A stretch of DNA of 53,862 nucleotides, taken from the IMG/VR virus record IMGVR_UViG_3300046425_000186, positions 1 to 53,862 of that record. The stretch is one strand, 5' to 3'. The notes beneath the pieces were generated by a model. The model ran no database searches. It was not told the DNA's origin and saw only the letters and a program-made list of their open reading frames with translations. The translations under genes and the position numbers were made by a program. This document shows, in pieces, positions 1 to 53,862 of this stretch. Origin of the DNA: a virus. Position 1 is the first letter of the stretch. Each line of letters begins with the position of its first letter.

Positions 1-50
1 AATGGGTAATTTAAATATTTATATAGACGTAATAACATAAAAACAAAAAA

Positions 51-368
51 ATGATAACATACGATTGGAATTGTAAAACAGTAGATGTGCACCCTCAAGC
101 TGAAGGCGAAACAAACGTAGTATATAACGTGCACTGGATCGTAACAGGTACAGAAGGAGAATACGCGGCGAATAGTATTGGAACTCAAATAGTAGCTTTA
201 GATCCTGAAACTTCTTTTATCCCTTTTGACGAACTAACAAACGAAATAGTTGTAGAGTGGACAAAAGACGCAATGGGTGAAGAGCAGGTTCAAAGTATCG
301 AAGACAATATTGCTTCACAAATTGATGAACTAGAAAACCCAACATCTGTAACTATGACAATAACATAA
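51..368 (+). CDS. small conserved phage protein (DUF7936-like), function unknown
   Basis: 105 aa, acidic and soluble, with no signal peptide or membrane segment. The pattern VYNVHWIVTGTEGEY, then FIPFDELT, then a helix with GEEQVQ...IDE resembles a small protein family (DUF7936 from memory) common in marine phages; this was not searched. The start follows an A-rich leader without a Shine-Dalgarno sequence. It is the first + strand gene in the window and is followed by an 89-base gap, so it may be its own transcription unit. The gene looks real from its protein-like composition. No function is known to me. Confidence 0.7.
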   Translation: MITYDWNCKTVDVHPQAEGETNVVYNVHWIVTGTEGEYAANSIGTQIVALDPETSFIPFDELTNEIVVEWTKDAMGEEQVQSIEDNIASQIDELENPTSVTMTIT

Positions 369-385
369 TTAGTAAAAATTACTAA
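369..385 (+). repeat. small AT-rich inverted repeat after the first gene
   Basis: TTAGTAA - AAA - TTACTAA directly follows the stop codon at 368. It could fold into a 7-bp hairpin, but A residues follow rather than a T run, so it is at best a weak terminator or an RNA 3'-end stabiliser. The rest of the 369-457 gap is AT-rich leader with no other structure I can support. Confidence 0.3.
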
Positions 386-457
386 AAACAAGTAATAATA
401 TATATATACCCTACTCGGGAAAGAGTAATAACCAAATAATAATTAAAACCAATACCA

Positions 458-778
458 ATGACGTATTTTTATTACAAGACTAATACGTGGAGTAGTCAAC
501 CACAAGCATCCGAAAACCAAATAAAACTTTGGAAGCATTTATCTAAAAAGAAAAACTGGAGAATTGTTCAACTACCAAATGGATTTTACCAAACAGAATA
601 CAAAGACGTTGAATGTGATTGTAATCCAGAAAAAGACACTTGCTGTGAAAAATGGCATGATGTAACTAGAAGAGAAACTATAGAAGGAGCTGAAGCCGCT
701 ATAGATGGATCTGTTGATCATTATTCAAAAAAAATAGAGTTTTTAAAAGGACCAAAAGTAGTTAAAACTTTTAAATAA
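458..778 (+). CDS. hypothetical protein with a cysteine cluster
   Basis: 106 aa, not recognised. The middle has a compact cysteine group (CDCNPEKDTCCEKWHD, about residues 53-69) that could bind a metal. The ends are Lys-rich, and the N-terminus is aromatic (MTYFYYKTNTW). No membrane segment. It sits 25 bases upstream of groEL and is read the same way, so it is probably co-transcribed with the chaperonin genes. Metal binding is only an inference from the cysteine spacing. Confidence 0.65.
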   Translation: MTYFYYKTNTWSSQPQASENQIKLWKHLSKKKNWRIVQLPNGFYQTEYKDVECDCNPEKDTCCEKWHDVTRRETIEGAEAAIDGSVDHYSKKIEFLKGPKVVKTFK

Positions 779-803
779 AATAAATATAATTTAATTAAAT
801 AAA

Positions 804-2360
804 ATGTCAGACAAGATAGTTAAAAATCTTAGCTTTGGGGACGATGCTAGGAATAAAGTTTTTAATGGTATTGACAAATTAGCAAATGCTGTTAGCTCAA
901 CGCTTGGCGCTGGAGGTAGTTGTGTTTTGCTAGAAGATCAATATGGAAATCCAACAATAACAAAAGATGGTGTAACAGTTGCTGAAAGCGTAGTGTTAAT
1001 AGACCCGGTAGAAAATTTAGGTTGTAACTTGTTAAAACAAGCTGCAAAAAAAACTGTTAAAGAAGCGGGAGATGGCACTACCACAGCTACTGTTTTAGCT
1101 CATTCAATACTTTATGAAGCAAATAAAGTTAAATCAGAGCTAAGCGTAAGAGAATTAAAAAAAGATATAAACAATTCTGTTGAAAGAGTTGTTGATTATT
1201 TAAATAAAATATCTATACCTGTTAAAGATGATATGATAAAGCAAATAGCTACTATATCAACAAATAACGACAAAGAACTAGGCGACTTAATAGGCAAAGC
1301 TTTTGAAAACGTTAAAAACACAGGTGTGGTAATAATGGAACAATCTGATTCTGGTAAAACAGAAATAGAAACAATAGAAGGTTCTCAATATTTTAAAGGT
1401 TTAACAAGTCCTCATTTTGTTACTAATAAAATTAAAAAAACCGCAGAGTTAAACAATCCTCTTGTTTTATTAGTAGAAAATAATGTTGAAAACATAAGAC
1501 AGATACAAAGTGTTTTAGAATATGTTATAAAAAACAATAAGTCACTTTTAATAATAGCGGATTTAAGTCCTGAGGTTTTATCAGCATTAGCAATGAATAA
1601 AACAAAAGGAAACATAAAAGTTAATGTTATAGACGCGCCTGTTTTAGGTGTAAATAGAAAACAAATGTTTGATGACATCGCTTTATTAACAGGAGCAACA
1701 TTGATAAACGAAGACTTGGGTGATGATATGGATTTAATAGATATAGATCATCTAGGCACGTGTTTTAAGTCTATAACAAGTCAAACTGATACTATATTAC
1801 AGTTTAAAGAACAAAGTTCTGAATGTGCTGAAATAATTAAAGATATAGAAAAAAAGCTTTTAACTTGCAAAATACCTGATCAAGTTATAAGTTTAGAAAA
1901 AAGATTAGCAATGCTTTCGTCTAGAATATCTGTAGTAAAAGTTGGAGCTAATTCTGAAATAGAACTTAAAGAAAAAATGGATAGAGTGGAAGATGCTATC
2001 TGTGCTACAAAAGCCGCCGTTAAAGAAGGTATTGTTCCAGGTGGTGGTATTGCGCTTCTAAACGCTTCTCAAAAAGTAAAAGCTTATTCATTAGGCGAAA
2101 AACTATTGTTAAGTGCTATAACCGCACCATACAAGACTATTCTTTCTAATGCAAGCGTTGATAACTTAGATTACCCTAATAAAAAAGGTCAAGGTTACGA
2201 CGTGGTTACAGGAAAAATGGTTAATATGATTAAAAGTGGTATTATAGATCCACTGCTAGTTACTAAAAGTGCATTAAAAAATGCGGCTTCTGTGGCAACA
2301 ACTATACTCTCTACTAATTGTGTAATAAACAACGTTAGAATAAATGAAAGCAATAGGTAG
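804..2360 (+). CDS. groEL: phage-encoded GroEL-type chaperonin (Hsp60)
   Basis: 518 aa, against about 548 for E. coli GroEL. Group I chaperonins form double rings that fold proteins with ATP and a GroES lid. Visible landmarks are TITKDGVTVAESV (contains the Asp equivalent to E. coli D52), GDGTTTATVLA (ATP site), a full apical domain (about residues 185-370), DRVEDAICATKAAVKEG (Asp equivalent to D398) and PGGGIALLNA. The family P-loop LGPKGRN reads LGAGGSC here, and the C-terminal Gly-Gly-Met tail is absent. groES starts inside its last codons, so the two are translationally coupled. It probably helps fold capsid or other phage proteins, either with the host chaperonin or in place of it. The family call is firm; the clients are unknown. 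Confidence 0.97.
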   Translation: MSDKIVKNLSFGDDARNKVFNGIDKLANAVSSTLGAGGSCVLLEDQYGNPTITKDGVTVAESVVLIDPVENLGCNLLKQAAKKTVKEAGDGTTTATVLAHSILYEANKVKSELSVRELKKDINNSVERVVDYLNKISIPVKDDMIKQIATISTNNDKELGDLIGKAFENVKNTGVVIMEQSDSGKTEIETIEGSQYFKGLTSPHFVTNKIKKTAELNNPLVLLVENNVENIRQIQSVLEYVIKNNKSLLIIADLSPEVLSALAMNKTKGNIKVNVIDAPVLGVNRKQMFDDIALLTGATLINEDLGDDMDLIDIDHLGTCFKSITSQTDTILQFKEQSSECAEIIKDIEKKLLTCKIPDQVISLEKRLAMLSSRISVVKVGANSEIELKEKMDRVEDAICATKAAVKEGIVPGGGIALLNASQKVKAYSLGEKLLLSAITAPYKTILSNASVDNLDYPNKKGQGYDVVTGKMVNMIKSGIIDPLLVTKSALKNAASVATTILSTNCVINNVRINESNR

Positions 2361-2604
2361 AAACTTAATAATATTAGTTAAAAAAGAGGGTAATACTAAA
2401 ACAAAAGGTGGTTTACTTTTATCTGAAAATCAAAAAAATGATTTAAGATACAGAAAAGCAATAGTCGTTTCAGTAGGAAATGAAGTTTCTGGCATTGAAG
2501 AAAATGATGAAATATTTTTTGACAGACATGCTGGACATAAAATAGAATTTGAAAAAAATATATATCACGTTATAAAGTCACAAGACGTGGTCGTTGTTGT
2601 ATGA
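2344..2604 (+). CDS. groES: GroES-type co-chaperonin
   Basis: 86 aa, a little shorter than E. coli GroES (97). It has the N-terminal strand IGRNLIILVKK, a mobile loop with TKTKGGLLLS (LLL in place of the IVL tripeptide that binds GroEL), the turn IEENDEIFFDR and the C-terminal pattern YHVIKSQDVVVV matching EEVLIMSESDILAIV. It overlaps the end of groEL by 17 bases, giving the order groEL-groES, the reverse of the usual bacterial operon. It should act as the lid of the phage GroEL and perhaps also of the host ring. The next gene overlaps its stop by 4 bases (ATGA). Confidence 0.93.
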   Translation: MKAIGRNLIILVKKEGNTKTKGGLLLSENQKNDLRYRKAIVVSVGNEVSGIEENDEIFFDRHAGHKIEFEKNIYHVIKSQDVVVVV

Positions 2605-3047
2605 GAAAGCTAGATGCAGAAGATATCAAAGAATTGAATCTGCTAAAACACTACCGTATAATACGCAAATGGGCTTGTAAAAACAACGGCTTAACTGACG
2701 CGGAGTTGGAATTATTAATATATTTAGAAGCTATAGATTATTTTACAAAAAAAGATTTTATAGAAGGTACGTATTCTTATAGTTGGAATAATAGAAGATG
2801 GAATAAATTAATAAAAAACAACTGGATAGTTGTTTGGAGAAACAGAAACAGAACAACACAAAAGTATAATATATATAAGGTTTCTTTCAAATTTAAGCAA
2901 CTTATAAATAGAATATACAAAATAATGCTTGGTGAAGAAGATATACCTACTAGCGAAAGAAGAAACAACATTATGAAAGGCAAAAGCTATATAGATAAAG
3001 TTTTAACAAGGTCTATACATAATGTAAATAAAGACAAAAATAGATAA
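2601..3047 (+). CDS. hypothetical protein, possible winged-helix fold
   Basis: 148 aa, very basic and rich in Trp, Tyr, Arg and Asn. Residues 10-90 (HYRIIRKWACKNNGLTDAELELLIYLEAI, then a loop and WNKLIKNNWIVVWRNRNR) have the helix-helix-beta spacing of MarR-like winged-helix proteins, but I cannot name a family. The start overlaps the groES stop (ATGA), so it is in the chaperonin operon. It could bind nucleic acid or be a small assembly factor. The function is inferred only. Confidence 0.7.
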   Translation: MRKLDAEDIKELNLLKHYRIIRKWACKNNGLTDAELELLIYLEAIDYFTKKDFIEGTYSYSWNNRRWNKLIKNNWIVVWRNRNRTTQKYNIYKVSFKFKQLINRIYKIMLGEEDIPTSERRNNIMKGKSYIDKVLTRSIHNVNKDKNR

Positions 3048-3048
3048 A

Positions 3049-4146
3049 ATGAGTTTTAAATCTAACAGACTTTACTCCAGAAATGAGAACTTGCAAAACT
3101 ACGTTGATACAAACGAGGCTAGAACAAAGGCTTCTTTTGAACAAGGTGGTTTTAATGATGGTACTCCATGGTGGCAAAAAGAATCTTACTTAAAAGCTAC
3201 GGGTAAAGGAACTGGTGATATGGAAAAACCTGTTGAAAAGCAAGTTTGGGCTAATGGCATGGGCGATAATATTGTTGGTGCTTATGAAAGTTGGCAGTTG
3301 CCAGATGATTTAAGGTATGATAATAGATATGTTTCTGATAAAGACAAACAGGGTATGGATTATTTTAAATTTCAAAATAAAAAAAGATATCAAGATCAAC
3401 AACAACAACTACAAACATACGGAACAGCCGGTCAACCAGTAATTTCAAATGAAACTATGAATACAAATAACACAGACAATAACCAACAGTTTGGAATGGC
3501 AGACAACGCTATGGCACAACAACCTCAAGGTAATACTTTTTCAATGGGTGCTATAAATGCTGCTAGCAATATTTATGGAAATTTAGCAGAAAGAACCGCC
3601 TCTGTAAACTCACCTAGCCCGCTAGCTTTAAAAACAAATATTGATCCTTCTAAGGTTTATAGTGCGGTTAATGAGTTAAAAAATACAATGTCACTTGGAG
3701 CTCTTGATAGCAAAACTAATTACATGAGAGATACAGGCCGAACTGGTTCAACTTTATCTTTACCTAGTTTACCAACTAGAAATACAGGTGGAAGTGCTAG
3801 TGGCGGAAGTTATTCTAACCCTAGAGGAGTTTCGAGTACTTCACCAGGAACAAACGCAACTGTGAACACAGGCGAAAATGATAACAAAAATAGCGGCTAT
3901 TCTTTTTTAGATAATAATATGGATATTAAAGTAACAAATCCATATAAAGACCCTTTTTGGGGAACTTACAAAAGAGATAAACAAACTTTCGCAAATAGAA
4001 TTCAAGATGCTAAGGACAAAGGGCAACTAAACAAAGCCGCTAGAATAACAAGAAGAAGAGATAACTGGCAAGACAGGCAAACAGGTAAAGGTACTGGTGT
4101 CGGTAATTTCTTAAGATCTATTAATATATTTAAAGGTAAAAACTAA
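3049..4146 (+). CDS. hypothetical, low-complexity virion-type protein
   Basis: 365 aa, not recognised. The first 120 residues are polar and tryptophan-containing (GTPWWQKES, DNIVGAYESW). The middle (about 120-270) is low-complexity, rich in Gln, Asn, Ser, Gly and Thr, and probably disordered. The C-terminus is a basic helix (KDKGQLNKAARITRRRDNWQDRQ). No signal peptide. It starts 1 base after the preceding stop. Its composition and its place before a block of small basic proteins suggest a virion or assembly component, which is a guess from context. Confidence 0.7.
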   Translation: MSFKSNRLYSRNENLQNYVDTNEARTKASFEQGGFNDGTPWWQKESYLKATGKGTGDMEKPVEKQVWANGMGDNIVGAYESWQLPDDLRYDNRYVSDKDKQGMDYFKFQNKKRYQDQQQQLQTYGTAGQPVISNETMNTNNTDNNQQFGMADNAMAQQPQGNTFSMGAINAASNIYGNLAERTASVNSPSPLALKTNIDPSKVYSAVNELKNTMSLGALDSKTNYMRDTGRTGSTLSLPSLPTRNTGGSASGGSYSNPRGVSSTSPGTNATVNTGENDNKNSGYSFLDNNMDIKVTNPYKDPFWGTYKRDKQTFANRIQDAKDKGQLNKAARITRRRDNWQDRQTGKGTGVGNFLRSINIFKGKN

Positions 4147-4151
4147 AAATT

Positions 4152-4358
4152 ATGAATCACGACATTGAAAAAATAAAAAGCAATCCAAAATTAGACGGCC
4201 AAATTGGTGAAAACGCTATATGGGACGGACCTCTAGACAAAACTGGATTTCCAATGGGCAAAGGATCAAGCAGTGGTATATATGGACTTCAAGTTTCAAA
4301 AGCACCTTGTGAGTGCGGAGCTGGTATGCCAATTACTAAAAGAGCAAAACTAGGATAA
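4152..4358 (+). CDS. small hypothetical protein
   Basis: 68 aa, not recognised. It contains Gly-rich turns (WDGPLDKTGFPMGKGSSSG) and a CECGAGM cysteine pair near the C-terminus, ending ITKRAKLG. Its stop codon shares one base with the next start (TAATG), so translation is probably coupled. It is the first of a series of tiny genes with basic, mostly Cys-containing products. Confidence 0.6.
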   Translation: MNHDIEKIKSNPKLDGQIGENAIWDGPLDKTGFPMGKGSSSGIYGLQVSKAPCECGAGMPITKRAKLG

Positions 4359-4513
4359 TGGCAACTTCACCAATAAAAAAAATAAGTTCAGCTTGCAAGT
4401 CTGCAGCTAAAAGAAAGTTTAAAGTATGGCCAAGCGCTTATGCTTCTGGTTGGGGAGTGCGCTGCACAAAAGCTGGAGGTCCTAGTAAATTTGGTAGTAA
4501 AAAGAAAAAATAA
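4358..4513 (+). CDS. 51-aa basic protein, DUF5872-like N-terminal motif
   Basis: ATG at 4358 shares its A with the previous stop, and the TAA at 4511-4513 shares its last base with the next start. The product is 51 aa, about one quarter Lys/Arg. It carries KFKVWPSAYASGWGVRCTKAGG, which resembles the K-F-x-V-x-PSAYA segment I associate with DUF5872 proteins of giant viruses and marine phages. The tight TAATG joins on both sides and the recognisable motif support a real gene despite its size. The function is unknown; DNA or RNA contact is plausible from charge. Confidence 0.75.
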   Translation: MATSPIKKISSACKSAAKRKFKVWPSAYASGWGVRCTKAGGPSKFGSKKKK

Positions 4514-4884
4514 TGCAAGGATATAAGCAACCTTTTAATTCACCTGTCTTAAAAAGATGTTGGTCTGGTTATTCTGCGGTAGAAGGTAAAGATCCATATA
4601 GTAAAGGTAGCTGTAAAAAAAACTCGCCAATTAAAAAGAAAAAACAAAAAGGCGGAGGAACCACTAAAACTTGTTTACCAGCTTCTAAAATAAGAAGTAT
4701 GAGTAAAGAACAAAGACAAAAGCTGGTTAACTCAAAAAAAGCAGCTGGAGCTAAAGGTAAATATAAAAGATCATCAAAAACTAATGTAAAAGGTGCTCGT
4801 AAAAAAGGCGCTACATTACGTGACTGGTTTGAAAAAGAAGACTGGAGAAGAGTAGATGATCCATCAAAAAAATGCGGAGAATAA
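4513..4884 (+). CDS. small basic protein, DUF5872-like C-terminal motif
   Basis: 123 aa, very Lys/Arg-rich. Residues 54-90 read KTCLPASKIRSMSKEQRQKL and continue into a Lys-rich linker. The C-terminus has LRDWFEKEDWRRVDDPSKKCGE, like the LRxWFKExWVDLSRP...CG end of DUF5872 proteins. Together with the preceding 51-aa product it looks as if the family's two halves are carried by neighbouring genes. Cysteines and high positive charge suggest nucleic-acid binding or a virion-packaged protein. The family link is from memory and untested. Confidence 0.75.
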   Translation: MQGYKQPFNSPVLKRCWSGYSAVEGKDPYSKGSCKKNSPIKKKKQKGGGTTKTCLPASKIRSMSKEQRQKLVNSKKAAGAKGKYKRSSKTNVKGARKKGATLRDWFEKEDWRRVDDPSKKCGE

Positions 4885-4887
4885 ATC

Positions 4888-5193
4888 ATGACTTGGCTAA
4901 AAAGAATAAAAGAATCATCATCAATAGAATCACCGTTACATAAAAACGAGCCTAGAAAAACTACCAAAGGTAAGGGTAGAAACTTTAGAACCACTAAAGA
5001 AGGCGCCGGCATGACAGAAAAAGGTGTTAAAGAATATAGAAAGAAAAACCCTGGTAGTAAGCTTAAAACAGCTGTAACAGGAAAAGTAAAACCAGGCAGC
5101 AAAGCTGCTAAACGTAGAAAATCTTTTTGCGCTAGATCCAAAGGTTGGACAGGAGAAAGAGGTAGAGCAGCGCGTAAACGCTGGAAATGTTAA
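4888..5193 (+). CDS. small basic protein, DUF6321-like
   Basis: 101 aa with about one third Lys/Arg. The C-terminal half (LKTAVTGKVKPGSKAAKRRK, then SFCARSKGWTGERGRAARKRWKC) matches the pattern KPGSKAAKRRKSFCARM...RKWNC that I associate with DUF6321 proteins in marine viruses. The middle part (GAGMTEKGVKEYRKKNPGSK) also fits. It has two conserved cysteines, no membrane segment and no signal. It starts 3 bases after the previous gene. It is protamine-like in charge, so a DNA-binding role in the virion is possible but unproven. Confidence 0.78.
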   Translation: MTWLKRIKESSSIESPLHKNEPRKTTKGKGRNFRTTKEGAGMTEKGVKEYRKKNPGSKLKTAVTGKVKPGSKAAKRRKSFCARSKGWTGERGRAARKRWKC

Positions 5194-5204
5194 AATAAAA
5201 AATT

Positions 5205-5549
5205 ATGCCATCACCAATTAGAAAACATCACGACAAAAAAAACGTATTACAAGACGATGGGTCTTCAATACAAGTATCATCAAGCGATCTACAAAAAAGA
5301 GGTGTAGATGCTATTAAAAGTCAAATGTTAAAAAACAATCCTCCAGGAAGTGCAGGAAGAAGAAATGTTTATGACAACTTAGACTGGAAATATGATAACA
5401 CTATACCAAAAACATTTGGAGAAAAAGTAAGTGACTTTGCTAATACTGCTAAGAATTTTGTTAATAAGAATAAATTTAAATTTGCAGATGCTGCAACTGG
5501 TGGATTATTTAGTATTGGTAAAAGCGTAGTAGATAAACTCAAACAATAA
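5205..5549 (+). CDS. hypothetical protein
   Basis: 114 aa, basic, not recognised. The N-terminus MPSPIRKHHDKK resembles the starts of its neighbours (SPIKK, SPIRK, GSPIKH recur in this block). The C-terminal third (FANTAKNFVNKNKFKFADAA to GKSVVDKLKQ) could be an amphipathic helix. It lies 11 bases after the preceding gene in the same transcription unit. The shared SPI-[KR]-[KH] start suggests related packaging or processing across the block. Confidence 0.65.
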   Translation: MPSPIRKHHDKKNVLQDDGSSIQVSSSDLQKRGVDAIKSQMLKNNPPGSAGRRNVYDNLDWKYDNTIPKTFGEKVSDFANTAKNFVNKNKFKFADAATGGLFSIGKSVVDKLKQ

Positions 5550-5553
5550 CAAC

Positions 5554-5573
5554 ACAAAACAAAACAAAACAAA
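5554..5573 (+). promoter_or_regulatory. A-rich ACAAA-repeat translation leader
   Basis: Four tandem ACAAA-type units (acaaaacaaaacaaaacaaa) end directly at the ATG of the 185-aa gene. The same 15-base core (acaaaacaaaacaaa) ends directly at the next gene's ATG (6178-6192). There is no Shine-Dalgarno sequence. A-rich unstructured leaders are typical of efficiently translated Bacteroidota genes. Confidence 0.6.
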
Positions 5574-6131
5574 ATGGGAAATTATTCAGGAAACCACCCG
5601 AGATATTCTTCGGGACAAAAATATGATGCTAGAGAAGCTTATAATAAAGATCTTACTGCTAAAGCTAGACTACATTATTTAGAAAACAGTGAGCACGATA
5701 AGCATAGTCATCCGGCTAAAAAACATTGCGTAGCTAAAATGTACGGAGAACCAGTTGCTAAAATGTATGGAGATCCAGCTGCTAAAAAATTAGCTGTAAA
5801 AGATATGCCAGATGCTCAAAGAAAAGCTGTAATGGCTAGTAAAGCTGAATCCGCTGCTAAAATGGATCACGCTCCTAAAAATTTAGGTTTTATAAAAGCT
5901 GAAACATTAAAGAAAAATCCAGATGCAACAACAATGGAAGTAGACGGTAAAACAATGCCTATAAAAAACTTAGCTGATTCAAGTGATATTAAAGACATGT
6001 CTGGAGCTTATAACGCAATGGGCGATGCTAATGATCCAGCTATGATGAAAGGAGATCCTATCATGCTTAAAAAGATCCATGCATTAAAAATGAAAGTTGA
6101 CAAAGGACTTGAATTTGGATTAAAAGGATAA
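5574..6131 (+). CDS. hypothetical Lys/Ala/Met-rich protein with short repeats
   Basis: 185 aa, not recognised. It contains a near-tandem repeat (VAKMYGEP, VAKMYGDP, then AAKKLAVK) and many Ala-Lys-Met segments, with a His-rich patch HDKHSHPAKKHC (about residues 41-52) that could bind metal. No membrane segment. The ACAAA-repeat leader suggests strong translation. It may be an abundant virion or DNA-associated protein, but that is inferred from composition. Confidence 0.65.
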   Translation: MGNYSGNHPRYSSGQKYDAREAYNKDLTAKARLHYLENSEHDKHSHPAKKHCVAKMYGEPVAKMYGDPAAKKLAVKDMPDAQRKAVMASKAESAAKMDHAPKNLGFIKAETLKKNPDATTMEVDGKTMPIKNLADSSDIKDMSGAYNAMGDANDPAMMKGDPIMLKKIHALKMKVDKGLEFGLKG

Positions 6132-6177
6132 CAGTAGGGGTGCTGTAAAACCCAAGTCAAACAAATCATTAACAAAA

Positions 6178-6192
6178 ACAAAACAAAACAAA
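6178..6192 (+). promoter_or_regulatory. second copy of the ACAAA-repeat leader
   Basis: The same 15 bases as the end of the 5554-5573 leader, again abutting an ATG. It precedes an Ala/Thr-rich protein that has its own terminator and looks abundant. Confidence 0.6.
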
Positions 6193-6606
6193 ATGGCAAA
6201 ATTCATTAAATTTAACGTAGTAAACACTGCTGATGCAGCTGCTTTACTAACTCAAGGTACAAAATTAATCAATGTTGATCACATTGGAGACGTGTCTTAC
6301 AATGCTTCAACAGGTGTTGTAACCGCAGTTTTAACTGCTGCTGCAGGTGCTTTTGGGGATGCTGCGGCTTCTGCAGGTATTTCTGCAAGAGTTTTAACAG
6401 CTACTGTTACAACAACAAAAGATGGAGGTGCTGGAGTACCAACTATTACAGACGGTGCTTACGCTCCAGACAAGGCTATCTATTCAGCTATGACTGCTAA
6501 CCCAGGTGGAGTTGTATCTACAGCTCAACTAGGAAAAGATCAAGCTGCTACACCAAAGCAAATGTACTGGTCAACTTGGTCCGTTGGAACTGTTGACGAC
6601 GTATAA
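6193..6606 (+). CDS. probable abundant small virion protein (decoration or similar)
   Basis: 137 aa, rich in Ala, Thr, Gly and Val, with no Cys and the beta-strand alternation typical of secreted or capsid-surface proteins (for example DVSYNASTGVVTAVLTAAAG and ARVLTATVTTTKDGG). No signal peptide. Codons are more C-ending than in the neighbours, the leader is the repeated ACAAA type, and a strong terminator follows. All of this suggests high expression. A head decoration or similar structural role is an inference; I do not recognise the family. Confidence 0.7.
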   Translation: MAKFIKFNVVNTADAAALLTQGTKLINVDHIGDVSYNASTGVVTAVLTAAAGAFGDAAASAGISARVLTATVTTTKDGGAGVPTITDGAYAPDKAIYSAMTANPGGVVSTAQLGKDQAATPKQMYWSTWSVGTVDDV

Positions 6607-6630
6607 AAACTAACCATCAATTAAATATAT

Positions 6631-6662
6631 CCTCGCGGCTCAACAGTCGCGGGGTTTATTTA
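6631..6662 (+). terminator. Rho-independent terminator
   Basis: CCTCGCG - GCTCAACAGT - CGCGGGG forms a 7-bp GC-rich stem (one T-G pair), followed by TTTATTTA. It is the strongest hairpin on the left side and lies right after the 137-aa gene, so it separates this gene from the downstream ones. Confidence 0.85.
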
Positions 6663-6676
6663 TAAAAAAACAATAT

Positions 6677-7144
6677 ATGGGTTCACCTATAAAACACTGT
6701 TGGAGTTCTTTAATGCACAGTTCTAGTTGGAACAAAGCAAGAAAAAGATCTGGCTCTGGAACTGGAAATGACGCTTCGTTGAAAGCAGCTAAAAAGAAAA
6801 GAACTTCTCCTTTAAAAATGGGTTTTAAAATGAAAGGGTCTCCATATATTAAAGAAGAATACAATACACCTATAATGCATGTAGACATGGGTGATGATAC
6901 TTTAGGTATGGCTACTAGTAATGGAAGTATACTTATAAACAAAGACATAAAAGACCCAAAGCAAAAACAAGACGTTATAGATCATGAAATGGTTCATATT
7001 AAGCAAATAAAAGATGGTCGACTTGCTTATGACGATGATAACGTTTATTGGAAAGGTAAAAAATATTCTAGATCTCAAATGAACGAAGGAGCTAAAAATT
7101 TACCTTGGGAAAAAGAAGCTTACGATAAAACTAAAAATGCTTAG
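6677..7144 (+). CDS. small HExxH zinc-metallopeptidase-like protein
   Basis: 155 aa. The N-terminal 50 residues are basic (GSPIKHCWSSLMH, AKKKRTSPLKMG), like the neighbouring small proteins. The C-terminal domain has VIDHEMVHIKQIKDG, with H103, E104 and H107 as a canonical HExxH zinc site, and a downstream WEKEAYDK whose Glu could be the third ligand, as in small gluzincin-type peptidases. No signal peptide. Phage-encoded peptidases of this type may process virion proteins or cut host proteins; the substrate is unknown. The motif is clear; activity is an inference. Confidence 0.75.
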   Translation: MGSPIKHCWSSLMHSSSWNKARKRSGSGTGNDASLKAAKKKRTSPLKMGFKMKGSPYIKEEYNTPIMHVDMGDDTLGMATSNGSILINKDIKDPKQKQDVIDHEMVHIKQIKDGRLAYDDDNVYWKGKKYSRSQMNEGAKNLPWEKEAYDKTKNA

Positions 7145-7146
7145 TT

Positions 7147-9045
7147 ATGGGATTAAAAAAAGGTTATTTTAAAAATTTAAAAGGTGGTGTGAATCATAGT
7201 CCACTTAGAATGCACAAAGGTAAACCTCATAGTAAAAAAGATTTTAAAGGTTTACTAGCACATAAGCTTGCTACTCAAGAATACTCTTCAGTCGATGAAA
7301 GACTACAAAACCTACCCGCTTCAGATAATCTAGCTATAGAAAAATTTATAAAAAACAACAATATATCTTCAGAAAATTTAAAAAACAATGCGGCTGTAAT
7401 CAGAGAGCGGAACAAGAAGAAAATACAAGAAAATCAAAACAAAAACAGAGCAACTATTAGCCAAGGGCCTGTAACAGCACAAGAAAAAAAACAAAGAGAA
7501 ATAGAAAACAAAAGAGGTGAAGAGATTTATAACGCATCATTAAACTTGCTAGAAAGACCTTTAGCTTACTTAAGTGATCCCTCTGCTATTTTAGGTGATA
7601 TGGGTATTAATTCTTTTTTAGGTTTTGATACTGGAAACACAACACAGTTAGCTAGAGATATAGAAACAATGAGGCAAAATCCTGACTTGTCTTATTTTGA
7701 TAAACTAAAAGCTAAAACCAAAATGGGTGTTGATATGGTTCCAGCAGCAACTCTTAATACCGCGTTAGGTATGATAGGCGCTGGAGGTGTGGGCACTGGA
7801 GTCAAAGGAGCTACTAGTTATGTTGGAAATGTTATAAATAACACTGTTAATCCTTTAGCTGGACTAGGAAAACCTACACTAAACGCATTAAGCGGAGCCT
7901 TAACAAACAATATTGACGACGTTGGTGTAGATGCTGTTCAACAAGCAATAAACACTCAAAGAGGAACTACGGGTGTAAATTACAATCTAGACAATATAAG
8001 AAATATTGGAGATTTTTCTTTTGATATTAGTAGTTTACCTGAAAGAACTACAACTGATAACGCCGCGCTTGATTTTATTAATCAAAAAATACTTGGATCT
8101 GACAAAAAATTAGGTATCGCATTAGAACCATTAGCAAGAGAATTAAGAAAAGGAGCTACTACGGTTAGAGAAGCCAGAGAGTTCGCTGCTAATAACATGC
8201 AGTCAGATCAAGGGCAACAAAGATTGACTGATTTAATTACAGAAACAATTGATAGTAGAGCTAAGATTCCAGCTAACCTTAACTCGTTTAAAGACTTTGA
8301 ATTAGTTAAAAAAATGTCCCCTAAAACTAAACAAGAATATGTTGATTATTTTAAAAAACGCCACCAAGAAAAGTTAACTAACGCAAAAAGTATTAATGAA
8401 TTAGTAGATGAACTAGCTTTTGATTCCCAAGGTAACTATAATCCAAGCGCAGCAGTTAAAGCTATTTACGGAAACAATAAAAATATTCCAAAATCTATAA
8501 TTGATAATGCTTTTTGGGATAGTAAAACTAAAACTCCAGTTTTAGGTGCTAATTTTACAGGATCAAGCCCAACAGCATATCATGAATTACTTGGTCACGG
8601 TGGTCAAGAAATTGATGGTTTAGGATATATAAGTTCTGATAATACATTACGAAATCTATCACAAAGAAACACTTTTACACCAGATCAGGATTATTTTAAT
8701 ACCGGTAGTGGAGGTAGAGAACCATACGCTTTTGCTCAAGAATTAAAAAAATCACTTTATGACGAAGGTCTTCTTAAAAACAATAATGGAACTTGGGAAA
8801 CTATCACGCCAGAAATGCTTGAAAAAGCTAGAAATATATTTAAAAAATCACCAAAAGGAAATATATCTGGACCACAAGATGGTGGAAGGTTTTTTAATGA
8901 AGTTAGAGCATTAGAATTTGTAGAAGATCTTGAAGGTTTATCTAAAGAAATGAATAAATTAATTGGTGCAAACAATCCTGGTGATCCAGATGGTAAAAAC
9001 AAATTTGATATGCTAAAAGCTAACTCAATGGAAGTTAACACGTAA
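7147..9045 (+). CDS. virion-associated-type protein with HELLGH motif
   Basis: 632 aa. The N-terminus is basic (LKKGYFKNLKGGVNHSPLRM), followed by a helical, coiled-coil-like region (75-140). A Gly/Ala-rich segment (about 205-260) could touch a membrane. A C-terminal domain carries AYHELLGHGGQE (H479, E480, H484). HELLGH has one more residue than HExxH and is the zinc motif of M49 dipeptidyl peptidase III; the segment REPYAFAQELK about 45 residues on may supply another ligand. It starts 2 bases after the preceding peptidase-like gene. It could be an ejected or internal virion enzyme. The M49 link rests on one short motif. Confidence 0.7.
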   Translation: MGLKKGYFKNLKGGVNHSPLRMHKGKPHSKKDFKGLLAHKLATQEYSSVDERLQNLPASDNLAIEKFIKNNNISSENLKNNAAVIRERNKKKIQENQNKNRATISQGPVTAQEKKQREIENKRGEEIYNASLNLLERPLAYLSDPSAILGDMGINSFLGFDTGNTTQLARDIETMRQNPDLSYFDKLKAKTKMGVDMVPAATLNTALGMIGAGGVGTGVKGATSYVGNVINNTVNPLAGLGKPTLNALSGALTNNIDDVGVDAVQQAINTQRGTTGVNYNLDNIRNIGDFSFDISSLPERTTTDNAALDFINQKILGSDKKLGIALEPLARELRKGATTVREAREFAANNMQSDQGQQRLTDLITETIDSRAKIPANLNSFKDFELVKKMSPKTKQEYVDYFKKRHQEKLTNAKSINELVDELAFDSQGNYNPSAAVKAIYGNNKNIPKSIIDNAFWDSKTKTPVLGANFTGSSPTAYHELLGHGGQEIDGLGYISSDNTLRNLSQRNTFTPDQDYFNTGSGGREPYAFAQELKKSLYDEGLLKNNNGTWETITPEMLEKARNIFKKSPKGNISGPQDGGRFFNEVRALEFVEDLEGLSKEMNKLIGANNPGDPDGKNKFDMLKANSMEVNT

Positions 9046-9119
9046 TATTTCGCAATAACATGTGATAATACTATTGTAAGGGTTTATATTGAATTCTTAT
9101 AACAATTAAATTAAATATT

Positions 9120-9554
9120 ATGTTAAAAAACTTAAGCTTAACAAACATGCTCTATGGAATTGGAGCTGCGATTGTTATTTTAGGAGCATTGTTTAAAATA
9201 CAACACTGGAATGGTGGCTCTTTATTATTAACAATAGGTATGGTAACAGAGGCGGTTGTATTTATTTATTCTGCTTTTGAAAAAAAGAAAAAAGAAATAG
9301 ATGAGTCACGCACAACTGATCCATACAATCCTAAAGCTATTATAGAGGCTCAAAAAGAATACGTTAAAGAAATTAAAGATGCTATTAAAAATATTTCTTT
9401 AATTAATGAAGTTCATAAAAATCAACTTAAACTTGTTAAAGGCTCAACTGATGCTTATAAAAAAATTAATACAGAAGCTAATTCTTTAGCTCAACACACT
9501 TATTTTATGAGTAAAACTTATTATTCAATATTAAAAGCAATGAAAAGCAAGTAA
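9120..9554 (+). CDS. GldL-like inner-membrane protein (gliding/T9SS motor family)
   Basis: 144 aa with two predicted N-terminal membrane helices (about 11-28 and 34-52) and a C-terminal cytoplasmic helical region. The membrane part, YGIGAAIVILGALFKIQHW followed by LLTIGMVTEAVVFIYSAFE, closely follows the GldL signature YGxGAAVVIxGALFKIxH...GLxTEAxIFxxSAFE. The charged residues of the GldL motor helices are all present as K26, E44 and E54. GldL with GldM forms the proton-driven motor of type IX secretion and gliding. Host GldL is longer, so this copy lacks most of the C-terminal part. It lies 2 bases upstream of a holin-family gene. It could be a dominant-negative GldL, a superinfection-exclusion protein or a membrane protein recruited for lysis. 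The homology looks strong by eye; the role is inferred. Confidence 0.82.
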   Translation: MLKNLSLTNMLYGIGAAIVILGALFKIQHWNGGSLLLTIGMVTEAVVFIYSAFEKKKKEIDESRTTDPYNPKAIIEAQKEYVKEIKDAIKNISLINEVHKNQLKLVKGSTDAYKKINTEANSLAQHTYFMSKTYYSILKAMKSK

Positions 9555-9556
9555 CT

Positions 9557-9958
9557 ATGAAAAAAATTTGGCAATGGCTTACAGGTTCCGTCATAAAAGA
9601 AGTTGGCGAGGTTTTAGACAATCTTACAACAACTAAAGAGGAAAAGCTTGAAGCTCAGCGTCTTATTACAGAAATATTAGAAAAAGCCGACAAAGAAGCA
9701 CAAGAGCAAGTTACAGCAAGGTGGCAAGCGGATATGGCGTCAGATAGTAAACTATCTAAAAACATACGCCCTATGGTCTTAATATACCTAACAGTAATAT
9801 TTACAGCTTGTGCTTTTTTTCATGGTAATATAGGTGAATTTAAAATATCAGAAGAATATATACCAATATTCCAAACACTTCTAGTAACTGTTTATGGTGC
9901 TTATTTTGTTGGAAGAAGTTGGGAAAAAACAAAAAAAATAACAAACAAAAAAGATTAA
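9557..9958 (+). CDS. 3TM-type phage holin (GTA-holin family)
   Basis: 133 aa. The N-terminal helical part, SVIKEVGEVLDNLTTTKEEK, resembles the VGDLVDNLTTTDEE start of the three-helix holin family (PF11351-type). A long amphipathic helix, hydrophobic helices at about 75-95 and 105-120, and the ending YGAYFVGRSWEK (family: GGYVVGRSxEK) follow. Holins open the inner membrane for the endolysin at the end of infection. The usual endolysin lies far away at 38605. The neighbouring GldL-like gene may be co-regulated with it. The family call is fairly firm. Confidence 0.82.
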   Translation: MKKIWQWLTGSVIKEVGEVLDNLTTTKEEKLEAQRLITEILEKADKEAQEQVTARWQADMASDSKLSKNIRPMVLIYLTVIFTACAFFHGNIGEFKISEEYIPIFQTLLVTVYGAYFVGRSWEKTKKITNKKD

Positions 9959-9961
9959 ATA

Positions 9962-10267
9962 ATGGGACAATACGGAAATCAACCTGATTTTATAACTAAC
10001 GACATACAAACTGTAACACCAGTTGCCGCAGCTTCTTTAACTGCAGCAGATTCATTAAATGGATCAATTATATATGTAGGTACAAGCTCTAGCGCTGATC
10101 TTCAAGTTATACCTGCTGGATCTGTTGGATCTAGTGGTTCTGGTTTACCTGGTTTAGCTCAAGCAATTACGTTTAAAAATGTACCGCAAGGAGAGTGGTT
10201 TCCTGTGGTTGTTGACTACGTTTTGTCTAATGCTACAACAGCAACCGACTTGGTAGCAGGAAAATAA
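9962..10267 (+). CDS. small virion protein, spike-base-like
   Basis: 101 aa, beta-rich, no Cys. The pattern GSIIYVGTSSSADLQVIPAG, then ITFKNVPQGEWFPVVV, then SNATTATDLVAGK is like the marine-phage family ALYVGxxGDLxVxxxxG...VTFxxVPxGxxxPIxVxxVxxTxTTATxIVALY, often annotated as a spike base protein (RCAP_rcc01079 type). It is followed by a small terminator. It is probably a structural protein on the virion surface. The family assignment is from memory. Confidence 0.72.
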   Translation: MGQYGNQPDFITNDIQTVTPVAAASLTAADSLNGSIIYVGTSSSADLQVIPAGSVGSSGSGLPGLAQAITFKNVPQGEWFPVVVDYVLSNATTATDLVAGK

Positions 10268-10268
10268 A

Positions 10269-10291
10269 GTATAGAAAATCTATACGTTTTT
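10269..10291 (+). terminator. weak Rho-independent terminator
   Basis: GTATAGA - AAA - TCTATAC is a perfect 7-bp stem, followed by GTTTTT. It sits just after the spike-base-like gene. The stem is AT-rich, so it is probably partial and lets some transcription continue into the packaging genes. Confidence 0.65.
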
Positions 10292-10311
10292 AAATTAAAT
10301 TAAATTAAATT

Positions 10312-10560
10312 ATGGCTAAAAAAGTTAAAAAACTTAAAAAAGAAGAATTAGAATTGTTAAATAAGCAACAAGCAGATATAGGTGAAATGCTTAAAAGTCT
10401 TGGTATTTTAGATGTTCAAAAAATGAATTTACACTCTAGAGTGAAGATACTAAGTGACGAAATTGAATCTACTAAAAAAGATTTAGAAGATAAATATGGT
10501 TCTGTTAATATAGATTTATCAACAGGTGAAATAACTCCAATAGAAAAAGAAAATGCCTAG
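10312..10560 (+). CDS. coiled-coil protein upstream of packaging genes
   Basis: 82 aa, almost entirely helical and charged (KKVKKLKKEELELLNKQQAD, then LHSRVKILSDEIESTKKDLE), with a short C-terminal tail DLSTGEITPIEKENA. It looks like a coiled coil. The leader is a tandem TTAAA repeat (ttaaattaaattaaattATG). It overlaps the next gene by 8 bases. The function is not recognised; proteins like this are common next to phage terminase genes. Confidence 0.65.
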   Translation: MAKKVKKLKKEELELLNKQQADIGEMLKSLGILDVQKMNLHSRVKILSDEIESTKKDLEDKYGSVNIDLSTGEITPIEKENA

Positions 10561-10780
10561 TAATATAAGAAAAATTAGCATTGGTTCTGATTATAAAAAC
10601 GATGCAATGCATTATTCTGTTGGTCAAATAGTTTACGGTGGTCACGAAATATCACATATACTTTTAGATGAATTTGATAATTCTTATAATATACACATAA
10701 AAAAGAACAACGAGGTATTGCCATGGAAGAAGTTTAATTCTAACATGGCTATATCAGTTGAGTATGATTTAGAGTACTAA
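10553..10780 (+). CDS. hypothetical protein
   Basis: 75 aa, not recognised. It has a beta-rich pattern (SVGQIVYGGHEISHILLDEF, NIHIKKNNEVLPWKKF). It overlaps the preceding gene by 8 bases, and its stop shares a base with the next start (TAATG), so it lies in a tightly packed operon leading to the terminase. No catalytic motif is seen. Confidence 0.6.
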   Translation: MPSNIRKISIGSDYKNDAMHYSVGQIVYGGHEISHILLDEFDNSYNIHIKKNNEVLPWKKFNSNMAISVEYDLEY

Positions 10781-11385
10781 TGAAAAGTCTATATGATTTT
10801 ATTGTAAAACCTATAGGCGAAACTTACAACAATGAAATTAATATTGATAAAAAAAAATTAATATTAAATAGTAAGATTGAAAGTTGGAAGTTTGTAAACA
10901 GGTTTGCAGAAGTAGTAGAAATACCAAAAGCATTTAAAACACCTATAAAAAAAGGTGACACGGTCATTGTTCATCAAAATGTTTTTAGAACATTTTATGA
11001 TATGAAAGGTCGAAAAAAAAAATCAAGATCTTATTTTAAAGATAATTTATACTTTTGTTCAGTAGATCAAATTTATTTATATAAAAATAAAAATGGTTAT
11101 AATTCTTTTGGTGAAAGATGTTTTATACAACCTATAAAAAACAATGACTATTTAACTGCAGATAAAGAGCAAAAGCTTGTTGGTATATTAAAATACGGAA
11201 ATAAGTCCTTAGAGTCGCTAGAAATAAACGAGGGAGACATTGTGGGTTATACGCCTGACGGTGAATGGGAATTTTTAATTGAAAACAAGCGACTATATTG
11301 TATGAAATCAAATGATATTGTAATTAAATATGAATACAAAGGAGACGAAAAAGAATATAATCCAAGCTGGTCAAAAAGCAGTTGA
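10780..11385 (+). CDS. tandem GroES-like beta-barrel protein
   Basis: 201 aa. Two segments have the look of GroES barrels. Residues 40-95 (AEVVEIPKAFKTPIKKGDTV, IVHQNVFR, LYFCSVDQIYLY) form one, and residues 115-190 (CFIQPIKN, KLVGILKYG, EINEGDIVGYTPDGEWEFLI, RLYCMKSNDIVIKY) form the other. The last part matches the GroES pattern VGDIVIFNDGYG...EEVLIMSESDILAIV. There is no clear mobile loop with a hydrophobic tripeptide, so binding to GroEL is uncertain. It sits upstream of the terminase and overlaps the next gene by 56 bases. It could be a structural or assembly protein built on the GroES fold. The fold is inferred from sequence pattern. Confidence 0.6.
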   Translation: MKSLYDFIVKPIGETYNNEINIDKKKLILNSKIESWKFVNRFAEVVEIPKAFKTPIKKGDTVIVHQNVFRTFYDMKGRKKKSRSYFKDNLYFCSVDQIYLYKNKNGYNSFGERCFIQPIKNNDYLTADKEQKLVGILKYGNKSLESLEINEGDIVGYTPDGEWEFLIENKRLYCMKSNDIVIKYEYKGDEKEYNPSWSKSS

Positions 11386-11605
11386 AGAATTAATTAAAGT
11401 AGCAAAAGAAGCTATTGTTGACTCAGATGACGACATATCAGCTGACAGACTTAAAAATGCCGCTGCTACTAAAAAACTAGCTATATTTGACGCTTTTGAA
11501 ATATTGAGTCGTATTGAAGAAGAAGAAAACTTGTTAAACGAAAAACCTAAAGAAGTTAAAGAAGAAAAAACTTTTAAGGGTTTTGCTGAAGGAAGATCTA
11601 AGTAA
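11330..11605 (+). CDS. small acidic helical protein, possible small-terminase analogue
   Basis: 91 aa, helical (NIIQAGQKAVEELIKVAKEA, ADRLKNAAATKKLAIFDAFE) with a charged tail. It starts inside the previous gene (56-base overlap, no later in-frame Met), and its TAA shares a base with the terminase ATG. Small terminase subunits usually sit right here and are of this size, but I see no HTH motif, so that role rests on position. The region 30-60 (DDDISADRLKNAAATKKLAI) is the most conserved-looking part. Confidence 0.6.
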   Translation: MNTKETKKNIIQAGQKAVEELIKVAKEAIVDSDDDISADRLKNAAATKKLAIFDAFEILSRIEEEENLLNEKPKEVKEEKTFKGFAEGRSK

Positions 11606-13815
11606 TGTACGAACAGAGTCTATATAAAGTTTTAAAAGATCATATAAAACCTAAAGTTCTTAAAAGAATGAATAGGTATAAAAAGTGGGAATATGGTTAT
11701 AATGAAGAACACGACATTGTAGTTATAAGTAAAGATGGTACTATTGGTGAGGTTTATGAAATACAAAATTTAAAAATTGCTTTACCTAAAGCTGATAATG
11801 TTTATTCTTTTGATTCTGACACATGGGAATATACTGAATACCCAAAAGAATTAAAAAAAATAAAATCAGTTTTTGATTGGGAAGAATATCCAATAGAATT
11901 TAAAGAAAAATGGTATGATTACATTGATAACGAATTTAATAAAAGAGAACAAGGGTTTTGGTTCTATAATAAGGGCTTGGCTACTTACATTACTGGTACT
12001 CACTTTATGTACTTGCAGTGGAGCAAAATTGACGTTGGGCAGCCAGACTTTAGGGAATCAAATAGATTATTCTACATTTTCTGGGAAGCTTGCAAAGCAG
12101 ACTCACGATGTTATGGAATGTGTTATCTTAAAAACAGACGTTCCGGATTTTCTTTTATGTCTTCAGCGGAAACCGTTAACATGGCGACAATTACGTCAGA
12201 TGCACGGTACGGTATCTTGTCTAAGTCTGGCCCCGATGCTAAGAAAATGTTCACAGACAAAGTCGTACCTATATCCGTCAACTACCCGTTCTTTTTTAAA
12301 CCCATCCAGGACGGTATGGACAGGCCCAAAACAGAACTTGCCTATAGAGTACCAGCGACAAAATACACAAGAAGAAAACTTGAAACAAACCAAAAGGTTC
12401 AAGAACTTGACGGGCTTGACACAACAATAGATTGGAAAAACACCGGTGATAACTCTTATGATGGTGAAAAACTAAAACTACTTGTACACGATGAAAGTGG
12501 TAAGTGGGAAAAACCTAATAACATATTAAACAACTGGAGAGTTACAAAAACCTGTTTAAGATTAGGTGGTAGAATTATAGGTAAATGCATGATGGGATCA
12601 ACATCAAATGCACTGGATAAAGGAGGTAGTAATTTTAAAAAACTATATAATGATTCAGACGTCAGAGAAAGAAACGCCAATGGAGAGACTCGCTCAGGAT
12701 TATATTCTTTGTTCATACCTATGGAATGGAACTACGAAGGCTACATTGATTCTTATGGCTTACCTGTCTTCGAAACTCCAAGTGAAAATACGAAAGGTCC
12801 GCATGGAAGAAAAATAAAAATAAGTGTACTAGAGTATTGGCAAAATGAAGTTGATGGATTAAAAAAAGATCAAGATGCTTTAAATGAGTTTTATAGACAA
12901 TTTCCAAGAACCGAACAACACGCTTTTAGAGATGAAGCAAAACAATCTTTATTTAATTTAACAAAGATATATGAGCAAATAGATTTTAATCAAGATTTTA
13001 AAAATGACCTGCTCGTTACAAAAGGATCTTTTCAATGGCAAAACGGAGTTAAAGATAGTAAAGTTTTATTTGTTCCTAATAAAAATGGAAGATTTAACAT
13101 ATCATGGGTACCTCCTGTAAGATTACAAAATATAGTAATAAATAAAAACGGAATTAAATATCCAGGTAATGAGCACATTGGTGCTTTTGGATGTGATCCA
13201 TATGATATATCTGGTACAGTAGACTCTAGAGGATCAAATGGTTCTCTACATGGTTTAACTAAATTTTCAATGGAAGACGCGCCTAATAGTATGTTTTTTT
13301 TAGAATACATAGCTAGACCTCAAACAGCTGAGATATTTTTTGAAGATGTACTTATGGCTTGTATATTTTATGGTATGCCAATATTAGCTGAAAATAACAA
13401 ACCAAGATTATTATATCATTTTAAAAGAAGAGGTTATAGAGGTTATTCTATGAACAGACCAGATAAGGTGTATATGAAATTGTCAGTTACAGAGAAAGAA
13501 ATAGGTGGTATACCTAATTCTAGTCAAGATATAAAACAAGCGCATGCCGCAGCTATAGAGTCTTATATAGAAACTTATGTAGGTAATTTAGGTGAAAAAT
13601 ACGGTGATATGTATTTTCAAAAAACATTAGAAGATTGGTCGAGATTTGATATAAACAACAGAACAAAACACGATGCTTCTATAAGTTCCGGTCTAGCAAT
13701 AATGGCTTGTAATAAAAACTTATACACACCTGTATTTAAAAGAAAAGTAGAGGTTAAAAATTTAGGTTTTAAAAAATACGATAATAAAGGATTTAGTTCA
13801 AAAATAATAAGATAA
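11605..13815 (+). CDS. terL: large terminase subunit (packaging ATPase-nuclease)
   Basis: 736 aa. It pumps DNA into the procapsid with ATP and cuts the concatemer. The ATPase region starts about residue 120. Its P-loop appears as YLKNRRSGFSFMSSAE (R178-S183), which departs from the usual GxGKS, and the Walker B/catalytic Glu is LLVHDES (about 291-297). The nuclease domain has GAFGCDPYDISGTVDSRG (Asp at about 532) and a late acidic site KHDASISSGLA (about 689). The portal gene follows with no gap. The stretch 12181-12360 is richer in G and C than the rest. The large-terminase call is firm from motif order, size and position before the portal. Confidence 0.88.
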   Translation: MYEQSLYKVLKDHIKPKVLKRMNRYKKWEYGYNEEHDIVVISKDGTIGEVYEIQNLKIALPKADNVYSFDSDTWEYTEYPKELKKIKSVFDWEEYPIEFKEKWYDYIDNEFNKREQGFWFYNKGLATYITGTHFMYLQWSKIDVGQPDFRESNRLFYIFWEACKADSRCYGMCYLKNRRSGFSFMSSAETVNMATITSDARYGILSKSGPDAKKMFTDKVVPISVNYPFFFKPIQDGMDRPKTELAYRVPATKYTRRKLETNQKVQELDGLDTTIDWKNTGDNSYDGEKLKLLVHDESGKWEKPNNILNNWRVTKTCLRLGGRIIGKCMMGSTSNALDKGGSNFKKLYNDSDVRERNANGETRSGLYSLFIPMEWNYEGYIDSYGLPVFETPSENTKGPHGRKIKISVLEYWQNEVDGLKKDQDALNEFYRQFPRTEQHAFRDEAKQSLFNLTKIYEQIDFNQDFKNDLLVTKGSFQWQNGVKDSKVLFVPNKNGRFNISWVPPVRLQNIVINKNGIKYPGNEHIGAFGCDPYDISGTVDSRGSNGSLHGLTKFSMEDAPNSMFFLEYIARPQTAEIFFEDVLMACIFYGMPILAENNKPRLLYHFKRRGYRGYSMNRPDKVYMKLSVTEKEIGGIPNSSQDIKQAHAAAIESYIETYVGNLGEKYGDMYFQKTLEDWSRFDINNRTKHDASISSGLAIMACNKNLYTPVFKRKVEVKNLGFKKYDNKGFSSKIIR

Positions 13816-16230
13816 ATGATTTACACTAATTACGCAGGTTCGTTTCCTAGTCAGGTTGTATCTGATGAAGAAAAGCAAAGTTATGATTATGGTTACGCCG
13901 TGGGTAGAGCTATTGAAGGGGAGTGGTTTTCTGGAGATAGAGGAGGTTTAGGTAATAGATATCAAAATAGTTGGTTAAACTTTCACAGATTAAGACTGTA
14001 TGCTAGAGGTGAACAACCTGTTCAAAAATATAAAGATGAATTAGCTGTCAATGGCGATTTATCTTACTTAAATTTAGACTGGAAACCTGTTCCAATAATA
14101 CCAAAATTTGTTGACATTATAGTTAACGGAATGTCACAAAAAATATTTGATATTAAAGCTTTTGCTCAAGATCCAGAATCTTTAAAGAAAAGAACTAAAT
14201 ACGCAGATGCTATAATGCGTGATATGTATGCTAAAGAAATAATTGAAGCTACAAATCAAGCCACTGGCATGAATTTTTTTAACACAAATGACACTGATAA
14301 TTTACCAGAAAACCAGCAAGAGTTAGATCTTCACATGCAATTAAGTTATAAGCAGTCTATAGAAATAGCAGAAGAAGAAGCTATTGAAAATGTTTTAGCT
14401 TATAATAAATACGACTTAGTAAAGAAAAGGTTAATACAAGATTTAGCTATAATTGGAATAGGGGCTGTCAAAACAGATTTTAATTTAGCAAATGGCGTTA
14501 CCGTTAACTATGTAGACCCTGCTAATTTGGTTTATTCCTATACAGAAGATCCTAATTTTGATGATATATATTATGCTGGAGAGGTTAAATCAATAAGTTT
14601 AGTTGAATTAAAAAAACAATTTCCTGGACTATCAGACGCTGAATTACAAAAAATTGAAAAATTTCCAGGTGATGCTAATTATACTAGAAATTTTTATGCA
14701 CAACAAGATTCTTATAATCAAGTACAAGTTTTGTATTTTGAATATAAGACATACAGTAATCAAATATTTAAAATAAAACAAACAGATCAAGGTCTTGAAA
14801 AAGCTTTAGAAAAACCAGACACTTTTAATCCTCAACCAAATGATAATTTTGAAAGAGTAGGTAGAAGTATAGAAGTATTATACACTGGCGCTAAAATACT
14901 AGGACACGAAATGATGTTAGAGTGGAAAATGTCAGAAAATATGACAAGACCAAATTCTAATTTAACAAAAGTTAACATGAATTATTCTATATGTGCACCG
15001 CGCATGTATAAAGGAATGATAGAGTCAACAGTTAGCAGAATAACAGGTTTTGCAGACATGATACAGTTAACTCATTTAAAACTACAACAGGTATTGTCTA
15101 GAATGGTTCCAGATGGCGTTTTTGTAGATGTAGATGGTTTAGCTGAGGTTGATTTAGGTAACGGAACAAATTATAACGCCTCTGAAGCTTTAAACATGTA
15201 TTTTCAAACTGGTTCTATAGTTGGAAGATCTATGACTCAAGACGGTGACTTAAACAGAGCTAAAGTACCTATTCAAGAACTTCAAACAAGTAGCGGTGGT
15301 GCTAAAATACAAAGTTTAATACAAACATATCAGTATTATCTTCAAATGATACGTGACGTGACTGGTTTAAACGAAGCTTCAGATGCTAGCACGCCTAGCA
15401 AAGACGCACTTGTAGGTTTACAAAAATTAGCTGCAGCAAATTCAAACACAGCACTAAGGCATGTTATGCAAGGTGGTTTATATTTAACCTTAAGAACTTG
15501 TGAAAACATAGCATTAAGAATAGCTGATGCTTTAGAATATCCACTAACTAGAGCCGCTTTAATAGACTCCATATCGTCATATAACACTGGTACATTAGAA
15601 GAGTTGCAAGAAAAAAATCTACAAGATTTTGGAATATTCTTAGAATTAGAACCAGACGAAGAAGCTAAAGCTCAATTAGAGCAAAATATACAAATAGCTC
15701 TACAGTCAGGTGGTATAGATTTAGATGATGCCATAGACATTAGACAGGTTAAAAACATAAAACTAGCAAACGCTTTGTTGAAACAAAAAAGAAAAGCTAA
15801 GGCTAGACAAGATCAAGCTAATCAACAAGCTAATATTCAAGCTCAAGCTCAGGCTAACGCTCAAGCTTCAGAAGCTGCTATAACAGCAGAAATGCAAAAA
15901 CAACAAGCTTTAGCTGAAACAACCATACAAATAGAAACTTCTAAAATGCAGCTTGAAATGAAAAAAATGCTTCAAGAAGCAGAAATAAAGAAAGGTTTAA
16001 TGGCTGAAGAGTTTAGTTATAATATGCAATTAGCTAGAATAAAATCTAGCGCTGAAACAACTAAAGAGCAAGAAATAGAAGATAGAAAAGATAATAGAAT
16101 AAAGATGCAAGGAACTCAAGAATCTAAGCTAATAAATCAAAGACAAAACAACACACTACCTCAAGATTTTGAATCAGCAGGGTTTGACAATTTAGGAGGT
16201 TTTGGATTAGAGCAATTTGATCCTAGATAA
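13816..16230 (+). CDS. portal protein
   Basis: 804 aa. It forms the dodecameric ring through which DNA enters and leaves the head. The N-terminal part (GYAVGRAIEGEWFSGDRG, YLNLDWKPVPIIPKFVDIIV, NGMSQKIFDIKA) and the core (VKTDFNLANGVTVNYVDPAN, RDVTGLNEASDAS) fit portal proteins of crAss-like and related phages. The C-terminal 150 residues are a long Gln/Ala-rich helix (QANQQANIQAQAQANAQASE) that probably forms the crown. Position directly after terL and size support the call. The start ATG abuts the terL stop. Confidence 0.85.
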   Translation: MIYTNYAGSFPSQVVSDEEKQSYDYGYAVGRAIEGEWFSGDRGGLGNRYQNSWLNFHRLRLYARGEQPVQKYKDELAVNGDLSYLNLDWKPVPIIPKFVDIIVNGMSQKIFDIKAFAQDPESLKKRTKYADAIMRDMYAKEIIEATNQATGMNFFNTNDTDNLPENQQELDLHMQLSYKQSIEIAEEEAIENVLAYNKYDLVKKRLIQDLAIIGIGAVKTDFNLANGVTVNYVDPANLVYSYTEDPNFDDIYYAGEVKSISLVELKKQFPGLSDAELQKIEKFPGDANYTRNFYAQQDSYNQVQVLYFEYKTYSNQIFKIKQTDQGLEKALEKPDTFNPQPNDNFERVGRSIEVLYTGAKILGHEMMLEWKMSENMTRPNSNLTKVNMNYSICAPRMYKGMIESTVSRITGFADMIQLTHLKLQQVLSRMVPDGVFVDVDGLAEVDLGNGTNYNASEALNMYFQTGSIVGRSMTQDGDLNRAKVPIQELQTSSGGAKIQSLIQTYQYYLQMIRDVTGLNEASDASTPSKDALVGLQKLAAANSNTALRHVMQGGLYLTLRTCENIALRIADALEYPLTRAALIDSISSYNTGTLEELQEKNLQDFGIFLELEPDEEAKAQLEQNIQIALQSGGIDLDDAIDIRQVKNIKLANALLKQKRKAKARQDQANQQANIQAQAQANAQASEAAITAEMQKQQALAETTIQIETSKMQLEMKKMLQEAEIKKGLMAEEFSYNMQLARIKSSAETTKEQEIEDRKDNRIKMQGTQESKLINQRQNNTLPQDFESAGFDNLGGFGLEQFDPR

Positions 16231-16247
16231 AAACAATTATCAATTTT

Positions 16248-16266
16248 TTAATTATATTATATTATG
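16248..16266 (+). promoter_or_regulatory. repeated AT-rich translation leader, copy 1
   Basis: ttaattatattatattatg ends with the start codon of the scaffold-like gene. The identical 19 bases recur at 18994-19012, again with the ATG at the end. This marks a common start signal without a Shine-Dalgarno sequence. Confidence 0.5.
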
Positions 16267-17472
16267 TCAGAAGAAACAAAAACAAATGAACCTGTTAAAC
16301 AGGAAGGTGACTTTAAATTAAAACAAAAAAGAAAAACACCTAAAAAATTATCAGCCCCAGAAGAAACAATAAAAATGGATTTTGCGGCTGTTGCTAAAAA
16401 AGAAGAACCAGTAAAGGTTGATTTAAGTAAAGTAAAAAAAGAAGAAGATGCCGTTCAAAAGCAAGAAACAGAGAGCAGCGTGCTACGCGAAGAAGGATCC
16501 GAGGTGGGATTGCAAGAAGTGGGACAAGGAAACGAAAAGCCCATTGAAAGTCCTATTGAAGAAGTGCAGAAAGTAGAAGAAGAAACAAAAAAAGCTGAAC
16601 AAGAAGTAAAAGAAGCAATAAGAGATGAAAAGGTGTTAGGAAAAAAACTACCTGAAAACATTGAAAAATTAGTTTCTTTTATGGAAGAAATGCCAGGTGC
16701 TACTATCGAAGATTATGTTAGATTAAATGCTAATTATGAAAACATAGATAATAACACTTTACTTAGAGAATATTACAGAAATACTCGTCCACATTTAGAA
16801 TACGAAGAAGTTAATTTCTTGTTAGAAGATAATTTTTCATATGATGAAGAGTTGGACGATGAAAAAGATGTTAGAAAAAAGAAACTAGCATATAAAGAAG
16901 AAATTGGAAAAGCTAAAAGCTTTTTAGAAGGTTTGAAAAATAAATATTATGATGAGATCAAGTTGAAATCATCATTTAATGAAGACCAACAAAAAGCAAT
17001 TGACTTTTTTAATAGATATAATGAAGATCAAAAAATGGTGACTCAGCAGCGTCAAGCTTTTGAAAAAGTAACTAAAGATACTTTTAATGAAAATTTCGAA
17101 GGTTTCGATTTTAATTTAGGAGACAAAAACTTTAGATATGGAGTAAAAAATCCTGATGATGTTGTTAAAAACCAATTAGACATTACTGATTTTGTTAAGA
17201 CGTTCTTAAACGAAAACAATGAGCTAATTAATCCAAAAGGTTACCATAAAGCCATGTATGCTGCTAGAAACGCAGATACTATAGCTAAACATTTTTATGA
17301 ACAAGGCAAAGCTGACGCTGTAAAAGACGTTATAGCTAAGTCTAAAAACATATCTAATGAACCTAGAAAAGAAGGGGTAAATGGAAATGTTTTTGTAAAC
17401 GGATTAAAAGTTAAAGCTATAAGTGGCGCTGATTCTTCAAAACTTAAAATAAGAAGAAAAAAATTTAACTAA
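16264..17472 (+). CDS. scaffold-like head assembly protein
   Basis: 402 aa. The first 140 residues are a charged, low-complexity Lys/Glu region (EEVQKVEEETKKAEQEVKEA), probably disordered or coiled. The middle has helices (EKLVSFMEEMPGATIEDYVR, REYYRNTRPHLEYEEVNFLL), and the C-terminus is basic (SKLKIRRKKFN). Position between portal and major capsid genes and this composition fit a scaffolding protein that shapes the procapsid and is later removed. No protease motif is seen. The call is from context and composition. Confidence 0.72.
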   Translation: MSEETKTNEPVKQEGDFKLKQKRKTPKKLSAPEETIKMDFAAVAKKEEPVKVDLSKVKKEEDAVQKQETESSVLREEGSEVGLQEVGQGNEKPIESPIEEVQKVEEETKKAEQEVKEAIRDEKVLGKKLPENIEKLVSFMEEMPGATIEDYVRLNANYENIDNNTLLREYYRNTRPHLEYEEVNFLLEDNFSYDEELDDEKDVRKKKLAYKEEIGKAKSFLEGLKNKYYDEIKLKSSFNEDQQKAIDFFNRYNEDQKMVTQQRQAFEKVTKDTFNENFEGFDFNLGDKNFRYGVKNPDDVVKNQLDITDFVKTFLNENNELINPKGYHKAMYAARNADTIAKHFYEQGKADAVKDVIAKSKNISNEPRKEGVNGNVFVNGLKVKAISGADSSKLKIRRKKFN

Positions 17473-17487
17473 AAAAATTAAAAAATT

Positions 17488-18933
17488 ATGAGTTTACAAC
17501 CTCAATTTGGGAGCTTAATCCCATCTCAAAAACAAGAAGTGCTCAACAGCAACTATTTACAGTGGACTGACAAAGCGGGTGCTAACTTCGTGGATTTTGC
17601 ACAACAATATCTACCTGAAGTATACGAACAAGAAGTAGAGCGTTACGGAAACCGTACGTTATCTGGATTCTTACGAATGGTTGGCGCTGAAATGCCAATG
17701 ACATCTGATCAAGTTATCTGGTCTGAGCAAAACAGATTACATATTGCTTATGAAGACTTAACTCCTGCTTATGGAGCTAGCAATGTTATCAATTTTACTG
17801 GAACTCCTGCTGACGTAATTAACGTTATTTCTGTTGGTGCAACAGTTGTAGTTTTAGATAATTTTGGAAACGAAGCAAAATGTTATGTTAGTGCTACTGT
17901 ACCTGGTGGAGCTGGTGTTGGACAAATTACAGCACTACCTTATACTGCCGCTACTTTAGCTGCTGCTGGATTAACTGGTACTGTAAAGGTATTTGTATAT
18001 GGTTCTGAATATGTAAAAGGATCTACTACACCTAACTACAACGCTGCTAATCAAACAGATGGATATATTAGTGTTGATCCTCAGTTTACTCAATATCATA
18101 ATTCACCAATCATAATCAGAAACAAATACGTTGTAAACGGTTCTGATATGGCTCAAATTGGTTGGGTTGAAGTTGCTACTGAAGATGGAACATCTGGATA
18201 TTTATGGTACTTAAAAGCTGAGTCTGAAACAAGACTACGTTTTGAAGATTACCTAGAAATGTCATTAGTTGAAGGTGAAAAAGTAGACACAAATAGCTCT
18301 GCTATTACTGGCATAGCTGGTACTCAAGGTCTTTTCGCTGCAATCGAAGAAAGAGGTAACGTAAACACTGGTTTTACTGCTGCTGCTGGAATTGATTCTT
18401 TCGACGCTATCCTTAAAAACCTAGATACTCAAGGGGCTATTGAAGAAAACATGTTATTCTTACAAAGACAAACTGCTTTGGATTTTGATGACATGCTATC
18501 TGCAATCTCTGGAGGTGCTCAAGGCGGTACTGCTTATGGATTATTTGAAAACTCTGAAGATATGGCTTTAAATCTTGGATTTAGCGGTTTCCGTAGAGGA
18601 TCTTATGATTTCTATAAAACAGACTGGAAATACTTAAATGATGCTTCAACTCGTGGTGCTCTTACAGGACCATCTTCAATTGAAGGTGTTTTAATTCCTG
18701 CTGGAACATCAACTGTTTATGATCAAATCTTAGGAACTAATATCCGTCGTCCATTCTTGCACGTACGATACAGAGCTTCTCAAGGAGATGATAGACGTAT
18801 GAAGTCGTGGTTAACTGGTTCTGCTGGTGGAGCTTTTACATCTGATTTAGATGCTATGGAAGTAAACTTCCTATCTGAAAGATGTTTAGTAACACAAGCT
18901 GCTAACAACTTCGTATTATTTAAAGGATTATAA
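17488..18933 (+). CDS. major capsid protein
   Basis: 481 aa. The N-terminus (LQPQFGSLIPSQKQEVLNSN, TDKAGANFVDFAQQYLPEVY, RTLSGFLRMVGAEMPMT) and the C-terminus (LHVRYRASQGDDRRMKSWLT, VNFLSERCLVTQAANNFVLF) have the style of HK97-fold capsid proteins of crAss-like phages. A Gly/Ala/Val-rich beta insertion lies at about residues 100-210. It uses CGT arginine and C-ending codons more than its neighbours and is followed by a strong terminator, as expected for the most abundant protein. Size, order after portal and scaffold, and expression signs support the call. Confidence 0.85.
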   Translation: MSLQPQFGSLIPSQKQEVLNSNYLQWTDKAGANFVDFAQQYLPEVYEQEVERYGNRTLSGFLRMVGAEMPMTSDQVIWSEQNRLHIAYEDLTPAYGASNVINFTGTPADVINVISVGATVVVLDNFGNEAKCYVSATVPGGAGVGQITALPYTAATLAAAGLTGTVKVFVYGSEYVKGSTTPNYNAANQTDGYISVDPQFTQYHNSPIIIRNKYVVNGSDMAQIGWVEVATEDGTSGYLWYLKAESETRLRFEDYLEMSLVEGEKVDTNSSAITGIAGTQGLFAAIEERGNVNTGFTAAAGIDSFDAILKNLDTQGAIEENMLFLQRQTALDFDDMLSAISGGAQGGTAYGLFENSEDMALNLGFSGFRRGSYDFYKTDWKYLNDASTRGALTGPSSIEGVLIPAGTSTVYDQILGTNIRRPFLHVRYRASQGDDRRMKSWLTGSAGGAFTSDLDAMEVNFLSERCLVTQAANNFVLFKGL

Positions 18934-18941
18934 AAAATCCT

Positions 18942-18987
18942 GTAAGTTTTACCCTTGATGAATCTTCAAGGGTAATTCTTACTTTTT
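18942..18987 (+). terminator. strong Rho-independent terminator after the capsid gene
   Basis: The inner stem TACCCTTGA - TGAATCT - TCAAGGGTA is extended by an outer GTAAG/CTTAC pairing across short TTT/ATT internal loops, then TTTTT. It ends the capsid transcript and would keep capsid mRNA levels high relative to tail genes. Confidence 0.88.
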
Positions 18988-18993
18988 AACTAT

Positions 18994-19012
18994 TTAATTA
19001 TATTATATTATG
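18994..19012 (+). promoter_or_regulatory. repeated AT-rich translation leader, copy 2
   Basis: An exact copy of the 19 bases at 16248-16266, ending in the ATG of the 251-aa gene and starting 7 bases after the capsid terminator. It could also hold a promoter -10-like element, but I cannot separate that from the AT-rich background. Confidence 0.5.
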
Positions 19013-19765
19013 AAAAAAGAAAATAAAAAAAATTGGGAAATAAAAGATAGAAGATATATATTAAAAAATGGAATAGAACCATTAACCTATACAATACCTT
19101 CTAAACATACAAAAAAACACGCTTTATTATATTTTGATCAAGAAAGCGGAAAACAAAGAGAAATTAGATACGCAACTAATCAAGACTCTTGTTTTGTTGA
19201 TGAGCAAAAAGGCGAAGCTACATTAGGACATATTATATTTAAAGATGGCGTTTTAATGGTACCAAAACAAAAACAAAACCTACAAAAACTTCTTTCACTT
19301 TACCACCCTTTAAAAGATAAAAGTTTTTTTGAATTTGATCCTGTTGAAGTTGCTGTTGATGAATTAGATTTATTAAATCTTCAAGTTGATGCTCTTAATG
19401 CAGCTAGAAATATTGATATTGATATGGCAGAAGCCATAATGAGAGTTGAAATAGGATCTAAAGTTACAAAAATGAGTTCTAAAGAACTTAAAAGAGATTT
19501 ATTAATATTCGCTAGATCAAATCCAGGTTTATTTATTGAATTAGTTAACGATGAAAATGTTCAATTAAGAAACTTTGCTGTTAAAGCTGTAGAGGCAAAT
19601 ATAATAGATCTATCTCAAGATCAAAGATATTTTACTTGGGCTTCTAATGGAAAGAAACTAATGAGTGTTCCTTTTGATGAAAATCCTTACTCTGCAATGG
19701 CTGCTTTTTTCAAAACAGACGAAGGAGTAGAAATATTTAAGTCTATAGAGAAAAAACTTAAATAA
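19010..19765 (+). CDS. hypothetical head-tail region protein
   Basis: 251 aa, not recognised to a named family. The N-terminal half is beta-rich (RRYILKNGIEPLTYTIPSKH, GEATLGHIIFKDGVLMVPKQ). The C-terminal half is helical with an armadillo-like look (ALNAARNIDIDMAEAIMRVE, SKELKRDLLIFARSNPGLFI, VQLRNFAVKAVEANII). It lies between the capsid and connector genes and is flanked by two hairpins, so it is expressed as its own unit. A role in head completion is inferred from position. Confidence 0.7.
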   Translation: MKKENKKNWEIKDRRYILKNGIEPLTYTIPSKHTKKHALLYFDQESGKQREIRYATNQDSCFVDEQKGEATLGHIIFKDGVLMVPKQKQNLQKLLSLYHPLKDKSFFEFDPVEVAVDELDLLNLQVDALNAARNIDIDMAEAIMRVEIGSKVTKMSSKELKRDLLIFARSNPGLFIELVNDENVQLRNFAVKAVEANIIDLSQDQRYFTWASNGKKLMSVPFDENPYSAMAAFFKTDEGVEIFKSIEKKLK

Positions 19766-19775
19766 CATGTAATAC

Positions 19776-19818
19776 TAATATATTAGAGTGCCACCAAGCG
19801 TGGCGCTTTAGTATATTA
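19776..19818 (+). terminator. long hairpin / probable terminator
   Basis: A 19-bp stem from TAATATATTAGAGTGCCAC and GTGGCGCTTTAGTATATTA with a 5-base loop CAAGC. The only departures from perfect pairing are three G-T (G-U in RNA) pairs, which points to selection on the RNA form. It is followed by TAATAAAAAA rather than T residues. It lies 16 bases before the next ATG, so it could also act as a processing or translation element. Confidence 0.7.
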
Positions 19819-19834
19819 TAATAAAAAAATAAAA

Positions 19835-20779
19835 ATGGCGATAAACGTAGATCAAGTTTATAAAACAGTCTTGTTAATCATTAACAAAGAGCAAAGAGGT
19901 TATTTAACACCAAATGAATTTAATAAACTTGCAACCCAAGTTCAATTAGATATAGTTGATGGTTATTTTGATACTATAAATCAACAAATGCGTGTTCCTC
20001 AAAATGACAGTGAATATGGTGATCGCTACAAAACAGTTCAAGAAAAATTAGATAAATTTAAAACTATAGGCTCATGCGGATATACCGCGCCCGTAGGCAC
20101 ATCACCAGGATATTTTACCCCACCAAACTCTTCAGGGGTTTCAACAGGTTCACAAACCTTTGCGACTATACTAAATGCAACATCATATCCTTTAACAACA
20201 ATAACTCAAGCCCAAGTAGAAACAAGCAACGTAGTTGTAACACTAGAACAACCCACGGGTTCACCTGGAGTTGCTTATTCTGATTATACAATAACTGGTG
20301 GAGCTTTACAATTAACAGCGGGTGCATTAGCTGCGGGAAATACTATTAGGATAGTTTTATATCCTATTGATTTTTATAAACTAGGTACAGTTTTATATAA
20401 AGAAGATAAAGCTGTAGAAATGGTTCAAAGAAACGAATTAGCTTTAATGAATTTATCACCAATAACTAAACCTTCAGAATATTTTCCTGTTTTTGTTTAT
20501 GAAAACAACCAAATAATAATATATCCTCAATCAGTAAGTGGTAGCGTTCAAGCAACTTATGTAAGAAAACCAGCTGATGTTGTTTGGAATTTTGACTCTA
20601 CAGCAGGCTACTACGTGTGGGATCCATCTACCTCTGTTGATTTTGAGTTAGATCCAACAGAGCAAACAAGCGTTATATTACAAGTATTAAAATACGCTGG
20701 AGTTGTAATAAAAGATCCTATGATTATACAAGCTGCTTCTGCAGAAATACAAAAAGAAGAACAAAACGAAAGAACTTAA
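19835..20779 (+). CDS. head-tail connector (ring) protein, probable
   Basis: 314 aa. The N-terminal part (VDQVYKTVLLIINKEQRGYL, PNEFNKLATQVQLDIVDGYF) and the C-terminal part (AVEMVQRNELALMNLSPITK, VFVYENNQIIIYPQSVSG, EQTSVILQVLKYAGVVIKDP) form one fold interrupted at residues 85-185 by a Thr/Ser/Gly-rich beta domain. The style and the position after the capsid fit the small ring or adaptor proteins of crAss-like phages. The family call is from position and memory. Confidence 0.7.
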   Translation: MAINVDQVYKTVLLIINKEQRGYLTPNEFNKLATQVQLDIVDGYFDTINQQMRVPQNDSEYGDRYKTVQEKLDKFKTIGSCGYTAPVGTSPGYFTPPNSSGVSTGSQTFATILNATSYPLTTITQAQVETSNVVVTLEQPTGSPGVAYSDYTITGGALQLTAGALAAGNTIRIVLYPIDFYKLGTVLYKEDKAVEMVQRNELALMNLSPITKPSEYFPVFVYENNQIIIYPQSVSGSVQATYVRKPADVVWNFDSTAGYYVWDPSTSVDFELDPTEQTSVILQVLKYAGVVIKDPMIIQAASAEIQKEEQNERT

Positions 20780-20785
20780 TAGAAT

Positions 20786-22054
20786 ATGGCTATATTACCA
20801 CCAAACAACGGATTAATAAACGAAACAGCTCAACAATATTATCAAGGAGCTCAAGGTTTTAGAGCAAATTCAAGCAATACTACAAGTCAAGAGTTTGTTA
20901 CAACTTTTGACACTGACTTATATTTAGGTAGTTGGGATTCTAGTAATCCAGACTATAGTTTAAATAATTTCAAAGTTTATACAAGTCAAACAGGTTTAGC
21001 TGGGTCTTATACAGAGTGGTTGACAAACATGTCTTTAAGCTCTGACAATAAGACAGTAAAACTAACAACAGCGCCTGGCGCAAACGCGTATGTTGTTGTT
21101 CAGTTAAAAATACTTACAGGAGGAAAGTATGGTCAAACAGAAGCAGAAAAAGCATATGGTGAAGCAACTGAAGATAATTACGGAAGTTATCAGTACATAA
21201 AACTAAATGACATAATAAATAATTTTCAAGTAGGCTATGTTGGTAAAGATAAATTACTTCCAAACGCTAAAAGAAGTGATATTATATTTTTTGCTAAAAG
21301 AGCAATGCAGGAATTTAGTTACGACACATTAAAAAGCATTAAGTCGTCAGAATTAACAATACCACATAATCTAACTTTAGTCATACCTCAAGATTATGTT
21401 AATTATGTTAGGTGTTCTTGGATAGATGATTTAGGTGTAAAACATATTATATATCCAACTAACAATATTACGATTAGTCCATATTACACACAGTTGCAAG
21501 ATTCTTCTGGCATACCAACTCAAGATAATTTTGGAAACGACCTAGAGGGAACTTCAATAACGCAAGAAAGATGGCACAACGCTGACGACAATTTAGTAGA
21601 TGGTGCTGTTAACATGGGAGGTGATTTTACAGCAGATGACTGGTATGGATATGGGTATGGTTGGGGCATAACAGGTGGTTATGGATATGGCCAAAGATAT
21701 GGTTTAGAACCACAAGCAGCACAAGGTAACGGTTGGTTTAACATAAATGAAAGAGAAAATAAACTATCATTTTCCAGTAACCTTGTAGGAAAGTTAATTG
21801 TATTTGAGTATATATCAGACGGTTTAGCTTACGATTTAGACAGTAGAGTTCCTAAGCTTGCTGAAGATGCTATGTATGCTGCTATATTGTATTCTTTAAT
21901 ATCTGGAAGAATAAATCAACCAGAGTACGTCGTACAAAGACTAAGAAAAGATAAGATATCTAAACTAAGAAATGCTAAAATAAGATTATCTAATATTAAG
22001 CTTGGTGAAATAACACAAGTTATGAGAGGTAAGTCTAAATGGATAAAAAATTAA
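20786..22054 (+). CDS. connector/ring protein with Gly-Tyr-rich loop
   Basis: 422 aa. The N-terminal 120 residues are beta-rich. The core (RSDIIFFAKRAMQEFSYDTL, LTLVIPQDYVNYVRCSWIDD, LGVKHIIYPTN) and the C-terminal helical part (RVPKLAEDAMYAAILYSLIS) resemble a tail-connector protein of crAss-like phages. An unusual Gly/Tyr/Trp-rich loop (DDWYGYGYGWGITGGYGYGQ) follows at about 285-304. It starts 6 bases after its neighbour, in the same operon. The connector role is inferred. Confidence 0.7.
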   Translation: MAILPPNNGLINETAQQYYQGAQGFRANSSNTTSQEFVTTFDTDLYLGSWDSSNPDYSLNNFKVYTSQTGLAGSYTEWLTNMSLSSDNKTVKLTTAPGANAYVVVQLKILTGGKYGQTEAEKAYGEATEDNYGSYQYIKLNDIINNFQVGYVGKDKLLPNAKRSDIIFFAKRAMQEFSYDTLKSIKSSELTIPHNLTLVIPQDYVNYVRCSWIDDLGVKHIIYPTNNITISPYYTQLQDSSGIPTQDNFGNDLEGTSITQERWHNADDNLVDGAVNMGGDFTADDWYGYGYGWGITGGYGYGQRYGLEPQAAQGNGWFNINERENKLSFSSNLVGKLIVFEYISDGLAYDLDSRVPKLAEDAMYAAILYSLISGRINQPEYVVQRLRKDKISKLRNAKIRLSNIKLGEITQVMRGKSKWIKN

Positions 22055-22057
22055 TAC

Positions 22058-25000
22058 ATGGCAGAAGCTAAAAATAGTTTCATTAAGTCTAAAATGAATA
22101 AAGACTTAGATGAAAGATTAATTCCAAATAACGAATATAGAGATGCTTTAAATGTAGCTGTATCTAGATCAGAAGGTAGTGATGTTGGTGCTTTAGAAGT
22201 TGTTATCGGTAATGGAACTACTGGTAGGTCTTCTGAAACTGGTCATAAAATAATAGGTACTTATGCCGATGAAGCTAATAATAGACTTTATTATTTTAGA
22301 ACGAATTGGAATTCACAAAGTAGACCTAATATAAACTCAGGTGCAATATGTACTATAGGGTTTTTAAACACACTTTCAAATTCAGACACAACTATAGTTA
22401 GTGGTTATTTTCTTAATTTTTCACAAACACATTTAATATATGGTGTAAGTCTTATAGAAAATCAACTTTTTTTTACAGACAATAGAAACCAACCTAGAAA
22501 AATAAATGTAGACACGGCAACAGCTGATCCTAATTATTACTTTAACGAAGATCAAATGTCTGTAGCTAAATTCGCACCTTACACACCTCCACATTTTTTA
22601 AATTTAAGAGCTCAAGCAGAACAAAGATTTGTAGATTTAATAGATCCTTTATATCCATCTACAATGTCAGATGCTGCTGATCCACAGGTTGTTGAAATTG
22701 GTACTTATAAAATATCTCAAAGCAACTTAGCCGTAAAGAAGTACAGAAATGGAGACGAAATAACAGAAGCTAGAACTTTAATAGACTGGCAACAAGCTGA
22801 TACAGATCAAAAAGGAGCTTGGTGTTATTATGCTAATTATAACGGAAACGGTGTTACTTACGGGCTTCTTTATAATAAATGGGCTGTTATAGACGCTAGA
22901 GGTTTAGCGCCAATAGGTCATAGAATACCATCAGTTCAAGACTGGAATAACATAATTTCAGCAGGAGGAACAACAGGTAGTCTTTATAAAAGCCCTTTTC
23001 TGTGGGACGATCAAACAACTGGTTATGTTGCTGGTACTAATTTATTAGGTACAAATATACTACCAGGAGGTATGCGACAAGGAACGAGTACATATCCTGA
23101 TGGTTTTGTTGATTTAACAGCAAGAACAGGTTTTTGGACCAGTGATGCTATTACTGCTGGTAGCGCACCTTATGTTGATTTTCAAGCTAGTAACACTATA
23201 GATACTACATCAACTGCTAACACAATAATAGGTTACTCTGTTAGAGTTTTAAGAAATGATAATTATACAGGTTGGAATGGAGATCCTGATTATTTAACCG
23301 AAAGGTTTGTTAGATTTGCATATAGATTTAAATTTGATGATAACGAATATTCTATAATTTCACCTTTTAGTCAAGATGTTTTTATACCATACCAAGAAGG
23401 TGAATTTGTAAACGAAGATGAAAACGAAGCTTTTATAACAACCATAGTTGAGTTTATGCAAAACTCTATAAACAATGCTGTTTTAAATATAGAATTGCCT
23501 TGTATAGATATAATCAACAATTACAAAATAAAAGCTATAGATATAATATTTAAACAATCTGACACTCAAGCTTATCAAGTTATAGAAACAGTTAGGGTTG
23601 ATTCTAATTTTATAGCAAGTTTAAATAATACTAATATATATCAATACTCTTACGAGTCAACTATACCTATAAAAACTCTTCCAGCGGTGCAGTCTACTAG
23701 GGTTTTTGACAAAGTACCTGTTAAAGCTTTAGCTCAGGAAACAGCTGGAAATAGAATAATATATGGAAACTACTTAGAAGGTTACAGCGCACCTAATGGT
23801 TTAGATTATTATGTAGGTGTTGATCAAAAATCTGCTCAACAGTTTATAGAATATCCTCAACACCATATAAAGCAAAACAGAAATTACCAAGTTGGTATAA
23901 TATTAGCTGATAGATATGGTAGACAAACAGATATAGTGCTTTCTAATTTTGATGGAGTTTTAGATGAAAATGGAGATCCTAGACCTGGCTCTAACTATTT
24001 TAATGACTATAAAGACGTTGGTTTTGCAAATGATTTACCTTTGTGGCATGGTGATAATTTAGTTTTAAATTACTTACAACAAATACCAGAAGGCGACATA
24101 GGTATATCAGGATATCCAGGTGTTTATGCTAAAGGTAATTATTACGAAGTAGATACCGAATCAACGCAACCACCAAGTGCTTTATATCCAACTTTTATAC
24201 CTCTTTCAACTCAATATTTTAAATTTACAACCGCAAACGCTGGTACTACATTTGATAGTTATTTTACATACGCAGACGCTATTGATTCAGACAACACGTT
24301 TAACGTATATATTGACTATAACAATGGTTTTAAGTTAATAGAATCTACTGAATATACAATATCTGATAATTCTAATTATTTAAGAGTTACACTAAACACG
24401 GCTATAACCGCGCCTCAAGTTGTAAAATTAGAAATATTATATACATCTGATAGGAGATATAAGTACAGTACTGGGGCTGCTTCAAGTACAAATAGACCTT
24501 TATTCCCTGATTGGCCAACCACTTATTCTCAATACTATGCGATTGGTAAAAAACTAAATGGCTTATATATAGATTATACAGAAATAACTAGTGTTACACC
24601 TATAAGTGATGCTAATGGCGTTAGAGCTGTAGAGTTTTTTACAAAAGAAGAAGTAAGTTTAGATTATGTTTTTGATAATTCACCGGGTAGTGCAACAACT
24701 GGCCTACCCGCTAAGACGGGTTTAAATGTTTATGCTACGTATGATATTAATCCAAATGGATTTTTTGTTTACAAGACAGCTGTAAAACAACAACAACAAG
24801 ACTATTATAATGTTTTTCTACCTGGTATTATAAATGGTTATCCAATAGATGAAGAAACTTTAGAGCAAAATGAAGTTGCTAATATTGTTTTAATAACAGA
24901 CAATATAAATAAAGTTCCTAGAAACTTAGAAGATGTAGGACCAAATCAAAATCAGTTTACAAGTGATGTTTCTATGTGGCCTAGAGTTACAAATATACCA

Positions 25001-27085
25001 GGTGTTGAATCAACAACTGTTACTTATGAAACATTTAATAAGCAAGTTGATCCTGAATCTGCTGCCGATCAAGTAAATTTAGTCGGAGGTATAAATGATT
25101 TATATCCTGGTTTAAGTGATTCTAGCGGTCAAGGATTTATAAACGAATACGCTATATATAGTTTTGATACAAAACCTGTTTTAGCTAAAATATCAACACA
25201 AAAAGCTGTTGGATTAGGTGAACAATCTTATACCGCACCAGACGATATAAACTTTACAGGTAATTATCCTTATCCACCAAATATGGGGTTAGCTATTTAC
25301 GAAACAGCTCCATATATATCACCATTAGAAATATTTTATGAGTCTTCTACGTCTGATAGAATATCTGATTTAAATCTGTCTATACAAAATACTAGTAACA
25401 ATATAACTGGTTTAAATAATTTTACAGTTTCTTTTCTAGAATCAATGGCTTCTGGAACAGCTATAACTAGTGATATATTTCCAGTTGCAAATGGAGTAAA
25501 CTTAGCAAATACAACACTCGTTAGTTACACTGTTTTTGCTTATGACGCTAATGGTAATTTAGACACAACTATTCCACAAGCTAGTAGGTTTGTTATCGAT
25601 CCGGGTGGTTCAACAGGTAGTTATATAGTTAAAACAAACGATAGATTTTACGCTGGATCTTCTCAGGAACCTAATTATAATGTAGCGACCAGGGGTAAGT
25701 TTCAATTTACCTTAACCTTAGCTCAACTCGATGGTACACAAGTAGATCAGTCTTTTATAGTTCAACTAGAAAATGTTGTTCCTATTGTTCAAAATCCTAT
25801 AGTAGATAGAACTGGATTTGTTCTTACCACAAACACGTCTATAGTGAGTTCTGCTGATTCGCCAAGAGGAAGAAATGGTTCAGCTAGACAATACAATGCA
25901 CCGTACAACGATTCTGATCCTACTGGTAGAGAGTTTTTATCTAGTAGTCTTCAGTCTGGCTGGCAAGTTGTTAACATCACAAAAACAAATGCTACATCAG
26001 GTAATACAGTTGAAGTAACAACTTCAACAACACCTTCTGTAAGCGATTGGGTTTCTACTTATCAGTCTTCAGCAGATTGGCCTACTTTTCAAGAGGGTCA
26101 AGCTGGTGGAAGTGGATCTGACGAGTGGATTGGTTTTAATTTAAATGGTCAATTAGGCTCTAACGGTCAAAATCCAGGTCCTTTAAATGAACCTGGCTAT
26201 TCTTACGAAATAAACATGTCTTTAAAAGACAGTTTACAAGCTTATAATACAACTGTAGATAGCGCTTATGCTGCTAAAATAACATATGGTGTTAGTGTTA
26301 CAACATATTTTGGTCAAGTTATAATAGCTAAATATAGTAATTCAGACACTGGATTTACAAATGTTTTATCAGGAACTACAATTACAGGTACAGCGACAAA
26401 AGATGGTTATTACCAAATGCAGAACTGGACTGATCAAGCTGTGTATGTATACGCTTACTGTTCAATAAGAAACACAAACGGCGCGACAAAACGATCAAGT
26501 TTTCAATATCCATTAAATCCAACTACAGCACCTAGATATGGTAACAATAGCACAAACTTTACTGATAGTCAAGGTAATAGTTTTGGAATAGGCGTGGGTA
26601 ATTCCGTTCCAGCAGCTGTTAGTCTTTTTAGTAACAATTATTATCCCCCACCTCAAAGTTCAACAGGTGACGCCGCTGGACCTTATCAATGGGTAAGAGT
26701 TGGTGACCTACAACCTTTTACAGCTGCTTCAGGAGGAATGTCGCAAGCTAACTTTACAAATGCAATAGGCGGAGGATTGAGACCAGGAATGAGATCTAGT
26801 GGTGGTACTTATGGTTCTTATGACTTTTCAGCTTGCGCTATGGTTAATATAGGTTTTAGAGCAAATTCAAATGGCGCTACAGGTGATTATAATTTAGTGT
26901 GGAACAATACACCAAATTCAAGCATGCCTTCACCACCTTATTACACTGGAAACCAACCACCAACATCTTCTTCTTTAACCTCTGTAACTATCAGCCCTCC
27001 AATGTTTGTTGGTTCTAACGGTCAATTTAGCGGATATCCAACAATAGGCATGTCTGATTCTGCTGGACAATTTATTGGTCCTTAA
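22058..27085 (+). CDS. giant tail/stabilisation protein with inserted FISUMP domain
   Basis: 1675 aa. The N-terminus (SFIKSKMNKDLDERLIPNNE, YRDALNVAVSRSEGSDVGAL) matches the start of crAss-like stabilisation/tail proteins. Residues about 213-402 are a separate FISUMP (Fibrobacter major paralogous) domain: ENLxVxKYRNGD-like AVKKYRNGDEI, then GAWCYYANYN, TYGLLYNKWAVIDARGLAPI, GHRIPSVQDW, ILPGGMR, TGFWTSD and YSVRVLRND. After it the tail fold resumes (YLTERFVRFAYRFKFDDNEY). The rest is long beta-rich repeats rich in Ser, Thr, Asn and Gly, with a Pro-rich end. It probably forms part of the tail and contacts the host surface. The domain call is firm; the receptor is unknown. Confidence 0.85.
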   Translation: MAEAKNSFIKSKMNKDLDERLIPNNEYRDALNVAVSRSEGSDVGALEVVIGNGTTGRSSETGHKIIGTYADEANNRLYYFRTNWNSQSRPNINSGAICTIGFLNTLSNSDTTIVSGYFLNFSQTHLIYGVSLIENQLFFTDNRNQPRKINVDTATADPNYYFNEDQMSVAKFAPYTPPHFLNLRAQAEQRFVDLIDPLYPSTMSDAADPQVVEIGTYKISQSNLAVKKYRNGDEITEARTLIDWQQADTDQKGAWCYYANYNGNGVTYGLLYNKWAVIDARGLAPIGHRIPSVQDWNNIISAGGTTGSLYKSPFLWDDQTTGYVAGTNLLGTNILPGGMRQGTSTYPDGFVDLTARTGFWTSDAITAGSAPYVDFQASNTIDTTSTANTIIGYSVRVLRNDNYTGWNGDPDYLTERFVRFAYRFKFDDNEYSIISPFSQDVFIPYQEGEFVNEDENEAFITTIVEFMQNSINNAVLNIELPCIDIINNYKIKAIDIIFKQSDTQAYQVIETVRVDSNFIASLNNTNIYQYSYESTIPIKTLPAVQSTRVFDKVPVKALAQETAGNRIIYGNYLEGYSAPNGLDYYVGVDQKSAQQFIEYPQHHIKQNRNYQVGIILADRYGRQTDIVLSNFDGVLDENGDPRPGSNYFNDYKDVGFANDLPLWHGDNLVLNYLQQIPEGDIGISGYPGVYAKGNYYEVDTESTQPPSALYPTFIPLSTQYFKFTTANAGTTFDSYFTYADAIDSDNTFNVYIDYNNGFKLIESTEYTISDNSNYLRVTLNTAITAPQVVKLEILYTSDRRYKYSTGAASSTNRPLFPDWPTTYSQYYAIGKKLNGLYIDYTEITSVTPISDANGVRAVEFFTKEEVSLDYVFDNSPGSATTGLPAKTGLNVYATYDINPNGFFVYKTAVKQQQQDYYNVFLPGIINGYPIDEETLEQNEVANIVLITDNINKVPRNLEDVGPNQNQFTSDVSMWPRVTNIPGVESTTVTYETFNKQVDPESAADQVNLVGGINDLYPGLSDSSGQGFINEYAIYSFDTKPVLAKISTQKAVGLGEQSYTAPDDINFTGNYPYPPNMGLAIYETAPYISPLEIFYESSTSDRISDLNLSIQNTSNNITGLNNFTVSFLESMASGTAITSDIFPVANGVNLANTTLVSYTVFAYDANGNLDTTIPQASRFVIDPGGSTGSYIVKTNDRFYAGSSQEPNYNVATRGKFQFTLTLAQLDGTQVDQSFIVQLENVVPIVQNPIVDRTGFVLTTNTSIVSSADSPRGRNGSARQYNAPYNDSDPTGREFLSSSLQSGWQVVNITKTNATSGNTVEVTTSTTPSVSDWVSTYQSSADWPTFQEGQAGGSGSDEWIGFNLNGQLGSNGQNPGPLNEPGYSYEINMSLKDSLQAYNTTVDSAYAAKITYGVSVTTYFGQVIIAKYSNSDTGFTNVLSGTTITGTATKDGYYQMQNWTDQAVYVYAYCSIRNTNGATKRSSFQYPLNPTTAPRYGNNSTNFTDSQGNSFGIGVGNSVPAAVSLFSNNYYPPPQSSTGDAAGPYQWVRVGDLQPFTAASGGMSQANFTNAIGGGLRPGMRSSGGTYGSYDFSACAMVNIGFRANSNGATGDYNLVWNNTPNSSMPSPPYYTGNQPPTSSSLTSVTISPPMFVGSNGQFSGYPTIGMSDSAGQFIGP

Positions 27086-27126
27086 TTTAAGTAATTAATA
27101 AAATAAACAAGTAATTATACTATAGT

Positions 27127-28398
27127 ATGGCAGTAAAAACACCAGTAAAATACTACAATACCTTTGTTTTAAAAAAAATAATACAAGGAGATGTTTCACC
27201 TATTTACAACTGGTATATAGAAGAGGCTAGAATTAGAGGTGGTTATAACAATGTTCAAACAGGTTTATCACCTAGAGCTTATTTAAGAGCTGAAGATAAT
27301 TTGCAAGAAGAACTTGGTAATTCTTTAATATATTCAGGTATATTAAACTCTAGAACAGGTGTAAACCAAACCAACCAATTTCCTTCTGGTGAAGAAATAA
27401 CTAGAACTGTTGACCCTCAAAAAGGCACTGTACAGAAATTATATGCTGAAGATACTAATTTAATTATATTTCAAGAAAACAAAGTTAATAGAGCTCTTAT
27501 AGATAAAGACGCTATATATACTCAAGAAGGTCAACCTATACAAACAGCTTCTAACGTTGTTATTGGAGCTATAACACCTTATGCTGGTGAATTTGGTATA
27601 TCTAAAAACCCTGAAAGTTTTGCAGTATATGGATATAGAAAATACTTTACAGACTCTAATCAAGGCGCTGTACTTAGATTGTCACAAGACGGTATAACAG
27701 AGATATCATCGTATGGTATGTATGATTATTTTAGAGATAATTTCGCAACGTTAAGTGGCGGACTTTCTATTGGGGGTTGGGATATACATAATAAGTGCTA
27801 TACACTGTCGTTACAATCAGCAGCATCAGGAACTCCAGTTCAAACACTTAGTTTTGATGAGCAAATTCAAGGTTGGACTAGTAGATATAGTTATAGCCCT
27901 AACAATATAGTTAGTGTGCAAAATAATTTTTACACAACAAATGAAGGAGGTATATATCAACACTATAGAAGCAATCTACCTAGAGCTAATTTTTACGGAA
28001 CACAATATGACGCTAGCGTTAAAACTATATTTAACACTCAACCTTCATTAGTTAAAAACTTTCAGACAATTAACTACGAAGGTGGTAATAATTGGGCTAT
28101 GACTAGCATATCAACAAACTCTGGTGATTCAGCTTTACCTATAGCAGTATATGTTATGCCTACAACAATAACTGAGCTAGATGATCAGTTGTTTAAAAAT
28201 GAATTTAAAAGAAAAGAAGATAAATACTTTGCTAATTTAGTTAATTCAACTGCTTTTTCACAAGGTGAAATTGTTTTTGGTAATTCTATTTCAGGAATAA
28301 AAGGGTATACTGCAGAAGTAACTTTTACGTGCAGTAATGCGCAAGACAAAAGCGAATTGTTCGCTATATCAACAAATTACAAAGAGTCTTCATATTAA
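27127..28398 (+). CDS. tail stabilisation protein, C-terminal-type module
   Basis: 423 aa. The pattern YSGILNSRTGVNQTNQFPSG, then EEITRTVDPQKGTVQKLYAE, DTNLIIFQENKVNRALIDKD and FAVYGYRKYFTDSNQGAVLR recurs in tail stabilisation proteins of crAss-like phages. I recall it joined to the module seen at the start of the preceding gene, so the function may be split over two genes here. Beta-propeller-like repeats are likely. It follows the giant tail gene after 41 bases with several stops between, so this is a true separate gene and not one frameshift. Confidence 0.78.
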   Translation: MAVKTPVKYYNTFVLKKIIQGDVSPIYNWYIEEARIRGGYNNVQTGLSPRAYLRAEDNLQEELGNSLIYSGILNSRTGVNQTNQFPSGEEITRTVDPQKGTVQKLYAEDTNLIIFQENKVNRALIDKDAIYTQEGQPIQTASNVVIGAITPYAGEFGISKNPESFAVYGYRKYFTDSNQGAVLRLSQDGITEISSYGMYDYFRDNFATLSGGLSIGGWDIHNKCYTLSLQSAASGTPVQTLSFDEQIQGWTSRYSYSPNNIVSVQNNFYTTNEGGIYQHYRSNLPRANFYGTQYDASVKTIFNTQPSLVKNFQTINYEGGNNWAMTSISTNSGDSALPIAVYVMPTTITELDDQLFKNEFKRKEDKYFANLVNSTAFSQGEIVFGNSISGIKGYTAEVTFTCSNAQDKSELFAISTNYKESSY

Positions 28399-28407
28399 CA
28401 TTATTTA

Positions 28408-28812
28408 ATGATAGAAATAAAAAATATAGATTTAAATTTATATTTTAATAAAATAAACAAATGGTTTAAACACCATAATAAAATAGATTTAAATATAAAA
28501 TTATTACCACAAGAAAAAAAATATTGTTTAGCGGTTTTTGTAGACAATAAAATAGTAGCATGTACTTTTATATATACTACAAACTCTCTTGTTTGGTATT
28601 GCGACTTCTTAATAGCAGATCCTTTTTATAGGAGAAAAGATAGAGAAGAAGTTTTAATAAAATTAATAGATGAAGCAGTAGAGTCTTCGTTAAAAAATGG
28701 AGCAGAAGCTGTTTGGTGTACAACGCCTTATGATTCAGTTCTTGATAAATTAAAAAAATTAAACTATAGTGTTGCAGACAAAAAACACTATATAGTATAT
28801 AAAAACAAATAA
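28408..28812 (+). CDS. GNAT-like acyltransferase fold protein
   Basis: 134 aa. The order of beta strands and helices (YCLAVFVDNKIVACTFIYTT, LVWYCDFLIADPFYRRKDRE, EVLIKLIDEAVESSLKNGAE, AVWCTTPYDSVLDKLKKLNY) fits the GNAT fold. The acetyl-CoA loop, normally Q/RxxGxG/A, reads RRKDRE, so activity is doubtful. It lies between tail and internal virion genes, where many marine phages carry such a gene of unknown purpose. The substrate is unknown. Confidence 0.65.
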   Translation: MIEIKNIDLNLYFNKINKWFKHHNKIDLNIKLLPQEKKYCLAVFVDNKIVACTFIYTTNSLVWYCDFLIADPFYRRKDREEVLIKLIDEAVESSLKNGAEAVWCTTPYDSVLDKLKKLNYSVADKKHYIVYKNK

Positions 28813-28815
28813 TAA

Positions 28816-29508
28816 ATGGGAGCAGCAGCAGCAATAGGCGGTATAGTTCAAGGCATCGGAGGTGCTATAGGAGCTAACCAGGCTAAGAAAAGAGCACAAG
28901 GTGCTAGAAATGACGCTATGGCAGAAAAAAGACGTCTAGAAACAGAACTAGAAGCTTTAGAAAATAGCAGACAACCTATAATAAACCCTTATGCTAATGT
29001 AACTGATACTAGTGGTAACATTAGTAATACATATGCTAATTTGGGTGTTGCTACTCAAGCAGCTGAATTTCAGGCAGAGCAAGCGGAAATATCACTAGCC
29101 AACACGTTAGATACCTTAAGGGCAACGGGTGCATCTGCTGGTGGGGCAACCGCTTTAGCTCAAGCCGCCTTGCAAAGTAAAAAACAAATTTCTGCTAGTT
29201 TAGAAATGCAAGAAGCTAAAAATCAACAGTTGTACGCTAAAGGAGAGCAACAGTATCAAACGCTTAAAATGCAAGAAGCTCAAAGGCTTCAAAACGCTGA
29301 AGTTATGGGTAAACAGTTTACTTTCTCAGCACAAGAGACAAGAGAAAATCAACAGTTGAACAGAAAAGCTGGACAATTAGACATTGCTAACGCTCAAGCG
29401 CAACAAGCTCAATCTAGTTATGCAAGAGCTCAAGGTGCTAGAGACGGCGCTGTTATGGGTGGTATAACAAGCGTTATAGGTGGAGTTGGAAGTATAATGT
29501 CAAAATAA
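28816..29508 (+). CDS. internal/ejection virion protein (T7 gp14-like position)
   Basis: 230 aa. Both ends are Gly/Ala-rich and hydrophobic (AAAAIGGIVQGIGGAIGANQ and DGAVMGGITSVIGGVGSIM), and the middle is a long Ala/Gln/Glu-rich helix (ATALAQAALQSKKQISASLE). This is the layout of small ejection proteins that form a channel across the host envelope when DNA is delivered. It precedes two larger proteins of the same cluster, mirroring the gp14-gp15-gp16 order of T7. The role is inferred from composition and order. Confidence 0.7.
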   Translation: MGAAAAIGGIVQGIGGAIGANQAKKRAQGARNDAMAEKRRLETELEALENSRQPIINPYANVTDTSGNISNTYANLGVATQAAEFQAEQAEISLANTLDTLRATGASAGGATALAQAALQSKKQISASLEMQEAKNQQLYAKGEQQYQTLKMQEAQRLQNAEVMGKQFTFSAQETRENQQLNRKAGQLDIANAQAQQAQSSYARAQGARDGAVMGGITSVIGGVGSIMSK

Positions 29509-29517
29509 AAAAATAAT

Positions 29518-31233
29518 ATGAGTTACGAAAATCCAAGACAATTATATACCGGTATAGATCCAGCCTCTGCTTATCTTGAAGGATTTCAAAAACAATCCGC
29601 TATAGATGAAAAACGTAGAAAAGAACTAGAAGCAGAACAAGAAAGAAAAAGAGCTGAAGAGCAAAGGTTGATAGAAAAAATGCAGCGCGTTCAAGGTGAT
29701 GCTGATGTGTGGAATTTAGAGCAAATGAATAAATTAGCTACTGCTCCAAAAACATCTGCGATACAAGACGAGCTGATGAAAACATTAAACGATAGAATAG
29801 ATATAGCCACTCAAGCTCAAATATATTTAAAGACTCAATTTGGAGATCAAGAAAAAAGAAACTCAGCAAAAAAAGCAATACAAGATTACTACGATTTATT
29901 AAACTTAACAAGTGAAACAACAAAAAGTTTTGTAGCTACTGGACAATATTGGAAAGAAAACGCAACTCAAATAGGTAGTAAAATAACGATACTAGGAGAC
30001 ACTCCAGAAGATATAGCTAATAATCAATTTTTAGTAAATTCTTTGGGTGGTATATATAGTAATGCAGACTTTGAAATGGTTTATGATCAAGAAAAAAACG
30101 ATATAATGGTAAAAGTTTCTGGTTATGAACCTAAAAGAATGCAAGACGGTAAACTCGTAGAAGGAGATTATAGAGAAAAATATATAAGTGCTAGAGCGTG
30201 GAATGCAAACGTAAATGAAGGTGATAATTTTTCTTTTATATCTACAGTACCTCAACTTGTTAACGAATCTTTAGAAATGATGAAACCTGCTGATAGAACA
30301 AAAGCAGGTAATGGTTTAGGTATTTTACTAGCAAATGGTCAATTCTCAGATAAATATTGGAGTGATCAAATTATATTTAGAGATAGAATAAATTACGAAG
30401 GTAGTAAAAGCTCTAAAAAAACAGAAGAAATAAGACAGTATTTAAACTTAGATAAAGTTAGAGAAGACATGCAGTCTATATTGACTGCTAAAGTAAAAGG
30501 TGTTAATTCAAATGTTCAACAAGCTGCTAACGGTTGGAATATAGATTTAAAAAAGCTTAACGAAGGTATTGAAAATGATTATCAAAATGTTCAACCTACA
30601 GAAGAACAATACAAAGAAGCGTTATTTAATCAGTTGATAGAATCAACAACAACAGGTTTAGTTCAAGATGAACAAGGAAGATGGTATAAATCTGGAAGCA
30701 AAAGTATAATTCAACCAAAACCTAAAAAAGTAATAACACCTAACATAGGTTATAGAGCTCAATACTATAATAATATAATCCTTGGTGGAGATAATCCAAC
30801 TCAAGTTGTATTAGATAATATGTTTAAAATTGAAGGACCAAAAGGTAGATATATGCCTAAAGAAGAAATTTATGAATTTTGGTTAGACAATGAGCATAAT
30901 AAGAAAGTTGCAAACTCCAAATCAAACAGAGATTACTATAAAGACAAAGGTATGGATCCTAGAGAAGTATTTGAAAAACTAGCTCCAAAAGATGGTCTTT
31001 ATAAAATAATAAATAGCAAGCCTGTTTATGCTGGTGATTACAATTTTGATTCAGCTGTTGATAGATTAGAATTTGCTTTAGACAATACAACACAGTCAGA
31101 AAGAAAAGCTATTGAAAATGAAACTATATTAATGACTAGAGCTAGAAAAATAGATTGGATGAATTCTAATCCAAAAAAACAAGGTGAGACAGACGCTGAG
31201 TATGTTAAAAGAATGGAAAAAGCATTAAAATAA
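29518..31233 (+). CDS. internal virion protein, coiled-coil (T7 gp15-like position)
   Basis: 571 aa, mainly helical and charged. Residues 25-60 are a Glu/Arg/Lys coiled coil (EKRRKELEAEQERKRAEEQR). The remainder alternates helices and polar loops (EKRNSAKKAIQDYYDLLNLT) with no catalytic motif visible. No signal peptide or membrane helix. It sits second in the three-gene cluster of probable ejection proteins, 9 bases after the first. The role is inferred from position; no family is recognised. Confidence 0.7.
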   Translation: MSYENPRQLYTGIDPASAYLEGFQKQSAIDEKRRKELEAEQERKRAEEQRLIEKMQRVQGDADVWNLEQMNKLATAPKTSAIQDELMKTLNDRIDIATQAQIYLKTQFGDQEKRNSAKKAIQDYYDLLNLTSETTKSFVATGQYWKENATQIGSKITILGDTPEDIANNQFLVNSLGGIYSNADFEMVYDQEKNDIMVKVSGYEPKRMQDGKLVEGDYREKYISARAWNANVNEGDNFSFISTVPQLVNESLEMMKPADRTKAGNGLGILLANGQFSDKYWSDQIIFRDRINYEGSKSSKKTEEIRQYLNLDKVREDMQSILTAKVKGVNSNVQQAANGWNIDLKKLNEGIENDYQNVQPTEEQYKEALFNQLIESTTTGLVQDEQGRWYKSGSKSIIQPKPKKVITPNIGYRAQYYNNIILGGDNPTQVVLDNMFKIEGPKGRYMPKEEIYEFWLDNEHNKKVANSKSNRDYYKDKGMDPREVFEKLAPKDGLYKIINSKPVYAGDYNFDSAVDRLEFALDNTTQSERKAIENETILMTRARKIDWMNSNPKKQGETDAEYVKRMEKALK

Positions 31234-31238
31234 AATAA

Positions 31239-34200
31239 ATGGAAATATATATTTTACCAAATGGAGAGGAAGTTGATTTGACTAATTATCCAGAACAACA
31301 AAAAATAATTTTCTTGTCTGAAAACCCAGGTGCAAAATTAAAAAAAGTGGAGGGTGTTGCAGCGGGTGCAAATGCGATGCCTTCAAACAACATGTTCGCA
31401 CCGAGTCAAGATGGGGAGTTAGTTTTGGAAAATACTTCATCGGTATCTCCAGGTAGTTTAGATATAAACAATTTTGAGTATTTTAATCCAAACGTAGATG
31501 AAAATTTAAAATCAGAAATAGGAGAGTCTATTAATAGATTTGACAAAGATAGTCTACTTAAACAAAACCAATTTGGTTTATTTGAAGATGAAAACATACA
31601 ACTAGCTATAGACAATAGTTTTATAAATGATCAAGATCTTATAGATGCTGGTTATAAAGATGATCCTTCAGGTTTATCTACTATAAATCCTATACCTAAA
31701 TATAAAAGAGATAAAGCAAGAAGTAGAATTGCTACTTTTCAAAGTAAAGGTAAAGATGAAATACAAACTTATATAGATATTCAAAAATTAAATCAACCTT
31801 ATATATATGAAGAGTTTGATCCTCAGGATAATTTTGTAAATGAAGTATATGGAGATGTATATCTAGATAACATGAATCAAGTTGACTTTGCTGGCTTTAT
31901 GAAAAATAAAGGCTACGATGAAGATCTTAAAAGATTCTTAGAGCTTGAAATGGATAAAAAATCTTATAGTAATGCTTATGATCCAGAACTTGCTTATGAA
32001 AGAAGAAAATTAAAATATTTTAATTTATATTTAAACGAGCAAATACAAAGAGACATTAAGCAACAAAAACTAATGTTTCAATCTGAAACTGGTATAGATC
32101 CAAATTCTCTTAATAAAAAATTTCAAATATCTCCTGAAAATATAAAATTAAACCAATACGAGTCTTACGTTAGAAAAGAGTTTCCTGTTATATCTGCTAA
32201 AATGCAAGAAGCAGACGAAAGAGACAATATAGAGTATCAAAAGCTTTTAAAATCTAATGGTAATATTGGCGCAGGTCAATTTCTTTTAAATATTACAGGA
32301 AGTGGTTGGAATGGAATTAGTGATAGAATAGAAGAACTTAGTGCGTCTTTTTATGGCATATTACCCGGTGATTATTTTGAAGGTGTTTCTGAGTCTATAA
32401 GAGAAGAACTTGCTTTAGAAAAGCTAGGTATGGAAGGTAATTGGAAACATTACACTGGTCCTGGTCGTTTTGTAACTGGTTTAGGTAATTCTATAGTAGA
32501 CACGGAAACTAATACTACTTATTTAGTAACAAAAGATGGTAGAATATTAGACAAAACAAGATCTTTAGATGCTACAAACTTTTTAACTCAAGAAAAAGCA
32601 GACAAAATAAGAAAAGAAGCTAGAGAAAGAGGTATTAAAGACAAGGCTTTTAGTGTTTTAGGCGCTTTTGATTCTGGGGCTAACGTAATAGGTGATTTGT
32701 TTGTGCAAATAGCTATGACTAGAGGCATGGGTAACGGTATTAGGGCTGTTGGTGGTTTTACTAATGGTATGGGTATTCTTGGAAAAACAAGAAGCTTTTT
32801 GAAATCTATACCAATAAAAAGATCTATGGCAGACGCTATCATAGCGCAAGGCACTATGGGCTTTTCTAGAGGTTATGAACAAACACTAGCTCAAGCTAGA
32901 CAAATGGGGATAAATGATCAAGATGCTTCAGAGTTAGCTGCTGTTGCTTCTATACAAACTGGTATACTTTACGCATTAACAGCTCCTATATCTCCACAAA
33001 CAAAAGCTACAGATGCTATTTTTGGAAAATTAACTACAAAAAACTTTGTAGGAAACGCACTAAAAGAATATACAAAAAAAGGTAAAAGCTCTTTTATAGA
33101 TTATTTTAGAAGCGGAAAACTTGGTACTATTGTTAATTTAGGTGGAGAAGGTTTGAAAGAAGTTTTTCAAGAAAACGTACAGCAGATAGGCGAAGTGTTT
33201 GCAGTAAATAAAAATATAAACGAAATAGCTGGTAAAAAAATATTGAAAGATACTATGAGTATGCAAGATTTTCTTGATACTACTATACTTTCTTTTTTTG
33301 CCGGCGCTATAATGCCAGGTGCTGGAGTAACATTAAATTTAGCAAAGCAAACAGCTAGACAGATGTTAGGTATGTCAGCTGTTGATAGATTTAATAATTT
33401 AAGTTACTTAGCTTATAAAAAAGAAGATGTTAAAAATCTATTAGCAAAACAAGTTAATCAAGGTATATATACGCAACAAGAAGCGGATCAAGTTTTAGAA
33501 GAAATAAATGCTTTTAATAACAATATAAATAGAATGCCTCAAGATTTATCAGCTGAAGCTGCTAGTCAAATACTAGGAGATGTTAATGAAGTTGGTAGAC
33601 TTAGACAACAAAGAAAAACAGAAGATCCATCTTTTCACTCAGAAACAGACGCAAGAATAGCGGCGTTAGATGAAAAAATAAAAACAGCTTACTATAATGA
33701 TATAACAAAAAGAAAAAGCGGTATTATAGAAAAAGCTATAAAAAAAGGTAAGTTCAAAAATATATCATGGAACGAATTTGAATCAACTGAAAACCTTGTT
33801 GATTTTTTAGTTGAAGAATTAGGTTATACAAAAGCAAAAGCGACTTCAACAGCTCAAAAATATGGAACTACAATACAGAGAGGTGATCAGCAATATATAG
33901 TTATAAACAACGAAAAAGCTTCTAAAGATGGTAAAGTCACTGTAAAAGAGCACGAATTTTTACACGGTGTAATGTATGAGACTATAAGAAATAACCCTGA
34001 AGCTCAAATGTTGTTAGGTAAATCTCTTTTAGCTGAAGTAATGAAAATACAAGACAAATTAGACTCTAATGATTCTCTTGAAAAAGCTTTACCAGATGAG
34101 TTTTTAAAAGACTTTACTAGTTATATTACATTTTATAACGACATGATAAAAGGCTTTGACGCTGATTTAAAATCTGGAGTTATAACTAAACAAGAGTATG

Positions 34201-37200
34201 ATAGAAAAGTATCAGAAGCTGTTGGAAACCAATGGGAAGAAGTTTTAACACTTTACTCTGATGCTATAACAGTTGGCGCTGTTACTTACGAAGCAGATAC
34301 TTTTACAAAAATAGCAGACACAATAAGACAAGTTTTACAGTTTTTAGGTTTTAAAAATATAAAATTTAATTCTGCTAGAGATGTTTATAACTTTATAAAA
34401 GATTACAATAGTAGTATAAATTCAAGAATACTTACAGCAGATAAAAACAAAGCTTTAATTAAAGTAGCTGAAAAAGGAGCCCAAATAGACACGGAGGCTT
34501 TAGAAAAAGAGTCTCAAGAGTTTGTTGATAAAAATAAAAAGAAAGCTCCACAGGAACCTGTTGTAGACAGAGAACCAACTCTTGATGAAATACAAGACAT
34601 AGAAGATAATTTTAATTTTGATGAAAAGTTTTCTTTAAAACCAAAGAAAAGAACAAGTTCAGAAGAATTTAAATCAAGAGTTAATTCTTTTTACAATAAA
34701 AATATATGGGGTAAATCATCAGGTGTTGATAACGTTTTATACGATATATTAAATGAGTACGAAAAACCTATACTAGATAAAGCATCTGTTTTATATGGAA
34801 ATCTACCTGATTATAGTGTTGAAGATATGCTTGCTGAAACTTCTATAGCATTAATACCACATGTTAGAAATTTTAATAAAGAATTTTTAGAACTTAGAGA
34901 AAAGAAAAGAGAAGAACTTAAACAAAAAGGATTTTCTTCTTCTGAGATAAATAATACTTTAAATAAGCTAGACGAAAAAGGATATAAAAATTCTAAGGGT
35001 GAAACTATATTAGAAAACAATAATCTTAATGGCTGGATAAACAGTCAATTAAGAAATAAAATGAAACAAGCTCTTAAAACAGGCAATGTTACTAGTCAAA
35101 AGTTTACAGATGAAATAGATGAAAGAGCAACTTCTATTGAAACATCAAATGAAACTAATATTCAAGAACAAAAAGAAGAGTTTGAAAAAAATCAAGATGA
35201 ATTAATAACTCTGTTAAAAGATCCTGCGTTTGGATTTTCTAATAGCGATGGTGATCCTATATTAATAGAAGGTGTACCAGTTGGTGGTGATTTTGCTTTA
35301 AATGCAGATGATCCTTCTATAGCTGTAAATAAAAAGCTAAAGTCAGTTACAGATCCAGCTATTAAAAAACAATTAGAGCAAGAAAAAAGAGATTTAAAAA
35401 GAGGTTTAGAGCTTGAAGCTAAAGAAAGATTGACAGACGAAGAGGTAAAAGAATTAAAAGAATTAAAATCTTTTAAAACATACAGCGTTGCTTCGGGAGG
35501 TTTTATAAAAACTTATAAAGCATATTCTCAAGAAATAAACCCAGCTGCGATTATTGCCGCTGAAGTTAGAAGAGAAATATTATCAGCACCAAACATAGAA
35601 ACTTTAGATTTTAGAAATTTTAAAGAAAAATTAGCTATATTATCTCAAACTCTTTCAAGAAGAATGACGTTTAAAAATAGCACAGATTTAGAATCTTTTA
35701 TGTTCAACAATTGGAAAACTATATGGGAAGTTATCAACAATCCTATTGACCCAGTTACAGGTGAGTCTACCTATGCTATAAAGAAAGTTCCACCAAGATT
35801 AAAAACTACAGATGATCAAGGTAGACCTCAAAAAACAAAAGATATAAATGTTGTTACTTTTTTACAGAGTTATTTTGGTGTAGATGAAGCAACTAGAATA
35901 ATAAGAACGTATAGTAAAAATCCCAATGTTTTATTAAAAAAGCTATTACCAGTTGAACTAGGTAGAACAGGTAACAAACTTTGGGCTACAGCTTATTTTG
36001 ATAGAAGAACAGCTTTAATGGAATTGTTTGGAGATGTTTTAGTTCTTCAAGAAGCTAGAAACTCTTTAAGAAACGATGCTTTCTTAAATGAAATATCTAA
36101 AAGAAATGTAAACCTATACAACGATTTACAAAATATAAACATAAGAAACAAGGTAATAAGCAACTTTGCTAAAGGAAAATCTGATAAAGTTAAATTTAGC
36201 ATGAGCAATGGAACTAGAAATAATGCTAAGCTAAATTCTTATCTTAGATACTCTAATGATCCTAATCAACAGTTTTTTACTGCTAAAATAATGGATCAAG
36301 CATCTAGGCAAGTGTCTAAATTTAGTCAAAAAAGAAACAAATTTAAAGTTCCTGACCTAGGTAAGATGAACGATAGAGCAGTTTCTTATTATTTAATAGA
36401 TAAAATATCTCAAGGATATAGTGAATTTGAATTTAAAAATGCTAATAATAAAAAAGGTAAAATAACAAAAGGTGTTTTAGATGTTACTAAATTTTCTTTA
36501 GAAAATAATAAAAATTATAGTAATAATTTAAATACAGCATTTAATCAAATAATTGAAGAAAATACTGGTATTGCTGTAGAGGAAACCTTTTCTAAAGCAA
36601 GAGCAGAACAGATGGCTAAAAATATTTCTAAAAAAATATATTTACCACCTGCAGATTCTGATTTTTTAGGTTTAATGCTTATGGTTGCTTCGGGTAGAGG
36701 TAAAAAAGGAGATCGACAAGTAGATTGGGTAACAGAAAATATAATAAAACCGTATTCAGAAGGTAACTTAGATTTAATAAATGCTAGAAACTCAGCACAT
36801 AGAGATTGGAAAAACTTATTTGACAAACCAACAAAAAAACTACTAAGAGAAGATTCTAGTTATTCTGGTTTTAGTAATGATCAAGCTATAAGAGTTTATT
36901 TATGGAAAAAAGCTGGATATCAAATACCAGATTTAGAATCTAAAGATATATTTAATTTATCTGAAGTGGTTAGAACAAATCCAAAATTAAGAAAACTAGC
37001 TCAAAAAATATCATTACTAGCTAAACAACCTAATGGATATATAGAACCACCTCAGCAATGGGTTGATGGTAATATACTTTCAGACGTTCAATCTATATTA
37101 ACTAAATTAAATAGAGCTAAATATTTACAAAGATGGAAACAAAATGTTGATTTGATATTTAACAAAGAAACAATGGCTAAATTACAAGCCGCCTATGGTA

Positions 37201-38600
37201 CTCCTTATGTTGATGCTCTAACAGATGTTTTAGGTAGAATGCAAACCGGCACAAACAAACCTAAAGGTTTAGATAAAGCAACTAGAGGTTGGGTTGACTG
37301 GCTTAATGGTTCTGTAGGTGTTACTATGTTTTTCAACATGAGATCTGCTTTACTACAAACAATATCAGCTACGAACTTTATTAATATGACATTTAATAAT
37401 CCTTTAGCTGCTGGTAAAGCTATATTAAATGTTCCACAAATGGTTAAAGATTTTAAAACACTTTGGAACTCTCCTTATTTAAAAGATAGAAGATCTGGTT
37501 TATTAAGTGACTTACAGGAAGCAGAGTTTGTAGATGTTTTGAATAGTCCTAATAATAAAACATGGGCACAAAAAACAAAAGGTTTAATATTTTGGGCTCT
37601 TAAAAAAGGTTTTATACCAACAAGAGCTGCTGATAGTTTAGCAATAACATTAGGTGGAACTACTTTTTATAGAAATAGAATAAATGATTTAGTTAAAAAA
37701 GGAGTTGATAAAGCAGAAGCCGAAAAACAAGCTATGTTAGAGTTTTATGAAACAGCTGAAATAAGTCAACAGTCGGCAGATCCATCTAAAATCTCTCAAA
37801 ACCAAGCGTCTGTTAAAGGTAGATTACTTTTAGCATTTCAAAACACACCACTACAATACTCTAGAATAATAAAACGTTCAGCTTTAAATATTGCAAAAAA
37901 TAGAGGTAGTTTTGCTGGTAATGTTTCTAAAATAGTTTATTACGCGGCTATTCAAAATTTTATATTCAACTTCTTGCAAAACGCTTTATTTAGAATGTGG
38001 GACGATGATGATGAAAGATATATAGATTATACACAAAGTAAAACTAGAGCTGCTAATAGTATGCTAGATACTTTAATAAGAGGAGCTGGTTTGTATGGAG
38101 CTTATGTTGCTGCAGTAAAAAACGTTGGACTAAAAGCCTACGAGCTTAGTCAAGGACCAAGACGTGGTAGAGGAAAAGAATATCAACTAGTTATAGAAGC
38201 TTTAAATGTTTCTGCACCTATAGGTATTAAGGCAAGAAAATTAGCTAGAGCTTATCAGTCTTATAGTTATAAGTCAGAATACTTTGATTATTGGGGTTGG
38301 AATCCAATAAAAAATCCTTACGCTTTAGAGGCTCTTACAACTTTAACATCAGCAACTTTAAATATACCACTTGATAGACTAATGATAAAAGCAGAAAACG
38401 CGGCGGCTGTGTTAGACAGTCAATATGAAACATGGCAAAGGATTGCTTTCTTTTTTGGTTATAGTAAATGGAATTTAGATTTAGACGAAGATCAATACGA
38501 GAATAATAATAATATAAACAATCCTTTTGGTTTAGATTTTGGTGGAGAACTAAATGACCTAGATATAGATTTAAACTTAGATATAGATATAGATTTATAA
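31239..38600 (+). CDS. giant internal virion/polyvalent protein with HExxH motif
   Basis: 2453 aa, the largest gene. The N-terminal part (1-350) is acidic and helical. A Gly-rich hydrophobic stretch at about 480-545 (VIGDLFVQIAMTRGMGNGIR) may touch membranes. TVKEHEFLHGVMYET gives a zinc-peptidase-like HExxH (H905, E906, H909). Long Lys/Glu helices follow, and the C-terminal third (GWVDWLNGSVGVTMFFNMRS, ALLQTISATNFINM, YSRIIKRSALNIAKNRGS) looks like the conserved end of large polyvalent/ejection proteins. The tail ends in Asp-Leu/Ile repeats. Position after two likely ejection proteins suggests a gp16-like component delivered into the host. The enzymatic part is inferred from one motif. Confidence 0.78.
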   Translation: MEIYILPNGEEVDLTNYPEQQKIIFLSENPGAKLKKVEGVAAGANAMPSNNMFAPSQDGELVLENTSSVSPGSLDINNFEYFNPNVDENLKSEIGESINRFDKDSLLKQNQFGLFEDENIQLAIDNSFINDQDLIDAGYKDDPSGLSTINPIPKYKRDKARSRIATFQSKGKDEIQTYIDIQKLNQPYIYEEFDPQDNFVNEVYGDVYLDNMNQVDFAGFMKNKGYDEDLKRFLELEMDKKSYSNAYDPELAYERRKLKYFNLYLNEQIQRDIKQQKLMFQSETGIDPNSLNKKFQISPENIKLNQYESYVRKEFPVISAKMQEADERDNIEYQKLLKSNGNIGAGQFLLNITGSGWNGISDRIEELSASFYGILPGDYFEGVSESIREELALEKLGMEGNWKHYTGPGRFVTGLGNSIVDTETNTTYLVTKDGRILDKTRSLDATNFLTQEKADKIRKEARERGIKDKAFSVLGAFDSGANVIGDLFVQIAMTRGMGNGIRAVGGFTNGMGILGKTRSFLKSIPIKRSMADAIIAQGTMGFSRGYEQTLAQARQMGINDQDASELAAVASIQTGILYALTAPISPQTKATDAIFGKLTTKNFVGNALKEYTKKGKSSFIDYFRSGKLGTIVNLGGEGLKEVFQENVQQIGEVFAVNKNINEIAGKKILKDTMSMQDFLDTTILSFFAGAIMPGAGVTLNLAKQTARQMLGMSAVDRFNNLSYLAYKKEDVKNLLAKQVNQGIYTQQEADQVLEEINAFNNNINRMPQDLSAEAASQILGDVNEVGRLRQQRKTEDPSFHSETDARIAALDEKIKTAYYNDITKRKSGIIEKAIKKGKFKNISWNEFESTENLVDFLVEELGYTKAKATSTAQKYGTTIQRGDQQYIVINNEKASKDGKVTVKEHEFLHGVMYETIRNNPEAQMLLGKSLLAEVMKIQDKLDSNDSLEKALPDEFLKDFTSYITFYNDMIKGFDADLKSGVITKQEYDRKVSEAVGNQWEEVLTLYSDAITVGAVTYEADTFTKIADTIRQVLQFLGFKNIKFNSARDVYNFIKDYNSSINSRILTADKNKALIKVAEKGAQIDTEALEKESQEFVDKNKKKAPQEPVVDREPTLDEIQDIEDNFNFDEKFSLKPKKRTSSEEFKSRVNSFYNKNIWGKSSGVDNVLYDILNEYEKPILDKASVLYGNLPDYSVEDMLAETSIALIPHVRNFNKEFLELREKKREELKQKGFSSSEINNTLNKLDEKGYKNSKGETILENNNLNGWINSQLRNKMKQALKTGNVTSQKFTDEIDERATSIETSNETNIQEQKEEFEKNQDELITLLKDPAFGFSNSDGDPILIEGVPVGGDFALNADDPSIAVNKKLKSVTDPAIKKQLEQEKRDLKRGLELEAKERLTDEEVKELKELKSFKTYSVASGGFIKTYKAYSQEINPAAIIAAEVRREILSAPNIETLDFRNFKEKLAILSQTLSRRMTFKNSTDLESFMFNNWKTIWEVINNPIDPVTGESTYAIKKVPPRLKTTDDQGRPQKTKDINVVTFLQSYFGVDEATRIIRTYSKNPNVLLKKLLPVELGRTGNKLWATAYFDRRTALMELFGDVLVLQEARNSLRNDAFLNEISKRNVNLYNDLQNINIRNKVISNFAKGKSDKVKFSMSNGTRNNAKLNSYLRYSNDPNQQFFTAKIMDQASRQVSKFSQKRNKFKVPDLGKMNDRAVSYYLIDKISQGYSEFEFKNANNKKGKITKGVLDVTKFSLENNKNYSNNLNTAFNQIIEENTGIAVEETFSKARAEQMAKNISKKIYLPPADSDFLGLMLMVASGRGKKGDRQVDWVTENIIKPYSEGNLDLINARNSAHRDWKNLFDKPTKKLLREDSSYSGFSNDQAIRVYLWKKAGYQIPDLESKDIFNLSEVVRTNPKLRKLAQKISLLAKQPNGYIEPPQQWVDGNILSDVQSILTKLNRAKYLQRWKQNVDLIFNKETMAKLQAAYGTPYVDALTDVLGRMQTGTNKPKGLDKATRGWVDWLNGSVGVTMFFNMRSALLQTISATNFINMTFNNPLAAGKAILNVPQMVKDFKTLWNSPYLKDRRSGLLSDLQEAEFVDVLNSPNNKTWAQKTKGLIFWALKKGFIPTRAADSLAITLGGTTFYRNRINDLVKKGVDKAEAEKQAMLEFYETAEISQQSADPSKISQNQASVKGRLLLAFQNTPLQYSRIIKRSALNIAKNRGSFAGNVSKIVYYAAIQNFIFNFLQNALFRMWDDDDERYIDYTQSKTRAANSMLDTLIRGAGLYGAYVAAVKNVGLKAYELSQGPRRGRGKEYQLVIEALNVSAPIGIKARKLARAYQSYSYKSEYFDYWGWNPIKNPYALEALTTLTSATLNIPLDRLMIKAENAAAVLDSQYETWQRIAFFFGYSKWNLDLDEDQYENNNNINNPFGLDFGGELNDLDIDLNLDIDIDL

Positions 38601-38604
38601 AAAT

Positions 38605-38961
38605 ATGAAACACTTTAAAATAGAAGAATTTGATTGTCCAGGTTTGCCAGGTAGTGGCGAAATAATGGATCAGTGTTTTTTAAAAATGCTAGACAAAGCA
38701 AGAGAAATATACGGTAGACCTATGCGTGTAAACTCAGGTTATAGAACAAAAGAACATAATGCTAAGATTGGTGGGGTTAAAAACTCTTCTCATATACTAG
38801 GCATTGCTGCAGACATAAGCTGTAAAACATCTAAAGATAGATTTGATATGGTGAACGCCTTTATAGAGGCTGGATTTAAAAGAATAGGTGTAGGAAGTAG
38901 TTTTATACATGTAGACATAGACGAAAACAAATCACAAAACTTAATTTGGACTTATTATTAA
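38605..38961 (+). CDS. M15-family peptidase endolysin
   Basis: 118 aa. M15A peptidases cut D-Ala-containing peptide cross-links in peptidoglycan and act as phage endolysins. Zinc ligands are visible: SSHILGIAADIS (H63, D70) and FIHVDID (H102), with the upstream VNSGYRTKEHN characteristic of the family. No signal peptide, so it needs a holin to reach the wall. It starts 4 bases after the giant gene and is followed by a small membrane protein that could help release it. The call is firm. Confidence 0.92.
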   Translation: MKHFKIEEFDCPGLPGSGEIMDQCFLKMLDKAREIYGRPMRVNSGYRTKEHNAKIGGVKNSSHILGIAADISCKTSKDRFDMVNAFIEAGFKRIGVGSSFIHVDIDENKSQNLIWTYY

Positions 38962-38970
38962 AATAAAAAA

Positions 38971-39126
38971 ATGGATTTTCAACAAATAAAACTTTACATT
39001 ATAAATGCTTCAACTCTAGGTGTTACAACCTTTACAAATATTGAAATGGGTTTAAAGATAATATTATTATTGGTAACAATAGGTTACACTCTAGATAAAT
39101 GGATTAAACTAAAAAAAAATAAATAA
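38971..39126 (+). CDS. 51-aa single-helix membrane protein, lysis-associated
   Basis: ATG at 38971, TAA at 39124-39126, 51 aa. A polar N-terminus (MDFQQIKLYIINASTLGVTT) precedes one membrane helix (MGLKIILLLVTIGYTLDKW) and a Lys-rich tail (KLKKNK). Size, one helix, basic tail and position right after the endolysin fit a small holin or antiholin-like protein. The next gene starts 1 base after its stop. I recall similar small proteins in marine phages. The function is inferred. Confidence 0.75.
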   Translation: MDFQQIKLYIINASTLGVTTFTNIEMGLKIILLLVTIGYTLDKWIKLKKNK

Positions 39127-39127
39127 C

Positions 39128-39364
39128 ATGTGGAAATTAACAAAACAATACTGGATAGATGTTTGGAATTTACTTTGGAGTAAAACAAGCATAGACGAAA
39201 AAGCTATTGCAACTTTAAAAGAAATAAAGAAAAGATATAAATTAACTACTCAAGAGTTAAAAGATGTTGCAGACGCTATTAAAGAGGTTGGTAATCAAAT
39301 AGGAGATATTGATGATGCTCTAGCTGGTAATTCTAGAAAAGGCAGAAAAAAGGGAACAAAATAA
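39128..39364 (+). CDS. small helical protein at the end of the structural operon
   Basis: 78 aa, not recognised to a named family, with an aromatic N-terminus (MWKLTKQYWIDVWNLLW) and helices (EKAIATLKEIKKRYKLTTQE, LKDVADAIKEVGNQIGDIDD) and a basic tail. It could be a coiled-coil spanin-like or virion component. It is the last + strand gene and is followed by a strong terminator. The function is unknown. Confidence 0.65.
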   Translation: MWKLTKQYWIDVWNLLWSKTSIDEKAIATLKEIKKRYKLTTQELKDVADAIKEVGNQIGDIDDALAGNSRKGRKKGTK

Positions 39365-39399
39365 AACTGGGCGTACCATACCCAAAAGTTCCTGTAACC

Positions 39400-39432
39400 A
39401 AGAAAGGGCCCTCATTACGAGAGCCCTTTCTT
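39400..39432. terminator. bidirectional terminator between converging arms
   Basis: AAGAAAGGGCCCTC - ATTAC - GAGAGCCCTTTCTT: a 14-bp stem with a single C/A mismatch. Its A-rich start and T-rich end let it act on both strands. It separates the + structural arm (ending 39364) from the - nucleotide-metabolism arm (ending 39506). A smaller hairpin TGGG-c-GTA-CCA-TACCCA precedes it at 39368-39384. Confidence 0.88.
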
Positions 39433-39452
39433 AATATGTATAGATTATTTAA

Positions 39453-39488
39453 TTTTTTATACACATTAGTTATTGTATGTATAAAAAA
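39453..39488. repeat. inverted repeat downstream of nrdA
   Basis: TTTTTTATACA and TGTATAAAAAA are perfect 11-base inverted repeats around a 14-base loop. It lies 17 bases past the nrdA stop on the - strand and could be an extra 3'-end hairpin for that transcript, but no T run follows on either strand. Confidence 0.45.
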
Positions 39489-39505
39489 GTCATAACTCTT
39501 AGCCT

Positions 39506-41227
39506 TTAGCCATCACAAGCTAAACAATCTTCACTCATTGCTTGTTGTGCTATATCCCCACGGAGCACTGACTCTGTCCTTGTATAATATAAAGTTTTAA
39601 TACCATTTTTCCAAGCCTGCATGTGAACTTGATTAATCCATTTGGGTGTTGCTACGCTAGGAAATGCTAGATTTAAACTTACTGATTGATCAATATATTG
39701 CTGTCTTATACCAGCTTGATTAACTAACTCTAACTGATTTATCTCTTTGAAAGTTTTAAATACTTCTTTAGCTTGTATATTGTGAGGTCCAACCACAACC
39801 CCATCAAGCTCAGGTAAACCCTGAATACTACCACCATCTGCCAAAATTTTGTCCCAAGTTTCATTGTTGTTTATTTTAAGTTTTCTTAATAATTTTAATA
39901 ATGTAGGGTTTTTTCTTATGAACGTTCCCTTGGCTGATTGCTCTGTAAATACATTAGCAGCCCAAGGCTCTATTCCAGGCGAGATGTTCCCACTAAGCTT
40001 TGAATTACTAACAGTGGGAGCAATAGCGCGGAGGTGAGTATTACGCACGCCAGTAGAAGCACACCACAGAGGCTCGCCATAAATTTCAGCAAGATCTCTG
40101 GAAGCTCTTTCACTTTCGATTTTAATCTGCGAAAAGATTTTCCTAGTTTCAAACTGAGCGAGGAGACCTTCAAAAGGAATACCATTTTCTTGGAGATACG
40201 TATGCCATCCGAGTACACCCAACCCAAGTGCTCGTCCTTTAGTAGCAGAACGAACGGCGTTTTCAAAACCTCTAAGTCCCTTTGCTCTTTGAATAAATTC
40301 CTCCATAACGCCATCGAGAAACCATATAGCGTCGTATATAAGATTAGTACCTTTCCACTCTTCATATTTTGCTAGATTTAATGATGATAAACAACAAACA
40401 AAGCTGTGGTTTTCATCCGTATGTAATGTAATTTCTGAACATATATTTGTCATATGTACTTTTAGTCCGTTTTCTTTGTATGCTTTTGGATTTGATTTGT
40501 TAACATTTCCTTTAAACATGATATACGGCTCTCCAGTAGCTTTTCGTTTTCTAAGTAGTTTACTCCATCTATTTCTAGCCGTAGCATCTCCTTGTTCAAG
40601 CTTACGCATAAACTTATCACCAACAACTGCGCATTGATGTAAGTTAAGCGACTGTCTATTAACATCTCCTTTTGGTTCTCTGATTTCAAGCCACTCTTCA
40701 AAATCGTCGTGCTCAATATTAATGTTAACTGAAGCAGCTCCTCGTCTGACAGATCCTTGATTAGTTGCAAGAATTGTTGAGTCGTATATCTTGCAGAATG
40801 GGACGACCCCATCTGATGTTCCATTTCCTGTAATTTTAGCGCCAGCGGGTCTAATCATGTTAACTCCTATGCCAACTCCACCGCCGTGCTTAGCGAGCAG
40901 CATCATTTCTAAATTTTTATGACCTATGTCTTGTATACTATCTGCGACATCAATTCCAAAACAACTTATAGGAAGACCTCTATCAGTACCAGTGTTACTA
41001 AGAACAGGACTAGCAAGGCAAAGCCAACCATTCCAAATATACTCAAAGAATCTTTCTGCCATTTCCGGTTTATATAATCTTCTTGCGACCGTTTTTGATA
41101 CTCTTTCATATGCTTGCTTAGGAGATTCTCCAGCAAGTAAATATCCTCCTGAGATAGTTTTTTTGTAGACATCCGTGTCTCCCCACTTTGGATAGTCTTC
41201 TCCTTTTTTCCATTCATTATTCCACAT
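39506..41227 (-). CDS. nrdA: class Ia ribonucleotide reductase, large subunit
   Basis: 573 aa, against about 760 for E. coli NrdA. It reduces ribonucleoside diphosphates to deoxy forms for phage DNA synthesis, using the radical from NrdB. Visible residues are PISCFG (C89), NICSE (N261, C263, E265), the partner Cys at FVCCLSSLNL, KTLYYTRTES (Y547, Y548, radical path) and the C-terminal EDCLACDG shuttle. The N-terminal ATP-cone is missing, so dATP shut-off through the activity site is not expected, as in many phage enzymes. nrdB is 483 bases upstream in the same operon. The stretch around 40021-40080 is GC-rich compared with the rest. Confidence 0.95.
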   Translation of the reverse strand: MWNNEWKKGEDYPKWGDTDVYKKTISGGYLLAGESPKQAYERVSKTVARRLYKPEMAERFFEYIWNGWLCLASPVLSNTGTDRGLPISCFGIDVADSIQDIGHKNLEMMLLAKHGGGVGIGVNMIRPAGAKITGNGTSDGVVPFCKIYDSTILATNQGSVRRGAASVNINIEHDDFEEWLEIREPKGDVNRQSLNLHQCAVVGDKFMRKLEQGDATARNRWSKLLRKRKATGEPYIMFKGNVNKSNPKAYKENGLKVHMTNICSEITLHTDENHSFVCCLSSLNLAKYEEWKGTNLIYDAIWFLDGVMEEFIQRAKGLRGFENAVRSATKGRALGLGVLGWHTYLQENGIPFEGLLAQFETRKIFSQIKIESERASRDLAEIYGEPLWCASTGVRNTHLRAIAPTVSNSKLSGNISPGIEPWAANVFTEQSAKGTFIRKNPTLLKLLRKLKINNNETWDKILADGGSIQGLPELDGVVVGPHNIQAKEVFKTFKEINQLELVNQAGIRQQYIDQSVSLNLAFPSVATPKWINQVHMQAWKNGIKTLYYTRTESVLRGDIAQQAMSEDCLACDG

Positions 41228-41494
41228 TTATATAATTGTTAAGTGTTTTATCCATGCTATTAATCCGTTCGTGTTTAAAGCTACAAGATTCCATTGTTTT
41301 CTTGAAGCTGTTTGTACCATTACTAATATAAAGCCAATTATATAAAGTTTAGGCTCTATAGTCCATTGAGCAGCGATTAAAAAACCACTGCCCATATAAC
41401 CAGATCTAGTTGCTAGTCTCTTCCAAGGACTTAGTCTTTTTTGTCTTACTAGACTTTTCAGTAATGTCCTTTTTAATTTTTTTAATTGCATCAT
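41228..41494 (-). CDS. small membrane protein next to nrdA
   Basis: 88 aa as drawn, or 55 aa if it starts at the internal Met at 41395, which would avoid the 89-base overlap with the upstream gene. The C-terminal part has one or two membrane helices (GSGFLIAAQWTIEPKLYIIG, FILVMVQTASRKQWNLVALN). The basic N-terminal part (LKKLKRTLLKSLVRQKRLSP) is less certain. It ends exactly where nrdA begins. I recall similar small membrane proteins next to phage reductase genes, but no function is known. Confidence 0.6.
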   Translation of the reverse strand: MMQLKKLKRTLLKSLVRQKRLSPWKRLATRSGYMGSGFLIAAQWTIEPKLYIIGFILVMVQTASRKQWNLVALNTNGLIAWIKHLTII

Positions 41495-41636
41495 CGTAAC
41501 CTGGTATTAATTTTAAAGTTTCTAAAGTTCCTATAGCTAAGTCTCTTACGTTGCTTAATTCGTTTAATAAATGCTGCATAATTCTATTTTGAGCATCTAT
41601 TTTATTTTTCATTTCTATTAATTTACTCTCTTTCAT
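41406..41636 (-). CDS. small helical protein between nrdB and nrdA
   Basis: 76 aa, helical and charged. The core (RDLAIGTLETLKLIPGYDDA) looks conserved and the tail is Lys/Ser/Thr-rich. Probably a coiled-coil dimer. It lies 74 bases downstream of nrdB in the same operon. I recall the LETLKLIPGYDEA motif from marine phages; the function is unknown. Confidence 0.6.
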   Translation of the reverse strand: MKESKLIEMKNKIDAQNRIMQHLLNELSNVRDLAIGTLETLKLIPGYDDAIKKIKKDITEKSSKTKKTKSLEETSN

Positions 41637-41710
41637 ATAGATCTTTTTTTATATCATTTTCCGTTATGTCTATACCAAGGTTAATACCTTTTTCATAAAC
41701 TCTACACCAA

Positions 41711-42679
41711 TTACCAAATGTTGTCAAAGTCTTCGCCTTCGTTAGCTTTTGAATAATCCGTCGGCCGTATTGCGAAAAAATCAGTATGAGTGACCCCGCC
41801 GGTAAGATGATAGAACCAATCAAGATTAGACGCTGCATCTTTGTCATACGCGAAGTACGAGCCAAGGTCGATGTAACCAAGTTCAACCAGTTTTTCATTT
41901 GCTCTCTTTTTTATAAAATGTTTTAAATCATTAGACTTAATACCTTCGATATCACCCATTTCAAACATCTTGTCTATATATCTAGTTTCAAGTGATACCA
42001 TGGTTTCTGCAGCTTTTATTATATCTTCTCGACATAAATTCAATAATTGATTGTTTTCACTGCACATATCGCGAAAAAGCTTACAGCCCATTTTACTGTG
42101 TAAACTTTCATCACGAACAGACCATTTCATTTGTTGTCCGATACCTTTGAGTAAATTACGAAGCTGAAAACTATAAAGCACTGCAAAAGCACTATACAGG
42201 CTAACTCCTTCAGCGAAGGCTGAAAATACAGCCAAGCTTTTCGCAATACCAATAGAATTATCACCGTCGTAAGCAACCAAATTATCAAATCTAGCAGCCG
42301 TGGCTGGTTCGTGTAAAAATGCTTCATAATCTTCTAATCCTAATGTTTCGTTTAAATAACTATAAGCAACAGCGTGAACTGTTTCTTGAGATCCAAACAT
42401 CATTGCCATCTGTTGTATTTCGTGTTTAGGAAACCACCCGACAACCTTCTGCGTCCAATAATCCGACACTGCACATTCAGTTTGTGCGAAGCCGAGTAAT
42501 ATGTTTCCAACCAAGTTTTTCTCTTTCTCATTTAATTTTTCTTTCCAATCTTTAATATCACTTTGCATTGAAATTTCAGTATGTAACCAAAATGCTTGTG
42601 CTTGCTTTAACCAACCTTCTGTATAGTATTCAGGGTATTCAAACGGTTTGTACGCTACGCGCTCATCAAATAAACCCAT
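41711..42679 (-). CDS. nrdB: class Ia ribonucleotide reductase, small subunit
   Basis: 322 aa. It holds the di-iron centre and tyrosyl radical that start NrdA catalysis. Iron ligands and radical residue are visible: QTECAVSDYW (E68), GSQETVHAVAY (E99, H102, radical Y106), FAEGVSLYS (E157) and RDESLHSK (E191, H194). The C-terminus ends NEGEDFDNIW, which should bind NrdA. The start overlaps the preceding small gene by one base (TAATG). Length is a little under the E. coli protein (376). The call is firm. Confidence 0.95.
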   Translation of the reverse strand: MGLFDERVAYKPFEYPEYYTEGWLKQAQAFWLHTEISMQSDIKDWKEKLNEKEKNLVGNILLGFAQTECAVSDYWTQKVVGWFPKHEIQQMAMMFGSQETVHAVAYSYLNETLGLEDYEAFLHEPATAARFDNLVAYDGDNSIGIAKSLAVFSAFAEGVSLYSAFAVLYSFQLRNLLKGIGQQMKWSVRDESLHSKMGCKLFRDMCSENNQLLNLCREDIIKAAETMVSLETRYIDKMFEMGDIEGIKSNDLKHFIKKRANEKLVELGYIDLGSYFAYDKDAASNLDWFYHLTGGVTHTDFFAIRPTDYSKANEGEDFDNIW

Positions 42680-42828
42680 TACTTATAAATTGTTAAACAT
42701 AAATCAATAAAAGGTATATATAAAACCCATGAAACTCTTTCTTCTTCATCATAAGTTCTTAATCCAAATAGAATGCCTGGGTAAAAGCCAACTTCTAAAG
42801 ACCAAGAAATATTATTATTTTCAGCCAT
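42679..42828 (-). CDS. 49-aa protein coupled to nrdB
   Basis: Start at 42828, stop TAA at 42679-42681 sharing a base with the nrdB ATG. The product (MAENNNISWSLEVGFYPGIL, then FGLRTYDEEERVSWVLYIPF and IDLCLTIYK) has the pattern WSLEFGFYPGILFGxRTY of a small phage protein I remember beside reductase genes. No membrane signal is certain, though the C-terminus is hydrophobic. The tight TAATG coupling supports a real gene. Confidence 0.7.
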   Translation of the reverse strand: MAENNNISWSLEVGFYPGILFGLRTYDEEERVSWVLYIPFIDLCLTIYK

Positions 42829-42994
42829 ATACTTTAATTTTATATTCGTTTTGTAATTCTACTAGTTCTTTGTATTTTATTTTACCTCGCATCTCCCAAC
42901 TCCAACTACACCATTTTTCAATTTGACGCTCAGCATATTTTTGTCTAGCTATCCTTTTCGCTTCGAAAGGATTAGCTTTATTGTTTCGTCGCAT
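42821..42994 (-). CDS. 57-aa basic helical protein
   Basis: Start at 42994, stop TGA at 42821-42823. The product contains NPFEAKRIARQKYAERQIEK, WCSWSWEMRGK and IKYKELVELQNEYKIKVYG. It overlaps the endonuclease gene upstream by 46 bases and the next gene by 8, as is common in this arm. Its ordered helical content and lack of other coding in this stretch suggest it is real. Function unknown. Confidence 0.55.
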   Translation of the reverse strand: MRRNNKANPFEAKRIARQKYAERQIEKWCSWSWEMRGKIKYKELVELQNEYKIKVYG

Positions 42995-43407
42995 TCTTTT
43001 TGATTTTGTGGTTTATACAGTGTATAATTAGGAAACTGATTCATAACAAGTCTTTTAAACAACTTCCAACGCATTGGAAAAGATTCATTAGCTCTACCTT
43101 TTGTTTCAATTATAAAATCATCACCAATAAAATCAGGTGTGTATTTTATAGGTAATATGCGTTTGCAACCCCTGTTTTTGTAATCACCCTTGCCATTACT
43201 ACATCTCTCGTACACCTCGTTTTCAAAATGAAAACCGGCTAATAAAACAAAAGTTTCTCCTTCATATTTGGCTTTTATTTTTTCTTTTTTCAAAGCCATA
43301 TACATATAACGCTCAAGGCCAGACGCAAAGTTAATACCATCATATGACACTTTCTTTGACTGTACTGGACCGCGTTTCTTCTTTCTTTTATAAGGTTTCC
43401 GCTTCAT
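42949..43407 (-). CDS. PDDEXK endonuclease (T7 endonuclease I / resolvase-like)
   Basis: 152 aa with a very basic N-terminus (MKRKPYKRKKKRGPVQSKK). Catalytic pattern: GLERYMYMALKKE (acidic residue), then YTPDFIGDDFIIETKGRAN (Asp, Glu and Lys of the PD-ExK core). Four cysteines around CSNGKGDYKNRGC may bind zinc. It likely cuts branched DNA during recombination or packaging, as T7 endonuclease I does. It overlaps the next upstream gene by 20 bases. The superfamily is well supported; the exact substrate is inferred. Confidence 0.82.
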   Translation of the reverse strand: MKRKPYKRKKKRGPVQSKKVSYDGINFASGLERYMYMALKKEKIKAKYEGETFVLLAGFHFENEVYERCSNGKGDYKNRGCKRILPIKYTPDFIGDDFIIETKGRANESFPMRWKLFKRLVMNQFPNYTLYKPQNQKECDETIKLILSKRKG

Positions 43408-43702
43408 TTATTTCTATATCATGATAGTGTAAACCATCGTTACCATTTTGACCTACAACGTTTATTCTATTAATCATACACTCTTCAATCTCATCTTGCA
43501 AACAACGTTTTGCAGCTTCAATATATAATAAAGCATCCATCAACTCTTCTTGCACATCAATTAAAAAACGATTAAGATCTTTTTCTTGACCTTCAATTTC
43601 TTGCATCATTGTAGCTCCGTATTTTTGTTGACCAATAATACTGCGTTGATCCATTTTTTTTAGTACTGATAATACTATTTCATCTTTAGTGTTTATCTTC
43701 AT
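43388..43702 (-). CDS. MazG-like nucleotide pyrophosphohydrolase (short)
   Basis: 104 aa. The helical signature KYGATMMQ, then DLNRFLIDVQEELMDALLYI (E52, E53, D56) is that of the all-alpha NTP pyrophosphatase (MazG/dUTPase-dimeric) group, which removes unwanted dNTPs or (p)ppGpp. Only one EExxD-type site is seen, as in many short phage forms. It lies next to a second MazG domain gene and a thymidylate-synthase-like gene, so nucleotide-pool control is likely. The substrate cannot be read from sequence. Confidence 0.7.
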   Translation of the reverse strand: MKINTKDEIVLSVLKKMDQRSIIGQQKYGATMMQEIEGQEKDLNRFLIDVQEELMDALLYIEAAKRCLQDEIEECMINRINVVGQNGNDGLHYHDIEINEAETL

Positions 43703-44475
43703 TATAATGTATTTTTTACAAATGTTCCATTAATCATTTTACCTTTTCTTTTAGATATTTCATTGTAAGCATAATCTATACAATCTTCAATTTTCATATC
43801 TTCTAATGTAGCTAGATTTGTTAATACAACTACTATGTCACCTATTGCATCATATATTTCTTTTCTGTCTTTTTTTAATATTGCTTCTGCTAACTCACCA
43901 GCTTCTTCCATTAATTTAACATATTGTGTATGTGAATTACCTTTACTTGTTATACCCCTACTGTCAGCCCATTCTCTTATTAAATTAAATCTTGATATTT
44001 CAGGATCACTTGAAGGGTTATGATCTGGATTTAAAAAACATTCATAAAAAGCCTTATTATAAATAAAACATCTTTCATTATCAAACATAGACGCTTTAGC
44101 GTTTGCTAATATCCAGTTAATAGTTTGTTTTGTTATATTAAAGTCTCCGTATGTTGTTTTCCATTTTAAACCAGTATTATCCATTAATCTACCTTTTAAT
44201 TTATTTAATGGACAAGGAAAAGTTGATGTTTGTTCTGTAGAATTTATTTTCATTTTATTTAATAAAGGTTTTAATTTATTGTACTTGTGAAGATCAGTTT
44301 TGTAGCCATAAGACTTTTGAAGTTCTATTTCACGGTCTGATATATAATCTATATCGTCTGACTGTTCAAGAACTTCATACTCACCCTCCTTATATCCTTG
44401 TATAAGGGTAACTCTGGTATTAAGATTACGTGTAACGCCTATCTTTTTACCTGGAATGTGATAAATATAATACAT
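43702..44475 (-). CDS. GIY-YIG-like plus MazG fusion protein
   Basis: 257 aa in three parts. Residues 1-65 (MYYIYHIPGKKIGVTRNLNT, then DREIELQKSYGYKTD) look like a GIY-YIG nuclease core with R21 and E51, although YIG reads KIG. Residues 66-160 are an unclear middle. Residues 165-257 (YVKLMEEAGELAEAILKKDR, KEIYDAIGDIVVVLTNLATL) are a MazG pyrophosphatase with EExxE (E190, E191, E194) and the second acidic pair around D209 and D213. A fusion of nuclease and pyrophosphatase is unusual. The start shares a residue-long gap of 4 bases with the preceding synthase gene. MazG part firm, nuclease part tentative. Confidence 0.78.
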   Translation of the reverse strand: MYYIYHIPGKKIGVTRNLNTRVTLIQGYKEGEYEVLEQSDDIDYISDREIELQKSYGYKTDLHKYNKLKPLLNKMKINSTEQTSTFPCPLNKLKGRLMDNTGLKWKTTYGDFNITKQTINWILANAKASMFDNERCFIYNKAFYECFLNPDHNPSSDPEISRFNLIREWADSRGITSKGNSHTQYVKLMEEAGELAEAILKKDRKEIYDAIGDIVVVLTNLATLEDMKIEDCIDYAYNEISKRKGKMINGTFVKNTL

Positions 44476-44479
44476 AAAT

Positions 44480-45121
44480 TTATAGTTTGTCGTTATATAA
44501 GTGCATGTTGTGTGCGTGGTGGTAATACCAGCCTATTTCTAAATTTAATCTGTCTGCAATCATTTTTTGTAATGATGAAAACTGATACTGATCATTGCAG
44601 AAACCGTACCAGATGTCATTAGAACGCATATAGACAGACATACACAAACGTTTGTCTATAATCGTAAACTGTATTGCATAAGTACAAGGTGTATCTGTTT
44701 TGTATTTATCATACTCTTTGCCGTCATAAATAGATATAGCAGCGTGACGGGTTTTTTTGTTTGATTTTAATTTAGCACAAACATAATCTATTTGAGCTTT
44801 ACGCTTCCATTGATAACCGTAATTTGAATTAACATTGCCATGCTCATCAGCCATACGTTTCCATATTTTTGGTATTTTTCCATATAACTCGCCAAGCTTG
44901 CTTATATTTGGATCGCCAGACAAATACCATTGCCATTCAGCTTCAGCGTATTTTAAACTCCAATTACGCTGCTCATTTTTTATGTGATTATCTTGTGGGT
45001 CTAAAATATAGAAACCACAATTAAACAAAGCTTTTGTATTGTCAAAGTCTAGGCCTCTTATTAAAGCTTCATCTAGCAATGCTTCATACGCTTCATTAGC
45101 GTTTTGATAACTGTTTCTCAT
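44480..45121 (-). CDS. thymidylate synthase family enzyme, Asp-177 variant (dCMP hydroxymethylase-like?)
   Basis: 213 aa from the Met at 45121 (an upstream Met at 45202 is possible but would give a 107-base overlap). With this start the numbering fits E. coli ThyA exactly: TPCTYAIQF (C146), YMRSNDIWYG (R166, S167, D169), NDQYQFSS (D177 where thymidylate synthase has Asn) and HLY (H207, Y209). Asn-177 selects dUMP; Asp at this place is found in dCMP hydroxymethylases such as T4 gp42. The last 50 residues of ThyA are missing. It may methylate or hydroxymethylate dCMP or act on dUMP. Neighbours are two MazG genes. Confidence 0.85.
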   Translation of the reverse strand: MRNSYQNANEAYEALLDEALIRGLDFDNTKALFNCGFYILDPQDNHIKNEQRNWSLKYAEAEWQWYLSGDPNISKLGELYGKIPKIWKRMADEHGNVNSNYGYQWKRKAQIDYVCAKLKSNKKTRHAAISIYDGKEYDKYKTDTPCTYAIQFTIIDKRLCMSVYMRSNDIWYGFCNDQYQFSSLQKMIADRLNLEIGWYYHHAHNMHLYNDKL

Positions 45122-45347
45122 AATAATATTTATAATATTCATAGATCGTATTCCATATAGTGTGTTTGCTATACACGCTCGGCGATCTATTTGTTTTTCC
45201 ATTAATTATAATATCTATATACCAAGCCGCTTCATTTTTAGCAAATGGTGATATATAAATATTATTATTTATACACCAATGATAAGCTTTAAATTCTAAC
45301 TCATCAGGAGTGTAAATTCCCATATTTACTTTTTTACCCCAAGCCAT
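45096..45347 (-). CDS. small conserved phage protein
   Basis: 83 aa. The sequence (YTPDELEFKAYHWCINNNIY, ISPFAKNEAAWYIDIIINGK, TNRSPSVYSKHTIWNTIYEY) has ordered secondary structure and resembles a small protein I recall from marine phages. No catalytic motif or membrane segment is seen. It follows directly after the primase-helicase gene on the - strand and overlaps the synthase gene by 26 bases if that starts at 45121. Function unknown. Confidence 0.68.
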   Translation of the reverse strand: MAWGKKVNMGIYTPDELEFKAYHWCINNNIYISPFAKNEAAWYIDIIINGKTNRSPSVYSKHTIWNTIYEYYKYYYEKQLSKR

Positions 45348-47075
45348 TTATTCCCAAGGCATTGGATCGTCTAAACTAATTGTTTGATGAGGAATAAAAC
45401 AACCTGACTTAGGTTCCCATTTAAAATGAGCTTCAGCTCCGTTTTCACCGAGGTTTTGAAACTTTACTTTAAGAACTTTAGCTTTAACTGTTTTAGCTTC
45501 ATAGTCTCTATGTATCAACAACCCATGATAACTAGCATCATACCATTCACCACCGCCTTTAATGTTATACATTGTTGGCTCTTCAATTTTACCTTCTTTG
45601 TCTTTATACATTTTAGTTGGGTGAGCTACAATAAAAACTAATACATCAAACTTTTTAGCAAACGTTTCTATTTTAGTTAAATACTCCATCGTATACCTAT
45701 TAACGTCTTCTGTCTTACAGTCTACATCTCTAACTTTATTAAATGGATCTATAACTAAACATTTAATACCTTTGCGCTTAACTAGCTCAGCACCTTTTTT
45801 AAGCACGGACTCAAGCGTGTAACGCTCCATATCAATGTGAAAGAAATTACTATTACAATGATCTGCAACTTGATTCCATTTACTACCACCAATATCTGCT
45901 TGCGTTGGCATACCTTGCCAAACTTTACGCATCAACTTGTGTGCGTGAAGGTATGTCGGTACATTTTCCGGACTAGCGAACGCCGTTTTCCAGCCATAGT
46001 TTTGGTTATACCCAACAACCATTTGGTCGACAAAATCTGATTTGCCGCTACTCGGAATACCAGTAACAGTAATGAACTGACCAGTATAAGTTGAAAAGAT
46101 GTCATCAAAATTTTGAAGACCAATTTGATATCCAGGTTTAAACCCGTTACGAACAAAGTCTGTGACTTCGTCTTCAATGTCCCTAAATGTCGTGACATTT
46201 TCAAGTGGTACCGGTTTTGACCTTGCAATACGCTCTGCCAATTTTTCTGTTCCATATTTTATTAAATATTCATTAGCATCTTTACAATCATCAAATGTAG
46301 CTAAATAACAAACCTCAGATCCTAGTCTTCTAATTAATTCAGCTTGTAGCGCTTGACCAGCTTCGTCTGAATCTACCGCTAAAATAACTTTTTCTTTGTC
46401 TTCGAAATAATCTATACAATTGTCTAAATAATCTAAATTGTTAGTATTAAGTGTAGCACCATTAGGAACAGATATTGCATTTTCAATACCCGCTTCATGT
46501 AAAGCTAGCACGTCCATTTCGCCTTCAACTATAACGCAATACTCATAGCCTACTATGCTGTCTATATTGTAGAATACTTTTTCAGCACCCTTATATAATT
46601 TAAAGTTTTTTCTTCCATCGCGGTATTTAATGTTAGTTAATTCACCGCCCATAAAATAATTAAACTTTATTACATTCTCGGTTTTACCGGTTTGTGGCAT
46701 ATACTCAGGACCTTCGCTAATTTCTAAATCAGTTAAAGTTTGAGTTCCTATACCTCTTGCATTAAACCATTCAATTACTTTATCACTTAAAAACTCAGGA
46801 TATTCTTTAGAATTAGGAGGACCTAGTGGTTTCACATATTCTTTTTCAGCTTTACCCTTACGCTGATAAGTGTGTAATTGAAATGATTTATTACAATTGT
46901 GGCAAGTACCGAGACCACGTTCCCAATCATATGAAGCACATTTTTTCTTGTGATTCTTGGGTTGTCTACATTTGGTAGAATCAGGACATACGCCTTGTGT
47001 TTTACCAACTTCTAGACCATGTTGATTGAATTCATCAATCAAAAATCCATTAATCTCTTTATCTTCTACTTGCAT
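45348..47075 (-). CDS. T7 gp4-like primase-helicase
   Basis: 575 aa. It makes RNA primers and unwinds the fork. The N-terminal zinc-binding part has C30, C36, C46, C58 and C61. The TOPRIM primase has VIVEGEMDVLAL (E184) and ILAVDSDEAG (D234, D236). The DnaB-like helicase domain starts about residue 300 with Walker A GIPSSGKS (339-346), Walker B KCLVIDPFN and an HPTKM motif. The C-terminus is short. It is the main replication protein visible; the matching DNA polymerase is not in the window. The stretch at 45940-46100 (Walker A region) is somewhat GC-richer. Confidence 0.93.
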   Translation of the reverse strand: MQVEDKEINGFLIDEFNQHGLEVGKTQGVCPDSTKCRQPKNHKKKCASYDWERGLGTCHNCNKSFQLHTYQRKGKAEKEYVKPLGPPNSKEYPEFLSDKVIEWFNARGIGTQTLTDLEISEGPEYMPQTGKTENVIKFNYFMGGELTNIKYRDGRKNFKLYKGAEKVFYNIDSIVGYEYCVIVEGEMDVLALHEAGIENAISVPNGATLNTNNLDYLDNCIDYFEDKEKVILAVDSDEAGQALQAELIRRLGSEVCYLATFDDCKDANEYLIKYGTEKLAERIARSKPVPLENVTTFRDIEDEVTDFVRNGFKPGYQIGLQNFDDIFSTYTGQFITVTGIPSSGKSDFVDQMVVGYNQNYGWKTAFASPENVPTYLHAHKLMRKVWQGMPTQADIGGSKWNQVADHCNSNFFHIDMERYTLESVLKKGAELVKRKGIKCLVIDPFNKVRDVDCKTEDVNRYTMEYLTKIETFAKKFDVLVFIVAHPTKMYKDKEGKIEEPTMYNIKGGGEWYDASYHGLLIHRDYEAKTVKAKVLKVKFQNLGENGAEAHFKWEPKSGCFIPHQTISLDDPMPWE

Positions 47076-47085
47076 TTAATTTAAT

Positions 47086-47400
47086 TTAAAACGGTAGATC
47101 ATCTTCAACCGCGTCAGGAGCAACAACAGCCGCTCTTGTTGGTTCATCTTGTCTTGGAGCTGCTGCTACATTTTCTCCGTTTGTCCAAACCACTTGAACA
47201 TTACCTAAATAAGTTTTAGCTGCTTTACTTTCTCTTTCTTCTTTTGTTTGACTTATAACAATTGGTCCTTGATTTCCAAATTGATCTAAGTCATCATTTA
47301 AAGTTATTACTATAGGAAGATATTTACCTTTTTTACCTTCAATAACTTTTGATTTATCAATATTACTTAAATTGATACTTGCTTTAATTATACTTGCCAT
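47086..47400 (-). CDS. single-stranded DNA-binding-like protein
   Basis: 104 aa. The first 70 residues form beta strands (SIIKASINLSNIDKSKVIEG, KYLPIVITLNDDLDQFGNQG, TYLGNVQVVWTNGE) and the tail is acidic and ends DAVEDDLPF, like the acidic tip of SSB proteins that recruits partners. No signal peptide. It lies between the primase-helicase and the recombination exonuclease, where an SSB is expected. The OB-fold is inferred from pattern. Confidence 0.75.
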   Translation of the reverse strand: MASIIKASINLSNIDKSKVIEGKKGKYLPIVITLNDDLDQFGNQGPIVISQTKEERESKAAKTYLGNVQVVWTNGENVAAAPRQDEPTRAAVVAPDAVEDDLPF

Positions 47401-47402
47401 AA

Positions 47403-48134
47403 TTATAAAGTTTGATTAATAAAATATTGTTGAGGATCAAAGTCCTCTGATTCATAAAATAATTTATATTGTTCTACTGCTCTTTCTACTTTGTTTTTAC
47501 CACGCGCTAAAAAATCAGGTGAGCAATCAAAAATACCTATTTGATGCGTAGTTTTATCTATTGCTATAAATATTAATTCATATCCAAATAGATGTTGATA
47601 AATATAAGCTTGACTGTCGTAATTATATTTAGAAGCTGAATATCTAAATTTATGAAGATCAGCTGTTGTTTTTAAATCTACTATCAATCTTTCGTCATGA
47701 TTAACAATATCAGCTTTGCCTTTCCATTTTAAACCTTCTAACTCTGTTATTCCAGGTTTTTCATATTCAACGTTTATACCTCGTATAAGATCAACACATG
47801 CTTTATTTTTTAGCATTTTATCTATCATAAGTTCTAACTTGTCAACTTCACTTTGTAACAAACACATTTCACCTCCAGATATTTCTTTATATAACTTTGT
47901 GTTTCTTGTTGTAGCATCTATTATTTTAAACTTCTTAAGTTTATCTGGCTCTAATATAGCTGTGTGAAAATAACCACCAATTAAAAAAGCTGGTATTTGT
48001 TTTTGTTCTTGTCTTAGACTAAGAGGATCTGTTAATAGCTTGCTAATGTCAGAATTGCTAAGATACTTTTTACCAAAATCACCATAATAATGTTTATCGT
48101 CTTTTAGTTTTTTTACAATTTGTTTTTCAGTCAT
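47403..48134 (-). CDS. RecE-like PDDEXK exonuclease
   Basis: 243 aa. The family residues are visible: GGYFHTAILEPDK (H57), WKGKADIVNHDERLIVDLKT (D142, D153, K155) and YDSQAYIYQHLFGYE. Such exonucleases (RecE C-terminal type) chew one strand to feed the annealing protein. It shares one base with the ERF gene upstream, so the pair forms a recombination module. Cysteines are scattered, with no obvious 4Fe-4S set. The call is firm. Confidence 0.87.
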   Translation of the reverse strand: MTEKQIVKKLKDDKHYYGDFGKKYLSNSDISKLLTDPLSLRQEQKQIPAFLIGGYFHTAILEPDKLKKFKIIDATTRNTKLYKEISGGEMCLLQSEVDKLELMIDKMLKNKACVDLIRGINVEYEKPGITELEGLKWKGKADIVNHDERLIVDLKTTADLHKFRYSASKYNYDSQAYIYQHLFGYELIFIAIDKTTHQIGIFDCSPDFLARGKNKVERAVEQYKLFYESEDFDPQQYFINQTL

Positions 48135-48682
48135 TATAGAGTATTTAACATTCCTTCTATTTCTTTAGAAATATTGTATTTTGCTTTAATAGCTTCTAAT
48201 TTACCACCTGATATTATGTATTGAACCGCTTTTTCATATGCTGGATCTTTTTTCGAGGTTATGGTGCTTTTAGTTTTAGCTTTTGGCGCTTTGCCGTGAT
48301 TGTTTGACGCATCTGAGTCTTGCGTGTCGTCTATTAGGAATAAATTACCTAATGCATATTTCTTCCCGTAACTTGAAGCACTACCAAACTGTTGCGGAGT
48401 CTGCATACCTTTTTGATTTAGATCAACGCCAACTAAAGCTGAGGCATGTATTGATTCTTTACCATCGCTTATTGTAGCTGTTGAACAAATTATAGGTATG
48501 TTGCTAACATCAATTAATTGTTCATCAATTGTTACTGATACTCCTAACTCTAATAGAAAGGGCTTTGTTGCTTCGAGAATGTCTTCGGCTGATCTGAAGT
48601 AATATTTGCCGAAGGAGTTAAATCTACTTTTCTTCGATTTAAACTTTGTTTGAATTGTAGCTAATTTTTCGTTTATGTTCAT
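48134..48682 (-). CDS. ERF-family single-strand annealing protein
   Basis: 182 aa. The ERF signature is seen in FGKYYFRSAEDILEATKPFL and MQTPQQFGSASSYGKKYALG, NLFLIDDTQDSDA. The C-terminus has a Lys/Ser linker and a small helical end (LEAIKAKYNISKEIEGMLNT). It anneals complementary strands made by the adjacent exonuclease. The leader upstream (48683-48766) is AT-rich with no clear promoter I can support. The call is firm on motif and neighbour. Confidence 0.87.
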   Translation of the reverse strand: MNINEKLATIQTKFKSKKSRFNSFGKYYFRSAEDILEATKPFLLELGVSVTIDEQLIDVSNIPIICSTATISDGKESIHASALVGVDLNQKGMQTPQQFGSASSYGKKYALGNLFLIDDTQDSDASNNHGKAPKAKTKSTITSKKDPAYEKAVQYIISGGKLEAIKAKYNISKEIEGMLNTL

Positions 48683-48766
48683 TCGTTTTTATTTAAATTG
48701 CTTATTATTATAATTACATGTTTATATTATCTTTTACGTTTTTTTTTAATTCCGTGTAGCCGTAAC

Positions 48767-49519
48767 TTAAAGAAAGTCAAGCACTTGCGAGTGATCAACA
48801 CTGTCTATTAATTTTTGTACAGCTTGTTTTTTTAACTCTGAAACACGAACATACGCACTGACGCCTCTTATACCTAGTTTACCTGCTATATAATTAGCAG
48901 AATGTTTTTCACAGTCTAAACCATAAGACAATCTTAAAACCTCGTATTCAATACCTGTTAAATGTTTTTTCATTAAACTCTTTAAATACATGTTAAGTAT
49001 TTGTATGTTATATGGCTCTGATTTGTCTGCTATTTGATTTATCATATTTTCTTCGTCGTTAACAGGTTGTGCATCTATACTTAAAAACATAGAATTAAAA
49101 AACATAGCAACCATTTTTTTGTCTTTAGGATTTTTACGTATTTCATTAATTTTATGTTCTGGTATTCTTATGTTACCTCTTAATGAATCTATTTTTCTTC
49201 TAATAGCACCTTTTATTCTTTTACTAAAAAAGCTTTTTAATGTTTTTTCAATATCTTCTGAATCTATTAATCTTTCCCAATCTAATTTATCAACTGCTTT
49301 TACTAAAGCTAAACTACCAATTTGAAATAAATCCATTATTGTTAAAACACCAACAGCTTGTTGTGATGTTGATTGTTTTCTAGCCATAGCTTCAACAAGA
49401 GGTATAAATTTAACAACTAATTCATCTCTTGTGTAGTAATCGTAAAATTTTTGAGGTGGCATTGAAGATTTAATATCTTCCTTATATCTTATATAATTCT
49501 GTATGTTATATTTCTTCAT
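48767..49519 (-). CDS. sigma-70 family RNA polymerase sigma factor
   Basis: 250 aa. Region 2 is visible in LVVKFIPLVEAMARKQ, LTIMDLFQIGSLALVKAVDK, LDWERL and FFSKRIKGAIRRKIDSLRGN. A linker with IRIPEHKINEIRKNPKD follows, and region 4 is LTGIEYEVLRLSYGLDCEKH, SANYIAGKLGIRGVSAYVRV, SELKKQAVQKL. It should redirect host RNA polymerase to phage promoters, probably for the + strand arm. It overlaps the upstream HTH gene by 14 bases. The call is firm; target promoters were not identified. Confidence 0.9.
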   Translation of the reverse strand: MKKYNIQNYIRYKEDIKSSMPPQKFYDYYTRDELVVKFIPLVEAMARKQSTSQQAVGVLTIMDLFQIGSLALVKAVDKLDWERLIDSEDIEKTLKSFFSKRIKGAIRRKIDSLRGNIRIPEHKINEIRKNPKDKKMVAMFFNSMFLSIDAQPVNDEENMINQIADKSEPYNIQILNMYLKSLMKKHLTGIEYEVLRLSYGLDCEKHSANYIAGKLGIRGVSAYVRVSELKKQAVQKLIDSVDHSQVLDFL

Positions 49520-50126
49520 TTAATATATCTTTTTCTTTTTTTAATTCGTTATTAATATTTCTTATTACAGTTCTTTCTGAACAATTTAACAAACCTGCGA
49601 CTTTACTCCAAGTTATTTTTTTGCCATAATAAATTAAATCTAGCATACATTGATATATAGCCTCTTCATCTATACGCCTTGATCTTCCAATTAATTTACC
49701 TACAATACTCATTTTTTGATCAAAAGATAAACCACAAAAATCTTTAAATATTATTTTACGCTTTTTATTTATAGGTGGTTCACCACCGCTTTCAAACACG
49801 TCGTCTATCATTGACTCTAGCTTATTATCACTAATAAAAAAAGTAACAAAACCGTTTTCTTTATCAGCTATAAACCTGTATACTTTAGTAGGTAATAAAC
49901 CCCCAGGTCTGTCTTGATTTAGAAAATACAAAACATAAAAATGCCACTTTAAAGATTTGTACGTAGTAATCTTAGCCTTGCTATTAAACAAGTGATAACA
50001 TTCGTGCGTACCATCTTCATAGTATTTATAATGCTCGGTTTCTATGTTTGGCACGTCGTTAACTGGATCTTTTCTGTATATAACATGCCTGTCATTCAAC
50101 CATTTCATATTTCTTTCACGTGACAT
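49506..50126 (-). CDS. HTH protein paired with the sigma factor
   Basis: 206 aa. The N-terminal part (MKWLNDRHVIYRKDPVND, WHFYVLYFLNQDRPGGLLPT) is an unknown beta-rich domain. The C-terminal 80 residues (LSFDQKMSIVGKLIGRSRRI, YGKKITWSKVAGLLNCSERT, VIRNINNELKKEKDILNEE) contain a helix-turn-helix that resembles sigma region 4 or a regulator HTH. It overlaps the sigma gene by 14 bases, so the two are made together. It may be an anti-sigma or co-activator. The pairing is seen; the role is inferred. Confidence 0.72.
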   Translation of the reverse strand: MSRERNMKWLNDRHVIYRKDPVNDVPNIETEHYKYYEDGTHECYHLFNSKAKITTYKSLKWHFYVLYFLNQDRPGGLLPTKVYRFIADKENGFVTFFISDNKLESMIDDVFESGGEPPINKKRKIIFKDFCGLSFDQKMSIVGKLIGRSRRIDEEAIYQCMLDLIYYGKKITWSKVAGLLNCSERTVIRNINNELKKEKDILNEEI

Positions 50127-50251
50127 TAGCCTCTTACTTTCTTATTATTATAGGCTTTTGTCTGCCTAGGTTTTACAAAATTTTTAATTTTGGTTTTAAC
50201 TCCAAAAACATCCGTAAGCATTAAATGCTTGTATATTTTATATCTACTCAT
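50126..50251 (-). CDS. 41-aa basic protein
   Basis: Start at 50251, stop TAA at 50126-50128 sharing a base with the HTH gene's ATG (TAATG). The product is basic (MSRYKIYKHLMLTDVFGVKT, KIKNFVKPRQTKAYNNKKVR G). It overlaps the upstream gene's stop by 8 bases. The tight joins and protein-like content favour a real gene; the function is unknown. Confidence 0.6.
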   Translation of the reverse strand: MSRYKIYKHLMLTDVFGVKTKIKNFVKPRQTKAYNNKKVRG

Positions 50252-50582
50252 ATATTATTGTTAATTTAACTTTATTCCATTTACCGCCTTTTACATCTTT
50301 GTTCACAAGAAAATCTATACGGTTTTTCCATCTCTTGTTCATTCTATCTTCAACAGTCCATACTCCATCAAAACCACCTGCATTCTCAACACAAACTTTT
50401 GTTCCAAAAACAAAACCATGTTTTTCTAAATCTCTTGAAACAGCTATCCATTTATGACCTTGAGGATTTTTTTCGTTTATAGTTTTAAGAGAAGCTGTTG
50501 TAAGATAATCAGCATTGCACTGAGCAGGATCAGCGTGGTATATTGTTGCTGTTACTACTATTGTTGTTAAAAGTTTAAGCAT
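50244..50582 (-). CDS. secreted 3D-domain/double-psi-barrel protein
   Basis: 112 aa. The hydrophobic N-terminus (MLKLLTTIVVTATIYHADPA) looks like a signal peptide, though short. The rest (WIAVSRDLEKHGFVFGTKVC, VENAGGFDGVWTVEDRMNKR, WKNRIDFLVNKD) fits the 3D/RlpA-like double-psi barrel with its Asp residues (VEDRM, RIDFLV) found in cell-wall enzymes such as MltA-type lytic transglycosylases. It may act in the periplasm on peptidoglycan. It overlaps the upstream gene by 16 bases. The fold is likely; the target is inferred. Confidence 0.75.
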   Translation of the reverse strand: MLKLLTTIVVTATIYHADPAQCNADYLTTASLKTINEKNPQGHKWIAVSRDLEKHGFVFGTKVCVENAGGFDGVWTVEDRMNKRWKNRIDFLVNKDVKGGKWNKVKLTIIYE

Positions 50583-51058
50583 GATCTATGTATTTTTTGT
50601 TCATTTGTATTTGCTACACTATGTTTTTCGCCTTCATAATAATTCCAATATGCTTCAACACTATTGTTTTCAACTTTATATTCATCAGGCATACACTGTG
50701 GTGGTTCTGTAAAAAAACCATCAGGTATACCTTTAGGTATAAACATTAAAGGTGTTTTGCATTTAGTTATTGTTAAATGTTCTTTACCATATCGATCTGT
50801 GTATTCTTTGCCAAGCGCTACCATATGATTATATAACCACAAATACTGGCTTCTATTACCTCTACACCATATTGTTGATGGGTGATTGTAGTGTGCTTTT
50901 TTGTATGGTACAAAAGTCTGGTAGTCATACAACTCAGCGTAATGATGATGCGCTGTACAAAGCATCTGGGCTGATTCTAAGATCATTTTAACCACGTGCT
51001 TATTGTATTGTATCTGCGCAGCTTTAACTGGATCTCTGTGTAAATAAAATATATTCAT
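50567..51058 (-). CDS. conserved phage protein, possible DNA-repair (Pyr_excise-like) enzyme
   Basis: 163 aa. The start MNIFYLHRDPVKAAQIQYNK, HVVKMILESAQMLCTAHHHY and the middle HPSTIWCRGNRSQYLWLYNH are a pattern that I recall from marine-phage proteins related to the pyrimidine-dimer excision group. No catalytic proof is visible. Many His, Trp and Tyr residues suggest an enzyme. It overlaps the secreted protein gene by 16 bases. The family name is tentative. Confidence 0.65.
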   Translation of the reverse strand: MNIFYLHRDPVKAAQIQYNKHVVKMILESAQMLCTAHHHYAELYDYQTFVPYKKAHYNHPSTIWCRGNRSQYLWLYNHMVALGKEYTDRYGKEHLTITKCKTPLMFIPKGIPDGFFTEPPQCMPDEYKVENNSVEAYWNYYEGEKHSVANTNEQKIHRSCLNF

Positions 51059-51059
51059 A

Positions 51060-51248
51060 TCATTTCTTTTGTTGTTTATAATCTATAATAAAACCAGTAA
51101 AAACTATTATATTCATACCTATACTAGCTATTATCTCGTGTATATCTTTATAATCTGATATTGATAAGTGTACGTGACCTACAACCCAAAAAGGTATTGC
51201 AAGATTTTGACTAATCCAGACTATCGTGAATTTTATAAATCTAATCAT
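51060..51248 (-). CDS. small membrane protein
   Basis: 62 aa with two hydrophobic helices (IRFIKFTIVWISQNLAIPFW and IIASIGMNIIVFTGFII) and a Lys-rich tail DYKQQKK. It is one base before the upstream gene's stop region and likely lies in the inner membrane. The function is unknown; the size allows a lysis-inhibition or superinfection role, but nothing shows this. Confidence 0.6.
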   Translation of the reverse strand: MIRFIKFTIVWISQNLAIPFWVVGHVHLSISDYKDIHEIIASIGMNIIVFTGFIIDYKQQKK

Positions 51249-51274
51249 ATGTATATGTAGTTATGCTATACACA

Positions 51275-51556
51275 TTACTTAATGTTGTATTTCTTTTTAT
51301 ATTTTTCTATTACTATTAATAAACGACTTGCAGCCGCATAATCTTCTTTTTCTTCTAAATCTTTTAGATCTTGATAAAGATTATTTAACTCTTCTTCTAT
51401 TAATTCTTTTTGAGTTATTGTTCCAAATTCTAGATCTGGGTTTTGTTGGGATAACTCTCTTAATTCTTCTTTAAATTCTTTATCGTACTGTTGTTGTCGC
51501 TCTATTATTTTATCTACAATAATATCAGCTAATCTATTCATTTGTTCTTCTGTCAT
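51275..51556 (-). CDS. coiled-coil protein
   Basis: 93 aa, nearly all helix and charged (MNRLADIIVDKIIERQQQYD, EELNNLYQDLKDLEEKEDYA, AASRLLIVIEKYKKKYNIK). A coiled coil or helical hairpin is likely. No motif is recognised. The region 51557-51719 upstream has no gene of normal length. Confidence 0.6.
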   Translation of the reverse strand: MTEEQMNRLADIIVDKIIERQQQYDKEFKEELRELSQQNPDLEFGTITQKELIEEELNNLYQDLKDLEEKEDYAAASRLLIVIEKYKKKYNIK

Positions 51557-51614
51557 ATATTATCTATTTAGTAACTCGTTAAGTCCGTGTATTTGTTTAG
51601 TGTGCTATTGTCTG

Positions 51615-51719
51615 TCATAATAAACCCATTGACCATTTTTTAACTATAAAACATAAGTAGCATAATAGCATTAAAAATAAAATAGAAAATATTTGATTCT
51701 TATCTATATTATTTTTCAC
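51615..51719 (-). CDS. possible 34-aa single-helix peptide (GTG start)
   Basis: A GTG at 51719 directly follows the previous gene's TAA and opens a 34-aa frame with one membrane helix (NQIFSILFLMLLCYLCFIV) and a short tail, ending TGA at 51615. It fills an otherwise empty stretch. Small size, GTG start and AT-rich content make it uncertain. Confidence 0.3.
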   Translation of the reverse strand: MKNNIDKNQIFSILFLMLLCYLCFIVKKWSMGLL

Positions 51720-51989
51720 TTAGTTTAAGTTTGTTAATTTATATTTACCTGATTTAATTTTTTCTCTTGTTTCGTCTATGTATTCATTTAGAAACATATT
51801 ACGATATTTACCTGTTGTTCTTGAATAATCCCAGTAATATTCATCTAATTCTGTTTTACCATAATAAGGTTTGTAAGCTATTATACTGTTATAGCTTTGA
51901 AAATATATACCTTTAGGTGTTATGATTTGATACTGATTAGGAACTGATCTATTAGAGTTTCCATACATTGGTTTTACTTTTATTTTCAT
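51720..51989 (-). CDS. small conserved phage protein, DUF8033-like
   Basis: 89 aa. The pattern PNQYQIITPKGIYFQSYNSI, IAYKPYYGKTELDEYYWDYS, RTTGKYRNMFLNEYIDETRE and KIKSGKYKLTNLN strongly resembles a small phage family I recall as DUF8033. Soluble, basic, no signal. It overlaps its upstream neighbour by 4 bases. The function is unknown. Confidence 0.75.
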   Translation of the reverse strand: MKIKVKPMYGNSNRSVPNQYQIITPKGIYFQSYNSIIAYKPYYGKTELDEYYWDYSRTTGKYRNMFLNEYIDETREKIKSGKYKLTNLN

Positions 51990-52180
51990 AATAATTCTTC
52001 TTTTAAATCTTCTAGAGCTATTTTATAACCAAAGTTCATAGCCATTTGCATTAGTAAAAAGTCATTAGATCCGTGGTTTGCTTCGGCAAATGACGCTAAA
52101 TATTCTCTATCATGAGGTGTTGCTACAATACCTCGATCAAGCATTTTGTTTTTGTTATCTAAAAATTCTTGAACTTTCAT
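51986..52180 (-). CDS. small helical protein
   Basis: 64 aa, helical (VQEFLDNKNKMLDRGIVATP, HDREYLASFAEANHGSNDFL, LMQMAMNFGYKIALEDLKEE). No motif known. It overlaps the downstream gene (51720-51989) by 4 bases and the upstream 51-aa gene by 4 bases (ATGA), as in a translationally coupled operon. Confidence 0.62.
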   Translation of the reverse strand: MKVQEFLDNKNKMLDRGIVATPHDREYLASFAEANHGSNDFLLMQMAMNFGYKIALEDLKEELL

Positions 52181-52332
52181 AATTTATCTAGTGTTTTTTT
52201 GTTTAGTATTATAGGTGATTCATCTTTGTGTGTTGATACAAAGTATATACCGTTTGTTTCTTTAATTAATACTGGTTTATTTTTAAACTTTTTAGGATAT
52301 TTATCCCTTACGTATTTTTCTATTTTATCCAT
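52177..52332 (-). CDS. 51-aa basic protein
   Basis: Start at 52332, stop TGA at 52177-52179 (ATGA overlap with the next gene). The product (MDKIEKYVRDKYPKKFKNKP, VLIKETNGIYFVSTHKDESP, IILNKKTLDKL) is Lys-rich with beta-like parts. Coupled joins on one side and lack of other coding here support it. Function unknown. Confidence 0.65.
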   Translation of the reverse strand: MDKIEKYVRDKYPKKFKNKPVLIKETNGIYFVSTHKDESPIILNKKTLDKL

Positions 52333-52334
52333 AA

Positions 52335-52793
52335 TTATTCTTCTTCTTCTTGATTTTCGTATTCATAACCTTCGTCTATTAATTCGTTTTCTGTTTCTTC
52401 AATTAGTCTTTCATATAAGTAGTCATAAGCCGATTCAGCTGCCCCGTGTACATAATCATCTTGCAAACAGTCTACATATATTCTAGCGCCATCAATCAAC
52501 GCATCTTCTAATCTTTCGTGTAGATCGCTGTCATAGTAGTAAACATCTTCGTTTATACTAGGACTACTTGAGTTATTTGTAGCAATATAAACTTCATAAC
52601 CATCAGCAGTTGACTCTGAATATATAAAGAAATCTGCATTATCGTTCCAGTCTTCGCTGATTTCTGCATCGTAGTATTCGCATACTTTTTTAAGCATAAA
52701 CTCGTAAGTCATGCCTTCATCGTGTGTAATTGGATAGCCTTTTTTAGCTAGCCTTTTTTGAATTAATTCTTCTGTTAAAATTTTAGTTTCCAT
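52335..52793 (-). CDS. very acidic hypothetical protein
   Basis: 152 aa with a large excess of Asp and Glu and few basic residues, ending EYENQEEEE. It holds aromatic and acidic alternations (VYYYDSDLHERLEDALIDGA, YDYLYERLIEETENELIDEG). Such composition is found in DNA-mimic anti-restriction proteins (Ocr, ArdA type), but no family motif is clear. It overlaps the next acidic gene by 11 bases. The mimic idea is an inference from charge. Confidence 0.65.
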   Translation of the reverse strand: METKILTEELIQKRLAKKGYPITHDEGMTYEFMLKKVCEYYDAEISEDWNDNADFFIYSESTADGYEVYIATNNSSSPSINEDVYYYDSDLHERLEDALIDGARIYVDCLQDDYVHGAAESAYDYLYERLIEETENELIDEGYEYENQEEEE

Positions 52794-53022
52794 ATTCTAT
52801 TTTATTATTATTAGTTACCATCCATTCTATATTTTCTATACTGTGACCAGCGCCGATCAAGAAAGCTTCGCAACTTTCACCGTCAGGGTTCCAAGAACCA
52901 GAAATACTTGACCAGTTTTCGTCATTACATAATACGCTAATGTCATACTTATATGCTTTACCGTCTAAAAAGTCTAGCACAAAAATACACATAGTGTTTT
53001 GCTCTTTAATTGTATCACTCAT
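52783..53022 (-). CDS. small acidic hypothetical protein
   Basis: 79 aa with ordered beta structure (MCIFVLDFLDGKAYKYDISV, LCNDENWSSISGSWNPDGES). It has no motif I know. It overlaps both neighbours by 8-11 bases, fitting a tightly packed early operon. Confidence 0.6.
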   Translation of the reverse strand: MSDTIKEQNTMCIFVLDFLDGKAYKYDISVLCNDENWSSISGSWNPDGESCEAFLIGAGHSIENIEWMVTNNNKIEYGN

Positions 53023-53266
53023 AATCTTTAGATGTTAAAATATTGTCGCCATACTTAAAATCCCAAACAGATGTTTTTATAAGTTCTAAGTGCGTAAACG
53101 TATAAAGCGAACTAATTGTACTGATAGATAGATCGCTGTAAAACGTAGTTCCTTCTAGTTTTTCAACTATATAATCTACAGATGTTTTGTACTTTTCATT
53201 TTTTTCTGAATGCAAAGCTTCTTTGATTTCAGGTTTTAATCTTTGATAAACTGTTAGTCTTCCCAT
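53015..53266 (-). CDS. small hypothetical protein
   Basis: 83 aa (MGRLTVYQRLKPEIKEALHS, EKNEKYKTSVDYIVEKLEGT, YSDLSISTISSLYTFTHLEL). A helical N-terminus and mixed C-terminus, possibly a small HTH (SISTISSLYTFTHLELI), but the turn is unclear. It overlaps the next gene by 8 bases. Upstream lies an AT-rich leader. Confidence 0.6.
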   Translation of the reverse strand: MGRLTVYQRLKPEIKEALHSEKNEKYKTSVDYIVEKLEGTTFYSDLSISTISSLYTFTHLELIKTSVWDFKYGDNILTSKDYE

Positions 53267-53297
53267 GTTTTTAATTTATTATATTATCTATTAGTAT

Positions 53298-53402
53298 TTA
53301 TATTTCCTCCGTGTAGTCGTCAAAGTCTGCATGTTCAAGACATTGGCTACATAAGCTATCGCTTAAATAACTAGGTTCGGCTCCGCAGCAGTTGCTATAC
53401 AT
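53298..53402 (-). CDS. 34-aa zinc-ribbon-like microprotein
   Basis: Start at 53402, stop TAA at 53298-53300. The product (MYSNCCGAEPSYLSDSLCSQ, CLEHADFDDYTEEI) has two pairs of cysteines, NCCG and CSQC, a tiny zinc-knuckle seen in many phage microproteins (CCGA...CxxCxEHADF). It overlaps the 64-aa gene by 8 bases. Real by motif; the partner is unknown. Confidence 0.75.
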   Translation of the reverse strand: MYSNCCGAEPSYLSDSLCSQCLEHADFDDYTEEI

Positions 53403-53589
53403 ATCTTTCAAGTATTAAGTCAATATCAATATCAAGGCGATTAATTTCATCACCCATTTCTTTAAATTGTTTAAGCGCTCTTACTTCGTAGCTGCTTAGT
53501 GAATCGCACTCACCATCTTCAATAGCATTAATGCAATCTCTCATATCATTTACCGTATTTTCAAATCGGCAATAACTCATGTTTGGCAT
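53395..53589 (-). CDS. small conserved phage protein (MSYCRFENT type)
   Basis: 64 aa, acidic. The start PNMSYCRFENTVNDMRDCIN, followed by LSSYEVRALKQFKEM, is a pattern I know from many phages (GNMSYCRFENTxxDLxDC). Soluble and helical. It overlaps the zinc microprotein by 8 bases. Function unknown, although the family is widespread. Confidence 0.78.
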   Translation of the reverse strand: MPNMSYCRFENTVNDMRDCINAIEDGECDSLSSYEVRALKQFKEMGDEINRLDIDIDLILERYV

Positions 53590-53592
53590 AAT

Positions 53593-53745
53593 TTATTCTT
53601 TTGTTAGTTCTACAATTTCTTTACATGCTTCTAAAACGTCTTCAAAGTAATCGTTCTCTAAGTAGTCTGCATCTTCATCGCCTGAGGCGTCTGCGTACTT
53701 AATAGTGTTTAACAACTCATCTAGTTGTTGATAAAGGTATTTCAT
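53593..53745 (-). CDS. 50-aa acidic helical protein
   Basis: Start at 53745, stop TAA at 53593-53595. The product (MKYLYQQLDELLNTIKYADA, SGDEDADYLENDYFEDVLEA, CKEIVELTKE) is acidic and helical. It lies 3 bases upstream of the 64-aa gene and 20 bases downstream of the tRNA. It is probably real given the packing of this arm. Confidence 0.68.
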   Translation of the reverse strand: MKYLYQQLDELLNTIKYADASGDEDADYLENDYFEDVLEACKEIVELTKE

Positions 53746-53764
53746 AGTTATAATTTAAAATTAG

Positions 53765-53837
53765 TTGCGCTGGCCGGATTCGAACCGACGACCTCAAGGT
53801 TATGAGCCTTGCGAGCTGGCCACTGCTCTACAGCGCG
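53765..53837 (-). tRNA. tRNA-Met (CAT), initiator-type
   Basis: 73 nt on the - strand. Acceptor stem CGCGCTG/CAGCGCA with an unpaired C1-A72, D-stem GAGC/GCTC (A11-U24), anticodon loop CTCATAA (CAT), anticodon stem CAAGG/CCTTG, 5-base variable loop, T-arm GTCGG-TTCGAAT-CCGGC and discriminator A73. The 3' CCA is not encoded (CTAA follows). C1-A72 and A11-U24 are marks of bacterial initiator tRNA. The third mark, three G-C pairs in the anticodon stem, is partly kept (A29-U41, G30-C40, G31-C39). It probably starts phage proteins with formyl-Met or supplements the host pool. Confidence 0.92.
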
Positions 53838-53862
53838 ATGTAATATTTTAACAGTAAGCATT

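Follow-up and report, generated by a model that had tools for sequence, protein, structure and literature searches.

An initiator-type tRNA carried by an incomplete podovirus-like genome: a probable phage-encoded support for translation initiation

It has long been asked why phages carry tRNAs, and the question takes a particular form when the tRNA is of the initiator type: codon compensation is not applicable, since such a tRNA reads start codons only. What, then, would a virus gain from it? The question is raised here by a virus record of IMG/VR, incomplete and 53,862 bases long, analysed over its full length (the window), in which a single tRNA was detected. In our opinion the best functional reading is initiator supply or replacement. 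That this is a functional phage-encoded initiator, which would keep initiation capacity up if it is expressed and used to the benefit of the phage, we put at a probability of roughly 0.75.

The window belongs to a relative of the elemo and Cellulophaga podoviruses, and its host is probably a flavobacterium or a near relation of one. PHROG families are matched by its terminase, its portal and its GroEL. The terminase has relatives in an uncultured circular podovirus of 60.9 kb (64%) and in Flavobacterium elemo, Cellulophaga, Tenacibaculum and Maribacter phages, with an identity of about 45% for the elemo phages listed. Related records reach about 60-70 kb. The phage GroEL is also present in elemo phages (with GroES) and in other relatives. 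A cultured elemo phage (L440, MT497065.1) has a CAU tRNA as well, of elongator type and not an initiator.

The tRNA lies on the minus strand, which the earlier note had left unstated, according to both ARAGORN (tRNA-Met(cat), 53764-53837) and Rfam (RF00005, 63.8 bits, E 1.3e-11, 53837-53765). Written 5' to 3' on that strand, it is CGCGCTG-TA-GAGC-AGTGGCCA-GCTC-G-CAAGG-CTCATAA-CCTTG-AGGTC-GTCGG-TTCGAAT-CCGGC-CAGCGCA-A, a full cloverleaf with a CAU anticodon; the discriminator A73 is followed by CTA, and CCA is not encoded. The C1-A72 mismatch and A11-U24 of the earlier note are indeed read in these letters, together with G2-C71, C3-G70 and the anticodon loop CUCAUAA. A second, independent contig (L212/G004) has the identical tRNA, hence we reject the idea that C1·A72 is an isolated sequencing error. 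The description of the tRNA as 'lone' holds within the incomplete fragment and not beyond it, as the contig has no more than 25 nt on the upstream side of the tRNA. A search of IMG/VR with these last 25 bases, aimed at the missing upstream part, returned no match, and a 33-kb record whose RNR protein is identical to that of the window (G026) gave no tRNA match.

Table 1. Location of the features discussed. Positions without a prefix are those of the window; the tmRNA-like loci given are a part of those that exist.
Feature	Position	Strand	Basis or remark
Initiator-type tRNA(CAU), tRNAfMet class, 73 nt, no encoded CCA	53765..53837	-	ARAGORN, Rfam RF00005, initiator profile, covariation in 13 distinct clade members
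5' acceptor strand CGCGCTG, C1 unpaired against A72	53831..53837	-	sequence
Anticodon arm CAAGG-CUCAUAA-CCUUG; A29-U41, G30-C40, G31-C39	53795..53811	-	sequence
Upstream sequence before the contig end, 25 nt only	53838..53862	-	promoter or upstream RNAs not captured
Next downstream ORF, 50 aa	53593..53745	-	no Pfam/PHROG match; ATG 19 nt past tRNA 3' end
Second downstream ORF, 64 aa	53395..53589	-	PHROG 8760, unknown function
Phage GroEL	804..2360	+	PHROG 5725
tRNA-Gln(UUG)	L006:1380-1452		
tmRNA-like RNAs	L526:1581-1659, L656:1501-1579, L534:1674-1746	-	
tmRNA-like RNAs	L657:1501-1579, L006:79-158 and 162-257, L005:3720-3822, L439:7056-7173	+	

Is this tRNA an initiator, as the earlier note proposed, or an elongator tRNA-Met or a tRNA-Ile(CAU) that merely resembles one? 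The latter view may appeal to the CAU anticodon and to A29-U41, which breaks the strict rule of three G-C pairs; the anticodon stem does keep only two of the three, as had been noted. We compared the sequence with a profile of 150 initiators, from which the window sequence and its near-copies were left out, and with a rival profile of 48 other CAU tRNAs. The scores were 61.9 and 38.9 bits, and with the initiator profile ahead by 23 bits we reject the elongator and isoleucine identities. C1·A72 and A11-U24 also speak against them, as does the absence of any strong 1:72 pair in the clade, and we find such a mere resemblance hardly credible.

In published work a mismatch at 1:72, G2:C71, C3:G70 and A11:U24 aid formylation, and the three G-C pairs are a P-site feature; in E. 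coli, use in initiation is impaired once all three of these pairs are replaced (PMC7949028). Cellular initiators with A29-U41 are found, among the matches listed in a scan of the collection, in alphaproteobacteria, Pelagibacteraceae, planctomycetes, verrucomicrobia and Bacteroidales. Since many cellular initiators thus also have A29-U41, three G-C pairs are usual and not defining, and their partial absence does not exclude membership of the class. The assignment of the window tRNA to a genuine initiator (tRNAfMet) class is supported as far as its sequence goes, and charging, formylation and P-site use may be expected of it.

The relatives agree with this assignment. An initiator-type tRNA is present in 12 of 44 records gathered as RNR relatives, some of those without a tRNA being fragments. 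For covariation we used 13 distinct clade initiators, some of them from terminase-linked records. In this set 98.2% of the stem cells are paired and 10 of 21 pairs are altered on both sides; the covariation score is 0.444 against 0.118 for shuffled sequences, and far above slid controls too. The pairs that assist formylation, G2-C71, C3-G70 and A11-U24, are invariant across the 13 sequences, and so is G30-C40. Position 1:72 is C·A, A·A, G·A, U-A or U·G in them, never a strong pair and never G-C, while 31-39 is G-C, C-G, U-A or G·U. Given the strong covariation of the stems, a 1:72 position that is never strong and the invariance of A11-U24 and G30-C40, we consider the initiator class to be conserved in the clade.

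Certain features do count against a functional initiator. A29-U41 departs from the rule of three G-C pairs, some relatives lose G31-C39 too, and several have C73. In L524, L525, L530-L536 and L538 the initiators combine U1-A72 with C73, after which comes CTA; C73 is an uncommon discriminator in a methionine tRNA. MetRS is expected to prefer A73.

The tRNA is an accessory of the clade, which comes and goes but stays an initiator where it is present. On an RNR tree of 38 rows its presence requires 8 changes, at least 5 of them forced by supported branches, although these counts are perhaps too high because some of the records scored as lacking it are fragments. It seems to be dispensable, since more than half of the related records, fragments included, have no detected tRNA. 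A tRNA-Gln(UUG) was observed in four clade records; some that lack the initiator carry it instead (L523, L527, L528, L529), and L006 has both.

The earlier note had the tRNA as carried by the phage, and the relatives bear this out, as in them it is internal to contigs, among phage early genes (in G002, for example, 44.7 kb into 59.3 kb). It is possible to imagine instead an integration leftover, in which the end of a host tRNA-fMet gene served as an attachment site or was taken along by imprecise excision. tRNA genes are common attachment sites, and the window tRNA is at the very end of its contig. However, the internal position in relatives does not fit such an origin, nor does the distance from the surveyed Bacteroidia initiators (85% identity for the best cell), nor covariation within the phage lineage. 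No integrase was found among 28 window proteins scanned with Pfam and/or PHROGs, a subset of the ORFs. We regard this explanation as quite implausible.

The site of the tRNA recurs in the clade. In most members CTAA directly follows the tRNA and an ATG comes 14-24 nt later; the downstream genes differ, and clade tRNAs of different sequence occupy the same kind of site. A homologue of the PHROG 8760 protein follows the tRNA directly in G004, and one follows the tRNA in L005. Such a layout may suggest that the tRNA is mainly a processing signal that sets free a short leader ahead of the early gene downstream, with its role as a tRNA being secondary. But short intergenic gaps are general in these phages, and the conserved initiator determinants are not required by a role of that kind, which we therefore judge to be very unlikely.

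Where did the tRNA come from? The tRNAs nearest to it are those of phage contigs, with 100, 98.6, 90 and 89% identity, while the best sampled cell reaches 85%, and on this basis we reject a recent capture from the surveyed Bacteroidia hosts. The likeness to Bacteroidia initiators is nevertheless extensive: A11-U24, a mismatched 1:72, the loop CUCAUAA, A73 and, in many, a CCA that is not encoded. The loop is identical in all 30 Bacteroidia initiators that we compared in full. These initiators are mostly U1·U72 (28 of the 30, the other two being C1·A72), whereas the window has C1·A72. The surveyed Bacteroidia hosts are also nearly all G29-C41, in contrast to A29-U41 in the window; among the matches listed from 295 genomes, 50 of which had no pattern match, all but two have GGG/CCC. 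In a sample of 70 viral initiators, which is not matched by host, positions 29-31/39-41 are AGG/CCU in 30, GGG/CCC in 19 and UGG/CCA in 13. In phages the first anticodon-stem G-C pair, 29-41, is thus lost to another pair more often than it is retained, which we report as an observation and not as a test.

The window tRNA is ordinary in kind, as phages are already known to carry initiator tRNAs. Similar tRNAs are widespread among phages, with matches in 269 INPHARED records, and occur in many unrelated ones. A 634-kb metagenomic phage (LR745206) has a 90% match, and the similar tRNA-Met of this and other known phages (Serratia BF, Cronobacter GAP32, mycobacteriophages, Prevotella Lak phages, Cellulophaga phi17:2) are at most 90% identical over all or part of the window tRNA and are candidate initiators. 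Several of the known carriers are large phages with many tRNAs, and phi17:2 has a tRNA array, whereas the window comes from a podovirus relative, about 60 kb in size, and the part of it that was captured shows one tRNA.

The position of the difference from surveyed hosts, in the anticodon stem, brings to mind counter-defence. Host toxins that target tRNAs (VapC-type nucleases, acetyltransferases) might spare a phage initiator, so that initiation continues after the host initiator is lost. VapC toxins cut near the anticodon stem (PMC8522696), that is, in the region of the difference. Moreover, in the clade 29-41 is A-U in nearly all initiators and 31-39 varies, as against hosts among the Bacteroidia with GGG/CCC almost throughout. 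Other RNAs related to translation also often occur near the tRNA in relatives. Anticodon-loop mutations were proposed in 2023 in eLife as a means by which phage tRNAs evade nucleases (PMC10264068). What the two have in common is a phage tRNA that departs from its host counterpart close to a region known as a toxin target; the difference is that those tRNAs have changes in the loop, and ours differs in the stem. As the loop CUCAUAA is shared with the host initiators examined, loop-based evasion is not supported. Further, A29-U41 is found in cellular initiators also, and phages facing VapC-LT2 are reported in the eLife survey to tend not to carry tRNA-fMet (PMC10264068). In our opinion, counter-defence is an unlikely main role for this tRNA.

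We return to initiator supply or replacement. What was observed in its favour is that the RNA folds as a tRNA, that the initiator determinants are present and conserved under covariation, that the tRNA is gained and lost patchily, and that it is placed in the leader of early genes. According to this reading, the tRNA would be transcribed as part of an operon of early genes; RNase P and RNase Z of the host would trim it, and the host enzyme that adds CCA would complete it. Host MetRS would then charge it and host Fmt would formylate it, after which it would work at the ribosomal P site, alongside the host initiator or in its place. The most likely gain for the phage would be an initiation capacity that is sustained while phage mRNAs flood the cell, or while the host initiator is lowered or damaged. 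As to the mRNAs of the phage itself, a 4-base Shine-Dalgarno match is found in 3 of 63 window leaders, against a chance expectation of about 3.4%. According to PMC9976891, Bacteroidia ribosomes ignore Shine-Dalgarno sequences anyway; the lack of such sequences in the window is what one expects in Bacteroidia and does not single out the tRNA. With codon compensation having little meaning for an initiator, the clade offers a clean test of supply, replacement of a damaged host tRNA and control of initiation, and the existence of cultured flavobacterial relatives puts this test within reach.

It is also possible, if rather doubtful, that the initiator tRNA belongs to a phage RNA cassette through which translation in the host is acted upon. 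Near the tRNAs of relatives we found tmRNA-like RNAs of 65-131 nt with alanine identity and without the mRNA-like domain. One of them, an 82-nt RNA in L526, scores 64.7 bits with the Rfam tmRNA model (gathering threshold 47), with 304 positions in the middle of the model reduced to 12 nt; weaker copies are matched by that model in other relatives. A mini-tmRNA model built from 13 copies (threshold E <= 0.001) gives matches in 29 of 50 records of the clade, of which a few are weak. The 25 copies listed consist of an acceptor and a T arm and, in most, also a short middle stem. The alanine identity pair G3·U70 is present in 23 of 26 mini-tmRNAs, and the acceptor and T-stem pairs co-vary, in an alignment that was fitted to the structure. 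Thirteen of the 18 initiator-bearing records have a mini-tmRNA, mostly within 1.7 kb and on the same strand. None was found in the window, whose sequence breaks off 25 nt upstream of the tRNA, so that a copy of its own, if there is one, would be missing from it. G004, the contig whose tRNA is identical, has a tmRNA-like RNA in the same region.

A full-text literature search returned no description of such mini-tmRNAs, and among isolate phages blastn gave only partial matches round the T arm. The nearest described RNA is a methylophage tmRNA made of two pieces (PMC9004378), and the mini-tmRNA of this clade looks undescribed. Weak matches to the model (36-38.5 bits, 72-110 nt) were seen in 5 of 40 Bacteroidia genomes (L651-L655), which could be ordinary tRNAs or prophage copies. 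If the cassette is real, it could provide the phage with an initiator while charging, occupying or diverting trans-translation (SmpB/EF-Tu/AlaRS); the mini-tmRNAs, if real, would give a virus an unusual hold on ribosome rescue. The RNA cassette of the relatives merits a separate study. Further structured RNAs were observed upstream of the initiator in L005 (about 3330-3925), L533 (about 1100-1500), L534 (minus strand) and L538. They include an element that recurs, CTAGACGAGTAGCTTAATTAG ... ACATAAGTGAATAGCTAG; a tRNA-like RNA with CTAGTTAC at its end; and AGAGAGATGGCAGATATGCAG ... CTTCGTGGRCACATCTCTCT, which a long stem closes.
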